The position numbers were made by a program, and so were the translations under genes. Positions 1 through 64,000 of a stretch of DNA of 64,000 nt are shown here, one piece after another (position 1 is the stretch's first letter; every line of letters starts with the position of its first letter). Where the stretch lies: NCBI RefSeq assembly GCF_001642025.1, contig NZ_LWHO01000003.1:411279-475278 (forward strand), read 5' to 3'. This DNA comes from Cutibacterium namnetense (GTDB taxonomy: Bacteria > Actinomycetota > Actinomycetes > Propionibacteriales > Propionibacteriaceae). Under the pieces are notes generated by a model. The model searched no databases, was not told the DNA's origin, and saw only the letters and a program-made list of their open reading frames with translations.

Positions 1-1
1 G

Positions 2-3000
2 GTCGAGGCCACCGGCGCGATGGGAACCGATACCCCGCTGGCCGTGCTATCCAACCGTCCTCGGATGCTCTGGGACTATTTCAGCCAGCTTTTCGCTCAG
101 GTAACCAATCCGCCCTTGGACGCTATCCGCGAGGAGCTTGTCACTTCCCTGACGGGCACTATCGGCCCAGAGGCGAACCTACTTGAGCCCGGCCCAGAGT
201 CATGTCGTCAGGTGGTCGTCAACTACCCGATCATCGATTCCGACCAGCTTGCCAAAATTATTCACATCGACGCTGACGGGGAGCACCCCGATCGCAAAAC
301 TCACGTAGTGAGGGGCCTCTTTGCTGTTGAGGAGGGTGGTGAGGGTCTGCGCCGCCGTATTGAAGAGATCCGTGCCGAGGTTTCAGAGGCTATTGCTGAG
401 GGGGCTACCATCATCGTGCTCTCAGACCGCCACGCGACTCGCGAGCTGGCACCGATCCCGTCCCTGCTTCTCACGTCAGCTATCCACCATCACCTGGTGA
501 GGGAGAAGACCCGTACCCGGGCCGGTCTCGTCGTCGAGGCTGGTGACGTTCGTGAAGTGCACCACGTTGCCCTTCTTATAGGCTACGGCGCCTCGGCCGT
601 TAACCCGTACTTGCTCTTCGAGTCAGCCGAGGATATGGCCCGGCACGAGGTGTGGGTGTCTACTGATCCCGAAACCGCTATACATAACGTCTATAGGGCA
701 CTTGGCAAGGGCGTCCTGAAGACGATGAGCAAGATGGGTGTTTCCACCATCGCGTCGTATACCGGAGCCCAGATTTTCGAGGCCACCGGGTTATCGCAGG
801 AATTCATTGACGAGTACTTTGCCGGGACGACGAGTCGTATCGAGGGGATTGGCCTGGCCGAGGTCGCTGAAGAAATCTTAGCTCGTCACCTCAGCGCCTA
901 TCCACAGACAGGGGTGCACCTGGCCCACCGCACTCTCAAACCTGGCGGCCACTATCAGTGGCGTCGGGAGGGGGAGCAGCATCTGGTCGATCCTGAGTCG
1001 ATATTCCGGTTGCAATTGGCTGCGCGTACCAATGACTACGAGCAGTTCCGTCGCTACACCGACCACATCAACGACAACTCACGCCGACTCATGACCCTGC
1101 GATCCTTACTAGAGTTCCGTCATGATCGGCCGGCAGTCCCACTCGCGGAGGTCGAGCCAGCCTGCGAGATCGTCAAGAGGTTCTCCACCGGAGCTATGAG
1201 TTACGGCTCGATTTCCATGGAGGCGCACCAGACGCTGGCCATTGCGATGAACCGGATCGGAGGCAAGTCGAATACCGGGGAGGGCGGCGAGGACCCTGAG
1301 CGCCTCTATGATCCACAACGGCGTTCGGCTATCAAGCAGGTGGCGTCGGGACGATTCGGTGTGACCAGCGAGTACCTAGTCAATGCCGACGATATCCAGA
1401 TCAAGATGGCTCAGGGAGCCAAACCGGGCGAGGGCGGCCAACTCCCCGGCCCGAAGGTCTATCCGTGGGTGGCTAGGACCCGTCACTCCACCCCAGGAGT
1501 CGGACTCATCTCCCCGCCTCCGCACCACGACATTTATTCCATCGAGGACCTCAAACAACTCATTCATGACCTCAAGTGCGCCAACCCTCGGGCTCGGATT
1601 CACGTCAAGTTAGTGGCCGAGACTGGTGTCGGCACTGTTGCTGCCGGCGTCTCGAAAGCCAAGGCCGACGTCGTGCTTATCTCGAGCCATGACGGCGGGA
1701 CCGGTGCGGCTCCGCTGACTTCGATCAAGCACGCCGGTGGGCCCTGGGAGCTTGGCCTGGCTGAGGCTCAGCAGACCTTGCTGCTAAACGGTCTTCGTGA
1801 CCGCATCGTGGTGCAGTGTGACGGTCAGCTCAAGACCGGACGCGACGTCGTCGTAGCCGCTTTGCTTGGCGCTGAGGAGTTCGGGTTTGCGACTACTGCG
1901 CTCATCGTCGAGGGATGCATCATGATGCGTAAGTGCCATACCGATACTTGCCCGGTAGGTGTGGCTACTCAAAATCCAGAGTTGCGTAAGAAATTCGCTG
2001 GTGATCCCGACCACGTCGTTAACTTCATGATGATGATGGCTGAGCAGACCCGTGAGATTCTCGCCGAGCTGGGTTTCCGCTCCATTGATGAGGCCGTTGG
2101 CCACGTTGAGGCGCTGGACACCCGCAAAGCCATCACACACTGGAAAGCTATGGGACTTGATCTTTCGCCGATACTGCATCAGGCGGAGCTTCCCGGAGGC
2201 TCCCCGCTGCGTCACGTTCGTGATCAGGATCATGACCTGCAGACGAGTCTCGATACGAAGCTCATTGATATGTGTGCTGAGGCTTTGACTAATGGCACCC
2301 CCGTCCGTCGCGAGGTCGCTATCCGCAATGTCGACCGCACTGTCGGAACTATGCTCGGTAGCCGTGTGACGGTTGCCACCCAGGGTAAGGGTCTTCCTGA
2401 TAACACCATCGACCTCACCTTCATTGGTACTGCCGGGCAGAGCTTTGGTGCCTTCGTGCCGCGGGGCATGACGATGAGGCTCGTCGGTGACGCCAACGAC
2501 TACGTTGGTAAGGGACTCTCCGGTGGCAGGGTGATCGTAGCTCCACCGCTGAATGTGCCGTTCCGGCCACGTGACCAGATTGTTGCCGGAAACGTCGTCG
2601 GCTACGGCGCCACTTCCGGTGAAATCTTCCTGCGTGGTCAGGTGGGTGAGAGGTTCTGCGTACGCAACTCGGGAGCCACTGCCGTTGTGGAGGGAGTCGG
2701 CGACCACGGTTGTGAATACATGACTGGGGGAGAGGCGCTGGTGCTTGGCGCCACTGGGCGGAACTTTGCCGCTGGCATGTCCGGCGGGGTGGCTTGGGTA
2801 CGTCACCTCGATGTCAGCCGCCTCAACCCAGATATGGTCGACGCCCTATCGATGGACCAGGCCGATGTTGATCGGGTTATCGAGTTGCTGGAGCTGTACC
2901 AGGCCGAGACCGGGTCTACCCTCGCTGAGGAGATTCTGGCAGAAGGAGCTGACGGAATTCGCGACTCCTTTATGAAGGTGCTGCCGCGCGACTACGCCAC

Positions 3001-3088
3001 GATGATGAAGGCCATGGTTGACGCTGAGGAGCGCGGCCTGGACGACGACGAGACGACCGAACTGCTCATGGAGGTGTCCCATGGCTGA
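2..3088 (+). CDS. gltB: Glutamate synthase [NADPH] large subunit, 5'-truncated by window edge
   Basis: This is the 3' two-thirds of the large GOGAT subunit, which makes glutamate from glutamine-derived ammonia and 2-oxoglutarate. The reading frame is open from the first bases of the window. The ATG at 20 is internal: full proteins are about 1500 residues, and the N-terminal glutaminase domain with its catalytic Cys lies outside. Visible are the central domain, the FMN-binding synthase domain (the [10 protein letters not shown] stretch near nt 1280) and the [3Fe-4S] cysteine cluster [12 protein letters not shown] at about nt 1917-1952. The C-terminal glycine-rich beta-helix domain is also present. 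It overlaps gltD by 8 bp, so the two subunits are translationally coupled. Family assignment is secure. Confidence 0.97.
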
Positions 3089-4553
3089 TCTGCACGGCTT
3101 TATGAAGGTGCCGCGACTGGAGGCGGAGCGTCGTCCGGTTGAGGAGCGTGTCCAAGACTGGAAAGAGGTCTACCCTGGTGGGCTTGGTCATGCTCTGCTG
3201 CCCATCATCACAGACCAGGCGAGCCGGTGTATGGACTGCGGTGTGCCCTTCTGTCATACCGGTTGTCCGTTGGGAAACCTCATTCCGGACTGGAACGACC
3301 TGATCTGGCGAGACGAATGGCGCGAGGCCCTTGACTGTCTGCAGGCCACCAACAACTTTCCAGAGTTCACTGGCCGACTCTGCCCTGCTCCTTGCGAGAC
3401 AGCGTGTGTTGAAGGCATCAATCGCGACCCGGTGACGATTAAGAACGTTGAGGTCGCCATTATCGACAAGGCCTGGGAGGATCGCCGCGTCATTCCGGTG
3501 GTGCCTGAGTGGCACTCACTCAAGACGGCCGCGGTGGTCGGATCTGGCCCCGCGGGGCTGGCAGCTGCTCAGCAGCTCACCCGCGCCGGGCATACGGTAG
3601 TCGTCTATGAGCGTGACGACGCAGTCGGTGGGTTGATGCGTTATGGCATTCCGGACTTCAAGATGGAAAAATCGGTTCTTGATCGCCGGATTAAGCAGAT
3701 GGTGTTGGAGGGCACCGTCTTCAAAACCAACACTGAGATCGGCGTCGATATCACCGGCGAGCAATTGCGCGAGCGGTTTGACGCCGTCATCTTGGCTACC
3801 GGTGCCACTGTTCCACGTATGCTGGATGCCCCAGGTATCGAGCTCGACGGGGTCTGCTACGCCATGGAGTACCTCACCCAGCAAAACCGGGTCGTGGCGG
3901 GGACCGAGGTGCCTAATCAGATTCGCGCTGACGGTAAGCACGTCGTCATCATTGGTGGTGGAGATACTGCCAACGACTGTGTGGGCACTGCAGTGCGTCA
4001 GGGTGCGGCCTCAATCACCCAGCTGCAGTACAACGCGGAGCCGCCGAAGGACCGTCCGGCTACCCAGCCCTGGCCAACGTATCCGCTCATCCTGCGGGTC
4101 TCCAGCTCCAATGAGGAGGGCGGCCAGCGAGTGTACTCGACCAATACCGTCGAGATCATTAGCAATGATCAGGGCCGTGTCAAAGCAGTTCGGGTGGTTT
4201 CAGGTCATCGCGACGAGAACCGGGTGTTTATTGCGGATGAGGGCAGCGAACATGACCTGCCGGCCGACCTAGTGATCTTCGCGATGGGATTCGCTCATCC
4301 GGAGCATGACGGAGTCGTCGCCGAGCTGGGGCTGGAACTCGACGGACGCGGCAATATCGTCAGAAACGATGCGTACGAGACCAATGTAGCGGGGGTATTC
4401 GCCTGCGGTGATGCTGGCCGCGGGCAGTCGCTTGTGGTGTGGGCTATCGCGGAGGGACGCGCGGCTGCTCATGGTGTTGATGCGTATCTCAACGGATCAC
4501 CTTCGGTGCTACCGAAGCCGGTAAATCCGTCAGATCGTCAGATGATGGTGTGA
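3081..4553 (+). CDS. gltD: Glutamate synthase small subunit
   Basis: This 490-residue NADPH-oxidising beta subunit passes electrons through FAD and Fe-S centres to GltB. The ATG at 3081 gives the canonical [10 protein letters not shown] start. Cysteines at 50, 53, 58, 62 and 101, 105, 109 form the two N-terminal 4Fe-4S motifs. GSGPAG (about 154-159) is the FAD dinucleotide-binding motif, and GGGDTA (about 290) is the NADPH one. The start lies inside the last codons of gltB, 8 bp before its stop, so the pair is an operon. An upstream in-frame ATG at 3018 lies deep inside gltB and is less likely. Confidence 0.97.
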
Positions 4554-4918
4554 CCCCAGGGGATTTCATGGGCTCGACAGGAGGCGCTGTGCAGGAGGAA
4601 ACTGCTGGGATGAACGATGACGAGGAGGATCTCGACTCGGCGATTCATCACGCCAAAGCGCTGACGTGGGTGTTCGTGGCACTTTTTATGGTGCTTGACG
4701 TTGTCGGCCTTACGGCAGCTAGCCAGAATGATCCGCGGTTCATCTTGGGGGCCTTTGGTGGGGCCGCGTCCTTCTTGGGCATCATCGGGGCTGGTGTGTG
4801 GTGGGCCTCCCTGGCTTCTCAGCGGAGGGCTCATGCCCTGGATGATCGTCTCGATCATGAACTCGGCGTCGCCGACGGTGCCAAGGGTCCTGAGCGACGT
4901 GAGCCGCCCGCTGACTAG
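4550..4918 (+). CDS. Small two-TM membrane protein of unknown function
   Basis: This short protein (up to 122 residues) has an acidic N-terminus (NDDEEDLDS). Two hydrophobic segments follow (around WVFVALFMVLDVVGL and ILGAFGGAASFLGIIGAGVWW), then a charged C-terminus. I do not recognise a family. The start is uncertain: GTG at 4550 overlaps the gltD stop as GTGA but has no ribosome site. GTG at 4589 and ATG at 4610 each follow an AGGAGG, and ATG 4610 has the better spacing (about 10 nt). It is probably co-transcribed with gltBD. Function cannot be inferred from context. Confidence 0.7.
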   Translation: MTPGDFMGSTGGAVQEETAGMNDDEEDLDSAIHHAKALTWVFVALFMVLDVVGLTAASQNDPRFILGAFGGAASFLGIIGAGVWWASLASQRRAHALDDRLDHELGVADGAKGPERREPPAD

Positions 4919-4921
4919 TCT
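4916..4921 (+). promoter_or_regulatory. Candidate leaderless -10 element for the serine hydrolase
   Basis: TAGTCT ends 6 nt before the ATG at 4928, and there is no Shine-Dalgarno sequence between them. This matches the actinobacterial leaderless pattern TANNNT-N6/7-start. It overlaps the stop codon of the upstream gene. Confidence 0.45.
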
Positions 4922-4927
4922 ATCGTC

Positions 4928-7042
4928 ATGACCGACCTTGTCAGACGCAGAACCGTGCTGGGTACCTTGATGACAGCGGTCGTCGCCGCGCCCTTGGCAG
5001 ACCAGGCATCGCCGGCCTTCGGATCCGATACTCAGGACCTGACGATCCACCTCGTAGGTGCTCCGGCATCGAGCCGGGTGGAGGTCCGAAGCCTCGACGG
5101 TCGTATCCGTCGATATTCCACCCACGCGGAGCCTCTGTCACGGGCTGTTGTCGTGAGTGTCCCCTCACGCAGGTTCGCGGTGCGCATGGATTCAGGACGC
5201 TGGCGGTGGCTGGTCAGAGGCGATGCTGACCAAGTGTGGATCTTGCGCGACGGTGACTATGAGGATCCCGCCACATATCGATCTGCCCTGCTGGTCCCAC
5301 CTGAAGGTGTGCAAGACATGGCTGGACGGCGTTGGATCAGCATCGACTGGTTGGCGAAGGCCGCCGGTTGGCCCCTGTCCAGGGGAACAGTTCCGTTCGA
5401 TGGATTAGTTAGCGTTGCGTCAGACTTGCTGACCGTGCGACGCGGTGGCGACGTTGAGACTTTTGATACTCGACGCAATCTTCATGCCCGCAATTTTGAG
5501 GAGGAGTTCTTCCACAACGAGCCTCACCTCATGATCCAGCCAGTTGATGGGATGGTCGTTGACGGCCAGTACTGGCTCACCGTCGGTGTAGTGCGTCGGC
5601 TGTGGGATGTCAGATTGGTTCGGGTCGGTCATCAACTCATCGCTTTGCAGCGGATGCACGTTGGTTTTGACACCCTTGACGTCAGCCGGGACGTTGCCGC
5701 TGTGGGGTTTGACCAGTCGAAGTTGGCCGGGGTTGGCGCTTGGATCGATGACCAGGTTAAGGCCGGGTTTTCCGGAACGAGTGTGCTGGTCTGCCGCCAC
5801 GGCCAGATTGCGTGGCGTCACCATGCCGGTCAGGCCTTCAAGTACTCCACCAAGGTCGTCAACCACAAGGTGCAGAAGGCGCGACTGCTACCCCCTGCCG
5901 AACAGATTCCCGTGACGGCCACGACTCGTTTCGACATCGCCTCCAATACCAAGATGTATGCAGTCAACTTGGCCCTTCAGATGCTTGTGGGCCAGGGAAA
6001 GATCGACCTGTCGCGTCGGGTGTGCACCTTTCCCGGTTGGGAGGCTTTCCGCGACGAGTCGACTGTTTACACCGGTTCATGGACGGTTGGCGGCCCCGGC
6101 GGGATCAAGAGCAGATTCACTGGCAAACAGACCATTCGAGTGGTCGACCTCATGCACCATCGGGGTGGGCTCGTTCCGGATCCGCAGTATCCCAGCGCGA
6201 CCGTGGCTGGTGAGTTGTACCTGCAGAACCTCGATGACGTTTCGAACCGTGCTGACGTGATCGACCGGATTTGTCGCACACCTCTCATGTATGCACCGCA
6301 CACCCAGAGGGCGTACAGCGACGTCGACTACATGATCCTTGGCTTGATCGTCGAGCAGATCGTCGGCAAACGCCTGGACGAATATCTCCAAGGCGGCGTT
6401 TACCGTCGTCTGGGACTCAAGCGGACTGGATTCCGGCCCCTTGACGTCAAGGTGTCTGCCGAACTCATCGCCGCGACCGAGCTGAACGGTAACACTCGCG
6501 ACGGCACTGTCGACTTTGGCACCCGCCCTGATGGCAGCCCGGTGTTCATCCGTACCCAGACTATTCGTGGGCAGGTCCAGGACGAGAAGGCCTTTTACAC
6601 CATGTCGGGGGTGTCGGGGCATGCCGGACTCTTCTCCACCGCTGACGATCTGGGGGTACTGCTGCAGTTAATGTCTAACGAGGGCATTTACCAGGGTCAA
6701 GAATACTTCCCGGCCGATGTGCAACGTCGATTTCTTACCCCTGATGGTGGTGACGCGACCTATGGACTGGGCTGGCGAACGAACGGGTACTACTACTTCC
6801 ACGGCGGGCCGAGCAAGGCTGCCTTCGGACACACCGGCTGGACTGGGACCATCACGATGGTCGATCCGATACGTGATATCCAGATCGTGCTGCTGACGAA
6901 TATGCGGCACAGTCCCGTCACCGAGCCACCGAACGGGTTTGCCGCTCAGTCTTTCCCCCTTGCGCACTATGCGGGGCTCATCTGTCGGGTGTACCAGGCA
7001 TTGGCTGAAGATGGGAGAATCACGGATGTCGATGTGCCGTGA
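4928..7042 (+). CDS. Exported serine beta-lactamase/DD-peptidase-fold hydrolase
   Basis: The protein has 704 residues. The N-terminus has a twin-arginine-like signal (VRRRTVLG, then a hydrophobic stretch to about residue 25). A roughly 300-residue N-terminal region resembles a cell-wall or substrate-recognition module, with repeated short beta motifs. The catalytic half has the class C beta-lactamase/PBP signature: SNTK (Ser about 339, Lys +3), YSD (about 463) in place of YxN, and HTG (about 635) in place of KTG. The HTG form is frequent in esterase-like and D-aminopeptidase-like members, so antibiotic resistance should not be assumed. A role in peptidoglycan or D-amino-acid ester hydrolysis is inferred. 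It converges on the HdeD-like gene across a hairpin. Confidence 0.85.
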   Translation: MTDLVRRRTVLGTLMTAVVAAPLADQASPAFGSDTQDLTIHLVGAPASSRVEVRSLDGRIRRYSTHAEPLSRAVVVSVPSRRFAVRMDSGRWRWLVRGDADQVWILRDGDYEDPATYRSALLVPPEGVQDMAGRRWISIDWLAKAAGWPLSRGTVPFDGLVSVASDLLTVRRGGDVETFDTRRNLHARNFEEEFFHNEPHLMIQPVDGMVVDGQYWLTVGVVRRLWDVRLVRVGHQLIALQRMHVGFDTLDVSRDVAAVGFDQSKLAGVGAWIDDQVKAGFSGTSVLVCRHGQIAWRHHAGQAFKYSTKVVNHKVQKARLLPPAEQIPVTATTRFDIASNTKMYAVNLALQMLVGQGKIDLSRRVCTFPGWEAFRDESTVYTGSWTVGGPGGIKSRFTGKQTIRVVDLMHHRGGLVPDPQYPSATVAGELYLQNLDDVSNRADVIDRICRTPLMYAPHTQRAYSDVDYMILGLIVEQIVGKRLDEYLQGGVYRRLGLKRTGFRPLDVKVSAELIAATELNGNTRDGTVDFGTRPDGSPVFIRTQTIRGQVQDEKAFYTMSGVSGHAGLFSTADDLGVLLQLMSNEGIYQGQEYFPADVQRRFLTPDGGDATYGLGWRTNGYYYFHGGPSKAAFGHTGWTGTITMVDPIRDIQIVLLTNMRHSPVTEPPNGFAAQSFPLAHYAGLICRVYQALAEDGRITDVDVP

Positions 7043-7068
7043 CCAGAGCGCGCCGCGTCCTCGTCAAA

Positions 7069-7099
7069 CCAGGACACACCGACCCCTCCTGTGTCCCGG
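7069..7099. terminator. Hairpin between convergent genes
   Basis: A 10-bp stem with one mismatch (core GGACACA at 7072-7078 pairing with TGTGTCC at 7090-7096, plus CC/GG outside) encloses an 11-nt loop. It lies 26 bp after the serine hydrolase stop and before the end of the convergent HdeD-like gene. There is no T-run, so it is at best an imperfect intrinsic terminator that could serve both strands. Confidence 0.5.
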
Positions 7100-7134
7100 C
7101 GCAGCAGCGCTGCGATTATCGGTGCATCAGATCA

Positions 7135-7782
7135 TCACTTTAGTTCGCGATGGGTTGAAGCCTCAGGGCTATCAACGACGTCTCCTTCAATGACGGTATT
7201 GCGGGAATTGTTGCGCACCGCTGAGGAGATAGAATTCGTGATCTTGCGAACTCCTACCGCAATTGCGAGGTTGGCGAGGCCATAGAGCAGCACCCCGAGT
7301 GCTAGTAGCCAGCTCATGGCCACTACTCCGAATCCAGGATGGACCAGGATGACGATGCCCAGGACGAATAGACCGATGCCCCCGCCAAGCATCCAACCCC
7401 AGGCTTTCTGTGTGATGAGCCTCATCGGAAGGGCGAAAGCGGTAGCAGCTACGCCGAGGAGCACTAGCCACACCCCTATAAGGATGGCGATGACGTGTAG
7501 GGAGAATCCGGGATGAATGATGAGGATCAGGCCAATGATGATGCCGATGATGCCCCAGCCCCTCATGAGTCCAGTGCCGGCCATACCATGGAGGGCTTGG
7601 GCGTTGATGAGGGTCATGACGGAGTCGATGATGGCGTAAATGCCGACGATCACCACAAGGGCGGTCATCGTCTGGTGGGACCAGAGCACGGCCATTACTG
7701 CGGCAATGGTTGCGAGGATTCCTTTGGTGAGGGGAATCCACCAGATCGACTTCCAGGTCTTGCTGAGGGTCTGTGACGACAT
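7135..7782 (-). CDS. HdeD/DUF308-family integral membrane protein
   Basis: The 215-residue protein is predicted to cross the membrane about six times, as three pairs of hydrophobic helices. Its first helix region (WIPLTKGILATIAAVMAVLW) and the internal repetition match the HdeD family, known from acid resistance in enterobacteria but uncharacterised in actinobacteria. The C-terminus is short, soluble and polar. It starts 9 bp after the stop of the RpiR-type regulator on the same strand, with no ribosome-binding site but with its own candidate leaderless promoter. It can therefore be expressed both with and independently of the regulator. Confidence 0.8.
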   Translation of the reverse strand: MSSQTLSKTWKSIWWIPLTKGILATIAAVMAVLWSHQTMTALVVIVGIYAIIDSVMTLINAQALHGMAGTGLMRGWGIIGIIIGLILIIHPGFSLHVIAILIGVWLVLLGVAATAFALPMRLITQKAWGWMLGGGIGLFVLGIVILVHPGFGVVAMSWLLALGVLLYGLANLAIAVGVRKITNSISSAVRNNSRNTVIEGDVVDSPEASTHRELK

Positions 7783-7788
7783 GCGTTA

Positions 7789-7794
7789 AGTCTA
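7789..7794 (-). promoter_or_regulatory. Candidate leaderless -10 element for the HdeD-like gene
   Basis: On the minus strand TAGACT is followed by 6 nt and then the ATG at 7782. The TAG is also the stop codon of the upstream regulator gene. No Shine-Dalgarno sequence is present. Confidence 0.45.
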
Positions 7795-8664
7795 CGTGAG
7801 GGGCTTTCGGTGTGTGCTTACTGCGGTTCGGGTGCTGGTCAGGAGAGTCTCGAGGTCATCCATGCATAGCTGCGCGACGCGCGCAAAAAGAAAGTCAACA
7901 ACGGCTAGCTGGGACATACGGCTGGACATCGCACCGGCGCGGACCTGTGTTTCACGTGCTGAGGTGACGAGGACGTGGTCGGCAAGCCGCCCGACGGGGG
8001 AGTCAGGTAGACCCGTCATAGCAACGGTAGTAGCGCCGTGTTCTTGCGCGACGCTGAGAGCCTCAACAACTTCCTGGGTATCGCCGCTAAAAGAAATACC
8101 TAGGGCTACGCAGGAGTGCTTGCATAATGCGGCATGAACAAGCTGCATATGAGTGTCTTGGTGGTGCTGGCAAACAAGGCCAATACGTTCCAGCTTCTCG
8201 GATAGATCGCTTGCGACCAGACCGCTAGACCCGACCCCAAAGAGCGCCGTCCGCGGGGCGATAGAGATGGCACTCGCGACAGCTTCAAGCTCGTCGGCGT
8301 CGATAGCTCGCGCACTGTTCTCAATCGTGCGAGCCTCGTGGAACGCGATCTTCGTGATCATTTGGGTTAGAGAGTCGTCGAGGGTGATGGTGCCCTCAGC
8401 CACGGAGGATCTCTCCAACTCGAGGTTACGTAGAGACAGATCGCGCGCTAGCTCGGTGCGAAGCTGCCGGTAGCCACTCATCCCGAGGGCTCGGCAAAAA
8501 CGCACGACAGATGCGGGGGAAACGCCAGCAGCCTCAGCAAGTTGGCTCGTCGAAGCGGCGAGTGTCCAGTCGGGCTCGGCCAGTACGATAGCGGCAACCT
8601 GGGCCTCTGCAGGACGCATGGTCGATCTGGCCATATCGATCCGGGGTAGCAGGCTGTCATTCAT
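7792..8664 (-). CDS. RpiR/MurR-family transcriptional regulator
   Basis: This 290-residue regulator has an N-terminal HTH_6 domain (about residues 10-80, with SQLAEAAGVSPASVVRFCRA as the helix-turn-helix). The C-terminal SIS sugar-phosphate-binding domain covers about 120-270 and contains the GVGSSG and SFSGDT loops. The ATG at 8664 was chosen because GGAAGGA precedes it at proper distance; an ATG 9 nt upstream would sit on that site. It is divergent from murQ, which also has a SIS domain. By analogy with MurR of Escherichia coli it probably senses MurNAc-6-phosphate and controls the murQ-led operon. The ligand is inferred, not shown. Confidence 0.88.
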   Translation of the reverse strand: MNDSLLPRIDMARSTMRPAEAQVAAIVLAEPDWTLAASTSQLAEAAGVSPASVVRFCRALGMSGYRQLRTELARDLSLRNLELERSSVAEGTITLDDSLTQMITKIAFHEARTIENSARAIDADELEAVASAISIAPRTALFGVGSSGLVASDLSEKLERIGLVCQHHQDTHMQLVHAALCKHSCVALGISFSGDTQEVVEALSVAQEHGATTVAMTGLPDSPVGRLADHVLVTSARETQVRAGAMSSRMSQLAVVDFLFARVAQLCMDDLETLLTSTRTAVSTHRKPLT

Positions 8665-8678
8665 GTGAAACATCCTTC

Positions 8679-8713
8679 CATGAAAGATGGATTACGTGTA
8701 CAGTCATTTCATG
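8679..8713. promoter_or_regulatory. Candidate operator in the regulator/murQ intergenic region
   Basis: A perfect 7-bp inverted repeat, CATGAAA (8679-8685) and TTTCATG (8707-8713), is separated by 21 nt. It lies in the 126-bp gap between the divergent RpiR-type regulator and murQ. Centre-to-centre spacing is 28 bp, near three helical turns, which would suit a dimer or tetramer. Assignment to the regulator is inference from position. Confidence 0.35.
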
Positions 8714-8790
8714 TCGTGAGGACGGTGTGGTCCTGGGGCATGGCATCGCAGACATGGAACCACGAAATCTCGGCTCGGGGAGGAAATTCC

Positions 8791-9705
8791 ATGAACAGTC
8801 TGAGCAAACTTGCAACAACTGAAGGGAGGAACCCCGCCAGCGAGGGACTCGACCAGTTGTCAACCCTTGAGGTACTTCGCGTCATGAATGACGAGGACCA
8901 CCGCGTCCCGGAAGCCATCGCTTCGCAGCTGCCAGATATCGCTGCCGTCGTCGAGGCTGCAGTAAAGGGTCTGTCAGCCGGAGGCCGGTTGATTTATGCC
9001 GGTGCCGGCACGAGCGGGCGGTTAGGTGTCCTCGATGCAGTGGAGTGCCCACCGACCTTCAGCACCAAGCCCACGATGGTGGTCGGCCTCATAGCAGGTG
9101 GACAGCAGGCGATGTTTCAGGCCGTGGAGGGAGCTGAGGATGATGCGGATCGTGGTGCTCAGGAGATGAACATGCTTCAGCCTGGACCCCATGACGTCGT
9201 CGTCGGTCTGGCAGCCTCGGGACGAACCCCCTGGGTTGTGGGAGCGGTGCGCGCGGCGAAAAGAGCTGGGGCGGTGACGGCCTCGGTGTGTTGCAATCGC
9301 CATGCGGTCATCAGCGACGAGGTGGATCTTCCGGTGGAAGTCGACGCTGGCCCTGAGGTTCTCACGGGATCGACTCGTCTCAAGGCAGGGACCGTGCAGA
9401 AGCTGGTCCTCAACATGGTCTCCACGGCCACCATGGTCGGATTAGGTAAGACGTACGGCAACCTTATGGTCGACGTCTGTCCGAGCAACGAGAAGCTACG
9501 ACAGCGGGCCATGTCCATTGTCATGGCTGCCACGGGATGTTCTCGTGATGATGCCATTACGGCGCTGCACGAGTCTGGCGGTCATGCCAAGACGGCCATT
9601 GTCATGGTGCTGCTGGGAATGACTGCCGCGCAAGCTCGGGCCCGACTGGTGGAAGCAGGCGGAGCAGTCAGGGCCGCTATCGACGAGAATTACCTTCACC
9701 TGTGA
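8791..9705 (+). CDS. murQ: N-acetylmuramic acid 6-phosphate etherase
   Basis: This 304-residue enzyme cleaves the D-lactyl ether of MurNAc-6-phosphate, giving GlcNAc-6-phosphate and D-lactate. The SIS-fold signature GAGTSGRLGVLDAVECPPTF starts near residue 71 and includes the conserved Glu. The second conserved motif SNEKLRQRA lies near 230. The ATG at 8791 has a strong GGGGAGGAA 5 nt upstream and gives the usual family length. It is the first gene of the salvage operon, followed 19 bp later by the PTS gene. The enzyme is cytoplasmic. Assignment is secure. Confidence 0.96.
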   Translation: MNSLSKLATTEGRNPASEGLDQLSTLEVLRVMNDEDHRVPEAIASQLPDIAAVVEAAVKGLSAGGRLIYAGAGTSGRLGVLDAVECPPTFSTKPTMVVGLIAGGQQAMFQAVEGAEDDADRGAQEMNMLQPGPHDVVVGLAASGRTPWVVGAVRAAKRAGAVTASVCCNRHAVISDEVDLPVEVDAGPEVLTGSTRLKAGTVQKLVLNMVSTATMVGLGKTYGNLMVDVCPSNEKLRQRAMSIVMAATGCSRDDAITALHESGGHAKTAIVMVLLGMTAAQARARLVEAGGAVRAAIDENYLHL

Positions 9706-9724
9706 GTCTTCCAGGGAGGAAGCC

Positions 9725-11245
9725 ATGGACTACCACTCACTTGCGCAACGAATACTCGATCTTGCTGGCGGACCCGACAACATCCAGTCCTTTACCAATT
9801 GCATGACGCGGCTGCGTCTCGACCTCGTCCGGACGCAGACTGCTGACGCCGAGGCCATCAAGGAGCTGGACGGGGTCCTCGGAGTCGTCGAGGGCAAGCA
9901 GCTGCAGGTCGTAGTTGGGCCCGGGCATGCGGAAAGACTACGGACAGCCTTCGGTGAGGTCATGGGATCGGCGGGCTCAGCTCCTGCGACAGTCACAGAT
10001 CCGACGGCGCAAGACGCATCGTGTAGTACCGCAAGGCGGGATGGCGATTCTGTGACGGCCCAGACAGAGCTCACTCGAGTGGCCCCAGAAGGTGATACAG
10101 ATCTGGCCGTTCGCACCAAGAAAAAGGTGCGAAGCAAGCAAACATCGCGGGTGCATGCGATATTTCGTCACGTCGGGAATATCTTCGCCCCAATCATTCC
10201 AGGATTCATTGCCTGTGGATTAGTGAGCGCCATCTGCGGGATGTGGAAGGCGATCGATCCGACCGTCACCAGCGACGAGTGGTTTCTGGTTCTGGTTGGT
10301 CTGGGAGGTATCATTACTGCCTCGCTCAACCTCATTGTGGGCCACAACACGGCTCAAGAATTTGGTGGCAGTCCGATCTTAGGTTTCATCGCAGGCGGAG
10401 TTCCATATATGCCGGCTCTGGCTGGTAGGGCAGCAACAGACACGACAGCTGCTATTGCGGTGACGATCCCAATCTTCGGGGAGCTTCAGCCGGGGCTGGG
10501 AGGCGTCATCGGCGTCATGATCACCGCGTGGCTGTTCGCCGGCGTGGAAAAATGGTTGAGAAGAATCATCCCGGCTGTCCTTGAGCTCTTCCTTGTACCG
10601 GCAGTAACTCTGCTTCTCGGGGCTGCAGCGTCAATCTTCGTGATCATGCCGCTGCCATCCCTACTTATGAGGGGTCTTACCTGGCTGCTGGTCGATTTCG
10701 CGCTTGCCAAAGGTGGGATTATCGGCGGATTTATCCTCGCGACCCTATTTTTACCCATGGTGATGTTGGGCATCCATCAGGGGCTTACCCCAATTCATGC
10801 TCAACTCATTGCCAATCATGGTTTCACCGAGCTACTTCCCATCCTCGCGATGGCGGGCGCCGGTCAGGTAGGAATGGCCGTCGCCATTCTCATGAAGACC
10901 AGAAAACCAAGGCTGCAGTCCGTGATTAAGAGTGCATTGCCGATTAGCATCCTTGGTGTGGGTGAGCCGCTGATTTACGGCGTCTCCTTACCATTGCTAT
11001 ACCCCTTTCTTACCGCATGTCTTGGCGGCGGCTTTGGAGGCGCTTTTGTAGCATGGGGAATGCAGCATTCCGGAGCATTTGGGTCCCAGGCCTTAGGGCT
11101 CTCGGGCTTGCTTATGGCGCCGGTGATTTCCAGCAGTGGATGGAGCTGGTATCTCGGTGGTTGGCTCATATCGGTAATCATGGGCGCTGTGCTTACTTTT
11201 CTATTCGGCTTCAGAGAGTCCATAGCCGACCGAATTATAGATTGA
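9725..11245 (+). CDS. murP: PTS EIIBC transporter, MurNAc (glucose-superfamily) type
   Basis: The protein has 506 residues. The EIIB domain (about 1-85) carries the phosphorylated cysteine Cys26 in NCMTRLRLDL. A polar linker (about 95-140) precedes an EIIC domain of the glucose family with about ten hydrophobic segments. The start is ATG 9725 after GGGAGGAAG. No EIIA domain is fused, so phosphate would come from a separate glucose-type EIIA elsewhere in the genome, as for E. coli MurP. The position directly after murQ argues for MurNAc uptake as MurNAc-6-phosphate. Other amino sugars or beta-glucosides remain possible from sequence alone. Confidence 0.88.
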   Translation: MDYHSLAQRILDLAGGPDNIQSFTNCMTRLRLDLVRTQTADAEAIKELDGVLGVVEGKQLQVVVGPGHAERLRTAFGEVMGSAGSAPATVTDPTAQDASCSTARRDGDSVTAQTELTRVAPEGDTDLAVRTKKKVRSKQTSRVHAIFRHVGNIFAPIIPGFIACGLVSAICGMWKAIDPTVTSDEWFLVLVGLGGIITASLNLIVGHNTAQEFGGSPILGFIAGGVPYMPALAGRAATDTTAAIAVTIPIFGELQPGLGGVIGVMITAWLFAGVEKWLRRIIPAVLELFLVPAVTLLLGAAASIFVIMPLPSLLMRGLTWLLVDFALAKGGIIGGFILATLFLPMVMLGIHQGLTPIHAQLIANHGFTELLPILAMAGAGQVGMAVAILMKTRKPRLQSVIKSALPISILGVGEPLIYGVSLPLLYPFLTACLGGGFGGAFVAWGMQHSGAFGSQALGLSGLLMAPVISSSGWSWYLGGWLISVIMGAVLTFLFGFRESIADRIID

Positions 11246-11318
11246 CCGGCGAGGTGGTTTATCCGATAGGACTACGAACTGGTTGCATATTCATCGATAG
11301 CGAGAGAAAGACCAGAGT

Positions 11319-12257
11319 ATGTGTTTCTTGGGTGTCGACATTGGTGGAACGAGTGTAAGGTCCCTCGTTACCGATGCAGGCGGGAGAGTACTAGGTTATC
11401 AACGATTTGCGCGCGTCAGTCGCCGCTCATTGTGGCAGGTTCTCAATGACTGTCTGAACGCTGTGTTGGCTGAATCTGCGGTTGCACATGTGGAAGCAGC
11501 TGTCATCGGTGCTGCAGGCGCTGGCTTGTCTGGCGGCCGTGATGTCTGCCAGAGCGTCGACAAAGCATTTCGCGCCACGGGTCTCGGTGTCGTCCCCCAG
11601 GTGGTGACCGATATCGAGATTGCTTACTGGTCTGCTGCAACTTCGGGTGATGGGTCCATTCTCGTGGCAGGCACCGGGGCGATAGCCGGTCGCTTCTCAG
11701 AATGGCGTTGTGTCGATCGTCGAGATGGATCCGGATGGCTGTTGGGTGATTATGGCTCGGGTTACTGGATTGGGAGAAAAGCCTTGCGAGCCGCGACGGC
11801 GGACCTTGATGGGCGAGGCCCGAGTACCGCTATCACCCGCGGGGTTATCGAGGTTCTCGGATTGCCCGGTGGATGCACCGTTCAGGATCTCATTGGCGTG
11901 ACGAAGGAGCTTCGGCCGGCAGACGTCGCAAGTTTTGCTCGCGTCGTACTGTCTGCCCGAAACGACAAGATCGCGTCGATCATTATGGCTGCCGCGGCAT
12001 CAGAGTTGGTGACGACTGTGGCAAGCATCGGTGCTGAGCGCGTCATCCTGGCAGGAGGCTTGCTCGCGCCGAATGCCAGTCATTGCCAACAACCTAACGC
12101 GTTGCGGGCAATGGTGGAGGAATCGCTGGGCGGATGCAAATACGCGAGCTATCCGGTCGTCGGGGCATGTTGGGCGGCCGGCCGCGCAAGAGGTATCGAG
12201 CTGGACAAAGTTGATCTGCTCAATGCATTGGAGATGCGTTCGGATTCCAGGAGATGA
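11319..12257 (+). CDS. BadF/BadG-type sugar kinase, probable MurNAc/GlcNAc kinase
   Basis: This 312-residue ASKHA-fold kinase starts with the ATP phosphate-1 loop LGVDIGGTSVRSLV. It has AGTGAIAG near residue 112, then DGSGWLLGDYGSGYWIG (about 129-146), a motif of N-acetylglucosamine kinases and MurK. MurK of Clostridium phosphorylates both MurNAc and GlcNAc at O6. In this operon such a kinase would capture non-phosphorylated amino sugar released inside the cell, for example after splitting a disaccharide. The gap of 73 bp to murP and the overlap with the next gene place it in the operon. Substrate is inferred. Confidence 0.82.
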   Translation: MCFLGVDIGGTSVRSLVTDAGGRVLGYQRFARVSRRSLWQVLNDCLNAVLAESAVAHVEAAVIGAAGAGLSGGRDVCQSVDKAFRATGLGVVPQVVTDIEIAYWSAATSGDGSILVAGTGAIAGRFSEWRCVDRRDGSGWLLGDYGSGYWIGRKALRAATADLDGRGPSTAITRGVIEVLGLPGGCTVQDLIGVTKELRPADVASFARVVLSARNDKIASIIMAAAASELVTTVASIGAERVILAGGLLAPNASHCQQPNALRAMVEESLGGCKYASYPVVGACWAAGRARGIELDKVDLLNALEMRSDSRR

Positions 12258-12262
12258 TGACG

Positions 12263-13267
12263 ATGAAAACTGACAGGCCAATCACTCGCAGGGCCGTGCT
12301 ATCAACAACGTGTGCTGCGACTTTGACAGCGATGATGAGTCCGGTTGTCACCGCAAAGGCCGAGGAAGATCTCGGCAGGCCAACGGTCGTGTGGCAGCAA
12401 TGTGTCCGGAGGGCGTTAGGGCGTTTTCCGACCGGAGGTGGCTACCACACCGGCAGGGATATTCCGCCCGGTTTTCAGCAGACCGCGTGGACAGGGCTAG
12501 ACCGTGCGGTTCGGGTCCGGGCGACTGGAGCATGCGTGGACCCTCGCTTCGCGACGCCGTCGTTCTGCTCCTCGGCCACGTATCTTCTCCTGCTGAAGAG
12601 CCTTGAACTCTACGAGAGAACCTGCGGTATCACGCCGCCGAGGCAAGAGTGGGAATACCTCAAGCCGTACACAGTGAAGAATAGGTCTTACCCGATCCAG
12701 ACTGATGGAGTTGGTGCGTGGGGGCGTGCAAACGCCAACGGTCCAGGTGTGGCCGAATTGGTTCACGAATTAAAAATCGGTACCAACTTATATATTGGTA
12801 CGGCTAGCGAGTACGAGAATCCATGGGATCGCAACGAGATATTCGCGAGTGTCCGCAGACTCGACTTCATGAAAATATTCTGGAATGACGAGATCGGGAA
12901 AGATGAACGTGGCCACATGGTGCTTGTCTTAGGGCGGTCGCGTCACTGTGACCGCTTCGGGCGCAGGGCGGGAACCATTCGCTACTGGTCATCCAATGGA
13001 TCGCAGACTGACATCAATGGCGGTTATGGAATTCGGTGTGTCTGTGAAGACAAGATCCATCGCGCTGTCGTAACGCGAGTCAACCGACCCTGGAATCTGT
13101 GGAACACCGATGTGATGGGTCCTACCGACGTCTGCGCGCCGTTGGCTGAGATCGCTGCCGACAGGAGCATGGCTCCCGACGAGATGAGGCGACTGGTTGA
13201 CGCTAAGAGCTATTGGCCGAGCCGGTCGGAGGGATCGCACGGTGCTAACGAGAGGTGCATGAGATGA
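12263..13267 (+). CDS. Tat-exported putative Cys/His hydrolase of unknown family
   Basis: The protein has 334 residues from ATG 12263, which follows AGGAGA at 8 nt; ATGs at 12254 and 12257 are alternatives. The N-terminus has a twin-arginine signal (ITRRAVLS, hydrophobic to about 30, AKA before a likely cleavage site). The mature part resembles a papain/NlpC-like arrangement: Cys102 at a helix start (SFCSSATYLL), His218 before a strand (RGHMVLVLG) and Asn245 (YWSSN) as a possible third residue. Between them lies a conserved-looking GRANANGPG loop. I do not recognise a named family. Location between a MurNAc kinase and a phosphoglycosidase suggests muropeptide amidase or peptidase activity outside the cytoplasm, which is inference. 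It overlaps GH1 by ATGA. Confidence 0.75.
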   Translation: MKTDRPITRRAVLSTTCAATLTAMMSPVVTAKAEEDLGRPTVVWQQCVRRALGRFPTGGGYHTGRDIPPGFQQTAWTGLDRAVRVRATGACVDPRFATPSFCSSATYLLLLKSLELYERTCGITPPRQEWEYLKPYTVKNRSYPIQTDGVGAWGRANANGPGVAELVHELKIGTNLYIGTASEYENPWDRNEIFASVRRLDFMKIFWNDEIGKDERGHMVLVLGRSRHCDRFGRRAGTIRYWSSNGSQTDINGGYGIRCVCEDKIHRAVVTRVNRPWNLWNTDVMGPTDVCAPLAEIAADRSMAPDEMRRLVDAKSYWPSRSEGSHGANERCMR

Positions 13268-14694
13268 AGCGCATTCTGTGGGGTGGGGCTACCGCTGCCA
13301 GTCAATATGAGGGTGGGTTCTACGATGGGAAGGGACTAGATACCCAAGACTGTCGTCGGTGGGTGCCGCGATTGTCAACCGATACGGTGCAAACGCGTCT
13401 TCTTACCGAGGCTGATGTACAGCGCGCGAAGAATTCATCTCCCGATGATTGCTCATTCCCATTCCGTATGGGCTCGCGAGGTTACGAATACTGGGAGTCG
13501 GACCTACACAATATTATGAGTCTAGGTTTGGACATATATCGGCTCTCGATTAGTTGGTCCCGCTTGTTTCCTACTGGTTTTGAGGAGCAGCCCAATCCGG
13601 AGGGTGTGGCGTACTATGACCGGATTATCCGGGCTCTAGTAAATGCCAAGATTAAAGTCTTCGTCACGATCAATCATTATGCGATTCCTATTGCGATCAT
13701 CGACCGATACGGTGGCTGGCGGCACCGCGACGTGATTGACCTATACCTTAAGATGGCTAAATTTGTAGTCAACCGATGGCGGGACGATGTAGATTATTGG
13801 CTGCCAATAAACGAGATTAATTCCGGATATTTTAGTCCCTATAATGGACTCGGAATTATTGGATCTGACGACCGTAATTATGATTACGAATCTGTCTTTA
13901 ATGGTCTCCACTACCAAATGGTAGCAAGTGCGCTAATCACAAAGTATGGTCATGAAACCGGAGTGCGGGGAAAATTTGTGTGCATGGTGAGCTGTTTTAA
14001 CTATTATGCGCTCCACCCCAGGCCTGAGGACAACTTGAAGCTCGTTCACGACGAGCAGATCAACCAGTGGTGGTGTGCAGACGTACTTGCCACAGGTGAA
14101 TACGGGTATTATGCAGAGAAGTTCTTGAATGATCATGGGGTAGTGCTCGACGTAACAGACAAGGACCGTGAGGCACTAATGTCACATACCTGTGACATCG
14201 TGTCGTTTTCGTACTATTCATCGTCAATCTGTAGCGTCGACGAAAAGCGTGAGCAAGTCCCCGGAAATCTGGTGGCGACATTGCGGAATCCCAGTTTGGA
14301 AACTACCGAGTGGGGATGGCAGATAGATCCTATCGGCTTGAGAATTGCGGCTCACAAATTCTTCGATCGGTATCGAAAGCCTGTAATGGTCGCCGAGAAT
14401 GGCTTGGGTGCGCGCGATAATGTCGACTCTGACGGGCGAATTCGTGACGATTATAGAATATCTTATTTCGAGCGTCACATGGCGCAGGCTGAGCTTGCAG
14501 CTCGGGAGGGTGTTGATATAGAAGCGTACTTCGTTTGGGGCATTATTGATATCGTCAGCGCCGGTAGTTGTGAAATGGAGAAAAGGTACGGTGTCATCTA
14601 TGTCGACGCAGATAACGAAGGGCGGGGAACGTACAGAAGATTGCCGAAAGATAGTTTCTATTGGTATCGCGACTTCATTGCCTCTCATAGGTGA
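13264..14694 (+). CDS. GH1 6-phospho-beta-glycosidase
   Basis: This 476-residue protein is a GH1 (beta/alpha)8 barrel. The acid/base is in LPINEIN (about residue 183; NEI as in many phospho-glycosidases rather than NEP). The nucleophile is in VAENGLG (about 379). The phosphate-site motif is SCEMEKRYGVIYVD near 438-451, where Ser, Lys and Tyr normally hold the 6-phosphate. It hydrolyses a disaccharide-6-phosphate delivered by a PTS. ATG 13264 overlaps the previous stop as ATGA. Codons are visibly more A/T-rich than in neighbours. The substrate could be cellobiose, an aryl-glucoside, chitobiose or GlcNAc-MurNAc, and sequence does not decide. Confidence 0.9.
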   Translation: MKRILWGGATAASQYEGGFYDGKGLDTQDCRRWVPRLSTDTVQTRLLTEADVQRAKNSSPDDCSFPFRMGSRGYEYWESDLHNIMSLGLDIYRLSISWSRLFPTGFEEQPNPEGVAYYDRIIRALVNAKIKVFVTINHYAIPIAIIDRYGGWRHRDVIDLYLKMAKFVVNRWRDDVDYWLPINEINSGYFSPYNGLGIIGSDDRNYDYESVFNGLHYQMVASALITKYGHETGVRGKFVCMVSCFNYYALHPRPEDNLKLVHDEQINQWWCADVLATGEYGYYAEKFLNDHGVVLDVTDKDREALMSHTCDIVSFSYYSSSICSVDEKREQVPGNLVATLRNPSLETTEWGWQIDPIGLRIAAHKFFDRYRKPVMVAENGLGARDNVDSDGRIRDDYRISYFERHMAQAELAAREGVDIEAYFVWGIIDIVSAGSCEMEKRYGVIYVDADNEGRGTYRRLPKDSFYWYRDFIASHR

Positions 14695-14721
14695 GTGAAT
14701 CACAATCAAGGAGGATTGGTC

Positions 14722-15033
14722 ATGTCCAACGTTTTACTAGTTTGCTCTGGCGGTATGTCGAGTGCGATCGTTCTCAAGAATTTGGAAAAGGAATTTCAGA
14801 AGCTTGGCGAGCCGCTTCACGCTAAAGCTGTCGGGTCAGGGCAAGCGCAGGACGAGATATCGACAGGAGAGTGGGATCTTGTCTTGGTAGCTCCCCAGGT
14901 GCGAAACAGGTTGAAGACTTTTCAACAGTACGCCGATCAACGTGGAATATCGATTTGCGCGATTCCTCCGCTTGCCTACGGTCCGCTCGGTGGTTCGGAA
15001 CTCGTAAAGACTGTCAAAGAACATCTCGGGTGA
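14722..15033 (+). CDS. PTS EIIB, lactose/cellobiose family
   Basis: This 103-residue cytoplasmic phosphocarrier starts at ATG 14722 with AAGGAGGA 6 nt upstream. The phosphorylated cysteine is Cys8 in LLVCSGGMSS, the signature loop of lactose/cellobiose IIB proteins. It receives phosphate from the IIA encoded at 16333 and gives it to the sugar bound by IIC. It is separated by 27 bp from the GH1 gene and by 5 bp from IIC. Sugar specificity cannot be read from IIB. Confidence 0.93.
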   Translation: MSNVLLVCSGGMSSAIVLKNLEKEFQKLGEPLHAKAVGSGQAQDEISTGEWDLVLVAPQVRNRLKTFQQYADQRGISICAIPPLAYGPLGGSELVKTVKEHLG

Positions 15034-15038
15034 TCAGC

Positions 15039-16302
15039 ATGGAGAAGTTCTTTGACTTCTTGGATAGGAGAGTGGCTGGCCCGATGTCGATGGTATCGGA
15101 GCAGCGGCATATCCGGGCCATTCGGGACGGCGTTATTTCCGCTATCCCCTTCATTATTGCCGGTAGCTTTATTCTCATCATAGCAGCTCCGCCGGTGCCT
15201 GAAACATCGGGATTTGCTATGTGGGCGAAGAGCCACGCGGAACAGATTCTCGTTCCATACCGTATGACGTTTGGAATCATGTCCCTATATGTATGCTTTG
15301 GCGTCGGCTCAAGCCTTGCTCGTAGTTACGATCTTGATGGCCTCGCTGGTGGTCAACTTGGTGTCGCCGTATTTCTACTTAGTTTGACTCCAAAGACGTT
15401 TAAGGGCGGCATCTATTTGGCTCTCGATGGTCTAGGATCGAAAGGACTTTTTCCAGCAATGATCTTGGCGTTGCTGGCAGTCGAAGTGATGCGCGTCTGT
15501 TACAAGTATGACCTGACGTTCAAGATGCCAGAGCAGGTGCCAGAATCCGTCAGCAGATACTTTGGGGCGGTCGTTCCTACCTTCATCGTTATGGGTGTGA
15601 TGGCTCTGGTATCTGTCGTTTTCAAGATTGATATCGTCGACGCCGTACAGCAAGGACTGTCGCCCCTAGTCAAAGCTGGCGACTCGTTGCCAGGAGTATT
15701 GGTGCCAGCCTTCCTAGTTGTCTTTCTATGGTTCTTCGGAATTAGCGGAGATTCCGTAGTTGGATCGGTTGCTAGGCCGGTGTGGTTGCAGTATCTGAGC
15801 GATAACGCGGATGCCGTGGCTGCCAGCACTCCGGCTCCTCATATTGCGCCGGAGACATTTTTTCAGTGGTTCGTCTCCATCGGGGGATCTGGGGCAACCA
15901 TAGGCCTGGTTATTGCTGGATTTTTGGTCGGGAAAGCCAAGTACACGAAGTCAATCACGCGGGCGGTCGCAGTTCCAGCGCTATTCAACATCAGTGAACC
16001 GATCATGTTCGGTCTTCCTGTCATGATGAATCCGTTTTTTTATTGTTCCATTTCTGCTGACTCCATTGATCTTATGCGTGGTGACTTGGTTCGCCTTCCG
16101 CTGGGGATTTGTGACCTATATGGCCGTGCAACCTCCATGGACGTTGCCGGCTCCGATAGATGCGTTCTTAGCGACAGGTGGCGACTGGCGTGCCGTCATC
16201 CTGTGCCTGATGAATATATTAATCTCGACCGTCGTCTACTATCCGTTTATGAGGATGTATGACAGGGATCAACTCAAAAAAGAGCAATATGAAAAATGGT
16301 GA
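15039..16302 (+). pseudogene. PTS EIIC, lactose/cellobiose family, frameshifted at a T7 run
   Basis: This is the membrane permease of the second PTS, starting at ATG 15039. The frame encodes MEKFFDFLDRR and about 330 residues of typical IIC with eight or so membrane spans, up to VMMNP. At the T7 run (16035-16041) it leaves frame. Read with six T, the sequence continues as PFFIVPFLLTPLILCVVTWF and runs to the stop at 16300-16302, giving a normal protein of about 420 residues. As written, translation goes out of frame and ends at 16262, losing the last membrane segments and the C-terminus. It may be a broken gene, a slippage-controlled gene or a base-calling error. Confidence 0.9.
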
Positions 16303-16332
16303 CGCATGACGTCGGACTATAGGGGCGGTGAC

Positions 16333-16671
16333 ATGGATAGTGCGGCCGTGATGTCAGAGGTTGAAACCGCGATTTTCGCCATTATCACCAGTGCTGGCGA
16401 GGCGCGTGCGTCGCTGTACGAGGCTCTTGAGAAGGCACGGGCTGGACAGATGGTGGAGAGCCAACAATGCATGAGCCAGGCGGATATGCAGTTAAGGACA
16501 GCCCACGATGTGCAGACCGACCTCATCACGCGTGATCTCAACGGCTCGCTGCCGATGTCGCTTCTGCTCGTCCATGCCCAAGATCAGTTGATGACGACGA
16601 TGTCAGAACAATCTCTCATTGAACAAATGATTTTGTTAATTCGTGACATGGAGGTGAAGCGCGGGAAGTGA
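16333..16671 (+). CDS. PTS EIIA, lactose/cellobiose family
   Basis: This 112-residue all-helical phosphocarrier takes phosphate from HPr. The active histidine is His81 in LLLVHAQDQLM, the family signature, and the length matches the trimeric IIA-Lac/IIA-Chb proteins. ATG 16333 follows AGGGGCGGTG, while ATG 16306 lies nearer the IIC stop but lacks a ribosome site. It is the last gene of the carbohydrate island, and a 385-bp gap without a gene follows. It looks intact, although the IIC it serves is frameshifted. Confidence 0.92.
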   Translation: MDSAAVMSEVETAIFAIITSAGEARASLYEALEKARAGQMVESQQCMSQADMQLRTAHDVQTDLITRDLNGSLPMSLLLVHAQDQLMTTMSEQSLIEQMILLIRDMEVKRGK

Positions 16672-17056
16672 GTACTCGGTCATCGTGAACGTGATCTTTG
16701 GGATATCGCCGCCTGCCTTCGTGTGGTGAGCGGGTATGCGGCGCAGCCCAGGTTGCTGATCGATAACGTGAACGCGATGCGAGGGCCAGTCTGCCGATCG
16801 TCAGGTATAGATATCCGGGGGCTAGGCGCAGCGCCACGGCATGATGATCTGCCTGCGGATGCGAGCCGGCCTCGTTACGTTGGGCACGGGATGGTTCCAC
16901 GCATGCTCTCCCCGTCATCCCACCGAGTAGTACGACATACCTACCGCTCGTGCCGGGGTCGCATCGGGGATGATCCGAGGTGTCGTTGGTGCCGACTACT
17001 CTGTCCTGGTCGGCACGATCCCAAGTGCTTGGGGTCGGAATGTGAAAGGAGTGCCT
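16672..17056. other. Gene-free interval between PTS IIA and dnaE
   Basis: These 385 bp hold no reading frame with recognisable protein or good start. The open frames on both strands here are unlike any family I know. The only clear structure is the hairpin at 16989-17016. The interval presumably contains the island terminator and the dnaE promoter, but I could not place a convincing -35/-10 pair. Confidence 0.5.
16989..17016. repeat. Inverted repeat upstream of dnaE
   Basis: Perfect 8-bp arms, GTGCCGAC and GTCGGCAC, lie around a 12-nt loop. The structure ends 40 bp before the dnaE start. It could be a hairpin in the dnaE leader, an operator or a chance repeat. No T-run follows. Confidence 0.4.
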
Positions 17057-20000
17057 GTGGCCCGTTCCGACTTCGTTCACCTCCACACCCACACCGAGTA
17101 CTCGATGCTGGATGGCGCTGCCAGCAACGAGAAGCTTTTTGCTGAGGTGGCGCGTCAGGGGATGCCTGCGGTCGCGATGACCGATCACGGGAATATGTTC
17201 GGCGCTTACGAGTTCTTCCAGATTTCTAAGAAGTACGATGGGGGCGAAAACCCTCTCGTCAAGCCGATCATTGGTATCGAGGCGTACGTCGCCCCGAGCA
17301 CCCGCAAGTCACGGGTACAGGAGTTTTGGGGGACCTCCCGTGATGCCGGCGATCCAGACGCTGAGGGTGGCAAGGATGTCTCTGGTGGCGGTCGGTACAC
17401 CCATATGACGATGTGGGCGAAGGATGCCGAGGGCCTGCATAACCTTTTCCGGCTCTCTTCCCTGGCGTCCTATGAGGGCTACTACATGAAGCCGCGTATG
17501 GACCGCGAGCTCATGGCTCAGTACCCCGGTGGCATCATCGCTTCGACTGGCTGCCCATCGGGCGAGGTACAGACTCGACTGCGCCTCGGGCAGTTTGAGG
17601 AGGCTTGCCAAGCCGCGTCCGATTATCGGGACATCTTTGGCCGCGAAAACTACTTCTGTGAGTTGATGGACCATGGTGTTCCGATCGAAAAGCAGGTGAG
17701 GTCCGATCTGCTGAAGTTGGCGAAGAAGCTGGACATTCCGCTACTGGTCACGAACGATTCCCACTACGTCACTGAGGATCAGGCCGACGCCCATGATTCT
17801 TTGCTGTGTGTTGGTGTGGGCCGAAACAAGGACGATCCCAACCGTTTCCGGTTCAACGGTTCCGGCTACTACATCAAGTCCTCCGAGCAGATGCGGGCGC
17901 TGTTCCCCGATCATCCGGAGGCCTGTGACAACACCTTGCTGCTCACCGAGATGATCGGTTCTTATGACGAGGTGTTTAAACACGTCGATCGGATGCCGCA
18001 GTTCGACGTTCCTGAGGGGGAGACCCAGGAGTCCTGGCTGCGCAAGAAGCTCCAGGAAGGACTCGACGAGAAGTTCGGTCCGAATCCTCCTCAGGAGGTC
18101 CTAGAGCGTCTGGAGACGGAGCTATCGGTCATCGAACCGCTGGGATTCTCCTCCTATTTCCTCGTCGTCTCCGATATCTGCAACGCTGCGCGTTCCATGG
18201 GGGTGCCCGTGGGGCCCGGACGTGGGTCGGCGGCTGGTTCTCTGGTGGCTTACCTGACTGGCATTATCGCGATTAACCCGCTGGAGCACGGCCTACTGTT
18301 CGAGAGGTTCCTCAACCCGGAGCGTGTCAACCCGCCCGATATCGACCTTGATTTCGATGATCGTCAGCGCGACAAGGTCATTGATTACGTCACACATAAG
18401 TATGGCGCCGAGTACACCAGCCAGGTCAACACCTTCGGCAAGATCAAGGCAAAGGCCGCTGTCAAAGACGCTAACCGTATTCTCGGCTACCCCTTCGCTC
18501 TCGGTGACAAGATCACCAAAGCCATGCCCCCCGACGTCATGGGTAAGGGCGTTCCATTGGACAAGATCTTTGATCCCTCTCACGAGAGGTATGGCGAGGG
18601 CCAGGAGTTCCGCCAGTTGGTGGCAGATAACCCTGACGTAGCAAAAGTTGTCGAGACCGCCAAGGGTCTCGAGGGTCTGATTCGAGGCACCGGAGTGCAC
18701 GCCTGTGCCTTCATCCTGTCCAGCGCCCCACTGCTCGACCTCGTGCCGATGCACAAGCGCGACAAGGACGGCATGATCATCGCCGGCTTTGCGTATCCCC
18801 AGCTCGAGGAGATGGGGCTCATGAAGATGGACTTCCTGGGCTTGCGCAACCTCGGCATCATGGATCACTGCATCAAGATCATTAAGGACAACCGTGGGAT
18901 CGATGTTGATCTCAAGGATCTCGCTCTTGATGACAAGACAACCTACGAGATGTTGGCCCGCGGCGACACCCTAGGCGTATTCCAGCTTGATGGTACGGCC
19001 ATGCGGTCGTTGCTGCGACTCATGGGTCCGACGTGCTTCGACGACATCGTCGCCGTGCTGGCTCTGTATCGCCCGGGTCCGATGGGTGCTAATGCGCATA
19101 TCGCCTATGCCCAGCGTAAGAACAACCGGGAACCGATCGTTCCGATCCATCCCGAGCTTAAAGAAGACCTTGACGAGATTCTTGCTCCCACGTACCACCT
19201 CATTGTGTACCAGGAACAGATCATGTCGATCGCCCGAAAGCTTGCTGGATATACCCTGGGTGGTGCCGACCTGTTGCGCCGAGCAATGGGTAAGAAAAAG
19301 AAGCACATCCTGGAGGAGAACTTCATCCCCTTCCAGGCAGGTATGCGTGAACACGGTTACTCCGACGACGCCATCCAGACCTTGTGGGACGTCATGGTCC
19401 CCTTCGCCGGATACGCCTTTAACAAATCCCACGCTGCTGGTTATGGACTTGTCTCGTATTGGACGGCGTACCTCAAGGCTAACTACCCGGCTGAGTACGG
19501 TGCTGCTCTGCTGACGAGCGTCGGTGACGATAAAGACAAGATGGCGATGTACCTGGCCGATATGCGTGCCCAGCACATCAACGTCCTTCCCCCCGACGTC
19601 AACGCATCCTCCCTTGAGTTCACCGCTGTCGGTGAGGATATTCGGTTCGGTCTGGGGGCCGTCCGAAATGTCGGGGCTAATGCGGTAGCCGAGATTATCC
19701 GCGCCCGAGAAGAGAACGGTCCTGCTCCGGACTTCTTCACCTTCCTCGACCAGGTCAGCCTGGCAGTATGTAATAAGAGGCTCATCGAGTCTCTCATTAA
19801 GGCTGGTGCCTTCGACTCCATGGGTCATTCTCGGCGCGGACTCATGGCTGTCTACGAGCAGGCCGTCGACGCTGTCATCGACATCAAGCGCAACCAGGCC
19901 AATGGTCAGGACGATCTGTTCGGTATGGGCGATGACTCCCAGCCCACCCAGATGGGGGTCGAGAGAGTTGTTCCCGACGACGATTGGGATCGCAGCACCA

Positions 20001-20629
20001 AGCTCGCCTTCGAACGCGAGATGCTCGGCCTGTATGTGTCGGACCATCCGCTGCGTGGACTCGAAGCGGCTCTGGAAGCTGAAGCAGATATTTCGGTGGC
20101 GGAACTGGTCAATCCTGAGGCCCATCACGAGGGTCGCTACACCATCGTCGGCATGGTCACCCAAATCGTGCGGCGTACGACCAAGAATGGTGACATTTGG
20201 GCCTCGATAACCCTGGAAGACCTCGATGCGTCCATCACGGTCGCTTGCTTCCCGAAGGTCTATCAGCGAGTGGAACCTTTACTAGCGGTGGACAGCATCC
20301 TGAAGGTACGCGGCTTCGCCCGGGAACGCGATGAGACGGTTGAAATGTCGGCCAACGACGTTTGGTTGCTTGATCTTACTGACGCTAGCGATGCACCGAT
20401 GACTATCGATATGCGTCGCGGACGCTGCACTCGCGGCACGATCGAGGAGCTGCGCGGGGTGCTGCGCAACCATCCAGGTAGTTCCGAGGTGAGGTTGCGG
20501 CTCATCGACGGCAAAGTGACAACAACGTTCCGACTCGCCGACGAACTCAAGGTCACTCAAGGCCAGTCGCTCATGGCGGACCTCAAGGCTTTGCTCGGCC
20601 CCTCGTGCGTTCCCAGGAGGCAGCAATGA
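17057..20629 (+). CDS. dnaE: DNA polymerase III alpha subunit
   Basis: This is the replicative polymerase, 1190 residues from GTG 17057. AAAGGAG ends 5 nt before that start, and it gives the normal DnaE1 beginning MARSDFVHLHTHTEYSML. The N-terminal PHP domain has HLHTHTEYS. The palm catalytic acids are in PDIDLDFDDRQ (near 430), followed by the fingers. A helix-hairpin-helix and an OB-fold region near 1000-1090 complete the C-terminus. Further upstream GTG/ATG codons in frame would add residues not found in the family. It ends in an ATGA overlap with the following membrane protein gene. Confidence 0.97.
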   Translation: MARSDFVHLHTHTEYSMLDGAASNEKLFAEVARQGMPAVAMTDHGNMFGAYEFFQISKKYDGGENPLVKPIIGIEAYVAPSTRKSRVQEFWGTSRDAGDPDAEGGKDVSGGGRYTHMTMWAKDAEGLHNLFRLSSLASYEGYYMKPRMDRELMAQYPGGIIASTGCPSGEVQTRLRLGQFEEACQAASDYRDIFGRENYFCELMDHGVPIEKQVRSDLLKLAKKLDIPLLVTNDSHYVTEDQADAHDSLLCVGVGRNKDDPNRFRFNGSGYYIKSSEQMRALFPDHPEACDNTLLLTEMIGSYDEVFKHVDRMPQFDVPEGETQESWLRKKLQEGLDEKFGPNPPQEVLERLETELSVIEPLGFSSYFLVVSDICNAARSMGVPVGPGRGSAAGSLVAYLTGIIAINPLEHGLLFERFLNPERVNPPDIDLDFDDRQRDKVIDYVTHKYGAEYTSQVNTFGKIKAKAAVKDANRILGYPFALGDKITKAMPPDVMGKGVPLDKIFDPSHERYGEGQEFRQLVADNPDVAKVVETAKGLEGLIRGTGVHACAFILSSAPLLDLVPMHKRDKDGMIIAGFAYPQLEEMGLMKMDFLGLRNLGIMDHCIKIIKDNRGIDVDLKDLALDDKTTYEMLARGDTLGVFQLDGTAMRSLLRLMGPTCFDDIVAVLALYRPGPMGANAHIAYAQRKNNREPIVPIHPELKEDLDEILAPTYHLIVYQEQIMSIARKLAGYTLGGADLLRRAMGKKKKHILEENFIPFQAGMREHGYSDDAIQTLWDVMVPFAGYAFNKSHAAGYGLVSYWTAYLKANYPAEYGAALLTSVGDDKDKMAMYLADMRAQHINVLPPDVNASSLEFTAVGEDIRFGLGAVRNVGANAVAEIIRAREENGPAPDFFTFLDQVSLAVCNKRLIESLIKAGAFDSMGHSRRGLMAVYEQAVDAVIDIKRNQANGQDDLFGMGDDSQPTQMGVERVVPDDDWDRSTKLAFEREMLGLYVSDHPLRGLEAALEAEADISVAELVNPEAHHEGRYTIVGMVTQIVRRTTKNGDIWASITLEDLDASITVACFPKVYQRVEPLLAVDSILKVRGFARERDETVEMSANDVWLLDLTDASDAPMTIDMRRGRCTRGTIEELRGVLRNHPGSSEVRLRLIDGKVTTTFRLADELKVTQGQSLMADLKALLGPSCVPRRQQ

Positions 20630-21180
20630 ATGAGACGACTCGCGCAGGTGGCCTTGCGATTCTCCGGCTGAGCTTGCTCGTGATGGCGATCGGGATCGTC
20701 CTTGGGGGACTGGCTGCTCCGCTATGGCACTCAATGGTGACCTTGCCGACGTACACCGTCGGCTCTGATGGTGCGGCTTCAACGACAGAAAAGGGCCTCA
20801 CCCAAGTGTTCTCGACTGACGCTATGTACTGCCTCATCGGGCTGGTGGTGGGCCTCATCATTGGTTGCCTGAGCTGGGTACTCATGCGGCGGCGGGGTGC
20901 CTGGGGCGTCTTAGCCGCCGGAATTTCGGCATGCCTGTCTGCACTGGCGTGCTGGTGGGTGGGCGTTCTCATCGGTCCGGATTCGTTTGCTGAACGGATT
21001 GCCTCAGCTAAGTCCGGGGAGGTTGTGCCGGTCGATTTCGCTCTTCATACCTGGGTGGCAGTCCTGGTATGGCTGCTTGTCGCTATGGTGCCCATGCTCA
21101 TCGCTTCCCTGGTAACGGGCAGGCGTGGCGCTTCGCGGACTGGACGCGCAAAGGCGTCGACTGAGGCGTCATTAGACTGA
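20626..21180 (+). CDS. Actinobacterial four-TM membrane protein, function unknown
   Basis: This 184-residue protein starts at ATG 20626, which overlaps the dnaE stop as ATGA and has AGGAGG 5 nt upstream. It shows four hydrophobic segments (about 14-33, 65-90, 98-120, 148-170). The extracellular loop after the first contains the sequence [20 protein letters not shown]. Layout resembles the DUF2567 group seen next to biosynthetic genes in actinobacteria, but that link is tentative. The C-terminus is basic ([12 protein letters not shown]). Coupling to dnaE may be only transcriptional convenience. Confidence 0.75.
21173..21178 (+). promoter_or_regulatory. Candidate leaderless -10 element for hisD
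   Basis: TAGACT is followed by 6 nt and then the GTG at 21185, with no Shine-Dalgarno sequence. The hexamer overlaps the last codons of the upstream membrane protein gene and would start the his operon transcript at or next to the start codon. Confidence 0.5.
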
Positions 21181-21184
21181 TGGT

Positions 21185-22504
21185 GTGCTGAGAATCGTCG
21201 ATGTAACCAGTGAGGCCACTGCCGACCTGCGTCGTGCCGTGCCCCGCGCTGACTTCGATGTTGATGCGGCGATGGCGGCCGTCATTCCTGTCTGCTCCGC
21301 GGTGAGGGATCGGGGCGTTGAGGCACTACACGAGTACAGTGAGAAATTCGACCATGTGGTTCCCGAGCATCTGCGTGTTCCAGCCGAGGCTCTCGCCGCG
21401 GCAGCCGCGAACCTTGACGGCACCTTGCGTCAGGCCTTCAACGAGTCCATTCGACGTCGCCGTCAGGTATGTCAGGAAGCTGAAGTGGAGACGTCCTCTC
21501 AACCGGTTGAGGTCGCAACTGGCGCGCGAGTGAGCCAGCGTATCGTCCCGGTTGGGCGGGTAGGCCTCTACGTTCCGGGCGGGTTCGCTCCGTTGGCGTC
21601 GTCGGTCATCATGAACGTAGTTCCTGCGCAGCAGGCCGGTGTCTCGTCTATCGCGGTGGCATCCCCACCTCAGTCGGAGTTTGGTGGGTTGCCGCACCCT
21701 AACATCCTGGCCCTGTGCCAGCTACTGGGTGTCGATGAGGTCTACGCCGTGGGCGGTGCCCAGGCGATTGCCATGTTCGCTCACGGTGTTACGGGCCCTG
21801 ATGAGGCAGATTCGTGCCCGCGTGTCGACATGGTTACCGGTCCGGGAAACATCTACGTAGTGGCCGCGAAGCGCTACCTCCGTGGCACCGTCGGCATTGA
21901 TTCGGAGGCTGGGCCCACCGAAATTGCCATCTTGGCTGATGAGACTGCCGACCCGCGTCACGTTGCCGCCGATCTGATGAGCCAGGCTGAGCATGACACG
22001 CTGGCAGCGGCAGTGCTTGTTACAAACTCCACCACGCTGGCTGAAGCGGTGCAGCGAGAACTTGCCTCGATGGTCGATGACACCTTGCATTCCGAGCGCA
22101 TCCGCACCTCGCTGACATCTAAGCAATCGGCGATCGTCATGGTGCGCGACATTGATCAGGGCCTCGAAGTGGTCAACACTTATGCTGCCGAGCACCTCGA
22201 GATTCAGACGGCTGATGCTGCCGCAGTCGCTGCTCGAGTCCGCAACGCTGGCGCGATTTTCGTCGGCCCGTGGGCGCCGGTCTCCCTGGGGGACTACTCA
22301 GCCGGATCCACTCACGTCCTTCCCACGGCAGGGGCAGCCTGCCATTCGTCTGGTCTGTCGGTGCGTTCTTTCATGCGGGCCGTCCACGTCATCGACTACA
22401 CCGAGGACGCCCTACTTGAACTGGCCGACTCCGTTGAGACTTTCGCCTTGGCGGAGAATTTACCCGGCCATGCCAATGCCATTACTGTGAGGAGGTCACG
22501 TTGA
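21185..22504 (+). CDS. hisD: Histidinol dehydrogenase
   Basis: This 439-residue zinc enzyme carries out the last two oxidations of histidine synthesis, L-histidinol to L-histidine with NAD. The family block [14 protein letters not shown] and [10 protein letters not shown] is present near 218-245. The catalytic Glu/His pair is in [12 protein letters not shown] (about 320-331), and a C-terminal [15 protein letters not shown] segment follows. GTG 21185 lacks a ribosome-binding site but fits a leaderless start. It is the first gene of hisDCBH, each gene overlapping the next. Confidence 0.97.
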
Positions 22505-23667
22505 CTCAGCGTCGACAGACCAGCCAGCCGCGTCCGGTGGCTAAGCCGGAGCCCAACTCAATTCAGTTGGAAGATCTCCCGTTGCGTCCCGAGCTTATTG
22601 GGGCCGAACCGTACGGGGCTCCACAGCTTGACGTTCCGGTATGCCTGAACGTCAACGAAAATCCGTATCCGCCATCGGAAGCGGTGCGCAAAGACATGGC
22701 CAAGGCTGTTGCGAAGGTTGCCAAGAGTCTTAACAGGTACCCCGATCGGGAAGCCACCGGTCTTCGCGAAGACTTGGCCCGATATATCGGCTTTGGTGTC
22801 AGTAGCTCCCAGGTTTGGCCTGCTAATGGCTCCAACGAAGTTATGACCCATATTTTGCAGGCATTTGGTGGCCCGGGACGCTCTGTGCTGACCTTCACGC
22901 CGACTTACTCGATGTATCCCGAGTACGCGCGCAATACTCACACGGACTACGTCACTCGTCCCCGCAATGCCTCTTGGGGATTGACGACCGACGAGATCTT
23001 GTCGGCAGTCGAGGAGGTCAAGCCGGATGTTGTCTTGTTGACTACCCCAAATAACCCCACCGGCACCACCATCCCGGTCGCTGTCATTGACGAGGTGTGC
23101 GCCGGCACCGATGCCATCGTCGTCGTTGACGAGGCGTATCAGGAGTTTACGGACGCTCCGGAGGACTCCTCGATTGCATTGCTGCCTAAGCATGGGCGGC
23201 TCATTGTGGTGCGCACTCTGTCCAAGGCCTTCGCCCTGGCGGGCGGGCGACTGGGCTATGCGGTGGCTGCACCGGCCATCGTCGACGCGCTACGGATGGT
23301 CCGATTGCCCTACCACCTCTCCGACGTGTCGCAGGTGGTGGCGAGGGTCGCCCTCGCCCATGCTCCCGAGATGCTTGCCCGAGTCGACGAGTTGCGCGAA
23401 ACCCGCGCAAACTTGGAGGACTGGCTGCAACTGCACGGGTTGGACGTCGTCTCCTCACAATCGAATTTCGTCCTCTTCGGCAGGTTCGCTGATCGTCATG
23501 CGGTATTTCAGGCGCTGCTGGACCGCGGTGTGCTCATCAGAGAGGTCGGACCAGCTGGCTACTTGCGCGTCTGCGCCGGAACTCCTCGCCAGACCGATGT
23601 CTTTCGTTCCGCTTTGCTTGACGTCCTTCCCACCGCCCCGCGTCTCGTCCCCGAGGAGGACCAATGA
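22501..23667 (+). CDS. hisC: Histidinol-phosphate aminotransferase
   Basis: This 388-residue class-II PLP aminotransferase converts imidazole acetol phosphate to histidinol phosphate. It has [10 protein letters not shown] near the start. The PLP-binding Lys is in [16 protein letters not shown] (about 240), with the DEAYQEF block upstream. The start is an unusual TTG at 22501, supported by GAGGAGG 6 nt upstream and by the TTGA overlap with the hisD stop. The N-terminal 20 residues are polar and poorly conserved-looking. Confidence 0.96.
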
Positions 23668-24284
23668 CTCATCGTCGCGCTCACGTTTGTCGCGAGACCT
23701 CGGAATCTACTGTCGACGTCGCGATTGATCTCGATGGGGCGGGAGAATCCACGATCTCCACCGGGGTTGGGTTTTACGACCATATGCTGACGACGTTGTC
23801 GAAGCATTCGGGTATCGATATGACGATCGCCACCACCGGTGACGTTGATATCGATGGTCACCACAGTGTTGAAGACACGGCTATTGCCTTGGGGCAGGCT
23901 CTTGCTCAGGCGTTGGGGGACAAGCGCGGCATCACGCGTTTTGGCGACGCGATGGTTCCCCTCGATGAGGCCCTTGCCCAGTGCGTTGTTGACGTTGCGG
24001 GACGGCCGTGGGTGGAGTGCTCGGGAGAACCCGAAGGGCAGGTCTACGCTCGTATCGGCGGTTCTGGTGTGCCTTACCAGGGTTCGATGACTTACCACGT
24101 TGTGCAGTCTTTGGCCCTCAACGCTGGTCTGTGCGTCCACCTGCGTCTGTTGGCAGGACGCGACCCTCATCACATTTGCGAGGCTCAGTTCAAGGCGCTG
24201 GCCCGAGCACTAAGAATTGCGATAGCACCTGATCCCCGCAATGCCGGTCGTGTCCTCAGCACCAAGGGCGCTCTCAATGTCTGA
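23664..24284 (+). CDS. hisB: Imidazoleglycerol-phosphate dehydratase
   Basis: This 206-residue monofunctional IGPD dehydrates IGP to imidazole acetol phosphate. Metal-binding histidines are in [16 protein letters not shown] and the C-terminal [12 protein letters not shown], the expected Mn-binding set. There is no HAD phosphatase domain, so histidinol-phosphate phosphatase must be encoded elsewhere. ATG 23664 overlaps the hisC stop as ATGA, with AGGAGG upstream. Confidence 0.97.
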
Positions 24285-24894
24285 TCCGGTGCGGGTTGGC
24301 ATTATCGACCACGGATCAGGAAACCTTCACTCTGTTGGACGTGCATTGCGTCGGGTGGGGGCTGAAGTTACGGTCTCCCACGACCCGAAGACCCTACGTG
24401 AGACCGACGCCCTCGTCCTTCCTGGAGTAGGAGCGTTAGCGGCGGGTATGGCAGGGTTGCGTGCTATGGGCGGGGATCGTCTAGTCCATCAATGGGTTGA
24501 CGAGGGACGACCTCTGCTGGGTATCTGCGTGGGCCACCAGATGCTCTTCGAACGCGGACGTGAACGCGGCGTTGACGTCAAGTGTCTTGGTGTTCTTCCA
24601 GGCGTCGTTGCGAAACTGCCGGCACCGCGACTGCCCCACATGGGATGGAACACGGTGACACCGGCTACTGGTTCAGCACTATTCCGGAACGCCAATGAGA
24701 GGTTCTACTTCGTCCACTCCTATGGCGTGACTGTTACCGGCACTAGCGACCACTTCAGCACCGCAACCCATCAGGGAGCTACCTTTGTTGCGGCTGCGGA
24801 GTATGGCCTGGTGGCATCTACCCAGTTCCATCCCGAGAAGTCGGGGATGGCAGGCCTCGCTATGCTCGCGCGCTGGCTCAATCAGCTGAGTTGA
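24277..24894 (+). CDS. hisH: Imidazole glycerol phosphate synthase, glutaminase subunit
   Basis: This 205-residue class-I glutamine amidotransferase supplies ammonia to HisF. The nucleophile Cys is in [11 protein letters not shown] (near 84). The His/Glu pair is in TQFHPEKS (near 187-191), and the P-loop-like DHGSGNLHS is at the N-terminus. ATG 24277 lies 8 bp inside the end of hisB. An in-frame ATG at 24241 would extend it 12 residues and has no ribosome site. The partner hisF is not in this window. Confidence 0.96.
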
Positions 24895-24900
24895 TAGCCT
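24895..24900 (+). promoter_or_regulatory. Candidate leaderless -10 element for hisA
   Basis: TAGCCT, then 6 nt, then the GTG at 24907; there is no ribosome-binding site. If real, hisA has its own promoter right behind hisH as well as read-through from hisDCBH. Confidence 0.4.
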
Positions 24901-24906
24901 GATCTG

Positions 24907-25674
24907 GTGACCGGAGAACTCACACTGCTTCCAGCCGTTGATATCCAGGGCGGTCGTGCCGTCCAGCTGCAACAGGGGGTGGCTAGTTCTGAGCGGGTTT
25001 TTGGCGATCCGCTCGACATCGCTCAGAAGTGGCGGGGTCTGGGAGCCCAGTGGATTCACCTGGTTGATCTCGACGCTGCCTTTGGTCGTGGATCCAATAG
25101 GGACATTATTAGCTGCATCGTTGAGCACATGGATATCAACGTTGAGGTTTCGGGCGGTATCCGGGATCAGGCGAGTCTGGAGTCCGCGTTATCCGCTGGC
25201 GCGACCCGGGTCAATATCGGTACCGCCGCCCTCGAGGACCCCCAATGGTGTGACGAAGTCGTCGGCCGCTACGGCGAACAGGTAGCCATCGGCTTGGATG
25301 TGCGTGGCGATCAGCTGGCGGCTCGTGGCTGGACGCGTGAGGGCGGAAAGGTCCTCGACGTTCTGGCGCGCTTGGAGGACGCCGGGTGCACGCGATACGT
25401 CGTCACCGACGTTGCCAGTGATGGCATGCTGACCGGCCCTAATTACGAGCTTCTGGGGCGGATTTGCGCTCGTACCCAAGGCAAGGTTGTCGCTTCAGGA
25501 GGCATCGCCACGTTGGAGGATTTGCGACGCCTGCGCGGTCTAGTCCCGATCGGTGTTGAGGGCGCGATCGTCGGGACGGCCCTATACGTCGGCAATTTCA
25601 CCTTGCCTGCGGCTCTGGAGGTCTGCCAGGCTCCCATCCCGGCTGATTCGTCTCCAATGCCGTATGCCGACTGA
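24907..25674 (+). CDS. hisA: Phosphoribosyl isomerase (HisA/PriA type)
   Basis: This 255-residue TIM barrel isomerises ProFAR to PRFAR. Catalytic Asp residues are in [15 protein letters not shown] (Asp12) and in [12 protein letters not shown] (second half), as in HisA. Actinobacteria usually have the bifunctional PriA that also replaces TrpF. The sequence [12 protein letters not shown] and the overall pattern agree with PriA, but dual activity cannot be proven here. It starts 12 bp after hisH. No hisF or hisI follows, unlike the usual hisHAFI order. Confidence 0.94.
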
Positions 25675-25823
25675 GCGCCGACTGATCGTGGTTTGTCTTG
25701 CGCTGATCCGTTCTAAGACGAGGAGTGTAAACTATCCCATTGTGTGCGTGGGCTCGTCCTACGCCGGATGCTTGGCCCCGCTGGGCCGATAACTGCGACA
25801 TTCGAGGAAGGGAGACACCGTCC

Positions 25824-26618
25824 ATGAGCGGTCACTCCAAGTGGGCTACCACCAAGCACAAGAAGGCAGCCATTGACGCCAAGCGCGGCAAGCTTTTCGC
25901 TCGCCTCATTAAGAATATTGAGGTGGCTGCCCGCCTCGGCGGTGGAGACCCGACAGGCAACCCGACCCTCTACGACGCCATCCAGAAGGCGAAGAAGAGC
26001 TCGGTCCCCAATGACAACATCACTCGTGCCGTCAAGCGTGGGTCCGGTGAGGGCGCTGACGCCGTCAATTACGAGACGATTATGTACGAGGCCTACGGTC
26101 CTGCCGGCGTAGCCATCCTTATTGAGTGTCTAACCGACAATCGCAATCGCGCCGTTTCTGACGTTCGCGTGGCCGTCACCCGCAACGGCGGAACGATGGC
26201 TGACGGTGGCTCCGTGCAGCGCTTGTTCCAGCGTAAAGGTGTCGTCTCGGTCTCCAAGACCTATGAGGTTGAGGAGGGCCGTAAAACTGAGACCCGTGAG
26301 GTGGACGAGGACCAACTCATGGAGGCGACCATTGATGCTGAGCCTGAGGACATCGTTGATGAGGGCGAGGTCTTCGAGATCATTTCGGATCCTAACGCCG
26401 TCGTCGATGTCCGTAAGGCCGTCCAGGATGCAGGTATTGATTACGACTCCGCTGAGGTGTCGTTCAAGCCAGACTTCACCCAGGCCGTCGACCTCGACGG
26501 CGCTCGCAAGCTGTACAAGATCCTTGACGCTCTCGAAGATCTCGATGACGTCCAGAATGTGTTCTCCAACGCTGATATTCCCGCCGAGGTTGCAGCAGCT
26601 CTTGACGGGGAGGAGTGA
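25824..26618 (+). CDS. yebC: YebC/PmpR-family protein (TACO1-like)
   Basis: This 264-residue protein starts with the family hallmark [25 protein letters not shown]. The central part ([35 protein letters not shown]) and three-domain layout are typical. YebC proteins were long annotated as regulators; recent work links several to translation of proline-rich stretches. ATG 25824 has GAAGGGAGA upstream. The 149-bp gap before it should hold a promoter (TGTAAACTAT near 25726-25735 is the best -10-like run). It overlaps ruvC by GTGA, an arrangement common in actinobacteria. Confidence 0.95.
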
Positions 26619-27205
26619 GCATTCCGCAGTCGGCCCCCGACCCCCGTGTCACCAGGGTCATGGGGGTCGACCCTGGTTTAACTCGATGCGGGGTCGGCGT
26701 TGTTGAAGGTGGACTAGGAGTATCCCTGAAGCTTATTGCGGTGGGCGTCATCCGTACTCCTGCTGACCTCGATCATGCACACCGCCTACTGCGTATTCAT
26801 GACGAGTTAGAGGAGTGGCGTGATCACGCCCACCCGGATGCCATCGCCGTCGAGAAAGTGTTTGCCCAGCACAACCGCAATACGGTAACTGGCACCGCTC
26901 AGGCAGCCGGAATGGCGATGATGATTGCGGCCCGGCATGGTCTTCCGGTCGCTCTTCACACCCCCAGTGAGGTCAAAGCGGCAATCTCGGGCTCGGGGCG
27001 AGCCGATAAGGCCCAGGTTGGCCTCATGGTAGCAAGGGTGTTGCGGCTATCGGCTCCGCCCAAACCGGCTGACGCCGCTGACGCGGTAGCTCTGGCGATC
27101 TGCCACCTGTGGCGTGGCGGGGCGACTCAGCGCATTGATGCCGCGGTGGCTGCGCAACGACGCAGTCGGCCCGCTCCCCGTTCCTGGAAGGACCTAGCCC
27201 GGTGA
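26615..27205 (+). CDS. ruvC: Holliday junction endonuclease RuvC
   Basis: This 196-residue resolvase cuts Holliday junctions symmetrically. First catalytic Asp19 is in [12 protein letters not shown], Glu is in [10 protein letters not shown], and the C-terminal Asp pair is in [17 protein letters not shown] 26615 overlaps the yebC stop. A later ATG (RVMGVD) would remove the variable N-terminus only. It is followed by ruvA with a GTGA overlap. Confidence 0.97.
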
Positions 27206-27807
27206 TTTCCCATTGTTCCGGCACGGTAAGCGCTGCCGGCCCGACCTGGGTCGTCCTTGACAATCATGGGGTCGGCATCAAAGTGCTGTGTCCTCCTGCT
27301 ACCGCTGCGAGTGCTCGCATCGACCAAGATATCTCCCTGCAGACGTCGCTGGTTGTGAGGGAAGATTCCCTGACTCTTTACGGATTCGTCGAGGCTGACG
27401 ATCGTGATGCCTTCGAGCTGGTGCAAACTGCGTCGGGGGTCGGTCCCAAACTTGCTGCAGCGATCATGAGCGTCCTCGACGCTAGTCAGCTGGCCACCGC
27501 GATTACCGAAGAAGACGACGCGACCCTGTGCCGCGTTCCCGGTATTGGTCGCAAGGGTGCGGCAAAAATGATCTTGGAGCTCAAGGACAAGATGGCAGCC
27601 TTTGCTCCTCGTGGGCCTTCGACGAGTGATGCTGCTCACGTGACTGCGCCATGGCGAGAACAAGTGGCGGAGGGCCTAGTCGGATTGGGCTGGTCGGCCA
27701 AGGATGCGGAGAAGGCCGTCGACGAGGTGGCTGCTCTCAAGGACGCCGATCCGGCTATGACGATCGGTAACCTCATGCGAGCGGCGTTGCGTAGTTTGGC
27801 TCGGTGA
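27202..27807 (+). CDS. ruvA: Holliday junction DNA helicase subunit RuvA
   Basis: This 201-residue protein is the tetrameric junction-binding partner of RuvB. It has an N-terminal OB-like domain. Two helix-hairpin-helix motifs follow (ASGVGPKLAAAIM and VPGIGRKGAAKMILEL), then a flexible acidic/Ser-rich linker and a C-terminal RuvB-binding domain (LVGLGWSAKDAEKAV). GTG 27202 overlaps the ruvC stop. ruvB begins 47 bp downstream. Confidence 0.97.
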   Translation: MISHCSGTVSAAGPTWVVLDNHGVGIKVLCPPATAASARIDQDISLQTSLVVREDSLTLYGFVEADDRDAFELVQTASGVGPKLAAAIMSVLDASQLATAITEEDDATLCRVPGIGRKGAAKMILELKDKMAAFAPRGPSTSDAAHVTAPWREQVAEGLVGLGWSAKDAEKAVDEVAALKDADPAMTIGNLMRAALRSLAR

Positions 27808-27854
27808 CATGTCGGATGCCTCTGGCAGACTGACAGGAGTCGTCAGGAAGGAGA

Positions 27855-28883
27855 ATGTCGGTGGAACACTCGCCCGTTGACCCGTCGGCCGAACCCCCTG
27901 AAAAGGCTGAGGAAGCAGCCCTACGACCTGGCGTGCTGGCAGAGTTCGGGGGACAGCAGCGAGTAGCCGACCAGCTGGGCCTGGTCCTTGCAGCGTCGAA
28001 GTCCCGCGGCACGACTCCCGACCATGTCCTGCTGTCGGGGCCACCCGGTCTTGGCAAAACCACTTTGGCCATGATTATTGCCTCAGAAATGTCGGCACCA
28101 ATCCGGATTTCTTCCGGTCCTGCCATTCAGCATGCCGGGGACTTGGCTGCGATCTTATCCTCGCTAGTACCTGGTGAAGTGTTCTTTCTTGATGAGATTC
28201 ACCGGATGTCTAAGCCCGCCGAAGAAATGCTCTACCTGGCGATGGAGGATTTCCGGGTCGATGTCGTGGTAGGGAAGGGGCCAGGAGCTACCGCGATCCC
28301 GATTGACATCCCGCCATTCACGTTAGTGGGAGCAACGACGCGGGCCGGACTATTACCGGGGCCATTGCGTGACCGCTTCGGCTTTACTGCCCAGCTTGAC
28401 TACTACGAGGTAGCCGACCTTGAACGGATCGTGAAGCGATCGGCCGGGGTCATTGGAGTTGAGCTTGCCGAAGGTACGGCGCGCACGATTGCGTCGCGGT
28501 CTCGCGGTACGCCCCGTATCGCTAACCGATTACTTCGACGGGTCCGCGACTGGGCGGACGTTAATAGCGAGTCCCCTGTGACGCCGCACGGTGCTGAGAC
28601 CGCCCTTGACCTCTACGAGGTTGATCCGTTGGGTCTGGACCGTCTCGACAGGGCGGTTCTCCATGCGGTGTGCCTGAAGTTTGGGGGCGGGCCGGTAGGT
28701 TTGTCAACCCTTGCTATTAGCGTGGGGGAGGAGCCGCAGACAGTTGAGGAGGTTGCTGAACCTTTCCTGGTACGACTTGGTTTTCTCATGCGCACCCCGA
28801 GGGGCCGCGTCGCTACAGATAGGGCCTGGCGGCATCTTGGCCTTGAACCACCTCCTGACAGTTCCGGTGAGGGACTGTTCTGA
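27855..28883 (+). CDS. ruvB: Holliday junction DNA helicase subunit RuvB
   Basis: This 342-residue AAA+ motor drives branch migration with RuvA. Walker A is [12 protein letters not shown] (about residue 60), Walker B is [10 protein letters not shown], sensor 1 is GATTRAG, and the Arg finger region is PLRDRFG. A C-terminal winged helix covers the last 80 residues. The start ATG 27855 has AAGGAGA upstream; a short non-conserved acidic N-terminus precedes the domain. Confidence 0.98.
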
Positions 28884-28943
28884 CCGCGTTGACCAAGCCG
28901 GGGTAGCATGACCCCGGTCACATCCGAAGACAAGGAACGATTT

Positions 28944-29378
28944 ATGCCTCTTCTCGCTAGCCCGCTGGGCGGATTTATGCCTCTGCTGATTATTTTCATC
29001 GTGCTTATTGGCTTCACGGTGTGGCAGGGCAAGCGGCAGGTCAAGAAGCAGCAGGAGGAGCGCGCTCAACTTGAGTCACGTCTCGAGGTTGGCACTCGTG
29101 TCGTGCTCAACAGCGGTCTGTTCGTAACCATTACCCATCTCGGGGACAATCAGGCTGTCGTTGAGCTTGCCCCGGGCGTTGAGGTGAGCGTCCTTAAGCA
29201 GGCGATCGTTCGGCCCGCCGGTGACGAGGAGGAATTCGCGTTCGCTGATGACGCCACCTCTGAAGACTCCACGACTCATGATGATGGCGCCGTCGCTGAA
29301 CCGGAGAGTGAGGTAATGACCTCTCCTGAGACCTCCGCTGCGATTGCTCGTACCTCTGACGAGCAGCCGCGGGCCTGA
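28944..29378 (+). CDS. yajC: Sec translocon accessory protein YajC
   Basis: This 144-residue single-pass membrane protein is a partner of SecDF. One TM segment (PLLIIFIVLIGFTVWQ) is followed by the cytoplasmic domain RVVLNSGLFVTITHLGDN. The C-terminal 50 residues are acidic and Ser/Thr-rich with no fixed structure expected. ATG 28944 follows AAGGAACG; an ATG at 28908 in frame is less well placed. It lies 30 bp before secD. Confidence 0.94.
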   Translation: MPLLASPLGGFMPLLIIFIVLIGFTVWQGKRQVKKQQEERAQLESRLEVGTRVVLNSGLFVTITHLGDNQAVVELAPGVEVSVLKQAIVRPAGDEEEFAFADDATSEDSTTHDDGAVAEPESEVMTSPETSAAIARTSDEQPRA

Positions 29379-29408
29379 TATACACCAAGATCAAGGGATT
29401 TATTCGAC

Positions 29409-31100
29409 GTGGCAACGAAAAAGCGAACACATCATCCAGGTAGAACTCTGGTGATCTTCCTGGTGATCATCATTGTCATGTACGTACTCATGGGAGTTAT
29501 GCGTACTTGGTCACCCAAGCTCGGGTTGGACCTTAGGGGTGGCACCTCCGTCACTCTGACGGCCAAGACGGAAGACGGCAAGGCTCCTCCGGCAACGAGC
29601 CTGGAGCAGGCTCGTCTCATCATCCAGCAACGAGTGAACGCGCTCGGGGTGGGTGAGTCGTCGGTGAAGACGATGGGTGATCGTAACATCGTCGTCTCAG
29701 CCCCGAATGTCGAGAGTTCCAAACTTGTGGAGATGGTCGGTCAGACCGCTCAACTCGGCTTCCGTATGGTCTATGCGGAGGAGCCGGTGAGCCGCAAGAG
29801 TGAGACTTCCGAGCCAGCAAAACCATCTGCTCTTCCTACCCCGAGCCCCAGTGCCAAGACCTCGTCTTCGCCAGGGGCATCTGCTAGCCCCAAGGATGAT
29901 GCTAAGCCCAGTGCCTCGCGGTACAACGAGAAGGATCCCCAGTCGGCTGCCAAGATGGTAAAGGCTGCCCAGGAGTGGAAGCCTACGCCGGAAGACCAGA
30001 AGGCCTTCGAGGACTATAAGTGTGCGAAGTCGGTAGATTCGCCAGGTGAGAAGTCGCTCGTGACGTGTGACCGTGAAGGCACCACGAAATATTTGCTGTC
30101 CCCGGTCGCCATTTCCGGTACCCAGGTTGTCAGTGCTGATTCCGGCATTCCGCAGGGACAGTTGTCCTACGTGGTTAACCTGAAATTCAATTCCATTGGC
30201 ACCACCTCGTTCAGTGACGCTACGACATACCTGTGTTCTAAAATGACTCCACAGAATCAGTTTGCGGTCGTTCTGGATGGCAAGGTTATCTCTTCCCCGC
30301 AGCTCGACGGTAGTAAGGGCGCGTCCTGTCCGATTAACGGGGGCGAGGCTCAGATCTCTGGCCACTTCACCCAAGACAGCGCGGCTGATCTCGCCAACGT
30401 CCTGAAATACGGCGCTCTTCCGCTGTCGTTCGACATCTCCAGCGTCGACAACATTTCGCCCACCCTTGGTGGTGAGCAACTTCGAGCTGGCATCATTGCT
30501 GGCATCATTGGCCTGATTGTCGTCGGCGGCTACTGCTTGCTGTACTACCGTGGCCTAGGTCTGGTGACCCTCGGCTCCCTCATCGTTGCTGGTATTACCA
30601 CCTATGCGGCCATGGTGCTGCTCGGTGAGGCCGTCGGATTCACTCTTTCGTTGGCCGGTATCGCCGGCGCGATTGTGGCTATCGGCGTGACAGCAGACTC
30701 CTTCATCGTCTACTTCGAACGCATCCGAGACGAGATCCGCGAGGGACGTACCCTGCGCACCGCTCTTCAGACTGGTTGGGCAAAAGCCCGGGGCACGATC
30801 CTCATGGCCGACGGCGTATCTCTGCTGTCCGCTGTCGTCTTGTTCGTGCTGTCTGTAGACCAGGTGAAGGGATTCGCATTTACCCTCGGTCTGACCACAC
30901 TTATCGATCTCGTTATTTGTTTCTTCTTTACCCATCCCATCGTGACCGTGTTAGGGCGCACAAAGTTCTGGGGACGGGGCCGACGCGGTTCTGGCCTCGA
31001 GGCGGCGCATATGGGCGTCACTGAGAGCCAATTGCTCGGTCGCAGGAGTAGGCGATCTGCTCCGAGAGCAAAACGCACCGTCGAGTCGGAGGAGGTCTGA
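29409..31100 (+). CDS. secD: Protein translocase subunit SecD
   Basis: This 563-residue proton-driven component of Sec export has a first TM (about 14-32) and the D1 signature LGLDLRGGTSVTL. The large external P1 domain carries a Pro/Ser/Lys-rich insertion around 125-180 (PSPSAKTSSSPGASASPKDD). Five C-terminal TM segments follow, starting near ISPTLGGEQLRAGIIAG. GTG 29409 has only a weak AAGGGA 10 nt upstream. It is coupled to secF, which starts 2 bp after its stop. Confidence 0.96.
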   Translation: MATKKRTHHPGRTLVIFLVIIIVMYVLMGVMRTWSPKLGLDLRGGTSVTLTAKTEDGKAPPATSLEQARLIIQQRVNALGVGESSVKTMGDRNIVVSAPNVESSKLVEMVGQTAQLGFRMVYAEEPVSRKSETSEPAKPSALPTPSPSAKTSSSPGASASPKDDAKPSASRYNEKDPQSAAKMVKAAQEWKPTPEDQKAFEDYKCAKSVDSPGEKSLVTCDREGTTKYLLSPVAISGTQVVSADSGIPQGQLSYVVNLKFNSIGTTSFSDATTYLCSKMTPQNQFAVVLDGKVISSPQLDGSKGASCPINGGEAQISGHFTQDSAADLANVLKYGALPLSFDISSVDNISPTLGGEQLRAGIIAGIIGLIVVGGYCLLYYRGLGLVTLGSLIVAGITTYAAMVLLGEAVGFTLSLAGIAGAIVAIGVTADSFIVYFERIRDEIREGRTLRTALQTGWAKARGTILMADGVSLLSAVVLFVLSVDQVKGFAFTLGLTTLIDLVICFFFTHPIVTVLGRTKFWGRGRRGSGLEAAHMGVTESQLLGRRSRRSAPRAKRTVESEEV

Positions 31101-31101
31101 G

Positions 31102-32277
31102 ATGACTGACGACATGAATACCCAGACCTCGTCTGTTACCATGAAGCCTCCTAGCGGCGGCACGGCAGACAAGAAACGCAAGCATGGCTTCACCCATGCC
31201 CTATACACCGGTGAGATCTCCTATGGATTCATCCAGCGTCGCAAGCTCTGGTACACCATTAGTGCAGTCGTTATCGTCATCTCACTGATCGGTCTGCTGG
31301 TACGCGGCCTGAACCTCGGCATTGAGTTTAAGGGCGGTGTGCAGTTTCGGGCTCCGGCTCACGTGGCTACCTCGACTATCGACGACGTCCGAAAGTCGGT
31401 GCTGTCGTCGGGTGCTCCCGACATGGATGCGACCGAGGTTGTCAGTCTCGGTTCGGATGCTGTCCAGGTGCAGACTCGGGCTCTCAACAATGATGAGACC
31501 ACGAAGGTCCAGGAGGCCATTGCTAAGGCTACCGGGACGAAGACGAGTTCGGTCACCTACTCCAAGGTTGGTAGCCAGTGGGGTGAGCAGATCACCAGTA
31601 AGGCTATTAAGGCGTTGGTCGTCTTCCTGGTCTTGGTGATGTTGCAGATTTGGGTCTATTTCCGGCATTGGAAGATGTCTATTGCCGCCTTGATAGCTCT
31701 CTTACACGACCTCATCGTCACTATCGGCATCTATGCGCTGGTTGGATTCACGGTCTCACCGTCGACAGTCATTGGTGTCCTCACGATTCTGGGCTATTCC
31801 TTGTACGACACCGTCGTGGTTTTCGACAAGGTGCGCGAGAACGTCCAGGGCATCGACAAGCGCGATTACACCTTTGCTGAGGGAGCTAACCGAGCTGTTA
31901 ACCAGGTACTGGTGCGGTCCATTAACACCACCATCGTCGGCGTGTTACCGGTCGCCGCGCTGCTCTTCGCTGGTGTCTTTGTGCTGGGCTCCGGCCCGCT
32001 GGAAGACCTTGGTCTGGCTCTGTTCGTCGGAATGATCGTCGGTGCCTACTCCTCGATCTTCATTGCAACCCCGGTGTTCACTCAGCTGAGTGAGCATGAG
32101 CCGGCTATGAAGGAGCACACCGCCCGCGTTCTGCGTCGCCGGCAGCGGGCTGCTCAGAAGACTCCTCAGGTGATCGCTGAGACCGTTGCTGGGGAAGGTC
32201 CACGCGACGTGACGACCATTACCGAGAATGGTCGTCACCAGCCACGTCGTGCCACCCGTGCCGAGAGGAAGAAATGA
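31102..32277 (+). CDS. secF: Protein translocase subunit SecF
   Basis: This 391-residue partner of SecD has TM1 followed by the LGIEFKGGVQF motif (the equivalent of SecD GLDLRGG), a small P4 domain and five TM segments. These include the conserved GYSLYDTVVVFDKVREN. The N-terminal 45 residues are polar, and the C-terminus ends in a basic, disordered tail. ATG 31102 has GGAGG at good distance. It overlaps apt by ATGA. Confidence 0.97.
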   Translation: MTDDMNTQTSSVTMKPPSGGTADKKRKHGFTHALYTGEISYGFIQRRKLWYTISAVVIVISLIGLLVRGLNLGIEFKGGVQFRAPAHVATSTIDDVRKSVLSSGAPDMDATEVVSLGSDAVQVQTRALNNDETTKVQEAIAKATGTKTSSVTYSKVGSQWGEQITSKAIKALVVFLVLVMLQIWVYFRHWKMSIAALIALLHDLIVTIGIYALVGFTVSPSTVIGVLTILGYSLYDTVVVFDKVRENVQGIDKRDYTFAEGANRAVNQVLVRSINTTIVGVLPVAALLFAGVFVLGSGPLEDLGLALFVGMIVGAYSSIFIATPVFTQLSEHEPAMKEHTARVLRRRQRAAQKTPQVIAETVAGEGPRDVTTITENGRHQPRRATRAERKK

Positions 32278-32807
32278 CCTATCGTAAGGACCTGATTGCT
32301 AGCCTGATTCGGGATGTCCCGGACTTTCCGGAGCCCGGGGTCACTTTTAAGGACATCACTCCGCTACTGGCAAATCCTAATGGTTACGCGGCTGCGATCT
32401 CCGAGCTCGTCGACACTGCTGCTCGTGACGTGGACGTCGTCGTCGGTATGGAAGCGCGTGGGTTCATGTTCGCCGGGCCGGTAGCTCTTTCCCTGGGAGC
32501 GGGATTTGTTCCCGTCCGCAAGCCCGGGAAGCTTCCGGGTGAGGTCTATTCTCAATCTTTCGTGCTGGAGTATGGTTCGGAAACCCTGACAGTCCATCAG
32601 GATGCGGTGCCGCCGGGGTCCAAGGTGCTCATCGTCGATGACGTCCTCGCGACTGCCGGCACAGTTCGCGCTACCGCCTCCCTTGTGGAGCAGCTGGGTG
32701 CAGAGCTGGTCGGTGTATCGGTACTCTTAGAGCTGTCGGCCCTGGGAGGTCGCGAGAAGCTTGATCGCGCCGGAATCGGTCCTGTCGACGCAGTCCTCAC
32801 AGTCTGA
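32274..32807 (+). CDS. apt: Adenine phosphoribosyltransferase
   Basis: This 177-residue type-I PRTase salvages adenine to AMP with PRPP. The PRPP loop is VLIVDDVLATAGT (about 119-131), and the adenine-binding N-terminal IRDVPDFPEPGVTFKDITPL is standard. ATG 32274 overlaps secF. Placement between secF and rel is a common actinobacterial order. The stop is 2 bp before the K+ channel gene. Confidence 0.97.
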   Translation: MTYRKDLIASLIRDVPDFPEPGVTFKDITPLLANPNGYAAAISELVDTAARDVDVVVGMEARGFMFAGPVALSLGAGFVPVRKPGKLPGEVYSQSFVLEYGSETLTVHQDAVPPGSKVLIVDDVLATAGTVRATASLVEQLGAELVGVSVLLELSALGGREKLDRAGIGPVDAVLTV

Positions 32808-32809
32808 TC

Positions 32810-33904
32810 ATGGTCTCGGAATCATCCGGATCCGCGGGGCGTCACAGCATCTTCGAGCAGACCGCTCTAGTCAAGCTTCCGTTTAAAGCGACCGAGCCAT
32901 TTCGAGAACTGATTAAGCGGTTGGTCTGGTCAGCGGTATTGCTGCTGGTTAGTACGCTGATTGTGTGGGTCGATCGGAAGTCATACGTTGATACGACCGC
33001 TGGAGACGGCGTCTCTTTCATTGACGCCTTTTATTACTCAACGGTCACCGTCACCACCACCGGCTACGGTGACATCACCCCGGTCGCCCCGCATGCGCGG
33101 CTTATTAACGCCTTCATCATTACGCCGCTGCGCATTACTTTCCTGGTGCTGTTAGTTGGCACCACCCTCGAGATGTTGGCCAGTGAGGGGCGACGCGGCC
33201 TGCTCGATAGTGCCTGGAGGAAGCGCATGAGGAACCACACCGTCGTTATCGGGTACGGCACGAAAGGCCGCAGCGCGGTCAATACACTGCGTAACCACGA
33301 CGTCCCGGCTGAGAAGATTGTCGTGATTGACTCCCGTCCCTCGGCAGTGGCTGAGGCCAACCGGTCTGGGTTGGCGGCGTTCGAGGGAGACGCCACTCGT
33401 CGCGATCTCTTAAGGCGAGCTGAGATTAGTAAAGCGCGGGAGGTCGTCATTACCCTCAATCGAGATGACTCGGCGATTCTGACGACCCTGACGGTCCGCC
33501 AGCTCAACCCGCGCTGCCACATCGTCGTTTCTGGTCGAGAGGACGAGAATCTCCCGTTGCTGCGCGAGTCTGGTGCCGATGCTGTCGTCACCTCTGCTGA
33601 CGCAGTGGGACGATTGCTCGGATTGTCATCGGTCAACCCGCACGTCGGCACCGTTGTAGACGATCTGCTGTCCAGCTCCAAAGGTATGGAGGTTGTTCAG
33701 AGGATGGTTTCCAGAAGCGAGGTGGGCGCACGTCCAGCCGATATTCAAAATGAACGGGTACTGGCGGTCATTCGAAACGACGTACTGCGCAACTTTTACG
33801 ATTCCTCGGTGGGCCAGTTGCAGGCCGGCGACGTCATCGTGGTCGTGCGCAAAGCGGTTCCACGCCCTCATGAACCACAACCTGACAGCGACCTGGTGCG
33901 CTGA
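32810..33904 (+). CDS. Two-TM potassium channel with RCK (TrkA-N/TrkA-C) domain
   Basis: This 364-residue protein is a Kch/MthK-type channel. TM1 is around residue 42-60, and the pore helix and selectivity filter TTTGYGD are near 82-88. TM2 is around 103-125. A cytosolic Rossmann RCK domain begins at VVIGYGTKGRSAV (about 143) with NAD/ligand-type glycines, and a TrkA-C-like end contains GDVIVVVRK. It assembles as a tetramer in the membrane and lets K+ pass under control of a ligand bound by RCK. It starts 2 bp after apt without an obvious ribosome site. A gap of 113 bp separates it from rel. Confidence 0.92.
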   Translation: MVSESSGSAGRHSIFEQTALVKLPFKATEPFRELIKRLVWSAVLLLVSTLIVWVDRKSYVDTTAGDGVSFIDAFYYSTVTVTTTGYGDITPVAPHARLINAFIITPLRITFLVLLVGTTLEMLASEGRRGLLDSAWRKRMRNHTVVIGYGTKGRSAVNTLRNHDVPAEKIVVIDSRPSAVAEANRSGLAAFEGDATRRDLLRRAEISKAREVVITLNRDDSAILTTLTVRQLNPRCHIVVSGREDENLPLLRESGADAVVTSADAVGRLLGLSSVNPHVGTVVDDLLSSSKGMEVVQRMVSRSEVGARPADIQNERVLAVIRNDVLRNFYDSSVGQLQAGDVIVVVRKAVPRPHEPQPDSDLVR

Positions 33905-34017
33905 GAGCAGCGGATCTAGGCGTTGGTGCTACAAGCCCCTAGCACAGCGCACTCAGCGGACGGCGAGGTGTGCAGTGCCACTAGAATGAGGAATCTAACT
34001 TGCTAGGAGGTGACCCG

Positions 34018-36339
34018 ATGACCGACGACAGCGTCTATGGCCCGTACGGTTCGGGTAAGGGAAGCCTGGGCAAGCCGAAACCTGGTCAGCAGCGTCCCCA
34101 GCCCCGCATGCGGATGCGCGAGCGCATTGTGCGGTGGGGGACACCGAAATCATCAGCCCCGACCCAAAGCGTCACCGATCCTTTGATATCGGTAGTGCTG
34201 GCCAACCATCCGAAGGCTGATACTGCCCTCATTGATCGGGCGTATCGCACTGCTGAGCATTATCACCGCGGGCAGTCTCGTAAGTCTGGTGATCCCTACA
34301 TCACACATCCGCTCGCGGTGACGATGATCCTCGCTGAGCTCGGCATGGACGAGCGGACTCTATGCGCCGGCCTCCTGCATGACACCGTCGAGGACACTTC
34401 CTACACCAACGAACAGCTCACTGCCGATTTCGGTGAAGAAGTCGCCCTCCTCGTTGATGGGGTCACCAAGCTTGACAAGGTCCAATATGGGGATTCTGCG
34501 AAGGCTGAGACCATTCGCAAGATGGTTATCGCGATGAGCCGAGATATTCGAGTTCTCGTCATCAAGCTGGCAGATCGGCTGCACAATATGCGCACGCTGG
34601 GGTTTTTGCGTCCCGACAAGCAGAACCGTATCGCCAAGGAGACCCTTGAGATTTTCGCTCCGCTGGCCCACCGCCTGGGCATGAACGCCATCAAGTGGGA
34701 GCTGGAGGATCTGTGCTTTTCCACCCTTAACCCAAAGCTTTACGACGAGATCGTCCATATGGTTGCGGAGCGGGCTCCGCAGCGGGAAGCCCAGCTCAAA
34801 GACGTCATCTCAATCGTTCGTCAGGACCTTGACGAGGCGGGTATCAAAGCCACCGTCTACGGACGACCGAAGCACTATTACTCGATCTATCAAAAGATGG
34901 TAGTGCGCGGCAGGGACTTCTCCGATATCTACGACCTCACCGGTCTGCGCATCCTCGTCGATACTCCGCGCGATTGTTACGCAGCTCTGGGTGTTATGCA
35001 TGTGCGATGGAACCCTCTTCCTGGTCGGTTCAAGGACTACATCGCAATGCCCAAGTACAACATGTACCAGTCCTTGCACACCACGGTGCTGGGGCCAGGC
35101 GGTCAGCCGGTCGAGTTACAGATTCGCACCCACGAGATGCATCGGCGCGCCGAGTATGGTGTGGCAGCTCACTGGAAGTACAAGGAAAATCCCAATGCCG
35201 TTGGCCGAGGGATTCAGCCTGACGGCACAGATCTTTCGTGGGTGCAATCGCTCAATCAGTGGTCCAAGGAAGAGTCTGATCCCAGCGAGTTCCTCGATTC
35301 GCTGCGTTTCGAGATCAACTCTCGCGAGGTGTATGTGTTCACCCCCAAAGGCGACGTCATGAGCCTTCCCCAGGGCGCCACTCCGGTTGACTTCGCCTAT
35401 GCTGTCCACACCGAGGTTGGCCACCGCTGTATTGGTGCCAGGGTGAACGGCAAACTTGTCACGCTCGATACCAAACTCACCAACGGCGATGTCGTCGATA
35501 TCCTCACGTCAAACGCGCCTGACGCTGGTCCCAGTCGGGACTGGCTGGGGTTCATTGCCTCTCCTCGTGCCCGTTCCAAGATCAAGTCTTACTTCACTAA
35601 GGAGCGCCGCGAAGAGTCCATAGAAGCCGGCAAGGACGCCATCGCAAAGCAGTTACGCCAAGCTGGTGTGCCGTTGCAGTCTTTGCTGACTGTCGAATAC
35701 CTCACCGCTGTGGCCGACGACCTTAGGGTGCCCGGTATCAACGCCCTGTATGCGGCGGTCGGGGAGCACAACGTCGGTGCGCAGTCCGTCGTCGAGAAGC
35801 TCATCGCGTTAGGGGGCGGCCCGGAAGAAACTACCGCTGACGTCGAGGAAGAATTGGCGGTCGGCGTCAAGGCACCGCGTCATCGCGGTAGCGAAAGCGG
35901 GATTATGGTCGATGGTGACCCCGATATGCTCGTCAAGTTAGCCCGGTGCTGTACCCCGCTACCTGGCGATCCCATCATGGGGTTCGTGACGCGCTATGAC
36001 GGCGTTTCAGTGCATCGAACTGACTGTTCCAATGCTAAGAACCTTCTCGAGCACCCGGAGCGCATCGTTTCGGTGTCGTGGTCTGACGATCAGCAGGCGG
36101 GCTATCGGGTCACCATCCAGGTTGAGGGACTCGATCGTGCCGGTCTGTTACTCGATACCTTCCGAGTTCTCGCCGAGCAGGGGGTGAGCGTTATTTCAGC
36201 CAATATGAGCGCGTCAAAGTCTCATCTCGCCCGGTTGCGGCTCACCTTCGAAGCCCCCGACCCGACTCACCTCAAGCACCTCACTGAGTCGATCCGTCGG
36301 ATCTCAGGGGTTTACGACGTCTTCCGGGTAAAATCCTAA
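34018..36339 (+). CDS. relA: Bifunctional (p)ppGpp synthetase/hydrolase
   Basis: This 773-residue long RSH enzyme of the stringent response has an HD hydrolase domain with HDTVEDT near residue 121-127. The synthetase domain has YGRPKHYYSIYQKM and YDLTGLRI (about 280-310). TGS (about 437-500, YVFTPKGDVMSLP), a helical/zinc-finger-like region with CCTPLPGDP, and a C-terminal ACT domain follow. Both active sites look intact, so it should make and degrade ppGpp. ATG 34018 has CTAGGAGGTG upstream. TAGAAT at 33982-33987 is a plausible -10. A TTG in frame at 34000 lies on the ribosome site and is rejected. Confidence 0.96.
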   Translation: MTDDSVYGPYGSGKGSLGKPKPGQQRPQPRMRMRERIVRWGTPKSSAPTQSVTDPLISVVLANHPKADTALIDRAYRTAEHYHRGQSRKSGDPYITHPLAVTMILAELGMDERTLCAGLLHDTVEDTSYTNEQLTADFGEEVALLVDGVTKLDKVQYGDSAKAETIRKMVIAMSRDIRVLVIKLADRLHNMRTLGFLRPDKQNRIAKETLEIFAPLAHRLGMNAIKWELEDLCFSTLNPKLYDEIVHMVAERAPQREAQLKDVISIVRQDLDEAGIKATVYGRPKHYYSIYQKMVVRGRDFSDIYDLTGLRILVDTPRDCYAALGVMHVRWNPLPGRFKDYIAMPKYNMYQSLHTTVLGPGGQPVELQIRTHEMHRRAEYGVAAHWKYKENPNAVGRGIQPDGTDLSWVQSLNQWSKEESDPSEFLDSLRFEINSREVYVFTPKGDVMSLPQGATPVDFAYAVHTEVGHRCIGARVNGKLVTLDTKLTNGDVVDILTSNAPDAGPSRDWLGFIASPRARSKIKSYFTKERREESIEAGKDAIAKQLRQAGVPLQSLLTVEYLTAVADDLRVPGINALYAAVGEHNVGAQSVVEKLIALGGGPEETTADVEEELAVGVKAPRHRGSESGIMVDGDPDMLVKLARCCTPLPGDPIMGFVTRYDGVSVHRTDCSNAKNLLEHPERIVSVSWSDDQQAGYRVTIQVEGLDRAGLLLDTFRVLAEQGVSVISANMSASKSHLARLRLTFEAPDPTHLKHLTESIRRISGVYDVFRVKS

Positions 36340-36360
36340 AGATTGTCCCGATGCGCTAAT

Positions 36361-36396
36361 GGCCCCGGCCCTGGAAAGTGTCTCAGGGCCGGGGCC
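36361..36396. terminator. Bidirectional terminator between rel and the DUF349 gene
   Basis: Perfect 13-bp arms, GGCCCCGGCCCTG (36361-36373) and CAGGGCCGGGGCC (36384-36396), enclose a 10-nt loop. It starts 21 bp after the rel stop and ends 7 bp before the stop of the convergent DUF349 gene. It has no T-tract, as is common for high-GC actinobacteria, but is very stable. Confidence 0.75.
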
Positions 36397-36403
36397 GCGG
36401 TCA

Positions 36404-37648
36404 TCAGGCACTGAACTCGTCGAGCGCCTTCTGAGCTTCGTCGAGCCAGGTCTGGTAGGTCTTGATCGACTCACGGGCCGCTTCGGCGTCTTTAGTACGG
36501 CCAGCGGTCTCAGCCTTCTCAGCCTGAACACTCAGTTTGCTGATCTGAGTTTTGAACATATCGACGGTGGCGCGGGCACGTTCGCGAGCCTGTGGATCGG
36601 TGCGCTTCCACTCGGCTTCCTCAGCGGAATGGACTTGACGCTCCAAGTCACGGACGCGAGCGTCGATACGCTTCATGGCGTCACGAGGAACGCGACCAAC
36701 CTCGTTGAACTTTTCGAGGAAAGCGCGGAGCTTAACCTTGGCTTCTTCAATGTCCTCGACGGGCAGGATGTCCTTTTCAGCCTTGCCAAGGAGCTCTTCC
36801 TTGATTTCCTGGTTACCACGGTATTCCTCGTCCTGTTGGCTCTGGGCCGCGGCTCGGGCGTCGAAGAACGTGTCCTGGATAGCGCGGAATTCTTTCCAGA
36901 GCTTGTCGTCGACCTCGCGGGGAGCAGGGCCGGCGGCCTTCCATTGACTCATGAGGTCTCGGAACTGGCGAGAGGTCTCGCCCCAAGCCGTCGATTCGGC
37001 CAGTGGACGAGCCTCCTCGATGATGCGTTCCTTGATCACGCGAGCGCGCTCGCGTAGGTGGTTCTGCTGGGCCATGTGCTGCTTGCGGCGTCGGGTAAAT
37101 GTGGTGCGAGCACCGGAGAAACGGTGCCACAACTCGTCGTCGGTCGCCTTGTCGATACGAGGGAGACGACGCCACTGGTCAAGCAGATCGCGAAACTTTC
37201 CAATGCCGCCGCGCCAGTCACTACCGGCAGCAATGGCCTCTGCCTGAGCGACCATCTCCTCTTTGGCCTGCTTGGCGTGGGCCTTAGCTTCAGCGCGCTC
37301 CTCACGACGGGTCTCCGCTTTAGCATCGATAGTGGGGTTCAAGGCCTCCACTCGGGCCGCGAGAGATTCCAGATCGCCAACGGCATTGGCTTCACGAATA
37401 GACGTAACGAGCTTACTGGCTGTTGACCGTGCCTCCTCCGGCGAGGCGGTGCCTGAGTTCACTCGTGATTCCAGCAGCGACACCTCGGTCTCGAGGGCGT
37501 GGTAGCGGCGCACGAAGAATTCAAGGGCTTCCTCGCTAGTGGAGTCCGGCACCTGGCCGACAGACCTTTCCCCGTCGCGAGTACGGACGTAAACGGTGCC
37601 GTCATCATCGACGCGGCCGAAGGACTGCGGAGCTTGTGCGTGACTCAT
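36404..37648 (-). CDS. DUF349-repeat protein
   Basis: The protein has 414 residues from ATG 37648 (MSHAQAPQSFGR); ATG 37657 adds three residues and cannot be excluded. It consists mainly of charged helices and coiled coil with three to four DUF349 repeats, recognisable by W-x(10)-LW motifs (WRRLPRIDKATDDELWHRF, WKAAGPAPREVDDKLWKEF, and related). The family is common in actinobacteria and has no settled enzymatic role. The N-terminus (DDDGTVYVRTRDGERSVG) is a conserved-looking beta segment. It is divergent from the MBL hydrolase with only 31 bp between starts, so the promoters must overlap. Confidence 0.85.
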   Translation of the reverse strand: MSHAQAPQSFGRVDDDGTVYVRTRDGERSVGQVPDSTSEEALEFFVRRYHALETEVSLLESRVNSGTASPEEARSTASKLVTSIREANAVGDLESLAARVEALNPTIDAKAETRREERAEAKAHAKQAKEEMVAQAEAIAAGSDWRGGIGKFRDLLDQWRRLPRIDKATDDELWHRFSGARTTFTRRRKQHMAQQNHLRERARVIKERIIEEARPLAESTAWGETSRQFRDLMSQWKAAGPAPREVDDKLWKEFRAIQDTFFDARAAAQSQQDEEYRGNQEIKEELLGKAEKDILPVEDIEEAKVKLRAFLEKFNEVGRVPRDAMKRIDARVRDLERQVHSAEEAEWKRTDPQARERARATVDMFKTQISKLSVQAEKAETAGRTKDAEAARESIKTYQTWLDEAQKALDEFSA

Positions 37649-37666
37649 ACGATCCATCTTGCCCGA

Positions 37667-37672
37667 TAAAGT
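37667..37672 (+). promoter_or_regulatory. Candidate leaderless -10 element for the MBL-fold hydrolase
   Basis: TAAAGT is followed by 7 nt and the GTG at 37680, without a Shine-Dalgarno sequence. This favours GTG 37680 over the TTG at 37659 as the start. Confidence 0.4.
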
Positions 37673-37679
37673 GGCAAAC

Positions 37680-38351
37680 GTGTTCATTGCGTCCTTTATC
37701 ACGGGTCCTTTTCAGACCAATTGCTACCTACTAGCGCGCGAACAGGGGTCTGATTGCGTCATCGTCGACCCTGGCATGGGAGCTGAGGAGTTCCTGGGCG
37801 ACGCCCTGAAAACCCATCACCTTGTTCCAGCAGCGATCGGCGTGACTCACGGCCACATCGACCATATTGGTGCTGCCCGGCAGATTGGGGACGAGTACGG
37901 CATCCCGGTGCTGTGTCCTCGTGACGACCGCCACCTCCTCAGCAACCCGATGGCCGGCCTCTCCGACTTCGCCCGCCCACTTATCGAACAGTGGTATGGG
38001 TCGACGACCCTGCGTGAACCAGAAGAAGTCGTCGACGTCGAACCCTTCTCCCACCACCAATTCGCTCACCTCGATCTGGAGTTCCTGCACGCACCAGGCC
38101 ACACCCCCGGTTCATCCATGATTCGTGTGGTCGACGCTGAATTCGGTCCCATCGTCATGTCAGGAGACGTCGTCTTTGCTGGATCTGTCGGGCGCACCGA
38201 CATGCCAGGTGGCGACCCCGCTCAGATGTCACGCAGCCTTTCCGACGTCGTCTGGCCCCTGGATGATTCCACCCATCTACTCCCCGGCCACGGTGGACCA
38301 ACGACGATAGCCAATGAGCGTCTGACCAATCCGTTCTTGAGCCGTCGCTAG
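37680..38351 (+). CDS. Metallo-beta-lactamase-fold hydrolase (glyoxalase II-like)
   Basis: This 223-residue cytoplasmic metal-dependent hydrolase has the binuclear metal motif THGHIDHIG (near 59-66), with later histidines in HAPGHTPGSSM and LLPGHGGPTT. The N-terminus MFIASFITGPFQTNCYLL is typical of the glyoxalase II-like/YcbL group. The exact substrate (thioester, hydroxyacyl-thiol, persulfide) is unknown. It lies 98 bp upstream of hisS on the same strand, a common actinobacterial neighbour. TTG 37659 is an alternative start. Confidence 0.88.
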   Translation: MFIASFITGPFQTNCYLLAREQGSDCVIVDPGMGAEEFLGDALKTHHLVPAAIGVTHGHIDHIGAARQIGDEYGIPVLCPRDDRHLLSNPMAGLSDFARPLIEQWYGSTTLREPEEVVDVEPFSHHQFAHLDLEFLHAPGHTPGSSMIRVVDAEFGPIVMSGDVVFAGSVGRTDMPGGDPAQMSRSLSDVVWPLDDSTHLLPGHGGPTTIANERLTNPFLSRR

Positions 38352-38449
38352 GTTTAACTGCATGTGAATGAGCCCAATCGCCTACAGGCTGGCACAATGA
38401 AGCCTGCGGGGTAACCCGCTGTTGTACTCAATTTTCGAAGGATTCCCTC

Positions 38450-39814
38450 ATGGCACGTCTCAAGCCCCTGTCCGGTTTTCCCGAGTTCCTGCCCTCAGGA
38501 CAGATGGTGGAGAACCATGTGACTCGGATTCTTGAGGAGACCTTCGAGCTTCATGGCTTCGCACCGATCCATACCCGCGCCGTCGAGCCGATGGAGCAGC
38601 TCACCCGTAAGGGAGAGATCGACAAAGAGGTCTACGTCGTTGACCGGCTGCACGCCGACCCGCACGACACGCGTCGTGAGAAGGATCGCCTCGGCCTGCA
38701 CTTCGACCTGACCGTCCCCTTCGCACGTTACGTACTTGAGAATGCCGGACATCTGTACTTCCCGTTCCGTCGCTACCAAATTCAGAAAGTGTGGCGTGGC
38801 GAACGTCCGCAGGAGGGCCGCTACCGCGAGTTCACCCAGGCAGATATCGATGTTGTTGGAGACCAAACCCTTGCTGAGCACCACGACGTCGAGACCCCAC
38901 TAGTGATGCTTTCAGCGCTTGAGCGGCTGCACACTGAGCTGGGATTTCCGACTGTCACCATGCACGTTAACAACCGCAAGCTTTCCGAGGGGTTCTATCG
39001 CGGGCTCGGCATCGAGGATCCGATGGCAGTGCTACAGCAGGTCGACAAGTACGACAAGATCGGCCCGGACGCCGTCCGCGAGCTGCTTATCAATGAGTTG
39101 GGCCTTTCTGACGACGTCGCGGCCAAGTGCGTCGCTCTGGCCTCTATCCGATCGGCCGACGACTCCTTCATCGCCAAGGTACGTGAGCTGGGGGTGTCCA
39201 ACGAGATGCTCGAGGAGGGGCTGGACTCCCTCAATCGGGTAGTCACCGCTGTCAACAAGGCGGTTCCCGGGCGCATGGTTGTCAACCTTAAGATCGCCCG
39301 AGGGCTGGACTACTACACCGGAACCGTCTACGAGACCGAGCTCACCGGCCACGAATCTATGGGTTCAGTGTGCTCGGGCGGTCGCTACGAGTCCCTCGCT
39401 TCCGACGGTAAACATGCCTACCCAGGGGTGGGCATCTCTCTAGGCCTGACCCGCTTGCTGGCGCCGATCCTGTCCCGTGGCGAGCTGTCGTCCTCGCGCT
39501 CGGTGCCCTCGGCGGTTCTGGTTGCCGTCAATGCGGAAGAGGATCGTGCTACGTCGGAGGCTGTCGCTGTCGCCCTGCGTTCCCGCGGCATCCCATGCGA
39601 AGTAGCTCCGAAAGCTGACAAGTTCGGAAAACAGATCAAGCACGCCGATCGTCGGGGCATCCCATTCGTGTGGTTTCCGGGCGTCAAACACGCCGACCAC
39701 CGTGACGCCGACACCGTTAAGGACATTCGGTCAGGCGATCAGGTCGAGGCTGATGCGGCGTCGTGGAACCCGCCTACCGAGGACCTTCATCCCGGTGTGA
39801 TCGGCACCTGGTGA
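38450..39814 (+). CDS. hisS: Histidyl-tRNA synthetase
   Basis: This 454-residue class-II aminoacyl-tRNA synthetase has motif 1 near the N-terminus and motif 2 FRRYQIQKVWRGERPQEGRYREFTQ (about 107-131). The histidine-specific blocks are the ARGLDYYTGTVYE stretch and SGGRYE; motif 3 is near GVGISLGLTRLLAP. A C-terminal anticodon-binding domain has VLVAVNAEEDRATSEAV. ATG 38450 follows AAGGA. It ends 56 bp before the convergent DUF998-like gene. Confidence 0.97.
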   Translation: MARLKPLSGFPEFLPSGQMVENHVTRILEETFELHGFAPIHTRAVEPMEQLTRKGEIDKEVYVVDRLHADPHDTRREKDRLGLHFDLTVPFARYVLENAGHLYFPFRRYQIQKVWRGERPQEGRYREFTQADIDVVGDQTLAEHHDVETPLVMLSALERLHTELGFPTVTMHVNNRKLSEGFYRGLGIEDPMAVLQQVDKYDKIGPDAVRELLINELGLSDDVAAKCVALASIRSADDSFIAKVRELGVSNEMLEEGLDSLNRVVTAVNKAVPGRMVVNLKIARGLDYYTGTVYETELTGHESMGSVCSGGRYESLASDGKHAYPGVGISLGLTRLLAPILSRGELSSSRSVPSAVLVAVNAEEDRATSEAVAVALRSRGIPCEVAPKADKFGKQIKHADRRGIPFVWFPGVKHADHRDADTVKDIRSGDQVEADAASWNPPTEDLHPGVIGTW

Positions 39815-39869
39815 CCTCAGGCCACGGGGGTTCCAGGGCTGCTGGGCTCCCGCGGCGTCGACAGGGATC

Positions 39870-40562
39870 TCAGCAGGACGGCACGTGGTTTCGAGCACGT
39901 GCAGTGATGACGTCGTCGGCGGCCAGAGTGAGCCACCACAGCGTTCCCAGTCCCAAGCTGAGTCGCTGCCAGATTCCGGTGTAGTTCATCGGGGTGCCGT
40001 TGAACCAGTCCATCGCGCCAATGCCGTTGAGGAGGGTGAAAATCACCCAAGCCCACGCCACCACCAGACCGAACCCGCGGAATCTCGTCATGGTCGAGTT
40101 GAGCAGCAGGATCGGTAGCGCAAATCCGATGACGACAACGGTTGAAGTCCCGACGTGGACTATATGGCTCGCACTGACGTGTCCGGCCTCTTCAGCAGCC
40201 ATACACGCCGGGGAACGAGTAGGAGAGCAGTCCATCGTAACTAGGGCATCGAGGACACTGAAGAGCCCTCCTACGACGAAGCCAATTCCTGACCACCCCT
40301 GACGCCCGAGGGGACGGTGTCGGGCCCACGCAAGAGTTGCCAGACCTGCCAAACACAGCGAGGTCCCCATCACCACATCGGTAGTCTGGAAGAGGTAACG
40401 CCACGGTTGATCGCGCGCAGAATACTCCGAGACGAATGCGTGCAGCTGGCTCATGGCCGGGTTGAGCACCCCAGCGAAGGCCCAGGTGAGCGAGGCGAGC
40501 GAGGCGAGGACGAGGAAGCCAGCGCGCGAGCGTCGGCACGTCATCTCACGACGATCAGTCAT
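39870..40562 (-). CDS. DUF998-type integral membrane protein
   Basis: This 230-residue protein has about six hydrophobic segments and short polar loops, with the motif LNPAMSQLHAFVSEYSARDQP after the first. The family (DUF998/YwaF-like) is widespread and uncharacterised. ATG 40562 shares one base with the stop of the upstream acetyltransferase gene (TGATG), so the two are coupled. GGAGAGG lies about 12 nt upstream. An ATG at 40583 would add seven residues but lacks a ribosome site. Confidence 0.78.
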   Translation of the reverse strand: MTDRREMTCRRSRAGFLVLASLASLTWAFAGVLNPAMSQLHAFVSEYSARDQPWRYLFQTTDVVMGTSLCLAGLATLAWARHRPLGRQGWSGIGFVVGGLFSVLDALVTMDCSPTRSPACMAAEEAGHVSASHIVHVGTSTVVVIGFALPILLLNSTMTRFRGFGLVVAWAWVIFTLLNGIGAMDWFNGTPMNYTGIWQRLSLGLGTLWWLTLAADDVITARARNHVPSC

Positions 40563-41119
40563 CAGCGCTGCTGACCTCTCCATTCGCTGCGCAACAAGCC
40601 GTGGTACTGGGAGGCTCGCGGGCCGCACGAACCGATCACGCAGGCTCGCCGCAACCCTTCGGTGACCATTCCCGCCTTCTCCATTACTCTCCCGGAGGCA
40701 ATGTTCGCCGGATCGTGGCGAGCCTCGACCTTGTTGACCTGGGCGATGTCGAACAAGTAAGACATCACCGCTTTGACCGTTTCGGTCGCGTAGCCATGAT
40801 TCCACCAGCGTCTGCCAAAGCAGTAGCCCAGCTCGGCGAGGTTGACTCTCCTATCAACGTTGACCGCAGCAATCTGGCCGATGATGACATCATCCAGCCA
40901 CACTGCCCAATTGAAGGTGGCGGGGTCGTCGTAGTCGTGTACCCAACCGGTCAGCAGCGATCGGGTCGCGTCGACGTTGGGATGCGGCGGCCAGGTCACA
41001 AACCGGGTGGCCTCGGTGTCACTAGCCCAGTTGTCGTACATCTGTTGGGCATGGTCAACCGACCATCGGCGGAGCACCAGCCGATTGGTCCGGATCGGAC
41101 GCGTGCCAACCAGCTTCAT
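40562..41119 (-). CDS. GNAT N-acetyltransferase (RimJ/RimL-like)
   Basis: This 185-residue protein has the RimJ-type N-terminus (TNRLVLRRWSVDHAQQMYDNW) and the acetyl-CoA-binding region GYCFGRRWWNHGYATETVKAVM. It ends with NIASGRVMEKAGMVTEGL, the usual beta5/alpha5 block. It should acetylate an amino group on a protein N-terminus, antibiotic or small molecule, but the target is unknown. ATG 41119 has no Shine-Dalgarno but a TANNNT element 7 nt upstream. It is coupled to the DUF998 gene and lies 34 bp from the end of the large activase gene on the same strand. Confidence 0.87.
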   Translation of the reverse strand: MKLVGTRPIRTNRLVLRRWSVDHAQQMYDNWASDTEATRFVTWPPHPNVDATRSLLTGWVHDYDDPATFNWAVWLDDVIIGQIAAVNVDRRVNLAELGYCFGRRWWNHGYATETVKAVMSYLFDIAQVNKVEARHDPANIASGRVMEKAGMVTEGLRRACVIGSCGPRASQYHGLLRSEWRGQQR

Positions 41120-41126
41120 GACGGTG

Positions 41127-41132
41127 ACGATA
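41127..41132 (-). promoter_or_regulatory. Candidate leaderless -10 element for the acetyltransferase
   Basis: On the minus strand TATCGT is followed by 7 nt and the ATG at 41119. No ribosome-binding site is seen. Confidence 0.35.
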
Positions 41133-41153
41133 GCACCGGTTCCCAAGGGCCCC

Positions 41154-44100
41154 TCACAGATGTGCAGACAGTTCCATAGCCGGTTTCCCGCTGAGATCTG
41201 AGGGTGGCACTGTCTGCGGTGAGGTTGGGATCTTCTCGTCAGTTTCCGGGCGCACTGCCTGGCTGGCGTCAAGCTCCTCGGCAACGTTGCGATCTCGAGC
41301 GGTAGCGGCCATCAATTTGATGCGGTTGAGCTGGTTAACTTGAGAGGCCCCGGGATCATAATCGACAGACACCACGTTGGCCTCCGGGAACTGACGGCGG
41401 ATCTCGCGGAAGATACCACGCCCGGTGACGTGGTTTGGTAGGCACGCGAAGGGCTGCACAACAGCGATATTCGGTACGCCCTCACGGATCATATCGACCA
41501 TCTCACCGACGAGGTACCATCCCTCACCGGCCTGGTTACCGAGCTGAACGATGCGCTGGGCGTCAGCCATGAGTTCAGTGATTGGGGTCGGGACTTCAAA
41601 CCGAGTGGACTTGCGCAATGCCGCGGTGACCGGCTTCTGGTACTGCATGAGCAGGCTCCGGAAAGCTTTTTTGACGTGACGGCTCCACTTGTCGGTACCG
41701 AAGGTCTGGTAGTTGTAGTCGCCAGCAGACAGGCAGTTGTAAACGAACCACATTAGGCCTGGCAGGACGGCCTCACAGCCCTCGGATTCGATGGTTTCGA
41801 CGATGTGGTTGTTGGCGTCAGGATGAAATTGCACCAAGATCTCGCCTAGCACGCCGACCCGCGGCTTACGTGGCCCGTCGATCAATTCGAGATGTTCGAA
41901 ATCGTCAACGATGCCGTTGATCATGGCCCTGTAGGAGGTGCGGCGTCCCCAAGTTGGGGAATGTCCACCGTTCAGGAAATGTTCGCGGGCTATGGTCGTC
42001 CAGCGGTGCATGAGGTCATCGGCCGATCCTGGGACCGCTGCGTAAGGACGGGTGCGAAGGTGCACCTTCTGCAGCAGGTCTCCGATGGTGATGGCTTGCA
42101 CCATGCGGTGGATGAGCGGGGCAGTCAAGGAGAAGCCCGGGTTGTCCTCGACTCCTTGCAACGAGGCTGCGATGACCGGAATATTGCCGAACCCAGCGTC
42201 TTTGAGAGCCTTGCGTAGCAAGCCGATGTAGTTGGTGGCTCGGCACATGCCGCCGGTCTGAGTGAGCAAGAGGGTGGTGTGGTCAAGGTCATACTTGCCG
42301 GATTTCAGCGCCGACACGAGTTGCCCAATGACGACGATGGCCGGGAAACAAGCATCGTTGTTGACCACCGATAGGCCATAATCGATGTTCTCTCGGGAGG
42401 CGTGCTTCAACACCTCGACCCGATACCCAGAGGCCTGCAGAGCGGCCTCTGCGACGGAAGTCTGGTAGGGGGCCAGCTGTGGCACCAGAATGGTGTGGGT
42501 AGCTTTCATCTCTTTTGTGAAGGGCACCCGGTCGTCCGATAGCGGATGGGTTACAAGCTTGCGGTTATGGCGGGCTCGTTCCTTCGATGCGGCCTGCAGC
42601 GAGCGCATCCGGATGCGAGCTGCTCCCAGGTTCGATACCTCGTCGATCTTGAGGGTGGTGTAGATGCGGTCACGGGCGGCCAGGATTTCGCGCACCTGAT
42701 CAGTGGTGATGGCATCGAGGCCGCAGCCGAATGAATTCAGCTGAACTAGCTCAAGGTCGGGACGTGATCCGACGAACGCTGCGGCCTGGTAGAGGCGGGA
42801 GTGGAACATCCACTGGTCGCGCACGCGCAGCGGCCGTTCCAGCAGATCGGCTCCCAGATGGGCCACCGAGTCCTCGGTTAATACCGCCATTCCCAAGGAA
42901 TTAACCATCTCTGGGATCCCGTGATGGACTTCCGGATCGACATGATAAGGACGGCCTGCCAGTACGATTCCAGGGACGTTGTGATCGGCCATATAGGTCA
43001 AGGCGTCCTCGCCCATCGCCCGGATGTCGTCGTGGAAAGCCCGATCTTCCTCCAGGCCTTTGGCAATGGCGCGGCGGGCTTCATCGACGGTGACACCATC
43101 ATCAGAGAAGATCTCGGCCAGCCGCTTAGCGAGCTTGTCGGGATCAGCTAGTGACAGAAAGGGCGAGATAAGCTCGACATTCTTGTCTCGTAGGCTTTCG
43201 ACGTTGGCCCTAATGACCTCGGGGTACGAGGCAACCACGGGGCAGTTGAAGTGCGCATCGGCGTCTGCCACGCTGACCTGTTCAAAGCGGATACAGGGAT
43301 CGAAAATCCGGGTCACCCCACGCTGGACAAGGTCCTCGACGTGGCCGTTGTTGAGCTTGGCAGGATAACAAATATTTTCGCTGGCGATCGATTCCATGCC
43401 TTTTTCGAACAGGGCATGGGAGGAACGTCCCGAGATCATGACACGGTAGCCGAGTGCTGACAGAGTCGTGAACCAGAACGGGTAGTTTTCGTACATGTTC
43501 AATGCGCGAGGCAGGCCCAAGTCACCACGGTAAGCCTTCTTAGCCGTCAAACGTCGGTAGCCAAAGAGCCTCTTGTACTTGGCCTCGAACACGTTGGGCA
43601 GCTCAGACTTCGCCATCCTGGCCATCTTGCGGTTATCGACTTCGGCACCACGGTCGCAACGGTTGCCAGAAACGAAAACGCGACCGTCGGAAAAGGTAGC
43701 GATGGTGCGCTGGCAGTGATTTTGGCACAAGGTGCAGTCGTCGCGGTGGGTCTCGACGGCGAAACCGTCGAGTTCGGCGCGCTCCCGTAAGCCGTCGGAG
43801 GTGGTGGGCTCTGCGGCATGGAATCGGGCGCGAGCCGTCAGGGCAGCCCCATAGGCTCCCATCAGGCCGGCTTCGGCGGGACGGACGACCTCGCGGCCGG
43901 TGAGCTTTTCAAAGGCCCGCAGTACCGCATTGTTGAGAAATGTTCCTCCCTGAACGACGACCTTGTCACCCAGTTGCGCTGGATCAGTAAGCTTGATGAC
44001 TTTATATAAGGCATTGCGGACCACAGAGTAGGAGAGTCCGGCAGCAATATCAGCGGGGGAGGCTCCCTCCTTTTGTGCTTGCTTGACTGACGAATTCATA

Positions 44101-45587
44101 AAGACGGTGCAGCGACTACCCAGATCTACCGGATGCTGAGATAGCAGACTCATGGAGGCGAATGATTCGATATCGGTATCCATGCCCGCAGCAAAGGTTT
44201 GTAGGAAGGAGCCACACCCCGACGAGCACGCCTCATTGACAGAGATGGAGTCGATGACCTGATCGATAACGCGCAAGTACTTCATGTCCTGACCGCCAAT
44301 GTCAATGATCGCGGTCACCCCCGGAAGTAAATGATCGGCAGCTCGGTAGTGGGCCATGGTTTCGACTTCGCCGTCTTCAGCCCCCAGCGCAGCCTTGACG
44401 AGCCCCTCACCGTACCCAGTGGTGCAGGTGCGGGCAATGGTGGCCGCCGCTGGCAAGGTGTCGTAGAGGTCGGCGAGGATTCGCACCGCTGCGCTGACCG
44501 GGTCACCCTCATTAGAGGCGTAGTGAGAGGCGACGATGTTGAGGGACTCGTCAAGGAGAACTGACTTGATTGTCGTTGATCCAGCGTCGATGCCCAAGAA
44601 AAGGTTGCCGCGAGCGTCATGTAAAGGCAGGCGCGGTAGCTTGGCGCGAGAATGCCGCTGATTGAATTCGGCTAGCTCCTCCTCGTTACGGAATAGCGGC
44701 GGCATGGACTGGGAAATCCCGTTTGGAGTGCGAGCGTGTCGTGAACGTTTCGCGGTTTCCGCGAGATCTACTGGCTCAGACGTTGACGTCAGAGCCGCTC
44801 CCATAGCCACGTATAACTGAGCACGGTCCGGGGTGATGTACGCATCAACCTTGCCCTCGAGGATACGCGAGAAAGCGTCGCGCAGACTGGGCATGAAGTG
44901 CAGCGGACCGCCAAGGAAAATGACCTTGCCTCGAATTGGGCGGCCACACGCCAGGCCGGCAATGCACTGGGTGGCTACAGCCTGCAGGACCGAGGCAGCC
45001 AGGTCCTCGTGCCGGGCCCCCTCATTGATGAGGGGTTGGAGGTCGGACTTAGCAAACACGCCGCAGCGCGAGGCGATGGGATGGATGGTTTCAGCCCGGG
45101 AGGCGAGGTCATTGAGCCCGGGGGCGTCGGTGTGCAGCAGGGTAGCCATCTGGTCGATGAAGGCACCAGTGCCACCAGCGCACGAACCATTCATGCGCTG
45201 TTCGGGAACCGGCTTGAGGTAGGTGATCTTGGCGTCCTCGCCGCCGAGTTCGAGAAGCACGTCGGCGTCGGGATTCCAGTGTTGGACGGCGGCCGTCTCA
45301 GCCATGACCTCCTGAATGAAGGCAAGACCCAAAGCCTCTGCGGTCCCCAGCCCCGCCGATCCGGTAACGGTCGCACGCACCTTTGCGCCGGGAAGGGCAT
45401 CGGCGGCATCGCCGAGCAGAGAGGCCATAGCGCCGGTGATATCGGCGTGGTGACGTCTATAGTCCTCGAAGAGGATGTTTTCGTCGGCATCGAGGATGAC
45501 GGCCTTGATCGTCGTTGATCCGACGTCAAGACCCATCCGAAGGTCTTGCGCGTCCGGTGGAATCGCATTGCCGTTGTGTGCGTCCAT
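41154..45587 (-). CDS. Large 2-hydroxyacyl-CoA dehydratase activator-like protein with two ATPase domains
   Basis: The protein has 1477 residues. Domain 1 (about 15-290) is a BadF/BcrA-type ASKHA ATPase starting at MGLDVGSTTIKAV and containing NGSCAGGTGAFIDQ. Domain 2 (about 325-600) is a second one starting at FLGIDAGSTTIKSV. It has the [4Fe-4S] cysteines expected of activases in NEACSSGCGSF and GSRCTVFMN. A cysteine cluster CTLCQNHCQRT follows near 616. Next come a DUF2229 region (ENYPFWFTTLSALGY, SENICYPAKLNNGH) and a C-terminal part like the dehydratase subunit fold (DYDPGASQVNQLN). Known activases drive single-electron ATP-coupled reduction. No separate dehydratase genes lie beside it. 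The substrate is unknown. It is divergent from TetR. Confidence 0.85.
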   Translation of the reverse strand: MDAHNGNAIPPDAQDLRMGLDVGSTTIKAVILDADENILFEDYRRHHADITGAMASLLGDAADALPGAKVRATVTGSAGLGTAEALGLAFIQEVMAETAAVQHWNPDADVLLELGGEDAKITYLKPVPEQRMNGSCAGGTGAFIDQMATLLHTDAPGLNDLASRAETIHPIASRCGVFAKSDLQPLINEGARHEDLAASVLQAVATQCIAGLACGRPIRGKVIFLGGPLHFMPSLRDAFSRILEGKVDAYITPDRAQLYVAMGAALTSTSEPVDLAETAKRSRHARTPNGISQSMPPLFRNEEELAEFNQRHSRAKLPRLPLHDARGNLFLGIDAGSTTIKSVLLDESLNIVASHYASNEGDPVSAAVRILADLYDTLPAAATIARTCTTGYGEGLVKAALGAEDGEVETMAHYRAADHLLPGVTAIIDIGGQDMKYLRVIDQVIDSISVNEACSSGCGSFLQTFAAGMDTDIESFASMSLLSQHPVDLGSRCTVFMNSSVKQAQKEGASPADIAAGLSYSVVRNALYKVIKLTDPAQLGDKVVVQGGTFLNNAVLRAFEKLTGREVVRPAEAGLMGAYGAALTARARFHAAEPTTSDGLRERAELDGFAVETHRDDCTLCQNHCQRTIATFSDGRVFVSGNRCDRGAEVDNRKMARMAKSELPNVFEAKYKRLFGYRRLTAKKAYRGDLGLPRALNMYENYPFWFTTLSALGYRVMISGRSSHALFEKGMESIASENICYPAKLNNGHVEDLVQRGVTRIFDPCIRFEQVSVADADAHFNCPVVASYPEVIRANVESLRDKNVELISPFLSLADPDKLAKRLAEIFSDDGVTVDEARRAIAKGLEEDRAFHDDIRAMGEDALTYMADHNVPGIVLAGRPYHVDPEVHHGIPEMVNSLGMAVLTEDSVAHLGADLLERPLRVRDQWMFHSRLYQAAAFVGSRPDLELVQLNSFGCGLDAITTDQVREILAARDRIYTTLKIDEVSNLGAARIRMRSLQAASKERARHNRKLVTHPLSDDRVPFTKEMKATHTILVPQLAPYQTSVAEAALQASGYRVEVLKHASRENIDYGLSVVNNDACFPAIVVIGQLVSALKSGKYDLDHTTLLLTQTGGMCRATNYIGLLRKALKDAGFGNIPVIAASLQGVEDNPGFSLTAPLIHRMVQAITIGDLLQKVHLRTRPYAAVPGSADDLMHRWTTIAREHFLNGGHSPTWGRRTSYRAMINGIVDDFEHLELIDGPRKPRVGVLGEILVQFHPDANNHIVETIESEGCEAVLPGLMWFVYNCLSAGDYNYQTFGTDKWSRHVKKAFRSLLMQYQKPVTAALRKSTRFEVPTPITELMADAQRIVQLGNQAGEGWYLVGEMVDMIREGVPNIAVVQPFACLPNHVTGRGIFREIRRQFPEANVVSVDYDPGASQVNQLNRIKLMAATARDRNVAEELDASQAVRPETDEKIPTSPQTVPPSDLSGKPAMELSAHL

Positions 45588-45658
45588 GTCCCCATTTCAT
45601 CACCGTGGAAATCGCTTCGCAGCAGTAGGGGCCCCTTTTTCAGCCAAGTCGTGGGGAG

Positions 45659-45664
45659 TACGGT
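45659..45664 (+). promoter_or_regulatory. Candidate leaderless -10 element for the TetR regulator
   Basis: TACGGT is followed by 6 nt and the ATG at 45671, without a Shine-Dalgarno sequence. It lies in the 83-bp gap shared with the divergent activase gene, so regulator binding here could control both. Confidence 0.45.
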
Positions 45665-45670
45665 CATGGC

Positions 45671-46315
45671 ATGTCCCAGTCACAATGCGCACGATCGTCC
45701 CGGCGTGGTCCGCGGGTTGAGGCTGGGGCTGCTAGGGCCGCAATCTTGGCCGCAGCCCGCTCCTTATTTCTGGCCGGTGACTTCCAGTCAGTGAGTCTGA
45801 GGGCCATAGCCCGCGAAGCTGGGGTGGACACCTCGCTCGTGGGCTATTACTTCGGATCCAAGCAATCGCTCTACAACGAGGCGATGTCCCTTCCTAATGG
45901 TCCGCATCGGATCATCGCTGAGGTGTGTTCCCGAACCGACCCGGATCATCTCGGGGAGGCCTTGGTGAGGGCGTTCATCGATGCGTGGGATGGTCACCTC
46001 GGTCTAGGAGGGCCGGATCCGCAAATGCAAGGTATGGCGCAGGCGCTTCTCACCCAGCCCGACGCCTTCGACATGCTGTGCCGGTTTTATACCGAGGAGA
46101 TTTTGGCCCCAGTTGTCGATCTACTCATTCCCCAATTCGGCGCAGAAGAAGCAGGGGTACGGGCGTCTCTTGGACTCTCGCAATTGCTGGGGATTTTCAC
46201 GGCTCGCTATGTCGTTGGGCTGCAATCTTTGGCGAACCTTCCGGCAGCAGAACTCATCGCTCGGGAGGGACCTGCCTTGCAGAGCACGCTCACTGGATTG
46301 ACCGCCTACGGCTAA
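45671..46315 (+). CDS. TetR-family transcriptional regulator
   Basis: This 214-residue protein has a TetR HTH at about 22-70 (AARAAILAAARSLFL, SLRAIAREAGVDTSLVGYYFGSKQSLY). A C-terminal helical ligand domain of the TetR_C type follows (MAQALLTQPDAFDMLCRFYTEE). The basic N-terminus (SSRRGPRVEAG) precedes the DNA-binding helix bundle. It is divergent from the 1477-residue activase, the likely target, with 83 bp between. The ligand is unknown. A 120-bp gap separates it from the glycosyltransferase gene. Confidence 0.92.
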   Translation: MSQSQCARSSRRGPRVEAGAARAAILAAARSLFLAGDFQSVSLRAIAREAGVDTSLVGYYFGSKQSLYNEAMSLPNGPHRIIAEVCSRTDPDHLGEALVRAFIDAWDGHLGLGGPDPQMQGMAQALLTQPDAFDMLCRFYTEEILAPVVDLLIPQFGAEEAGVRASLGLSQLLGIFTARYVVGLQSLANLPAAELIAREGPALQSTLTGLTAYG

Positions 46316-46435
46316 CACGTTTTGCCGCAGGAGAAGCCGGTTCGCCTACCGTGGTGCCACGGCTAGCGATAGAGTCGCATTCACAAGTTTGGCGCATGGC
46401 CGCGCCTGACGCGCACGGATAACGGGAGATGACAT

Positions 46436-47506
46436 ATGACCATCGCAATCAAGATGGGTTTTCTCGATGATGGCCCTATCGTCGACGACCAAGGTCGACT
46501 TGTTGCGCGCGGGGGCGGAACCGCCCTCGTTGAGCGGCTTCTCGCTATGTACCCGGGCGCCGTTGTCGTGAACTACGAGGATCGTCAGTGCGATGGATTC
46601 GAGGCCAGGAAGCTGACCAGCCTCGAACCGCTCGAAACCCTTGTTATCAACCTCGACGTCATCGATTCGGTTGGTGTCTTCCAAACTATGCACCGCGAGG
46701 GTGCCGAGCCCAAGATCCTTAACCTTCAGTGGCTGCCCCCATCCCACTACCACCACAAGGTGAACTTCGCGGCTATGGGCCTTGCCTACGCCCTCTTCCC
46801 GACACTGTGCTCTGGTGAACGTACTGCGGGTGAGGTGACTGAGCTCGTCCGCCGCTGGACGATCTCCCCGCTGGCTCACCAGGCCCGAGTCGCCTGGGTC
46901 CAGCCTGGCATTCGTGATGACCTCGCCCGCGAGCACGTTGATCCCGAGATCCCAACGGTTCTCTACCCGGCGATTCACCTTATGGACGCCAAACGTCCGA
47001 AGCTATTCCTCGACGTTATGAGCCGCGTTGCCGCAGATATGGACGTCAGGATGGAGGCCCGTCTGAGTCAGCGCGACCTCGCTAGCGTCATGGCGATGAA
47101 GATGTCGTCGCCAAAATGGGCGTCAGTTGGCCCCCTTTTTGGTCAGCGCGAGGAGTACTGGGAGTCCCTGGCCCGCATGACGGCCTTCCTGGCCACGGCC
47201 AAGAACGAGGCCTATGGCTTCGAGTACCTTGAGGCTCTCGTCGCTGGCGCTATCGGCGTCTTCCCAGATACCACCTGGGCACGTAAGACGGTCCCGGAGG
47301 ACTACCCGTATTTTTACCGCACCAGCGACGAAGCGGTTTCCATGCTCAAGAAAGTCCTCAACGATCCGCAGACCGCGCGTAATGCCATTAATGAACTTGC
47401 CGGTGGGTCGATCCGCGATTGGATCCTCAAGCACAACAAGCGTTCTGGCGGAAATGAGGCCATGCGTAAGCAGATCGAAGAATGGTTCCCCGAAATCCAA
47501 GCGTGA
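46436..47506 (+). CDS. GT-B-like glycosyltransferase, putative
   Basis: This 356-residue protein has no signal peptide. The C-terminal half carries NEAYGFEYLEALVAGAIGVFPD (near 260-281), which matches the GT4-type E-x7-E acceptor/nucleotide-sugar motif. The N-terminal half has short alternating strands and helices but is divergent (YEDRQCDGFEARKL, LQWLPPSHYHHKVNF). It could act on trehalose, glycogen precursors or a cell-wall glycan, and nothing nearby decides. ATG 46436 has GGGAG 9 nt upstream. It is monocistronic: a 19-bp hairpin directly follows. Confidence 0.65.
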   Translation: MTIAIKMGFLDDGPIVDDQGRLVARGGGTALVERLLAMYPGAVVVNYEDRQCDGFEARKLTSLEPLETLVINLDVIDSVGVFQTMHREGAEPKILNLQWLPPSHYHHKVNFAAMGLAYALFPTLCSGERTAGEVTELVRRWTISPLAHQARVAWVQPGIRDDLAREHVDPEIPTVLYPAIHLMDAKRPKLFLDVMSRVAADMDVRMEARLSQRDLASVMAMKMSSPKWASVGPLFGQREEYWESLARMTAFLATAKNEAYGFEYLEALVAGAIGVFPDTTWARKTVPEDYPYFYRTSDEAVSMLKKVLNDPQTARNAINELAGGSIRDWILKHNKRSGGNEAMRKQIEEWFPEIQA

Positions 47507-47514
47507 TACGAAGG

Positions 47515-47560
47515 TACGGCACACGCCGTGGCGGTTGCGATCGCCACGGCGTGTGCCGTA
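47515..47560. terminator. 19-bp perfect hairpin after the glycosyltransferase gene
   Basis: Arms TACGGCACACGCCGTGGCG (47515-47533) and its exact complement (47542-47560) surround an 8-nt loop. It starts 9 nt after the stop codon. Wobble and G-C pairing can extend the stem by two more. No T-run follows. It is probably a strong terminator insulating aspS, though such a long perfect arm is unusual. Confidence 0.75.
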
Positions 47561-47687
47561 TCCGGGATGTTATCGGGGACTATCCACGGGCATCTGGGAC
47601 GCGGATGGCGACGGTCATGACCCGTCGGTATGCTGTTTTGCGGCCCGTACTGTCTATGCGTGGCCTGCGACAACGGAAGGATGAAAC

Positions 47688-49502
47688 GTGCTGCGAACCC
47701 ATGAGGCAGGAACCCTACGGGCCAGCGACATCGGCAAGGAGGTGACTCTCGCCGGATGGGTTGGGCACCGACGCGACCACGGTGGCGTCGCCTTCATCGA
47801 TCTTCGTGACGCCTCAGGTCTGGCCCAGGTCGTCATCCGCGACGAGATCCTGGAGTCCTCGGGCGCCCACGACCTGCGCAACGAATACTGCATCAAGGTG
47901 ACGGGAGTCGTTGAGGCCCGTCCAGAGGGTAATGCCAACCCGAATCTGCCTACCGGTGAGATTGAGGTTGCTATTTCCGAGCTCGAGGTACTCAACCCCT
48001 CGGCGCCGCTGCCCTTCCAAATCGACGAGCATGTCAGTGTCGGCGAAGACGCCCGCCTGAAATACCGCTACCTCGACCTGCGCCGTCCGCGTCAGCATGA
48101 GGCCCTGGTGCTGCGTTCTCGGGTAACTCACGCCATTCGTGAGGTGCTGGATCGTCACAACTTCTACGACATTGAGACCCCGACCCTAACCCGCTCCACC
48201 CCTGAGGGTGCCCGCGACTTCCTGGTTCCGGCTCGTTTGGCTCCGGGCTGTTGGTACGCCCTGCCACAGAGCCCTCAGCTGTTCAAGCAGCTGCTCATGG
48301 TCTCGGGCATGGAACGCTATTACCAGATCGCTCGCTGCTACCGTGACGAGGATTTCCGTGCCGATCGCCAGCCTGAGTTCACTCAGCTTGACGTCGAGAT
48401 GAGCTTCGTTGACCAGGATGATGTCATTGCGCTGGCCGAGGAGACGATGGCAGCCTGCTGGAAGATCATCGGCGTCGACATGCCGACGCCGTTGCCCCGT
48501 ATCACCTGGCACGAGGCGATGGATCGCTACGGCTCTGACAAGCCAGATCTGCGCTTCGGCAACGAGATAACCGAAGTCACCGATTTCTTCGCTAACACTC
48601 CGTTCCGGGTCTTCCAAGCTCCTTACGTCGGTGCCGTCGTGATGCCCGGTGGAGCCTCCCTACCGCGTCGTCAGTTCGATGCCTGGCAGGAGTGGGCGCG
48701 CACCCGCGGCGCCAAGGGCTTGGCTTACATCACGATCTCTGACGAGGGAGTGCCGGGCGGCCCCGTTGCCAAGAACATCTCTGAGGAGGAGAAGGCAAGC
48801 ATCGCCCAGGAGGTCGGCGCTAAGCCCGGCGACGCCATCTTCTTTGCTGCTGGCCCGAAGACCTCCTCTCAGGAGCTGCTCGGTGCCGCTCGGCTGGAGA
48901 TCGGCCGTCGTTGCGGACTTTTTGATCCTTGCGACTGGGCCTTCTGCTGGGTGGTCGACGCCCCGCTATTCAAACCCACCAAGGAAGCCGAGGCTTCCGG
49001 TGACGTTGCCGTTGGCGCTGGAGCCTGGACTGCCGTCCACCACGCCTTCACCAGCCCGACCCCTGAGTGCATGGACACCTTCGACACCGATCCTGGTTCA
49101 GCTCTGGCTTACGCTTACGACTTCGTCGTCAACGGCAACGAGGTAGGCGGTGGATCTATCCGTATCCATCGTCGTGACGTCCAGGAGCGGGTCTTCAACG
49201 TCATGGGTATTGGCCCCGAGGAGGCTCAGGAGAAGTTCGGCTTCCTACTGGATGCCTTCAAATTTGGTGCACCGCCACACGGTGGCATCGCTTTCGGCCT
49301 GGATCGTCTAGTCATGCTGCTTGGCGGCTTTGAGACCATCCGTGACGTCATTGCCTTCCCGAAGACTGGAAACGGCTATGACCCGCTGACGGCTGCTCCT
49401 GCCCCAATTACCCCGGCCCAGCGGCGCGAGGCCGGCGTGGATACTAAGCCGAAGAAACCTTCCGGCGGTCACGCCGAGGAGGCAGAGAAGTCTACAAAGT
49501 GA
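47688..49502 (+). CDS. aspS: Aspartyl-tRNA synthetase
   Basis: This 604-residue bacterial-type class-IIb enzyme has an N-terminal OB-fold ([23 protein letters not shown]) and motif 1. Motif 2 is [22 protein letters not shown] (near 205-226). A bacterial GAD insertion lies in the middle, and motif 3 is [15 protein letters not shown] (near 528). The C-terminus is a Lys/Glu-rich tail. GTG 47688 follows GGAAGGA. Whether it also charges tRNA-Asn depends on asnS and gatCAB elsewhere. Confidence 0.97.
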
Positions 49503-49598
49503 CGACCCGATGGTGATGATGGGCGGCGGCTGTATCAGTCGCCGCCCGGACGCTGCCGCGCGAACATGGGTAAGCGGCACGCTGTCGCAATGCGGCGA

Positions 49599-49604
49599 TA
49601 TGGT
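49599..49604 (+). promoter_or_regulatory. Candidate leaderless -10 element for rarA
   Basis: TATGGT is followed by 6 nt and the GTG at 49611. This selects GTG 49611 over in-frame ATGs at 49566 and 49590, neither of which has a ribosome site. Confidence 0.45.
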
Positions 49605-49610
49605 GCCACA

Positions 49611-50996
49611 GTGAGTGAGGATCTCTTCGGCAACGTCACGTCGGCGCAATCTGACGCGACCAGTGGTGGGTCCCTGGATATTCCCAACCCCAACGCGCCA
49701 CTGGCAGTTCGACTTCGCCCACGAACTATTGACGAGATCGTCGGTCAGCAACATCTGTTGACTCCCGGTTCACCCCTGCGCCGTCTGGCTGAGGGCACCG
49801 GTGCCATGAGCGTGTTCTTGTGGGGCCCTCCCGGGGTTGGCAAGACGACGATCGCCTCGGTCGTCTCCCACGCCACGAACCGACGTTTCGTGGAGATCTC
49901 AGCTGTAACGGCGGGGGTTAAAGACGTCCGTCGGGAACTCGAGACTGCCCGACGTCAGCTGGCTGTGGGAAAGCCGACCGTTCTCTTCGTCGACGAGGTA
50001 CACCGATTTTCTAAGGCTCAGCAGGACGTCTTGCTCCCGGCAGTGGAGAACCGCACCGTGACCCTTATCGCCGCGACCACCGAAAACCCGTCGTTTTCGG
50101 TCATCTCCCCACTGTTGTCGCGTTCCTTGTTGCTGACCCTCAAGCCGCTCACCGAAGCTGACGTCTCATCGTTGCTCGATCGCGCCCTGAGTGATCCGCG
50201 TGGCCTGCGAACTGAATCCGACGGATTCTATGTCCTGGAGGACGATGCTCGCGCTGACCTGCTGCAACTGGCCGGGGGAGATGCACGACGCGCCCTCACC
50301 TACCTTGAGGAGGCCGCTGCCGGGGCGAGTGCGGCGGGTACTGTCACGATCACGAGTCAGATCGTCTCCACCGCAGTTGATCGTGCCGCAGTGCGCTACG
50401 ACCGTGCCGGCGACCAGCACTACGATGTCATCAGTGCTTTCATCAAGTCCGTGCGTGGCTCGGATGTTGACGCTGCACTGCACTACCTGGCCCGGATGAT
50501 TGAAGCGGGGGAGGACCCTAGATTTATTGCGCGGCGTCTGGTCATTCTCGCTAGTGAAGACATCGGAATGGCCGCCCCAAGTGTGCTCCAGACCTGTATC
50601 GCGGCAGCCCAGGCCGTCCAATTGATCGGGATGCCCGAGGCTCGTCTTAGCTTGGCCCAAGCTGCCATCGCTGCAGCCACTGCTCCGAAATCCAACGCCA
50701 TCATTACTGCTATCGATGGGGCCCTGGCTGATGTGCGCGCTGGAAAAGGAGGCGAAGTCCCCGCCCATTTGCGTGACGCTCACTACTCCTCGGCTCACGA
50801 TCTAGGTCATGGGGTCGGATATCGTTACGCCCACAATTTCCCGCACGGGGTTGCCGAGCAGCAATATCTGCCAGACGACATCGCCTCGGCCCGGTATTAC
50901 GATCCGACCGATCATGGCAATGAGGCTGCCATCTCACAACGTCTGAGCCAGCTGCGGGTGCTGCTGGGGCGAGATACTGAGGAGAAGAAGTCATGA
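49611..50996 (+). CDS. rarA: Replication-associated recombination protein A (RarA/MgsA)
   Basis: This 461-residue AAA+ clamp-loader-like ATPase acts at stalled forks and gaps. The start MSEDLFG is typical of homologues. The N-terminal [21 protein letters not shown], Walker [13 protein letters not shown], Walker [19 protein letters not shown] and sensor AATTENPSF are present. The C-terminal tetramerisation domain includes [18 protein letters not shown] and a terminal [15 protein letters not shown]. It overlaps the DUF948 gene by ATGA. Confidence 0.95.
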
Positions 50997-51454
50997 CCTT
51001 GGGACAAATAGCCGGATTCGTCGCGGCGCTCGCGGCGGTAGCGCTCGTCGCACTATGCGCGGTTCCGCTGCTCAAACTCGGCGGCGTCCTTGACGAGGTG
51101 CGCAGAACTGTTCGTGACGTCGACGAGTCCACTGTGCCGATTCTCGAGGAGCTCAAAGGAACCGTCGTCATTACCAATGGTGAGATTTCCAAACTCGATC
51201 AGGTGATCGAGGACATCCACACAATTTCTGGGCACGGTACCATCGTTACTGGCCAGGCTGCCGAGCTAGCCCAAACCTTTACCCAGACTGTCGGGACGCC
51301 GATGGTCAAGGCCGCGGCCTTTGGTGAGGGAGTGCGGCGGACGATTCGTCGTCCGAAGCGTCGGGCGCGTCGATCCCAGGTTGAGAATACGACTAGTTCT
51401 GCCGAGGTAAGTCACCGCGCTCCTGCGACCGAGGACAGCAGCGACCAGGACTGA
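50993..51454 (+). CDS. DUF948 membrane-anchored protein
   Basis: The protein has 153 residues. One N-terminal TM ([22 protein letters not shown]) is followed by a helical, coiled-coil-like region ([23 protein letters not shown]...) typical of DUF948. A basic stretch ([11 protein letters not shown]) and a Ser-rich acidic tail end it. The role is unknown; in actinobacteria it often sits between rarA and alaS. ATG 50993 has GGAGAAGAAG upstream and overlaps the rarA stop. Confidence 0.88.
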
Positions 51455-51604
51455 TCTGGCAGAGAACCCGAGTACGCGCCCCAGACAGCTGTGGCGCGGT
51501 GAGGTGTAGCCTGCCGCGCGTGCGGGTAGGGTTAAGCTGCGGCGTCTCGACACGGGACGGTTCCTACGGGCCACACACAGCGACCACGTCAAGAAGGGCT
51601 AGGC

Positions 51605-54283
51605 ATGAGAACAGCGGAGATCGGACAGCGCTTCGTCGACTTCTTCGAGAGTAAGGGTCACACTGTCGTGCCGAGCGCCTCCCTGCTCTACAACGACCCC
51701 ACCTTGCTATTCGTTAACGCCGGCATGGTGCCATTCAAGCCATACCTGATGGGTGCTGAGCCCTCCCCCTGGAAGCGGGCTACCAGCATCCAAAAGTGTG
51801 TGCGTACCTTGGACATTGATGAAGTTGGCAAGACCACCCGTCATGGCACCTTCTTCCAGATGTTGGGGAATTTCTCCTTCGGTGACTACTTCAAGAATGA
51901 GGCCATTCAGTACGCATGGGAGCTCGTCACTAAGCCGGCAGAACAAGGCGGACTGGGCTTCGACCCGGCCAGCATCTGGGTGACGGTTCTTGGCCCTGGG
52001 TTCCACCCTGACTATCCCGAGGGTGATATGGAGGCGCGTGAGGCGTGGCGTGCTGCGGGTGTCCCCGACGAACATATTCAGGGCCGCTCTCTGAAGGATA
52101 ACTATTGGCACATGGGGGTTCCGGGCCCGGGTGGTCCGTGCTCGGAAATCTACATCGACCGTGGCCCGGCTTATGGCCCCGACGGCGGACCAGAAGCAGA
52201 TGAGGACCGTTACCTTGAGATCTGGAACCTCGTGTTCGAGACCGAGGATCTTTCAGCGGTGCGCGCTAAGGACGACTTCGACATCACAGGTCCGTTGCGC
52301 AGCCTTAACATCGATACCGGTGCCGGTCTCGAACGTATTGCCTACCTGCTGCAAGGCGTCGACAACATGTACGAGACCGACCAGGTGTTTCCTGTCATTG
52401 AGAAGGCCTCCGAAATGTCGGGCAAGCGGTATGGCGCTAACCACGATGACGACGTGCGGCTACGCGTAGTTGCCGACCACGTCCGTTCCGGTCTCATGCT
52501 CATGACCGATGGAGTTACCCCTGGTAATGAGGCCCGTGGTTACGTGCTGCGTCGTCTGCTGCGTCGCGTTGTTCGTGCCATGCGTCTGCTTGGTGTGGCG
52601 GATCCAGTACTGCCTGAGTTGCTCTCGGTCTCCCGTGATCTTATGGCTGATTCCTTCCCCGATGTCCTGACCCAGTGGGATCGCGTCATTGGCGCCGCGA
52701 CAGCTGAGGAGGCCACCTTCCGCCGCACGCTCAGCGCAGGCACCGCGATGCTAGATGCAGCGGTGGTCGATGCTAAGGCTGCCGGGTCAAAGGTCCTCTC
52801 GGGGGAAAAAGTCTTCCAGCTGCATGACACCTACGGGTTCCCGATCGACCTCACTCTCGAAATGGCGGCCGAACAAGGACTGGACGTTGATCGCGATAAG
52901 TTCACCGCCCTCATGGCCGAGCAGCGTGCCCGCGCCAAGGCTGACTCTAAGGCAAAGAAGGGCCTGCTCACGGATCCGGAGGCCTATTCCCAAGTTCGTG
53001 CCCTTGGCGAGACCCCGTTCCTCGGCTACACCGATCTGACGGTGGAGACCACCGTTACCGGCATCATCGCCAACGGTGCCTCCGTGACGGCTGCTGAGTC
53101 CGGATCCGTCGTCGAGGTCGTGTTGGCCGAGACCCCGTTCTATGCCGAGATGGGCGGCCAGGATTCTGACTCCGGCATTATTCGCGCTAATGGGTTCGAC
53201 TTGGAAGTTCTTGACGTGCAGCGTCCGGTACCAGGCCTGATCGTCCACAAAGTGCGTCTCGACGGCGATCTTGCTGTTGGCGACCGGGTGACAGCCCAGG
53301 TCAATCCGGCCACCCGTTTTGGAGCCTGCCAGGCCCATACCGCTACCCACGTCATCCATGCCGCTTTGCGCGAGCTTGTGGGACCGTCAGCCACCCAGGC
53401 TGGCTCCTACAACAAGCCTGGCTATCTGCGTTTCGATTTCTCCGCTACCAAGGGCCTCTCAGACTCTCTGAAAGAAGAGATCGAAGAGCGTTGCAACGTC
53501 GCCATTCATGACGACTTCGAGGTCACTGATACCCAGATGCCGTTGGAGGATGCCAAAGCCATGGGAGCGATGGCCATGTTCGGCGAGAAGTACCCGCCAA
53601 TCGTGCGTGTCGTCGAGTTGGCTGGCCCGTGGTCGCGCGAGCTGTGCGGTGGAACCCACGTCGCCTCCACCGGCCGTATCGGCATGTTGAGTCTGCTGGG
53701 GGAGCAGTCAGTTGGTTCGGGTACTCGTCGCGTCGAGGCCCTCGTTTCCACTGATGCCTTCCACCACATGGCGGCCGAACGGGCGCTCGTCAACGAGTTG
53801 ACCGGAATACTCAAGGTACAGCCCGACCAGCTCGCAGACCGTGTCTCGAAACTCGCGGCCGACCTCAAGGAGGCCGAGCGCAAGCTCGCCGCTGCCCGAA
53901 CTCGTGAGCTCATGGGCCAGGTCGATGACATCGTTGCCGGAGCTACTCCAGCCGGATCCTTCGACCTCGTTGCTGCCAAGGTTCCGGGTGTCGTGGGCAG
54001 CGACTTGCGTACCCTCGCTGCTGAGATCCGTGCCCGTGTCAAGGATCGTCCCGCCGTCGTCGCCCTTATCGGTGGCACCGGTGACAAACCGGCCATGATC
54101 GTTGCCACCACCGAGTCGGCACGCGCTGCCGGCGCCAAAGCAGGTGCTCTTATTAAGGCTGGTATTGCTCCAATTGGTGGCCGTGGGGGCGGTAAGGACG
54201 ACATGGCCCAGGGAGCTGGCAACGATCCCACCGGTATCGACGCCGCTCTGCACGCCGTTAACGCTGAGTTGACTGCGCTGTGA
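51605..54283 (+). CDS. alaS: Alanyl-tRNA synthetase
   Basis: This 892-residue enzyme has a class-II catalytic core at the N-terminus (FVDFFESKGHTVVPSASLLYNDPTLLFVNAGM). The editing domain has the zinc-binding HTATHVIHAALREL and CGGTHV (Cys near 681). A coiled-coil linker and a C-terminal DHHA1 domain (GGRGGGKDDMAQGAG) complete it. ATG 51605 has AAGGG 7 nt upstream. It overlaps ruvX by GTGA, starting the alaS-ruvX-mltG-aro series. Confidence 0.98.
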   Translation: MRTAEIGQRFVDFFESKGHTVVPSASLLYNDPTLLFVNAGMVPFKPYLMGAEPSPWKRATSIQKCVRTLDIDEVGKTTRHGTFFQMLGNFSFGDYFKNEAIQYAWELVTKPAEQGGLGFDPASIWVTVLGPGFHPDYPEGDMEAREAWRAAGVPDEHIQGRSLKDNYWHMGVPGPGGPCSEIYIDRGPAYGPDGGPEADEDRYLEIWNLVFETEDLSAVRAKDDFDITGPLRSLNIDTGAGLERIAYLLQGVDNMYETDQVFPVIEKASEMSGKRYGANHDDDVRLRVVADHVRSGLMLMTDGVTPGNEARGYVLRRLLRRVVRAMRLLGVADPVLPELLSVSRDLMADSFPDVLTQWDRVIGAATAEEATFRRTLSAGTAMLDAAVVDAKAAGSKVLSGEKVFQLHDTYGFPIDLTLEMAAEQGLDVDRDKFTALMAEQRARAKADSKAKKGLLTDPEAYSQVRALGETPFLGYTDLTVETTVTGIIANGASVTAAESGSVVEVVLAETPFYAEMGGQDSDSGIIRANGFDLEVLDVQRPVPGLIVHKVRLDGDLAVGDRVTAQVNPATRFGACQAHTATHVIHAALRELVGPSATQAGSYNKPGYLRFDFSATKGLSDSLKEEIEERCNVAIHDDFEVTDTQMPLEDAKAMGAMAMFGEKYPPIVRVVELAGPWSRELCGGTHVASTGRIGMLSLLGEQSVGSGTRRVEALVSTDAFHHMAAERALVNELTGILKVQPDQLADRVSKLAADLKEAERKLAAARTRELMGQVDDIVAGATPAGSFDLVAAKVPGVVGSDLRTLAAEIRARVKDRPAVVALIGGTGDKPAMIVATTESARAAGAKAGALIKAGIAPIGGRGGGKDDMAQGAGNDPTGIDAALHAVNAELTAL

Positions 54284-54762
54284 ACCCCGCCGAACGTCCA
54301 GACACGTCTGTGCGCGGTGTCAGGCTTGCCGTCGACTGGGGAAAGGCACGAATTGGTGTGGCCGCGAGCGACCGCGACGCGATTCTGGCCTTCCCCGTTG
54401 AGACGGTGCAGACCGCTGACCATCCCGTGCAGCGCTTGGCTGAGATCGTTGCCGAATACGAACCGGTTGAGGTCATCATGGGGCTTCCTGTGGCCCTTAA
54501 CGGGACCGAGCAACTGGCCGCACAAGACGTCCGGAATGCCGGACATGAGTTGGCCGAGGCCATTAGCCCGATCCCGGTGCGCTGGATAGATGAGAGAATG
54601 ACGACGCGTACGGCGGCCCGGGCACTTCACGAAGCTGGGCGCAGCGCGCGTAAACAGCGTAGCGTGATTGATCAGGCTGCTGCCGTGGCCATACTGGAGC
54701 ACGTGTTGGAGCAAGTTCGATCAGGCCGGTCGGAGACGACGGCAGGAGGGGTAGATTCGTGA
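54280..54762 (+). CDS. ruvX: Putative pre-16S rRNA nuclease (YqgF/RuvX)
   Basis: This 160-residue RNase H-fold protein takes part in 5' maturation of 16S rRNA. The catalytic Asp is in RLAVDWGKARIGVAASD. The second acidic site is in EVIMGLPVALNG and the C-terminal one in WIDERMTT. GTG 54280 overlaps the alaS stop and it overlaps mltG by GTGA, both standard contexts for the family. Confidence 0.93.
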   Translation: MNPAERPDTSVRGVRLAVDWGKARIGVAASDRDAILAFPVETVQTADHPVQRLAEIVAEYEPVEVIMGLPVALNGTEQLAAQDVRNAGHELAEAISPIPVRWIDERMTTRTAARALHEAGRSARKQRSVIDQAAAVAILEHVLEQVRSGRSETTAGGVDS

Positions 54763-55868
54763 GCGGACCGTTCAACGAGCACGACGACCCCAAGGCAGAG
54801 TTCTGGTACAAGCTTCGCAGCGCCGTCGCCGTCATCCTATCTTTGGCCGTGCTCGTCGGCGGGTGCGTCTTCGTCGGTGTGAAAGTTTATGACGGTTACA
54901 TCTCCTACAAGTCTGCTGACGATTATCTCGGAGATGGTGACAAAGATATTTTGGTTCGGGTGCCTGCTGGCGCATCAGTCAGCGAGGTTGGCTCGATCCT
55001 GCTCAATAACGACGTCGTCAAGTCAACGAAGGCGTACAACAAAGCCCTCCGCGAGTCAGAATCCGACGTTACTATTCAGGCCGGCCAGTACAAGCTCAAG
55101 ACCCATATGAACGCTGCAAAGGCCGTGTCTATCTTGGGTAACGCGGACAATATCCAGCGCACTCGCGTCACCTTGCCTGAGGGCTTAAGTGCAGAGCAAC
55201 AGTTCGGGATCATGGCCAAGGGCACTACGATGCCAGCCAGCAGCTTCAAGTCTGCGTATCAGCAAACTGCGAAGCTAGGCCTGCCAGCCTGGGCCAACGG
55301 GCACCCTGAGGGCTTCCTCTTTCCCGACACCTACGAAGTGGGATCAAATCCAACTCCGCTGGAGATCTTGCAGATGCAAACGAATCAGTTTGCCAAGCAG
55401 GTCAACACCATGAACTTCATCGGGCAGGCCCAGGCCATCAAGCGCACCCCGTATGAGGCGCTCACCGTAGCCTCCACCCTTGAGAAGGAGGCCAAGAAGC
55501 CCAAGGACATGCGTATCGTGGCCGGGATCATTTACAACCGGCTCAATCAGGGGATGAAGCTGGAGTCCGACGCGACGGTGCTTTATGCCAATCACGCTGA
55601 GGGAAAATTGACGACAACTAGCGAGCAGCGCGCCAAACAATCCCCGTACAACACCTACTTGGTCAACGGGCTCCCGCCGACGCCCATCAGCAATCCCGGT
55701 ACGGCGTCGATGGAGGCGGCCGTCACCCCGATCAAGACCGACTACCTGTACTGGGTTGTCACCGATCCGGACAAGGGAACGACCGCTTATTCGAAAACGC
55801 TGGCCGAGCACGAGAAGAACGTCAAGAAGTTCCACGCTTGGTGTCAGGCCCACAAGGGTAAGTGCTAG
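54759..55868 (+). CDS. mltG: Endolytic murein transglycosylase
   Basis: This 369-residue YceG-family enzyme cleaves nascent glycan strands at the membrane. A short cytosolic N-terminus is followed by one TM (AVAVILSLAVLVGGCVFVGV, about 25-45). A LysM-like subdomain comes next (GASVSEVGSILLNNDVV). The catalytic block ASTLEKEAKKP with the conserved Glu (near 246) leads to GIIYNRLNQGMKLESDATVLYA. GTG 54759 overlaps ruvX. aroE begins 31 bp downstream. Confidence 0.95.
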   Translation: MSGPFNEHDDPKAEFWYKLRSAVAVILSLAVLVGGCVFVGVKVYDGYISYKSADDYLGDGDKDILVRVPAGASVSEVGSILLNNDVVKSTKAYNKALRESESDVTIQAGQYKLKTHMNAAKAVSILGNADNIQRTRVTLPEGLSAEQQFGIMAKGTTMPASSFKSAYQQTAKLGLPAWANGHPEGFLFPDTYEVGSNPTPLEILQMQTNQFAKQVNTMNFIGQAQAIKRTPYEALTVASTLEKEAKKPKDMRIVAGIIYNRLNQGMKLESDATVLYANHAEGKLTTTSEQRAKQSPYNTYLVNGLPPTPISNPGTASMEAAVTPIKTDYLYWVVTDPDKGTTAYSKTLAEHEKNVKKFHAWCQAHKGKC

Positions 55869-55899
55869 GCCGGGACGTGCTGATCTAGGAGGACTGACG

Positions 55900-56706
55900 A
55901 TGCGCTGCGCGGTGATTGGCCACCCGGTGGCTCACTCCTTGTCCCCAGCAATCCACCACGCTGCGTACCAGGTACTCGGTCTGGACTGGTCTTACCAAGC
56001 CATTGACGTTGAACCCGGCGGTCTACGAGCCTTTGTCGTCAGCCTCGACGATTCCTGGCGAGGGCTATCGGTGACGATGCCTCACAAGGTTGATGTGATC
56101 GAGTTGGGGGAGACTGACGCGACGGTCGACGTGTTGGGGGCGGCGAATACTTGGGTTCGTCGCGACGGGAAGGCCATTATCCGCAATACCGACGTCACGG
56201 GGGCAGGGGTTGCGCTTCGTGCCAGGGGGGTGGCTAAGGTTGAGAAGGTTGTCATGCTGGGGGCGGGTGCAACGGCCCGGTCTGTTCTTGCGGCTGCCAT
56301 TGGGATGGGGGCCAGCGAAGTCGTCGTGATGTCGCGCTCGCGCGAGCGGTCGGCGCAGATCCTTAAGCTTGCTAACGACCTTGGTGCTCACGTCGCTTGG
56401 TTACCTTTTGAGTCGGAGCCCGCGCGGTGTGACCTGCTGGTCTCAACGGTTCCGGCCGGGTCCCTGATGAAACGTGCGGAGGATCTCGCAGCTCGAGCTG
56501 ATGCGGTCTTTGACGTCGTCTATGACCCGTGGCCGACCCCCTTGGGCGTGGCTGGCGAAGCCGCTGGTACAACCGTCATTGATGGTCTGGACCTGCTCGC
56601 TGGACAAGCAGTCGGCCAGGTGCAACTCATGACTGGTCATCAGGTGCCGATAAACATCTTGAGAACCACAGCGCAGAACGCTATAGCCGACCGTGCCCGC
56701 CTTTGA
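55900..56706 (+). CDS. aroE: Shikimate dehydrogenase
   Basis: This 268-residue enzyme reduces 3-dehydroshikimate with NADPH. The substrate-binding [14 protein letters not shown] is at the N-terminus, and the catalytic Lys is in SVTMPHK (about 66). The Rossmann loop [15 protein letters not shown] is near 125. ATG 55900 has TAGGAGG 7 nt upstream; an earlier in-frame start would overlap mltG. The basic residues expected after beta2 for NADP are in MSRSRERS. Confidence 0.95.
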
Positions 56707-56719
56707 AAGACTAGATCTT

Positions 56720-57916
56720 ATGCTGCGTTTCCTTACCGCCGGGGAGTCCCACGGCCCTGCTCTTGTCGCGACGATGGAGGGCATCCCAGCCCACGTCCGA
56801 GTCGGAGCCGTAGAGATTTCCGAGGAGTTGCGACGTCGCCGTCTCGGGGCGGGGCGAGGGGCCCGTATGTCTTTCGAGACTGACGAGTTGGAGTTGATTG
56901 CCGGATTTCGACACGGGGAGACCTTGGGCGATCCCATAGCGATCCGGATCGGCAATTCGGAATGGGAGAAGTGGCGCACTGTCATGGCTCCTGGGCCGGT
57001 AGCCTCCGAAGAGCTGGCTAGTCAGGCCCGGGGAGCTGCACTCACGCGACCCCGCCCAGGTCATGCCGACCTAGCTGGCATGCAGAAGTACGACTTTGAT
57101 GAGGCCCGGCCAATCCTCGAGCGTGCCTCTGCTCGTGAGACTGCTGCCCGAGTCGCGTTGGGGGCGATTGCGAAGGCCTTCCTTAAGCAGGCCCTCGACG
57201 TCGAGGTGCTTTCCCACGTGGTGTCCCTGGGGCCTGTCACGGCTCCTAATAATCTACGTCCGAGGCCGGGTGACCGGAATCGTATCGATGCTGATCCAGT
57301 GCGGTGTGCCGACCCGGCCACGAGCGAGCGTATGGTTGCGGAAATCGAGGCTTGCCGCAAGGAAGGCGACACCCTAGGAGGCGTCGTCGAGGTGCTGGCC
57401 TACGGCCTACCGGCCGGGCTGGGATCGCATAGCCAGGCAGATCGCCGGCTGGATGCTCGCCTAGCCGGAGCCCTCATGGGTATTCAGGCTATAAAAGGAG
57501 TCGAGCTCGGTGAGGGCTTCGACCTGGCTCGACGCCGAGGATCACAGGCTCATGACTGGATGGAGCCGACCGAGGGCGGTATTCATCGGATGAGTGACCA
57601 TGCCGGTGGCACCGAGGGAGGCATGTCGACTGGTCAAGTACTACGGGTACGTGCAGCCATGAAGCCAATCGCCACTGTGCCGCGGGCATTGCCGACCGTC
57701 GACGTGACCACCGGCGAGGCCGCCAAGGCTCACCATCAGCGTTCCGACGTGTGTGCGGTTCCCGCCGCCGGCGTGGTTGCTGAGGCCATGGTCGCATTAG
57801 TGGTGGCTGAGTACGCCTTGGAGAAATTTGGCGGGGATTCGGTGGCTGAGACTCGTCGCAATGCGCAGGCCTACCTGGGTCGTCTCGCTGAGCGCGGTTT
57901 GACGGTGGCGCCGTGA
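56720..57916 (+). CDS. aroC: Chorismate synthase
   Basis: This 398-residue FMN-dependent enzyme eliminates phosphate from EPSP to give chorismate. Family signatures are [15 protein letters not shown] at the N-terminus and [29 protein letters not shown] and the C-terminal [17 protein letters not shown] are also present. ATG 56720 is chosen by homology; only a weak GAAAGA precedes it, 13 bp after aroE. It overlaps aroK by GTGA. Confidence 0.97.
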
Positions 57917-58422
57917 TTGCTCTCATCGGGGCCCCCGGATCAGGTAAGTCGACCGTCGGGGCGTTGCTGGCCCAGCGTCTTGGGGAAGAGTTCGTCGATG
58001 TTGATGCCTTGATCGAGCAGGCTGAGGGACGCGACATTCCGGAGATTTTCCTGGCTGAGGGGGAGCCGTATTTTCGCAAGGTCGAGAGACGAGAGACGCT
58101 TGCAGCCCTTGAGCGCGGCGGCGTGGTGTCCTTGGGTGGGGGTGCTCCGGTTGACGTCGAGGTCGGTAAGGCTCTGGATCAAGTGTGCGTTGTCTGGTTG
58201 GACGTCTCGGCTCGTACTGCCGCAGATCGAGTCGGGCTCAAGGACACCGGCCGTCCCTTGTTGGGAAGCCAGGTGCATTCGCAGTTGGTGCGCCTCATGA
58301 AGGAGAGGCAGGCTGTCTACCAGCGCCCCGCAACGATACGGGTGGCCACCGACACGCTGGCACCGGAACAAGTCGTCGACGTCATCGTGTCCGAACTAGC
58401 CGAGTTAGAGGGGGAGGCGTGA
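57913..58422 (+). CDS. aroK: Shikimate kinase
   Basis: This 169-residue P-loop kinase phosphorylates shikimate at O3. Walker A is GAPGSGKST (about 6-14). The shikimate-binding Asp and Arg are in [19 protein letters not shown], and GGGAP follows near 77. The lid Arg is in [11 protein letters not shown] 57913 overlaps the aroC stop and the gene overlaps aroB by GTGA. Confidence 0.96.
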
Positions 58423-59504
58423 ACCTCGTTGAGGTTGCCACGGTCAAGCCTTACCAGGTGAGGATCGATTCAGGAGCGATCCATGAGCTGGCTGACTGGG
58501 TTGCAGGACGCCAAGCAGCCGTGGTATGTCCGCAGACCCTGGTACATCTGGTACCTCGCTTTGGTATTGACGACCCCGTGATCATCGAGATTCCCGACGC
58601 CGAGGCCGCCAAAACCCCCGAGGTTCTCGTTGATGGTTGGCGCAGGCTGGCTGAGGCCAACATAACCCGTGAAGACATCATCGTCGGGTTTGGCGGGGGA
58701 GCCACTACCGATGTTGCGGGATTTCTAGCCGCCACGTGGATGCGAGGGATTGACGTCATCCAAGTTCCGACGACGGTGCTGGCTATGGCCGACGCCGCGA
58801 TTGGTGGCAAGACCGGCATCAACATTCCTGCCGGAAAAAACCTTGTCGGCGCCTTCCACGAACCCATCGGTGTTCTGTGTGACACGGATCTGCTGAGGAC
58901 CCTGCCAGTGCGAGAGGTGCGTTCCGGCCTGGCTGAGATTGTCAAATGCGGGTTCATCGAGGACCCGGTGATCCTCGACCTCATCTCTGACGATCCGCGG
59001 GCGGGCCTCGATGTCACCTCCCAGACTTTCGTTGAGATGTTAACGCGTGCGATTACCGTCAAAGCTGGTGTGGTGAGCGCGGATCTGCAGGAGCGGACGT
59101 CCTCGGGCAGCGAAGTCGGACGCGAGAGGCTCAACTATGGCCACACCTTGGCCCACGCTATTGAGGCGCACAAGCATTTCACATGGCGTCATGGTGAGGC
59201 TGACGCGGTCGGCATGGTCTTCGCGGCGGAGCTATCGCACCGGTACTTGGGGCTGCCCGACGAAGTCGTTACGCGTACCCGAGCTATCTTGTCTGCTATC
59301 GGTTTGCCCGTTACCTGTGACGAGGTCGCTTGGGCAGACCTGCGCGAGATGATCAACCTGGACAAGAAGACCAGGGTAGACCCGCAGACCGGACGTCGGG
59401 TGCTGCGGTTTGTTGGTATTCACAAGCCCGGTCAGGTTGCCATGATCGTCGATCCGGACGAAGCCGCACTGGCCGAGTGCTACGACCGGTGTTTAGCAAG
59501 GTAA
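58419..59504 (+). CDS. aroB: 3-dehydroquinate synthase
   Basis: This 361-residue NAD- and metal-dependent cyclase converts DAHP to 3-dehydroquinate. NAD-binding GGGATTDVAGFLAATWMRG and TTVLAMADAAIGGKTGIN are present. The metal ligands are in the Glu of GLAEIVKCGF, the His of NYGHTLAHAIE and HFTWRHGEADAVGM. GTG 58419 has GGGGGAGG upstream within aroK. It is the last gene of the aro series; no aroQ/aroD follows. A 10-bp hairpin starts directly after its stop. Confidence 0.97.
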   Translation: MNLVEVATVKPYQVRIDSGAIHELADWVAGRQAAVVCPQTLVHLVPRFGIDDPVIIEIPDAEAAKTPEVLVDGWRRLAEANITREDIIVGFGGGATTDVAGFLAATWMRGIDVIQVPTTVLAMADAAIGGKTGINIPAGKNLVGAFHEPIGVLCDTDLLRTLPVREVRSGLAEIVKCGFIEDPVILDLISDDPRAGLDVTSQTFVEMLTRAITVKAGVVSADLQERTSSGSEVGRERLNYGHTLAHAIEAHKHFTWRHGEADAVGMVFAAELSHRYLGLPDEVVTRTRAILSAIGLPVTCDEVAWADLREMINLDKKTRVDPQTGRRVLRFVGIHKPGQVAMIVDPDEAALAECYDRCLAR

Positions 59505-59531
59505 AGCGTTCGGATGTCAATTCCGAACGCT
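59505..59531. terminator. Terminator hairpin after aroB
   Basis: Perfect 10-bp arms AGCGTTCGGA and TCCGAACGCT surround a 7-nt loop. The left arm begins on the base after the aroB TAA. The downstream run is ACGGGCTTTCG, so only a short T stretch. It sits between the convergent aro operon and the capA-like gene. Confidence 0.7.
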
Positions 59532-59644
59532 ACGGGCTTTCGCCGGTTCGACGTAGCCTTTCCTAACTAGCGAGTTCTCCCACGGAATGGCACGTGTTTA
59601 GTTACACCAGCACTTGGGAAACGCAGCAGCGGGTCAGTTGGGAC

Positions 59645-60890
59645 TTAGGCTTCGCTAACGCCGTTGACCCCAAGTGACTCGACGGTCCGGGAAACATCTC
59701 GTTGGGCATTCTTGAGCTTCGCCTTATTCCCTATGCCCGACTTAAGCTCAGTATCGACGGCATGAATTCGGATCGGACCGTCGTTCTTAGAACCAATAAG
59801 GATCGGAATGTACTCAGCCTTCGTCGTCGAGACCTTCCCAGATCGCACCGTGAAGGTGACCCGACCGACGACCCCTTCGTCGGTGCCGGGCATGTTAGAG
59901 GATTGCTGGGCAACGAGATTCCCCAGCCCATACATGACGATCTTGCCGTTCATCCGCGTCCATGGCTCAACGACGTGGCTATGGTGGCAGTAAACCATGT
60001 CAACGGCGGGAGACGCGGTAAGGCGCTGTGCTAGCCGAATCTGTTCCTCGGTCGGCTCATGGTGATATTCGAGGCCAGAGTGAGCCGCGACGATGACAAT
60101 GTCCGCGCCAGCCTTCTTTGCCGCTTCTGCCCTCTTGATGAGGTGGTCTGCCTCGATGTCACTCCACGCCCATGGTGTGCTCTTGGGAGGGGTCGATCCG
60201 TTGAGGCCATAAGCCCCCGAAACCAGGCCCAGCTTGAGGCCTTTGCTCACAATGACGGGGGGGGGTATCAGCCTCATGCTTAGTTCGGGCTGTGCCGGAA
60301 TGCTGAACATGCGCGGCGTCCAGAGCGTCAAGGGTGGCCTTCACACCTGGCATGCCACGGTCGAAAAAGTGGTTCGAGGCGGTACTGCAGGCGTCGAATC
60401 CGACAGCAGCGATCGCCTTGGCGATCTCAGCGGGCACTGCGAACTCTGGATAGCCGGAGTACTGAGAACCTGTGCGGGCGACGGGTACCTCCTCGTGGCA
60501 GATCGACACGTCGGCGTTGCGCAGGATAGGCGCAACAGTTCCGAACATCGGCGCGAAATCGTTCTTTCCGTGGCCATCTTCCCGCGCTGTGCGCCACGTG
60601 GAAGGGTGCCAGAGCAGGTCCCCGGAGACAGTGATAGTCAGTGATCCGTTGCTGCTGCGATGGATCGATGGCTGGGTGGCGGCTATCTTCGTGGGCGTAG
60701 CGGACGTCACCTTTGCAGGCGTGGGTCCAACGGTTGAGCGTGATGGCACGGCGGAGGCCGTCGACGTGCTTGTTGAGGTCGCAGGGAGAGGTACAGCGGT
60801 GTCGTCAGGCGGCGGCGTGGTGGCGCATCCACTAGCCATGAGCCCGGTGACCAAGGCCGCTACCGCCCATTCTCGTCGAGGCAACACCAT
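59645..60890 (-). pseudogene. CapA/PgsA-family lipoprotein gene, frameshifted at a G9 run
   Basis: Translation starts at ATG 60890 with MVLPRREWAVAALVTGLMASGC, a lipoprotein-type signal. A Ser/Thr/Pro-rich linker and the CapA domain follow (TVSGDLLW, RNADVSICHEEV, ASNHFFDRG). In the C9 run of this strand (60257-60265 on plus) the frame is lost. Read with eight C it continues ADTPPVIVSKGLKLGLVSG, then AAHSGLEYHHEPTEEQ and CHHSHVVEPW, to the stop at 59645. That gives a whole protein of about 414 residues. CapA proteins are metallophosphatase-like and tied to poly-gamma-glutamate or capsule. The ATG follows the ppk2 stop directly with GGAG upstream. Confidence 0.88.
60257..60265. repeat. G9 homopolymer in the capA-like gene
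   Basis: Nine consecutive G on the plus strand (C on the coding strand), one more than the open frame needs. Such tracts are prone to slipped-strand mispairing. Confidence 0.9.
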
Positions 60891-61841
60891 TTAGTCTCCA
60901 ACCATGTCTCGGGCTCGACGCACTAACCTCGGATCAGGCTGTCCGACGACATCCACATCTTTACCTTCGTAATCATATTGCGACAAGAAGTACCTCATCG
61001 CATTAAGACGCGCGCGTTTTTTGTCATTGGACTTGACACATATCCACGGCGCAGCATCGGTGTCGGTAGCGGCAAACATCTCTTCTTTGGCACGGGTGTA
61101 ATCGTCCCAGCGCCCTAGCGACTACAAATCCATAGGGGAGAGCTTCCAGCGGCGTACCGGATCGAGCTGACGAATTGCGAACCGGGTGCGCTGCTCTTGC
61201 CGGGTGACCGAAAACCAGAACTTCGTGACATGTATGCCCGATTCGATCATCATCTCTTCGAGGATCGGGGCTTGCCGAAGAAAAATTCGATGCTCCTCAT
61301 CGGTGCAAAACCCCATGACCCGTTCGACGCCACCGCGGTTGTACCACGAGCGGTCAAGCAGCACGATTTCTCCGGTCGTAGGCAGGTGCTGAATGTAACG
61401 CTGGAAATTCCATTGGCCCAGTTCGCGATCTGACGGTTTGTCGAGGGCTACAACGCGACAACGACGCGGGTTGAGGTGTTCGCTGAATCTCTTAATGGCC
61501 CCACCTTTGCCTGCGGCGTCGCGACCTTCAAAGACGATGACGTGACGCTCGCCGGTATCGTCGATGGAGTACTGGAGTTTCAGTAGCTCAATCTGCAATA
61601 GCCTCTTTTGAGTTTCGTACTCGCGACGATCCATGAGATTCGGGTACGGATAATCCTCGTGCCAGGTTTCCACAGCTGAGCCGTCCGGGGCGATAAGTTC
61701 GGGGTCGTCGCCATGCTCATCCGAGTCGACGACGTATCCGGCATCAGCCACCAGGTCAATAAATTCACGCAACGAGTGCTGGTCGGAATCCGTGGCGGGG
61801 TCGAAACTGACCTGCAGCTGGCTGGGATCGAGGTCGTGCAT
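60891..61841 (-). pseudogene. ppk2: Polyphosphate kinase 2 gene interrupted by an in-frame amber codon
   Basis: PPK2 uses polyphosphate to phosphorylate nucleotides. The frame from ATG 61841 has Walker A FEGRDAAGKGGAIKRF, the ALDKPSDRELGQW block and Walker B LLDRSWYNRGGVERVMGF. The lid RRWKLSPMDL leads into TAG at 61124-61122. Without any frame change the sequence goes on as SLGRWDDYTRAKEEMF and ICVKSNDKKRARLNAMRYFL to a TAA at 60893-60891. The full length would be 316 residues with the amber position read as sense. The truncated 239-residue product lacks the last roughly 76 residues. Start context TACCGT-N6-ATG suggests leaderless expression. Confidence 0.88.
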
Positions 61842-61847
61842 GACCTC

Positions 61848-61853
61848 ACGGTA
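61848..61853 (-). promoter_or_regulatory. Candidate leaderless -10 element for ppk2
   Basis: On the minus strand TACCGT is followed by 6 nt and the ATG at 61841. The spacer GAGGTC resembles a ribosome site but touches the start codon. Confidence 0.4.
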
Positions 61854-62125
61854 TCGTCGTCGTGGGGTAGCGGGGCGGCCTCACGGTGAACGGACGGTAA
61901 CGCTGTGATCTTCACTAGGTATCTACCTGCCCAGCACGAGGACCATCCGTTGTGGGTAGGACATCGGGTAAAACCTCACCAATCGATACTGTCGTTGGCT
62001 GAGGCGACGCTCTCCTGGGCAACCGGTCACACTGGGATTCCGCTACACTTGCCGAGGATGGGCAACGTGACTTGCCGCCACCACCCGTCCATCTCCCATC
62101 CGACGATTCCGAAAGGGCCCGACCC

Positions 62126-62695
62126 GTGGTTATCTCCACCAATGACATCAAGAACGGCACCGTTCTCGACCTCGACGGCCAGCTGTGGACGGTCATCTGG
62201 TTCCAGCACCACAAACCGGGTAAGGGCAACACCGTCGTGCGTACCAAGCTCAAGCACGTGCTGAGCGGGAAAGTTGTTGATCGCACTTTCAACTCCGACG
62301 TCAAGATTGAGTCGGCTGAAGTTGATCGTCGCGACATGCAGTACCTCTACCAGGATGGCGACACCTATATTTTCATGGACGAGTCGACCTACGAGCAGCT
62401 GCCCATCCCGACCGAGGTCGTCGGTGACGCCAAGGACTTCATGCTCGAGAACCAGACGGCAACTGTGGCTCTGCACGAGGGAAACCCGCTCTACATTGAT
62501 CTGCCAGCCTCGGTTGAGCTGGAGATCACCTACACCGAGCCTGGTCTACAGGGCGACCGCTCCACTGGTGGCACTAAGCCTGCGACTCTCGAGACTGGCC
62601 GTGAGATTCAGGTGCCGCTGTTCATCACCACGGGTGAAAAGGTCAAGGTCGACACCCGTTCCGGCGATTACCTCGGCCGCATCTCCGAGAAGTGA
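62126..62695 (+). CDS. efp: Elongation factor P
   Basis: This 189-residue three-beta-domain protein rescues ribosomes stalled at polyproline. The loop that enters the peptidyl-transferase centre is [15 protein letters not shown] (Lys near 32-34). The domain III signature [20 protein letters not shown] is at the end. GTG 62126 follows AAAGGG at 8 nt. A weak -10-like TACACT lies at 62044-62049. No EpmA/YmfI-type modification gene is nearby. It overlaps nusB by GTGA. Confidence 0.96.
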
Positions 62696-63483
62696 GCGCG
62701 AATACGGTTCCCACGCCTAACGACGAGGGCCCTATCGAGTGGATCGGCGACCTCGAGGTCAAGCGCGTTAGCGGGGACATCAAGAAGCACGCGGACCTCT
62801 CGACCCGGTCGAAAGCCCGTAAACAGGCTCTCGACATTCTGTTCGAAGCGGACCTCATGGGTACCGACCCCCTTGAGGTCCTTGCAGCTCGTCCAGGTGT
62901 CTTCACCAATCCGGTGAGGCCATTCGCGGCTGATTTGGTCCGTGGTGTGGCAGCCACCCAGGTTGGCCTTGATTCGATCCTGACTGATTGCCTTTCTGAA
63001 GGCTGGACACTGGCCCGAATGCCGCGGGTGGACCGTATCCTCGCCCGCCTTGGCGCGTTCGAGATCTTGCATACAGATACCCCGAATCCCGCGGTGATCT
63101 CGGAGGCAATCGAGTTGAGCGAGGAGTTCTCGACTGACGATTCGGCCCCCTTCCTCAACGGGCTTCTTGGTGCGGTCATCGCTCATGAGCCTGCCCGCGC
63201 CGAAGATCTACCGTCTGACGACGCGGCTTCTTCCAGCTTGCCAGTGTCAGACGAGGACATCGAGCAGCCGTCCAGCAAAATTGACGATGCTGAATCTATG
63301 TCTGGCGGGGCACACAGCGATCTTTCCCCTGCAGAAGTGGGCAATGTGGACTTGGCTAGCGGAAATGCCAGTGATGCTGAGCACTCCGCTGCTGGTACCG
63401 ATGTGACCGATGGAGAAAATCTCACCTCCGAAGTTGACGAATTAGCTACAGATCTCGACAAAACAGACGCAACCGACGGCTAA
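62692..63483 (+). CDS. nusB: Transcription antitermination factor NusB with acidic C-terminal extension
   Basis: The protein has 263 residues; typical NusB is about 140-190. The NusB core spans about 38-165 ([21 protein letters not shown] to [25 protein letters not shown]) and binds boxA RNA with NusE/S10. The N-terminal 36 residues precede the core. The last roughly 95 residues are Asp/Glu/Ser-rich and predicted disordered. GTG 62692 overlaps the efp stop. The efp-nusB pair is usual in actinobacteria. Confidence 0.95.
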
Positions 63484-63502
63484 GCAGACTAATGTGCCGA
63501 AC

Positions 63503-63529
63503 GTCTCCATCGGGGTCCCCGGTGGAGAC
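63503..63529 (+). terminator. Hairpin after nusB
   Basis: Arms GTCTCCA (63503-63509) and TGGAGAC (63523-63529), extended inward by a T-G and a C-G pair, enclose a 9-nt loop. It begins 20 nt after the nusB stop. A second stem, ACCTCC (63528-63533) with GGAGGT (63545-63550), shares two bases with it, so the two exclude each other. Confidence 0.45.
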
Positions 63530-63575
63530 CTCCCGCTGTCGCGCGGAGGTGCTGCACACCTGATCGGAGGGGCTC

Positions 63576-63896
63576 GTGTCCATACCCACTCTTTCACCTG
63601 AACAGCTTTCGGCTGCTCGTGAAGCAGCGACACGGGCTAGAAGAGTCCGCGCTGACTTCAAAGCGAAAGTTCGCTCTGGGAACATGACGCTGTCTGAGGC
63701 CCTTGATACGGCCGTTAACGACGAGGTGCTTGCTCACGTCAAGGTCGTCGATTTACTCAAAGCTTTACCACGAGTCGGAGACAAGCGCGCTGCTGAAATT
63801 ATGGAGCGTCTCGAGATTGCTCCTAACCGGCGTATCCGGGGCCTTGGACGTCATCAGATTGCCGGACTGCGCGCTGAGTTCGACCGCCGCTGTTGA
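63576..63896 (+). CDS. mihF: Actinobacterial integration host factor
   Basis: This 106-residue nucleoid-associated DNA-bending protein is unrelated in fold to enteric IHF. It has the mIHF pattern: an N-terminal helix (LSPEQLSAAREAATRARRVR) followed by KVRSGNMTLSEAL. A helix-two-turn-helix region (LLKALPRVGDKRAAEIMERL) and RRIRGLGRHQIAGL follow. GTG 63576 has CGGAGGGG 3 nt upstream. It is typically followed by gmk, as seems the case here. No other start fits. Confidence 0.93.
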   Translation: MSIPTLSPEQLSAAREAATRARRVRADFKAKVRSGNMTLSEALDTAVNDEVLAHVKVVDLLKALPRVGDKRAAEIMERLEIAPNRRIRGLGRHQIAGLRAEFDRRC

Positions 63897-63948
63897 AACG
63901 ATCGTCCCTCGGTACAACTGCGTCGCTATGGACCATTAAGGTGTTCAT

Positions 63949-64000
63949 ATGAGTAGCGACCCCGTCATCCCTCAGGCCCGCGGCCTTCGTCATCCCGGCC
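63949..64000 (+). CDS. gmk: Start of a gene, probably guanylate kinase, cut by window end
   Basis: ATG 63949 is preceded by AAGGTG. Seventeen codons (MSSDPVIPQARGLRHPG) are visible before the window ends. No domain is seen yet. The gmk call rests only on the mihF-gmk order common in actinobacteria. Confidence 0.4.
   Translation, partial: MSSDPVIPQARGLRHPG

Follow-up and report, generated by a model that had tools for sequence, protein, structure and literature searches.

A BadF-family sugar kinase, a GH1 enzyme and the IIB, IIC and IIA components of a lactose-type PTS, encoded downstream of murQ in a Cutibacterium operon, probably form together with MurQ a system for the salvage of peptidoglycan disaccharides, the most likely cargo being GlcNAc-beta-1,4-MurNAc, the disaccharide that lysozyme-type muramidases produce. 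That these proteins serve one MurNAc-disaccharide pathway had been suggested in a preliminary description of this DNA; the idea now has strong comparative support, although the IIC gene is frameshifted here. We infer the substrate, the order of the steps and the role of an additional exported protein as follows. This papain-like protein may first trim muropeptides of their peptides. The lactose-type PTS would then import GlcNAc-MurNAc, phosphorylating the GlcNAc end to give GlcNAc(6P)-MurNAc, which the GH1 enzyme would split into GlcNAc-6P and MurNAc; the BadF kinase would convert MurNAc to MurNAc-6P, MurQ would convert this to GlcNAc-6P, and NagA would pass on GlcNAc-6P from both halves (a NagA-like gene is present elsewhere in the genome, with a score below the cutoff of its model). 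MurP, retained beside the kinase–IIA cassette, would probably serve free MurNAc.

The window, i.e. the whole 64-kb stretch of DNA analysed, lies in a 2.37 Mb genome of Cutibacterium type. Profile and open reading frame evidence recovered all eight genes named earlier, in the order given and on the + strand, with a divergent RpiR/MurR-family regulator gene (7792..8673, - strand; PF01418 and PF01380) whose product has 93% identity to the copy in G003, a C. acnes-like relative that we take to be C. acnes. The MurNAc-6-phosphate etherase MurQ (about 8791–9705) exceeds the cutoffs of both curated models (NF003915, 413.6 bits against 168; TIGR00274, 381.4 against 302), and its gene is likely to start at the ATG near 8791, because a longer open reading frame from 8665 overlaps the regulator. 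The following PTS EIIBC (9725–11245; PF02378 and PF00367) has the MurP equivalog NF007152 as its best NCBIfam match, yet at 303.6 bits it falls below that model's cutoff of 516, and ‘MurP-type’ is a name given from best match and gene context alone. Then come the BadF/BcrA-family kinase, a proposed MurNAc kinase (11319–12257; PF01869, 67.5 bits, cutoff 31.5); the exported Cys/His protein, with a twin-arginine-like signal and a papain-like fold predicted by a structure model (12254–13267); the GH1 6-phospho-beta-glycosidase (13255–14694; PF00232, 306.6 bits); and the lactose/cellobiose-type IIB (14695–15033; PF02302; probably starting at the ATG near 14723, after AAGGAGG), IIC (15039–16302; first part, TIGR00410, 268 bits against 236) and IIA (16306–16671; PF02255, 97.1 bits). 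The short gaps and overlaps described previously were confirmed, overlap being seen between the kinase and exported protein reading frames (4 bases) and between the exported protein and GH1. Inside the murQ–IIA unit, sequence scans revealed no enrichment of promoter- or terminator-like sites, and a single transcript would fit the overlaps and the scans, which fall short of proof. Just upstream of the mur locus, the window also encodes an exported serine beta-lactamase-family protein (4928–7042; PBP4B model NF002968, 394 bits, above cutoff), which is intact in G003 and a remnant in C. modestum. The ybbE gene of B. subtilis belongs to a wall-scavenging gene set and, by analogy, this protein may belong to the same such set as the mur locus.

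The lactose/cellobiose-type PTS had been called complete. All of its families are present, but IIC is split in this assembly by one extra T (TTTTTTT, 16035–16041), a +1 frameshift, so that the first frame ends at 16262 and the C-terminal portion lies in another frame (16066–16302). No intact set of IIA, IIB and IIC is thus present in the window; G003, with six T at this run, encodes an unbroken IIC of 422 aa. All operon genes show strong purifying selection against G003 (dN/dS 0.05–0.26), as does the IIC stretch past the shift (0.058), which marks them as genuinely coding. The frameshift is accordingly a recent mutation or an assembly error, either being possible.

The possibility that the GH1/PTS part occurs mostly without mur genes in relatives, raised earlier as a challenge to the linkage, was checked and did not hold: the nearest GH1 relatives are all mur-linked. 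Full-length GH1 proteins outside Cutibacterium in 198 Propionibacteriaceae genomes have identities of at most about 44%, and no gene among the matches listed has murQ within a distance of 15 kb. The best relative in the phylum (52%) is that of G521, where the gene order is murQ-IIA-IIB-IIC-kinase-GH1, an RpiR gene is present and murP is lacking. Searching the whole family of G521 gave five more GH1 genes of the same lineage (65–84% identity to G521), all accompanied by murQ, IIA, IIB, IIC and kinase in two gene arrangements, and a class-wide sample held no further members. G521, G633, G637, G725, G727 and G721, presumably Coriobacteriia, carry murQ, IIA, IIB, IIC, a BadF kinase and an RpiR gene beside GH1. 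When a tree of 65 GH1 sequences was constructed, all eight mur-linked proteins fell in one clade (support 100/100, no shuffle as low). Every one of the eight adjoins murQ, a lactose-type IIA-IIB-IIC and a BadF-type kinase, across five genera from two distant actinobacterial groups; the next lineages outside the clade, among those read, adjoin a Glc-family EIIBC and are without murQ. In G713 a GH1 gene stands 4 kb away from a murP-mupG locus, yet it falls outside the clade and was rejected as a member.

Two kinds of mur locus were evident in the G521 family, where murQ occurs at 42 places, 21 of them read at gene level. The first, RpiR-murQ-murP-mupG without a kinase, accounts for ten loci, plus one more that a contig end truncates. 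The second (eight loci) combines murQ with IIA/IIB/IIC and a BadF kinase, the glycosidase being GH1 alone, GH1 with GH170, or GH170 alone; MupG-like GH170 stands beside GH1 in G725, G727 and G721. No MurP match at E <= 1e-40 was found in G521, G633, G637, G725, G721, G618 or G632, i.e. MurP is absent from five of the six non-Cutibacterium GH1-clade genomes and from seven of the eight with a second-kind locus. Since these seven lack MurP, the lactose-type PTS is most likely the entry for the MurNAc used by MurQ and AnmK, judging from gene content. G727 has MurP in a separate murP-mupG locus besides its lactose-type one, and so the two kinds are not simply redundant. The anhydro-MurNAc kinase AnmK is encoded in five of the eight lactose-type loci, close after the BadF kinase (L178:1956-3140, L179:10940-12106, L180:8209-9375, L210:15187-16362 and L213:1336-2619), which suggests that anhydro-disaccharides may be used too; none was found in the Cutibacterium operon or the 64-kb window. 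In the substrate of AnmK the C6 oxygen is tied in a ring, leaving no free C6 hydroxyl, and a PTS would therefore be unable to phosphorylate it there; the simplest reading of AnmK in the sister loci favours a GlcNAc-(anhydro)MurNAc that is phosphorylated on its GlcNAc. The L. paracasei system, in which a cellobiose-type PTS and GH170 handle chitobiose, sets a precedent both for an N-acetylated cargo and for cleavage at a GlcNAc-6P end (PMC12791066). Elsewhere, a small membrane protein of no clear family is encoded between IIA and IIB in lactose-type mur loci (L177:5924-6358 and L142:5468-5986), and in G437 a lactose-type IIC fragment (L202:9062-9266) beside a murQ-mupG-murP locus is a possible remnant of a second-kind locus.

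Within Cutibacterium, G001 carries murR/murQ-murP at the same gltB-dnaE site as the window, and next to it an intact gene for a MupG_N-domain protein (6-phospho-N-acetylmuramidase, GH170); in other Propionibacteriaceae a similar gene follows murQ-murP, the single one scanned (L129) being MupG by Pfam. G003 and C. modestum have a decayed mupG that separates murP from the kinase, and in C. avidum a fragment is located after a broken GH1. The window has no intact mupG beside murP; comparison with G001, G003 and C. modestum places at this position a 73-base gap alone (11246..11318, + strand). Because mupG is intact in G001 and decayed or gapped in carriers of the cassette, the kinase, exported protein, GH1 and lactose-type PTS genes entered an older MurP/MupG locus as a cassette and mupG was then lost, so that a mupG-based pathway is seen being replaced within one bacterial genus. 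The cassette has itself decayed: in C. modestum GH1 is truncated and deletion has removed IIB and most of IIC, and in C. avidum the exported protein alone looks intact; G004 has kept the regulator alone and G005 no gene of the locus. Broken in two species and absent from other Cutibacterium, it is dispensable.

Decay of mupG exactly at the cassette site would also be expected if the orientation were the opposite, with the PTS importing MurNAc-GlcNAc, a turnover product in S. aureus (PMC6262408), GH1 replacing the lost MupG to yield MurNAc-6P and GlcNAc, and the kinase acting on GlcNAc; S. aureus has no known step for the released GlcNAc (PMC6262408), and the Cutibacterium kinase also resembles GlcNAc kinases. 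We consider this unlikely, given that AnmK in the five sister loci indicates release of (anhydro)MurNAc without a phosphate, that GH170 is held beside GH1 in three genomes and that one of these, G727, has its separate murP-mupG locus. As marks of a MurK-type kinase we took membership of the BadF ATPase family, a small residue before the catalytic Asp and a lactyl pocket without bulky Glu or His. The solved structures nearest to the window kinase are the hexokinase 2e2n and the MurNAc/GlcNAc kinase 8zo3, and those compared have H or N before the catalytic Asp. The window kinase has T there, as does MurK (T94; PMC10465942); kinases of lactose-type mur loci have T or S, whereas most GlcNAc/Glc kinases compared have N or H. 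As a mark of a MurNAc kinase the residue is suggestive only, because T also occurs in 1zc6, a probable GlcNAc kinase, and 8zo3 itself carries a MurNAc annotation.

The GH1 gene is the sole PF00232 gene in the genome. Its product keeps the NE and ENG motifs and the phosphate-site Lys and Tyr of a 6-phospho-beta-glycosidase (N186, acid/base E187, nucleophile E381, K443 and Y445), the -1 subsite residues being ordinary ones, and scores below the cutoff of the curated 6-phospho-beta-glucosidase subfamily NF007158 (420.3 bits against 639). Such canonical active-site residues, and the best matches of GH1, IIB, IIC and IIA to cellobiose/6-phospho-beta-glucosidase models, would suit two unrelated systems sharing an operon, one for MurNAc salvage and the other an ordinary beta-glucoside (cellobiose-type) PTS/GH1. 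This we regard as distinctly unlikely, as the set recurs with murQ in the six genomes of the other group, five of them without MurP, in two arrangements, and the GH1 clade coincides with mur linkage. The mur-linked clade has residues of its own (Y18, R39, A143, Y192, S324 and C439) beside the catalytic and phosphate-site ones, consistent with a changed cargo but short of proof; we know of no GH1 enzyme with demonstrated activity on N-acetylhexosamine 6-phosphate, and tolerance of the N-acetyl group by GH1 is the weakest point of the proposal. A chitobiose (GlcNAc-GlcNAc) system with products co-regulated with MurNAc salvage is very improbable, since despite the L. paracasei precedent of a cellobiose-type PTS with GH170 (PMC12791066) it would need neither MurQ nor AnmK, and the L. 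paracasei operon has no kinase. Chitobiose, mooted as cargo in the preliminary description, and cellobiose are accordingly disfavoured, and neither was retained as the most likely sole cargo in view of the repeated linkage of the PTS to murQ, the kinase and, in some loci, AnmK.

Peptide stripping outside the cell had also been proposed, and here the predicted papain-like fold of the exported protein speaks for the idea and its absence from the sister (non-Cutibacterium) lactose-type mur loci against it. The protein has no Pfam or NCBIfam match, and a sequence search of solved structures gave chance matches only. At least 44 of 48 homologues keep C105 and H221, and D204, W245-N248 and R275 are also conserved. 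The model (pLDDT 83) has the papain-like order of elements; Foldseek gave no match at E <= 0.001, and VIA-align matches were weak (best Z 8.1), the top rows being mostly endolysin CHAP and NlpC/P60 domains. Relatives with 30–36% identity occur in Bacteroidota and Verrucomicrobia, and the other actinobacteria in a sample of 396 genomes have none. Of 48 loci outside Cutibacterium, a single one adjoins murQ, a Verrucomicrobiales operon (L029:5340-9600) that encodes a BadF kinase-MurQ fusion, a PIG-L-like deacetylase, a NagB-like protein and the exported Cys/His protein. As a marker of mur loci the protein was rejected, being found in Bacteroidota beside acyl-ACP thioesterase, LptF and CpsB genes. 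In C. avidum its gene (L120:4162-5178) is open amid broken murQ, kinase and GH1, and there it may have another purpose. The protein thus appears to be a Cutibacterium addition outside the conserved core, of uncertain role, for which trimming of peptides is plausible on the model.

Salvage of GlcNAc-MurNAc through the lactose-type PTS is therefore our preferred reading. In a broader form, for and against which we see the case as evenly balanced, it would constitute a second, new PTS route of peptidoglycan salvage, specific to muramidase-type GlcNAc-(anhydro)MurNAc, in which a GH1 lineage interchangeable with GH170 has evolved to cleave N-acetylhexosamine-6-phosphate, and which skin and other actinobacteria share through horizontal transfer.

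The PTS routes known so far for salvaging cell-wall sugar have MurNAc or MurNAc-GlcNAc as their cargo. If true, our proposal adds a PTS route for fragments from lysozyme-like enzymes, accounts for a kinase beside PTS genes, gives GH1 a new kind of substrate and renders testable the feeding of a dominant skin commensal on cell walls, whether its own or those of its neighbours. In our literature search no paper described a lactose-type PTS that works with GH1 and a kinase on peptidoglycan disaccharides, and none on C. acnes described the locus; MurP/MupG salvage, GH1 phospho-glycosidases and MurK kinases are already known, and their combination looks undescribed. GH1 6-phospho-beta-glucosidases that work with a PTS (structures 6wgd and 4ipl) share the fold, catalytic residues and phosphate-site Lys/Tyr, but belong to an ordinary beta-glucoside context and lack the mur-linked clade's own residues. 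MurT-MurK-MurQ of T. forsythia likewise pairs a sugar kinase with MurQ for unphosphorylated MurNAc, but takes up the monosaccharide by a non-PTS transporter (PMC10465942). In the chb operon of L. paracasei a cellobiose-type PTS similarly delivers an N-acetylated disaccharide phosphate to a 6-phospho-glycosidase, the differences being chitobiose as cargo, a GH170 enzyme and the lack of murQ and kinase (PMC12791066). Finally, the MupG-MurQ-MurP-MurR pathway of S. aureus has in common an RpiR regulator, MurQ, PTS import of a MurNAc disaccharide and a cytoplasmic 6-phospho-glycosidase; there, however, MurP (EIIBC) and GH170 MupG act on MurNAc-GlcNAc with no kinase (PMC6262408), whereas the Cutibacterium operon has a lactose-type IIA/IIB/IIC, a GH1 enzyme and a kinase instead.
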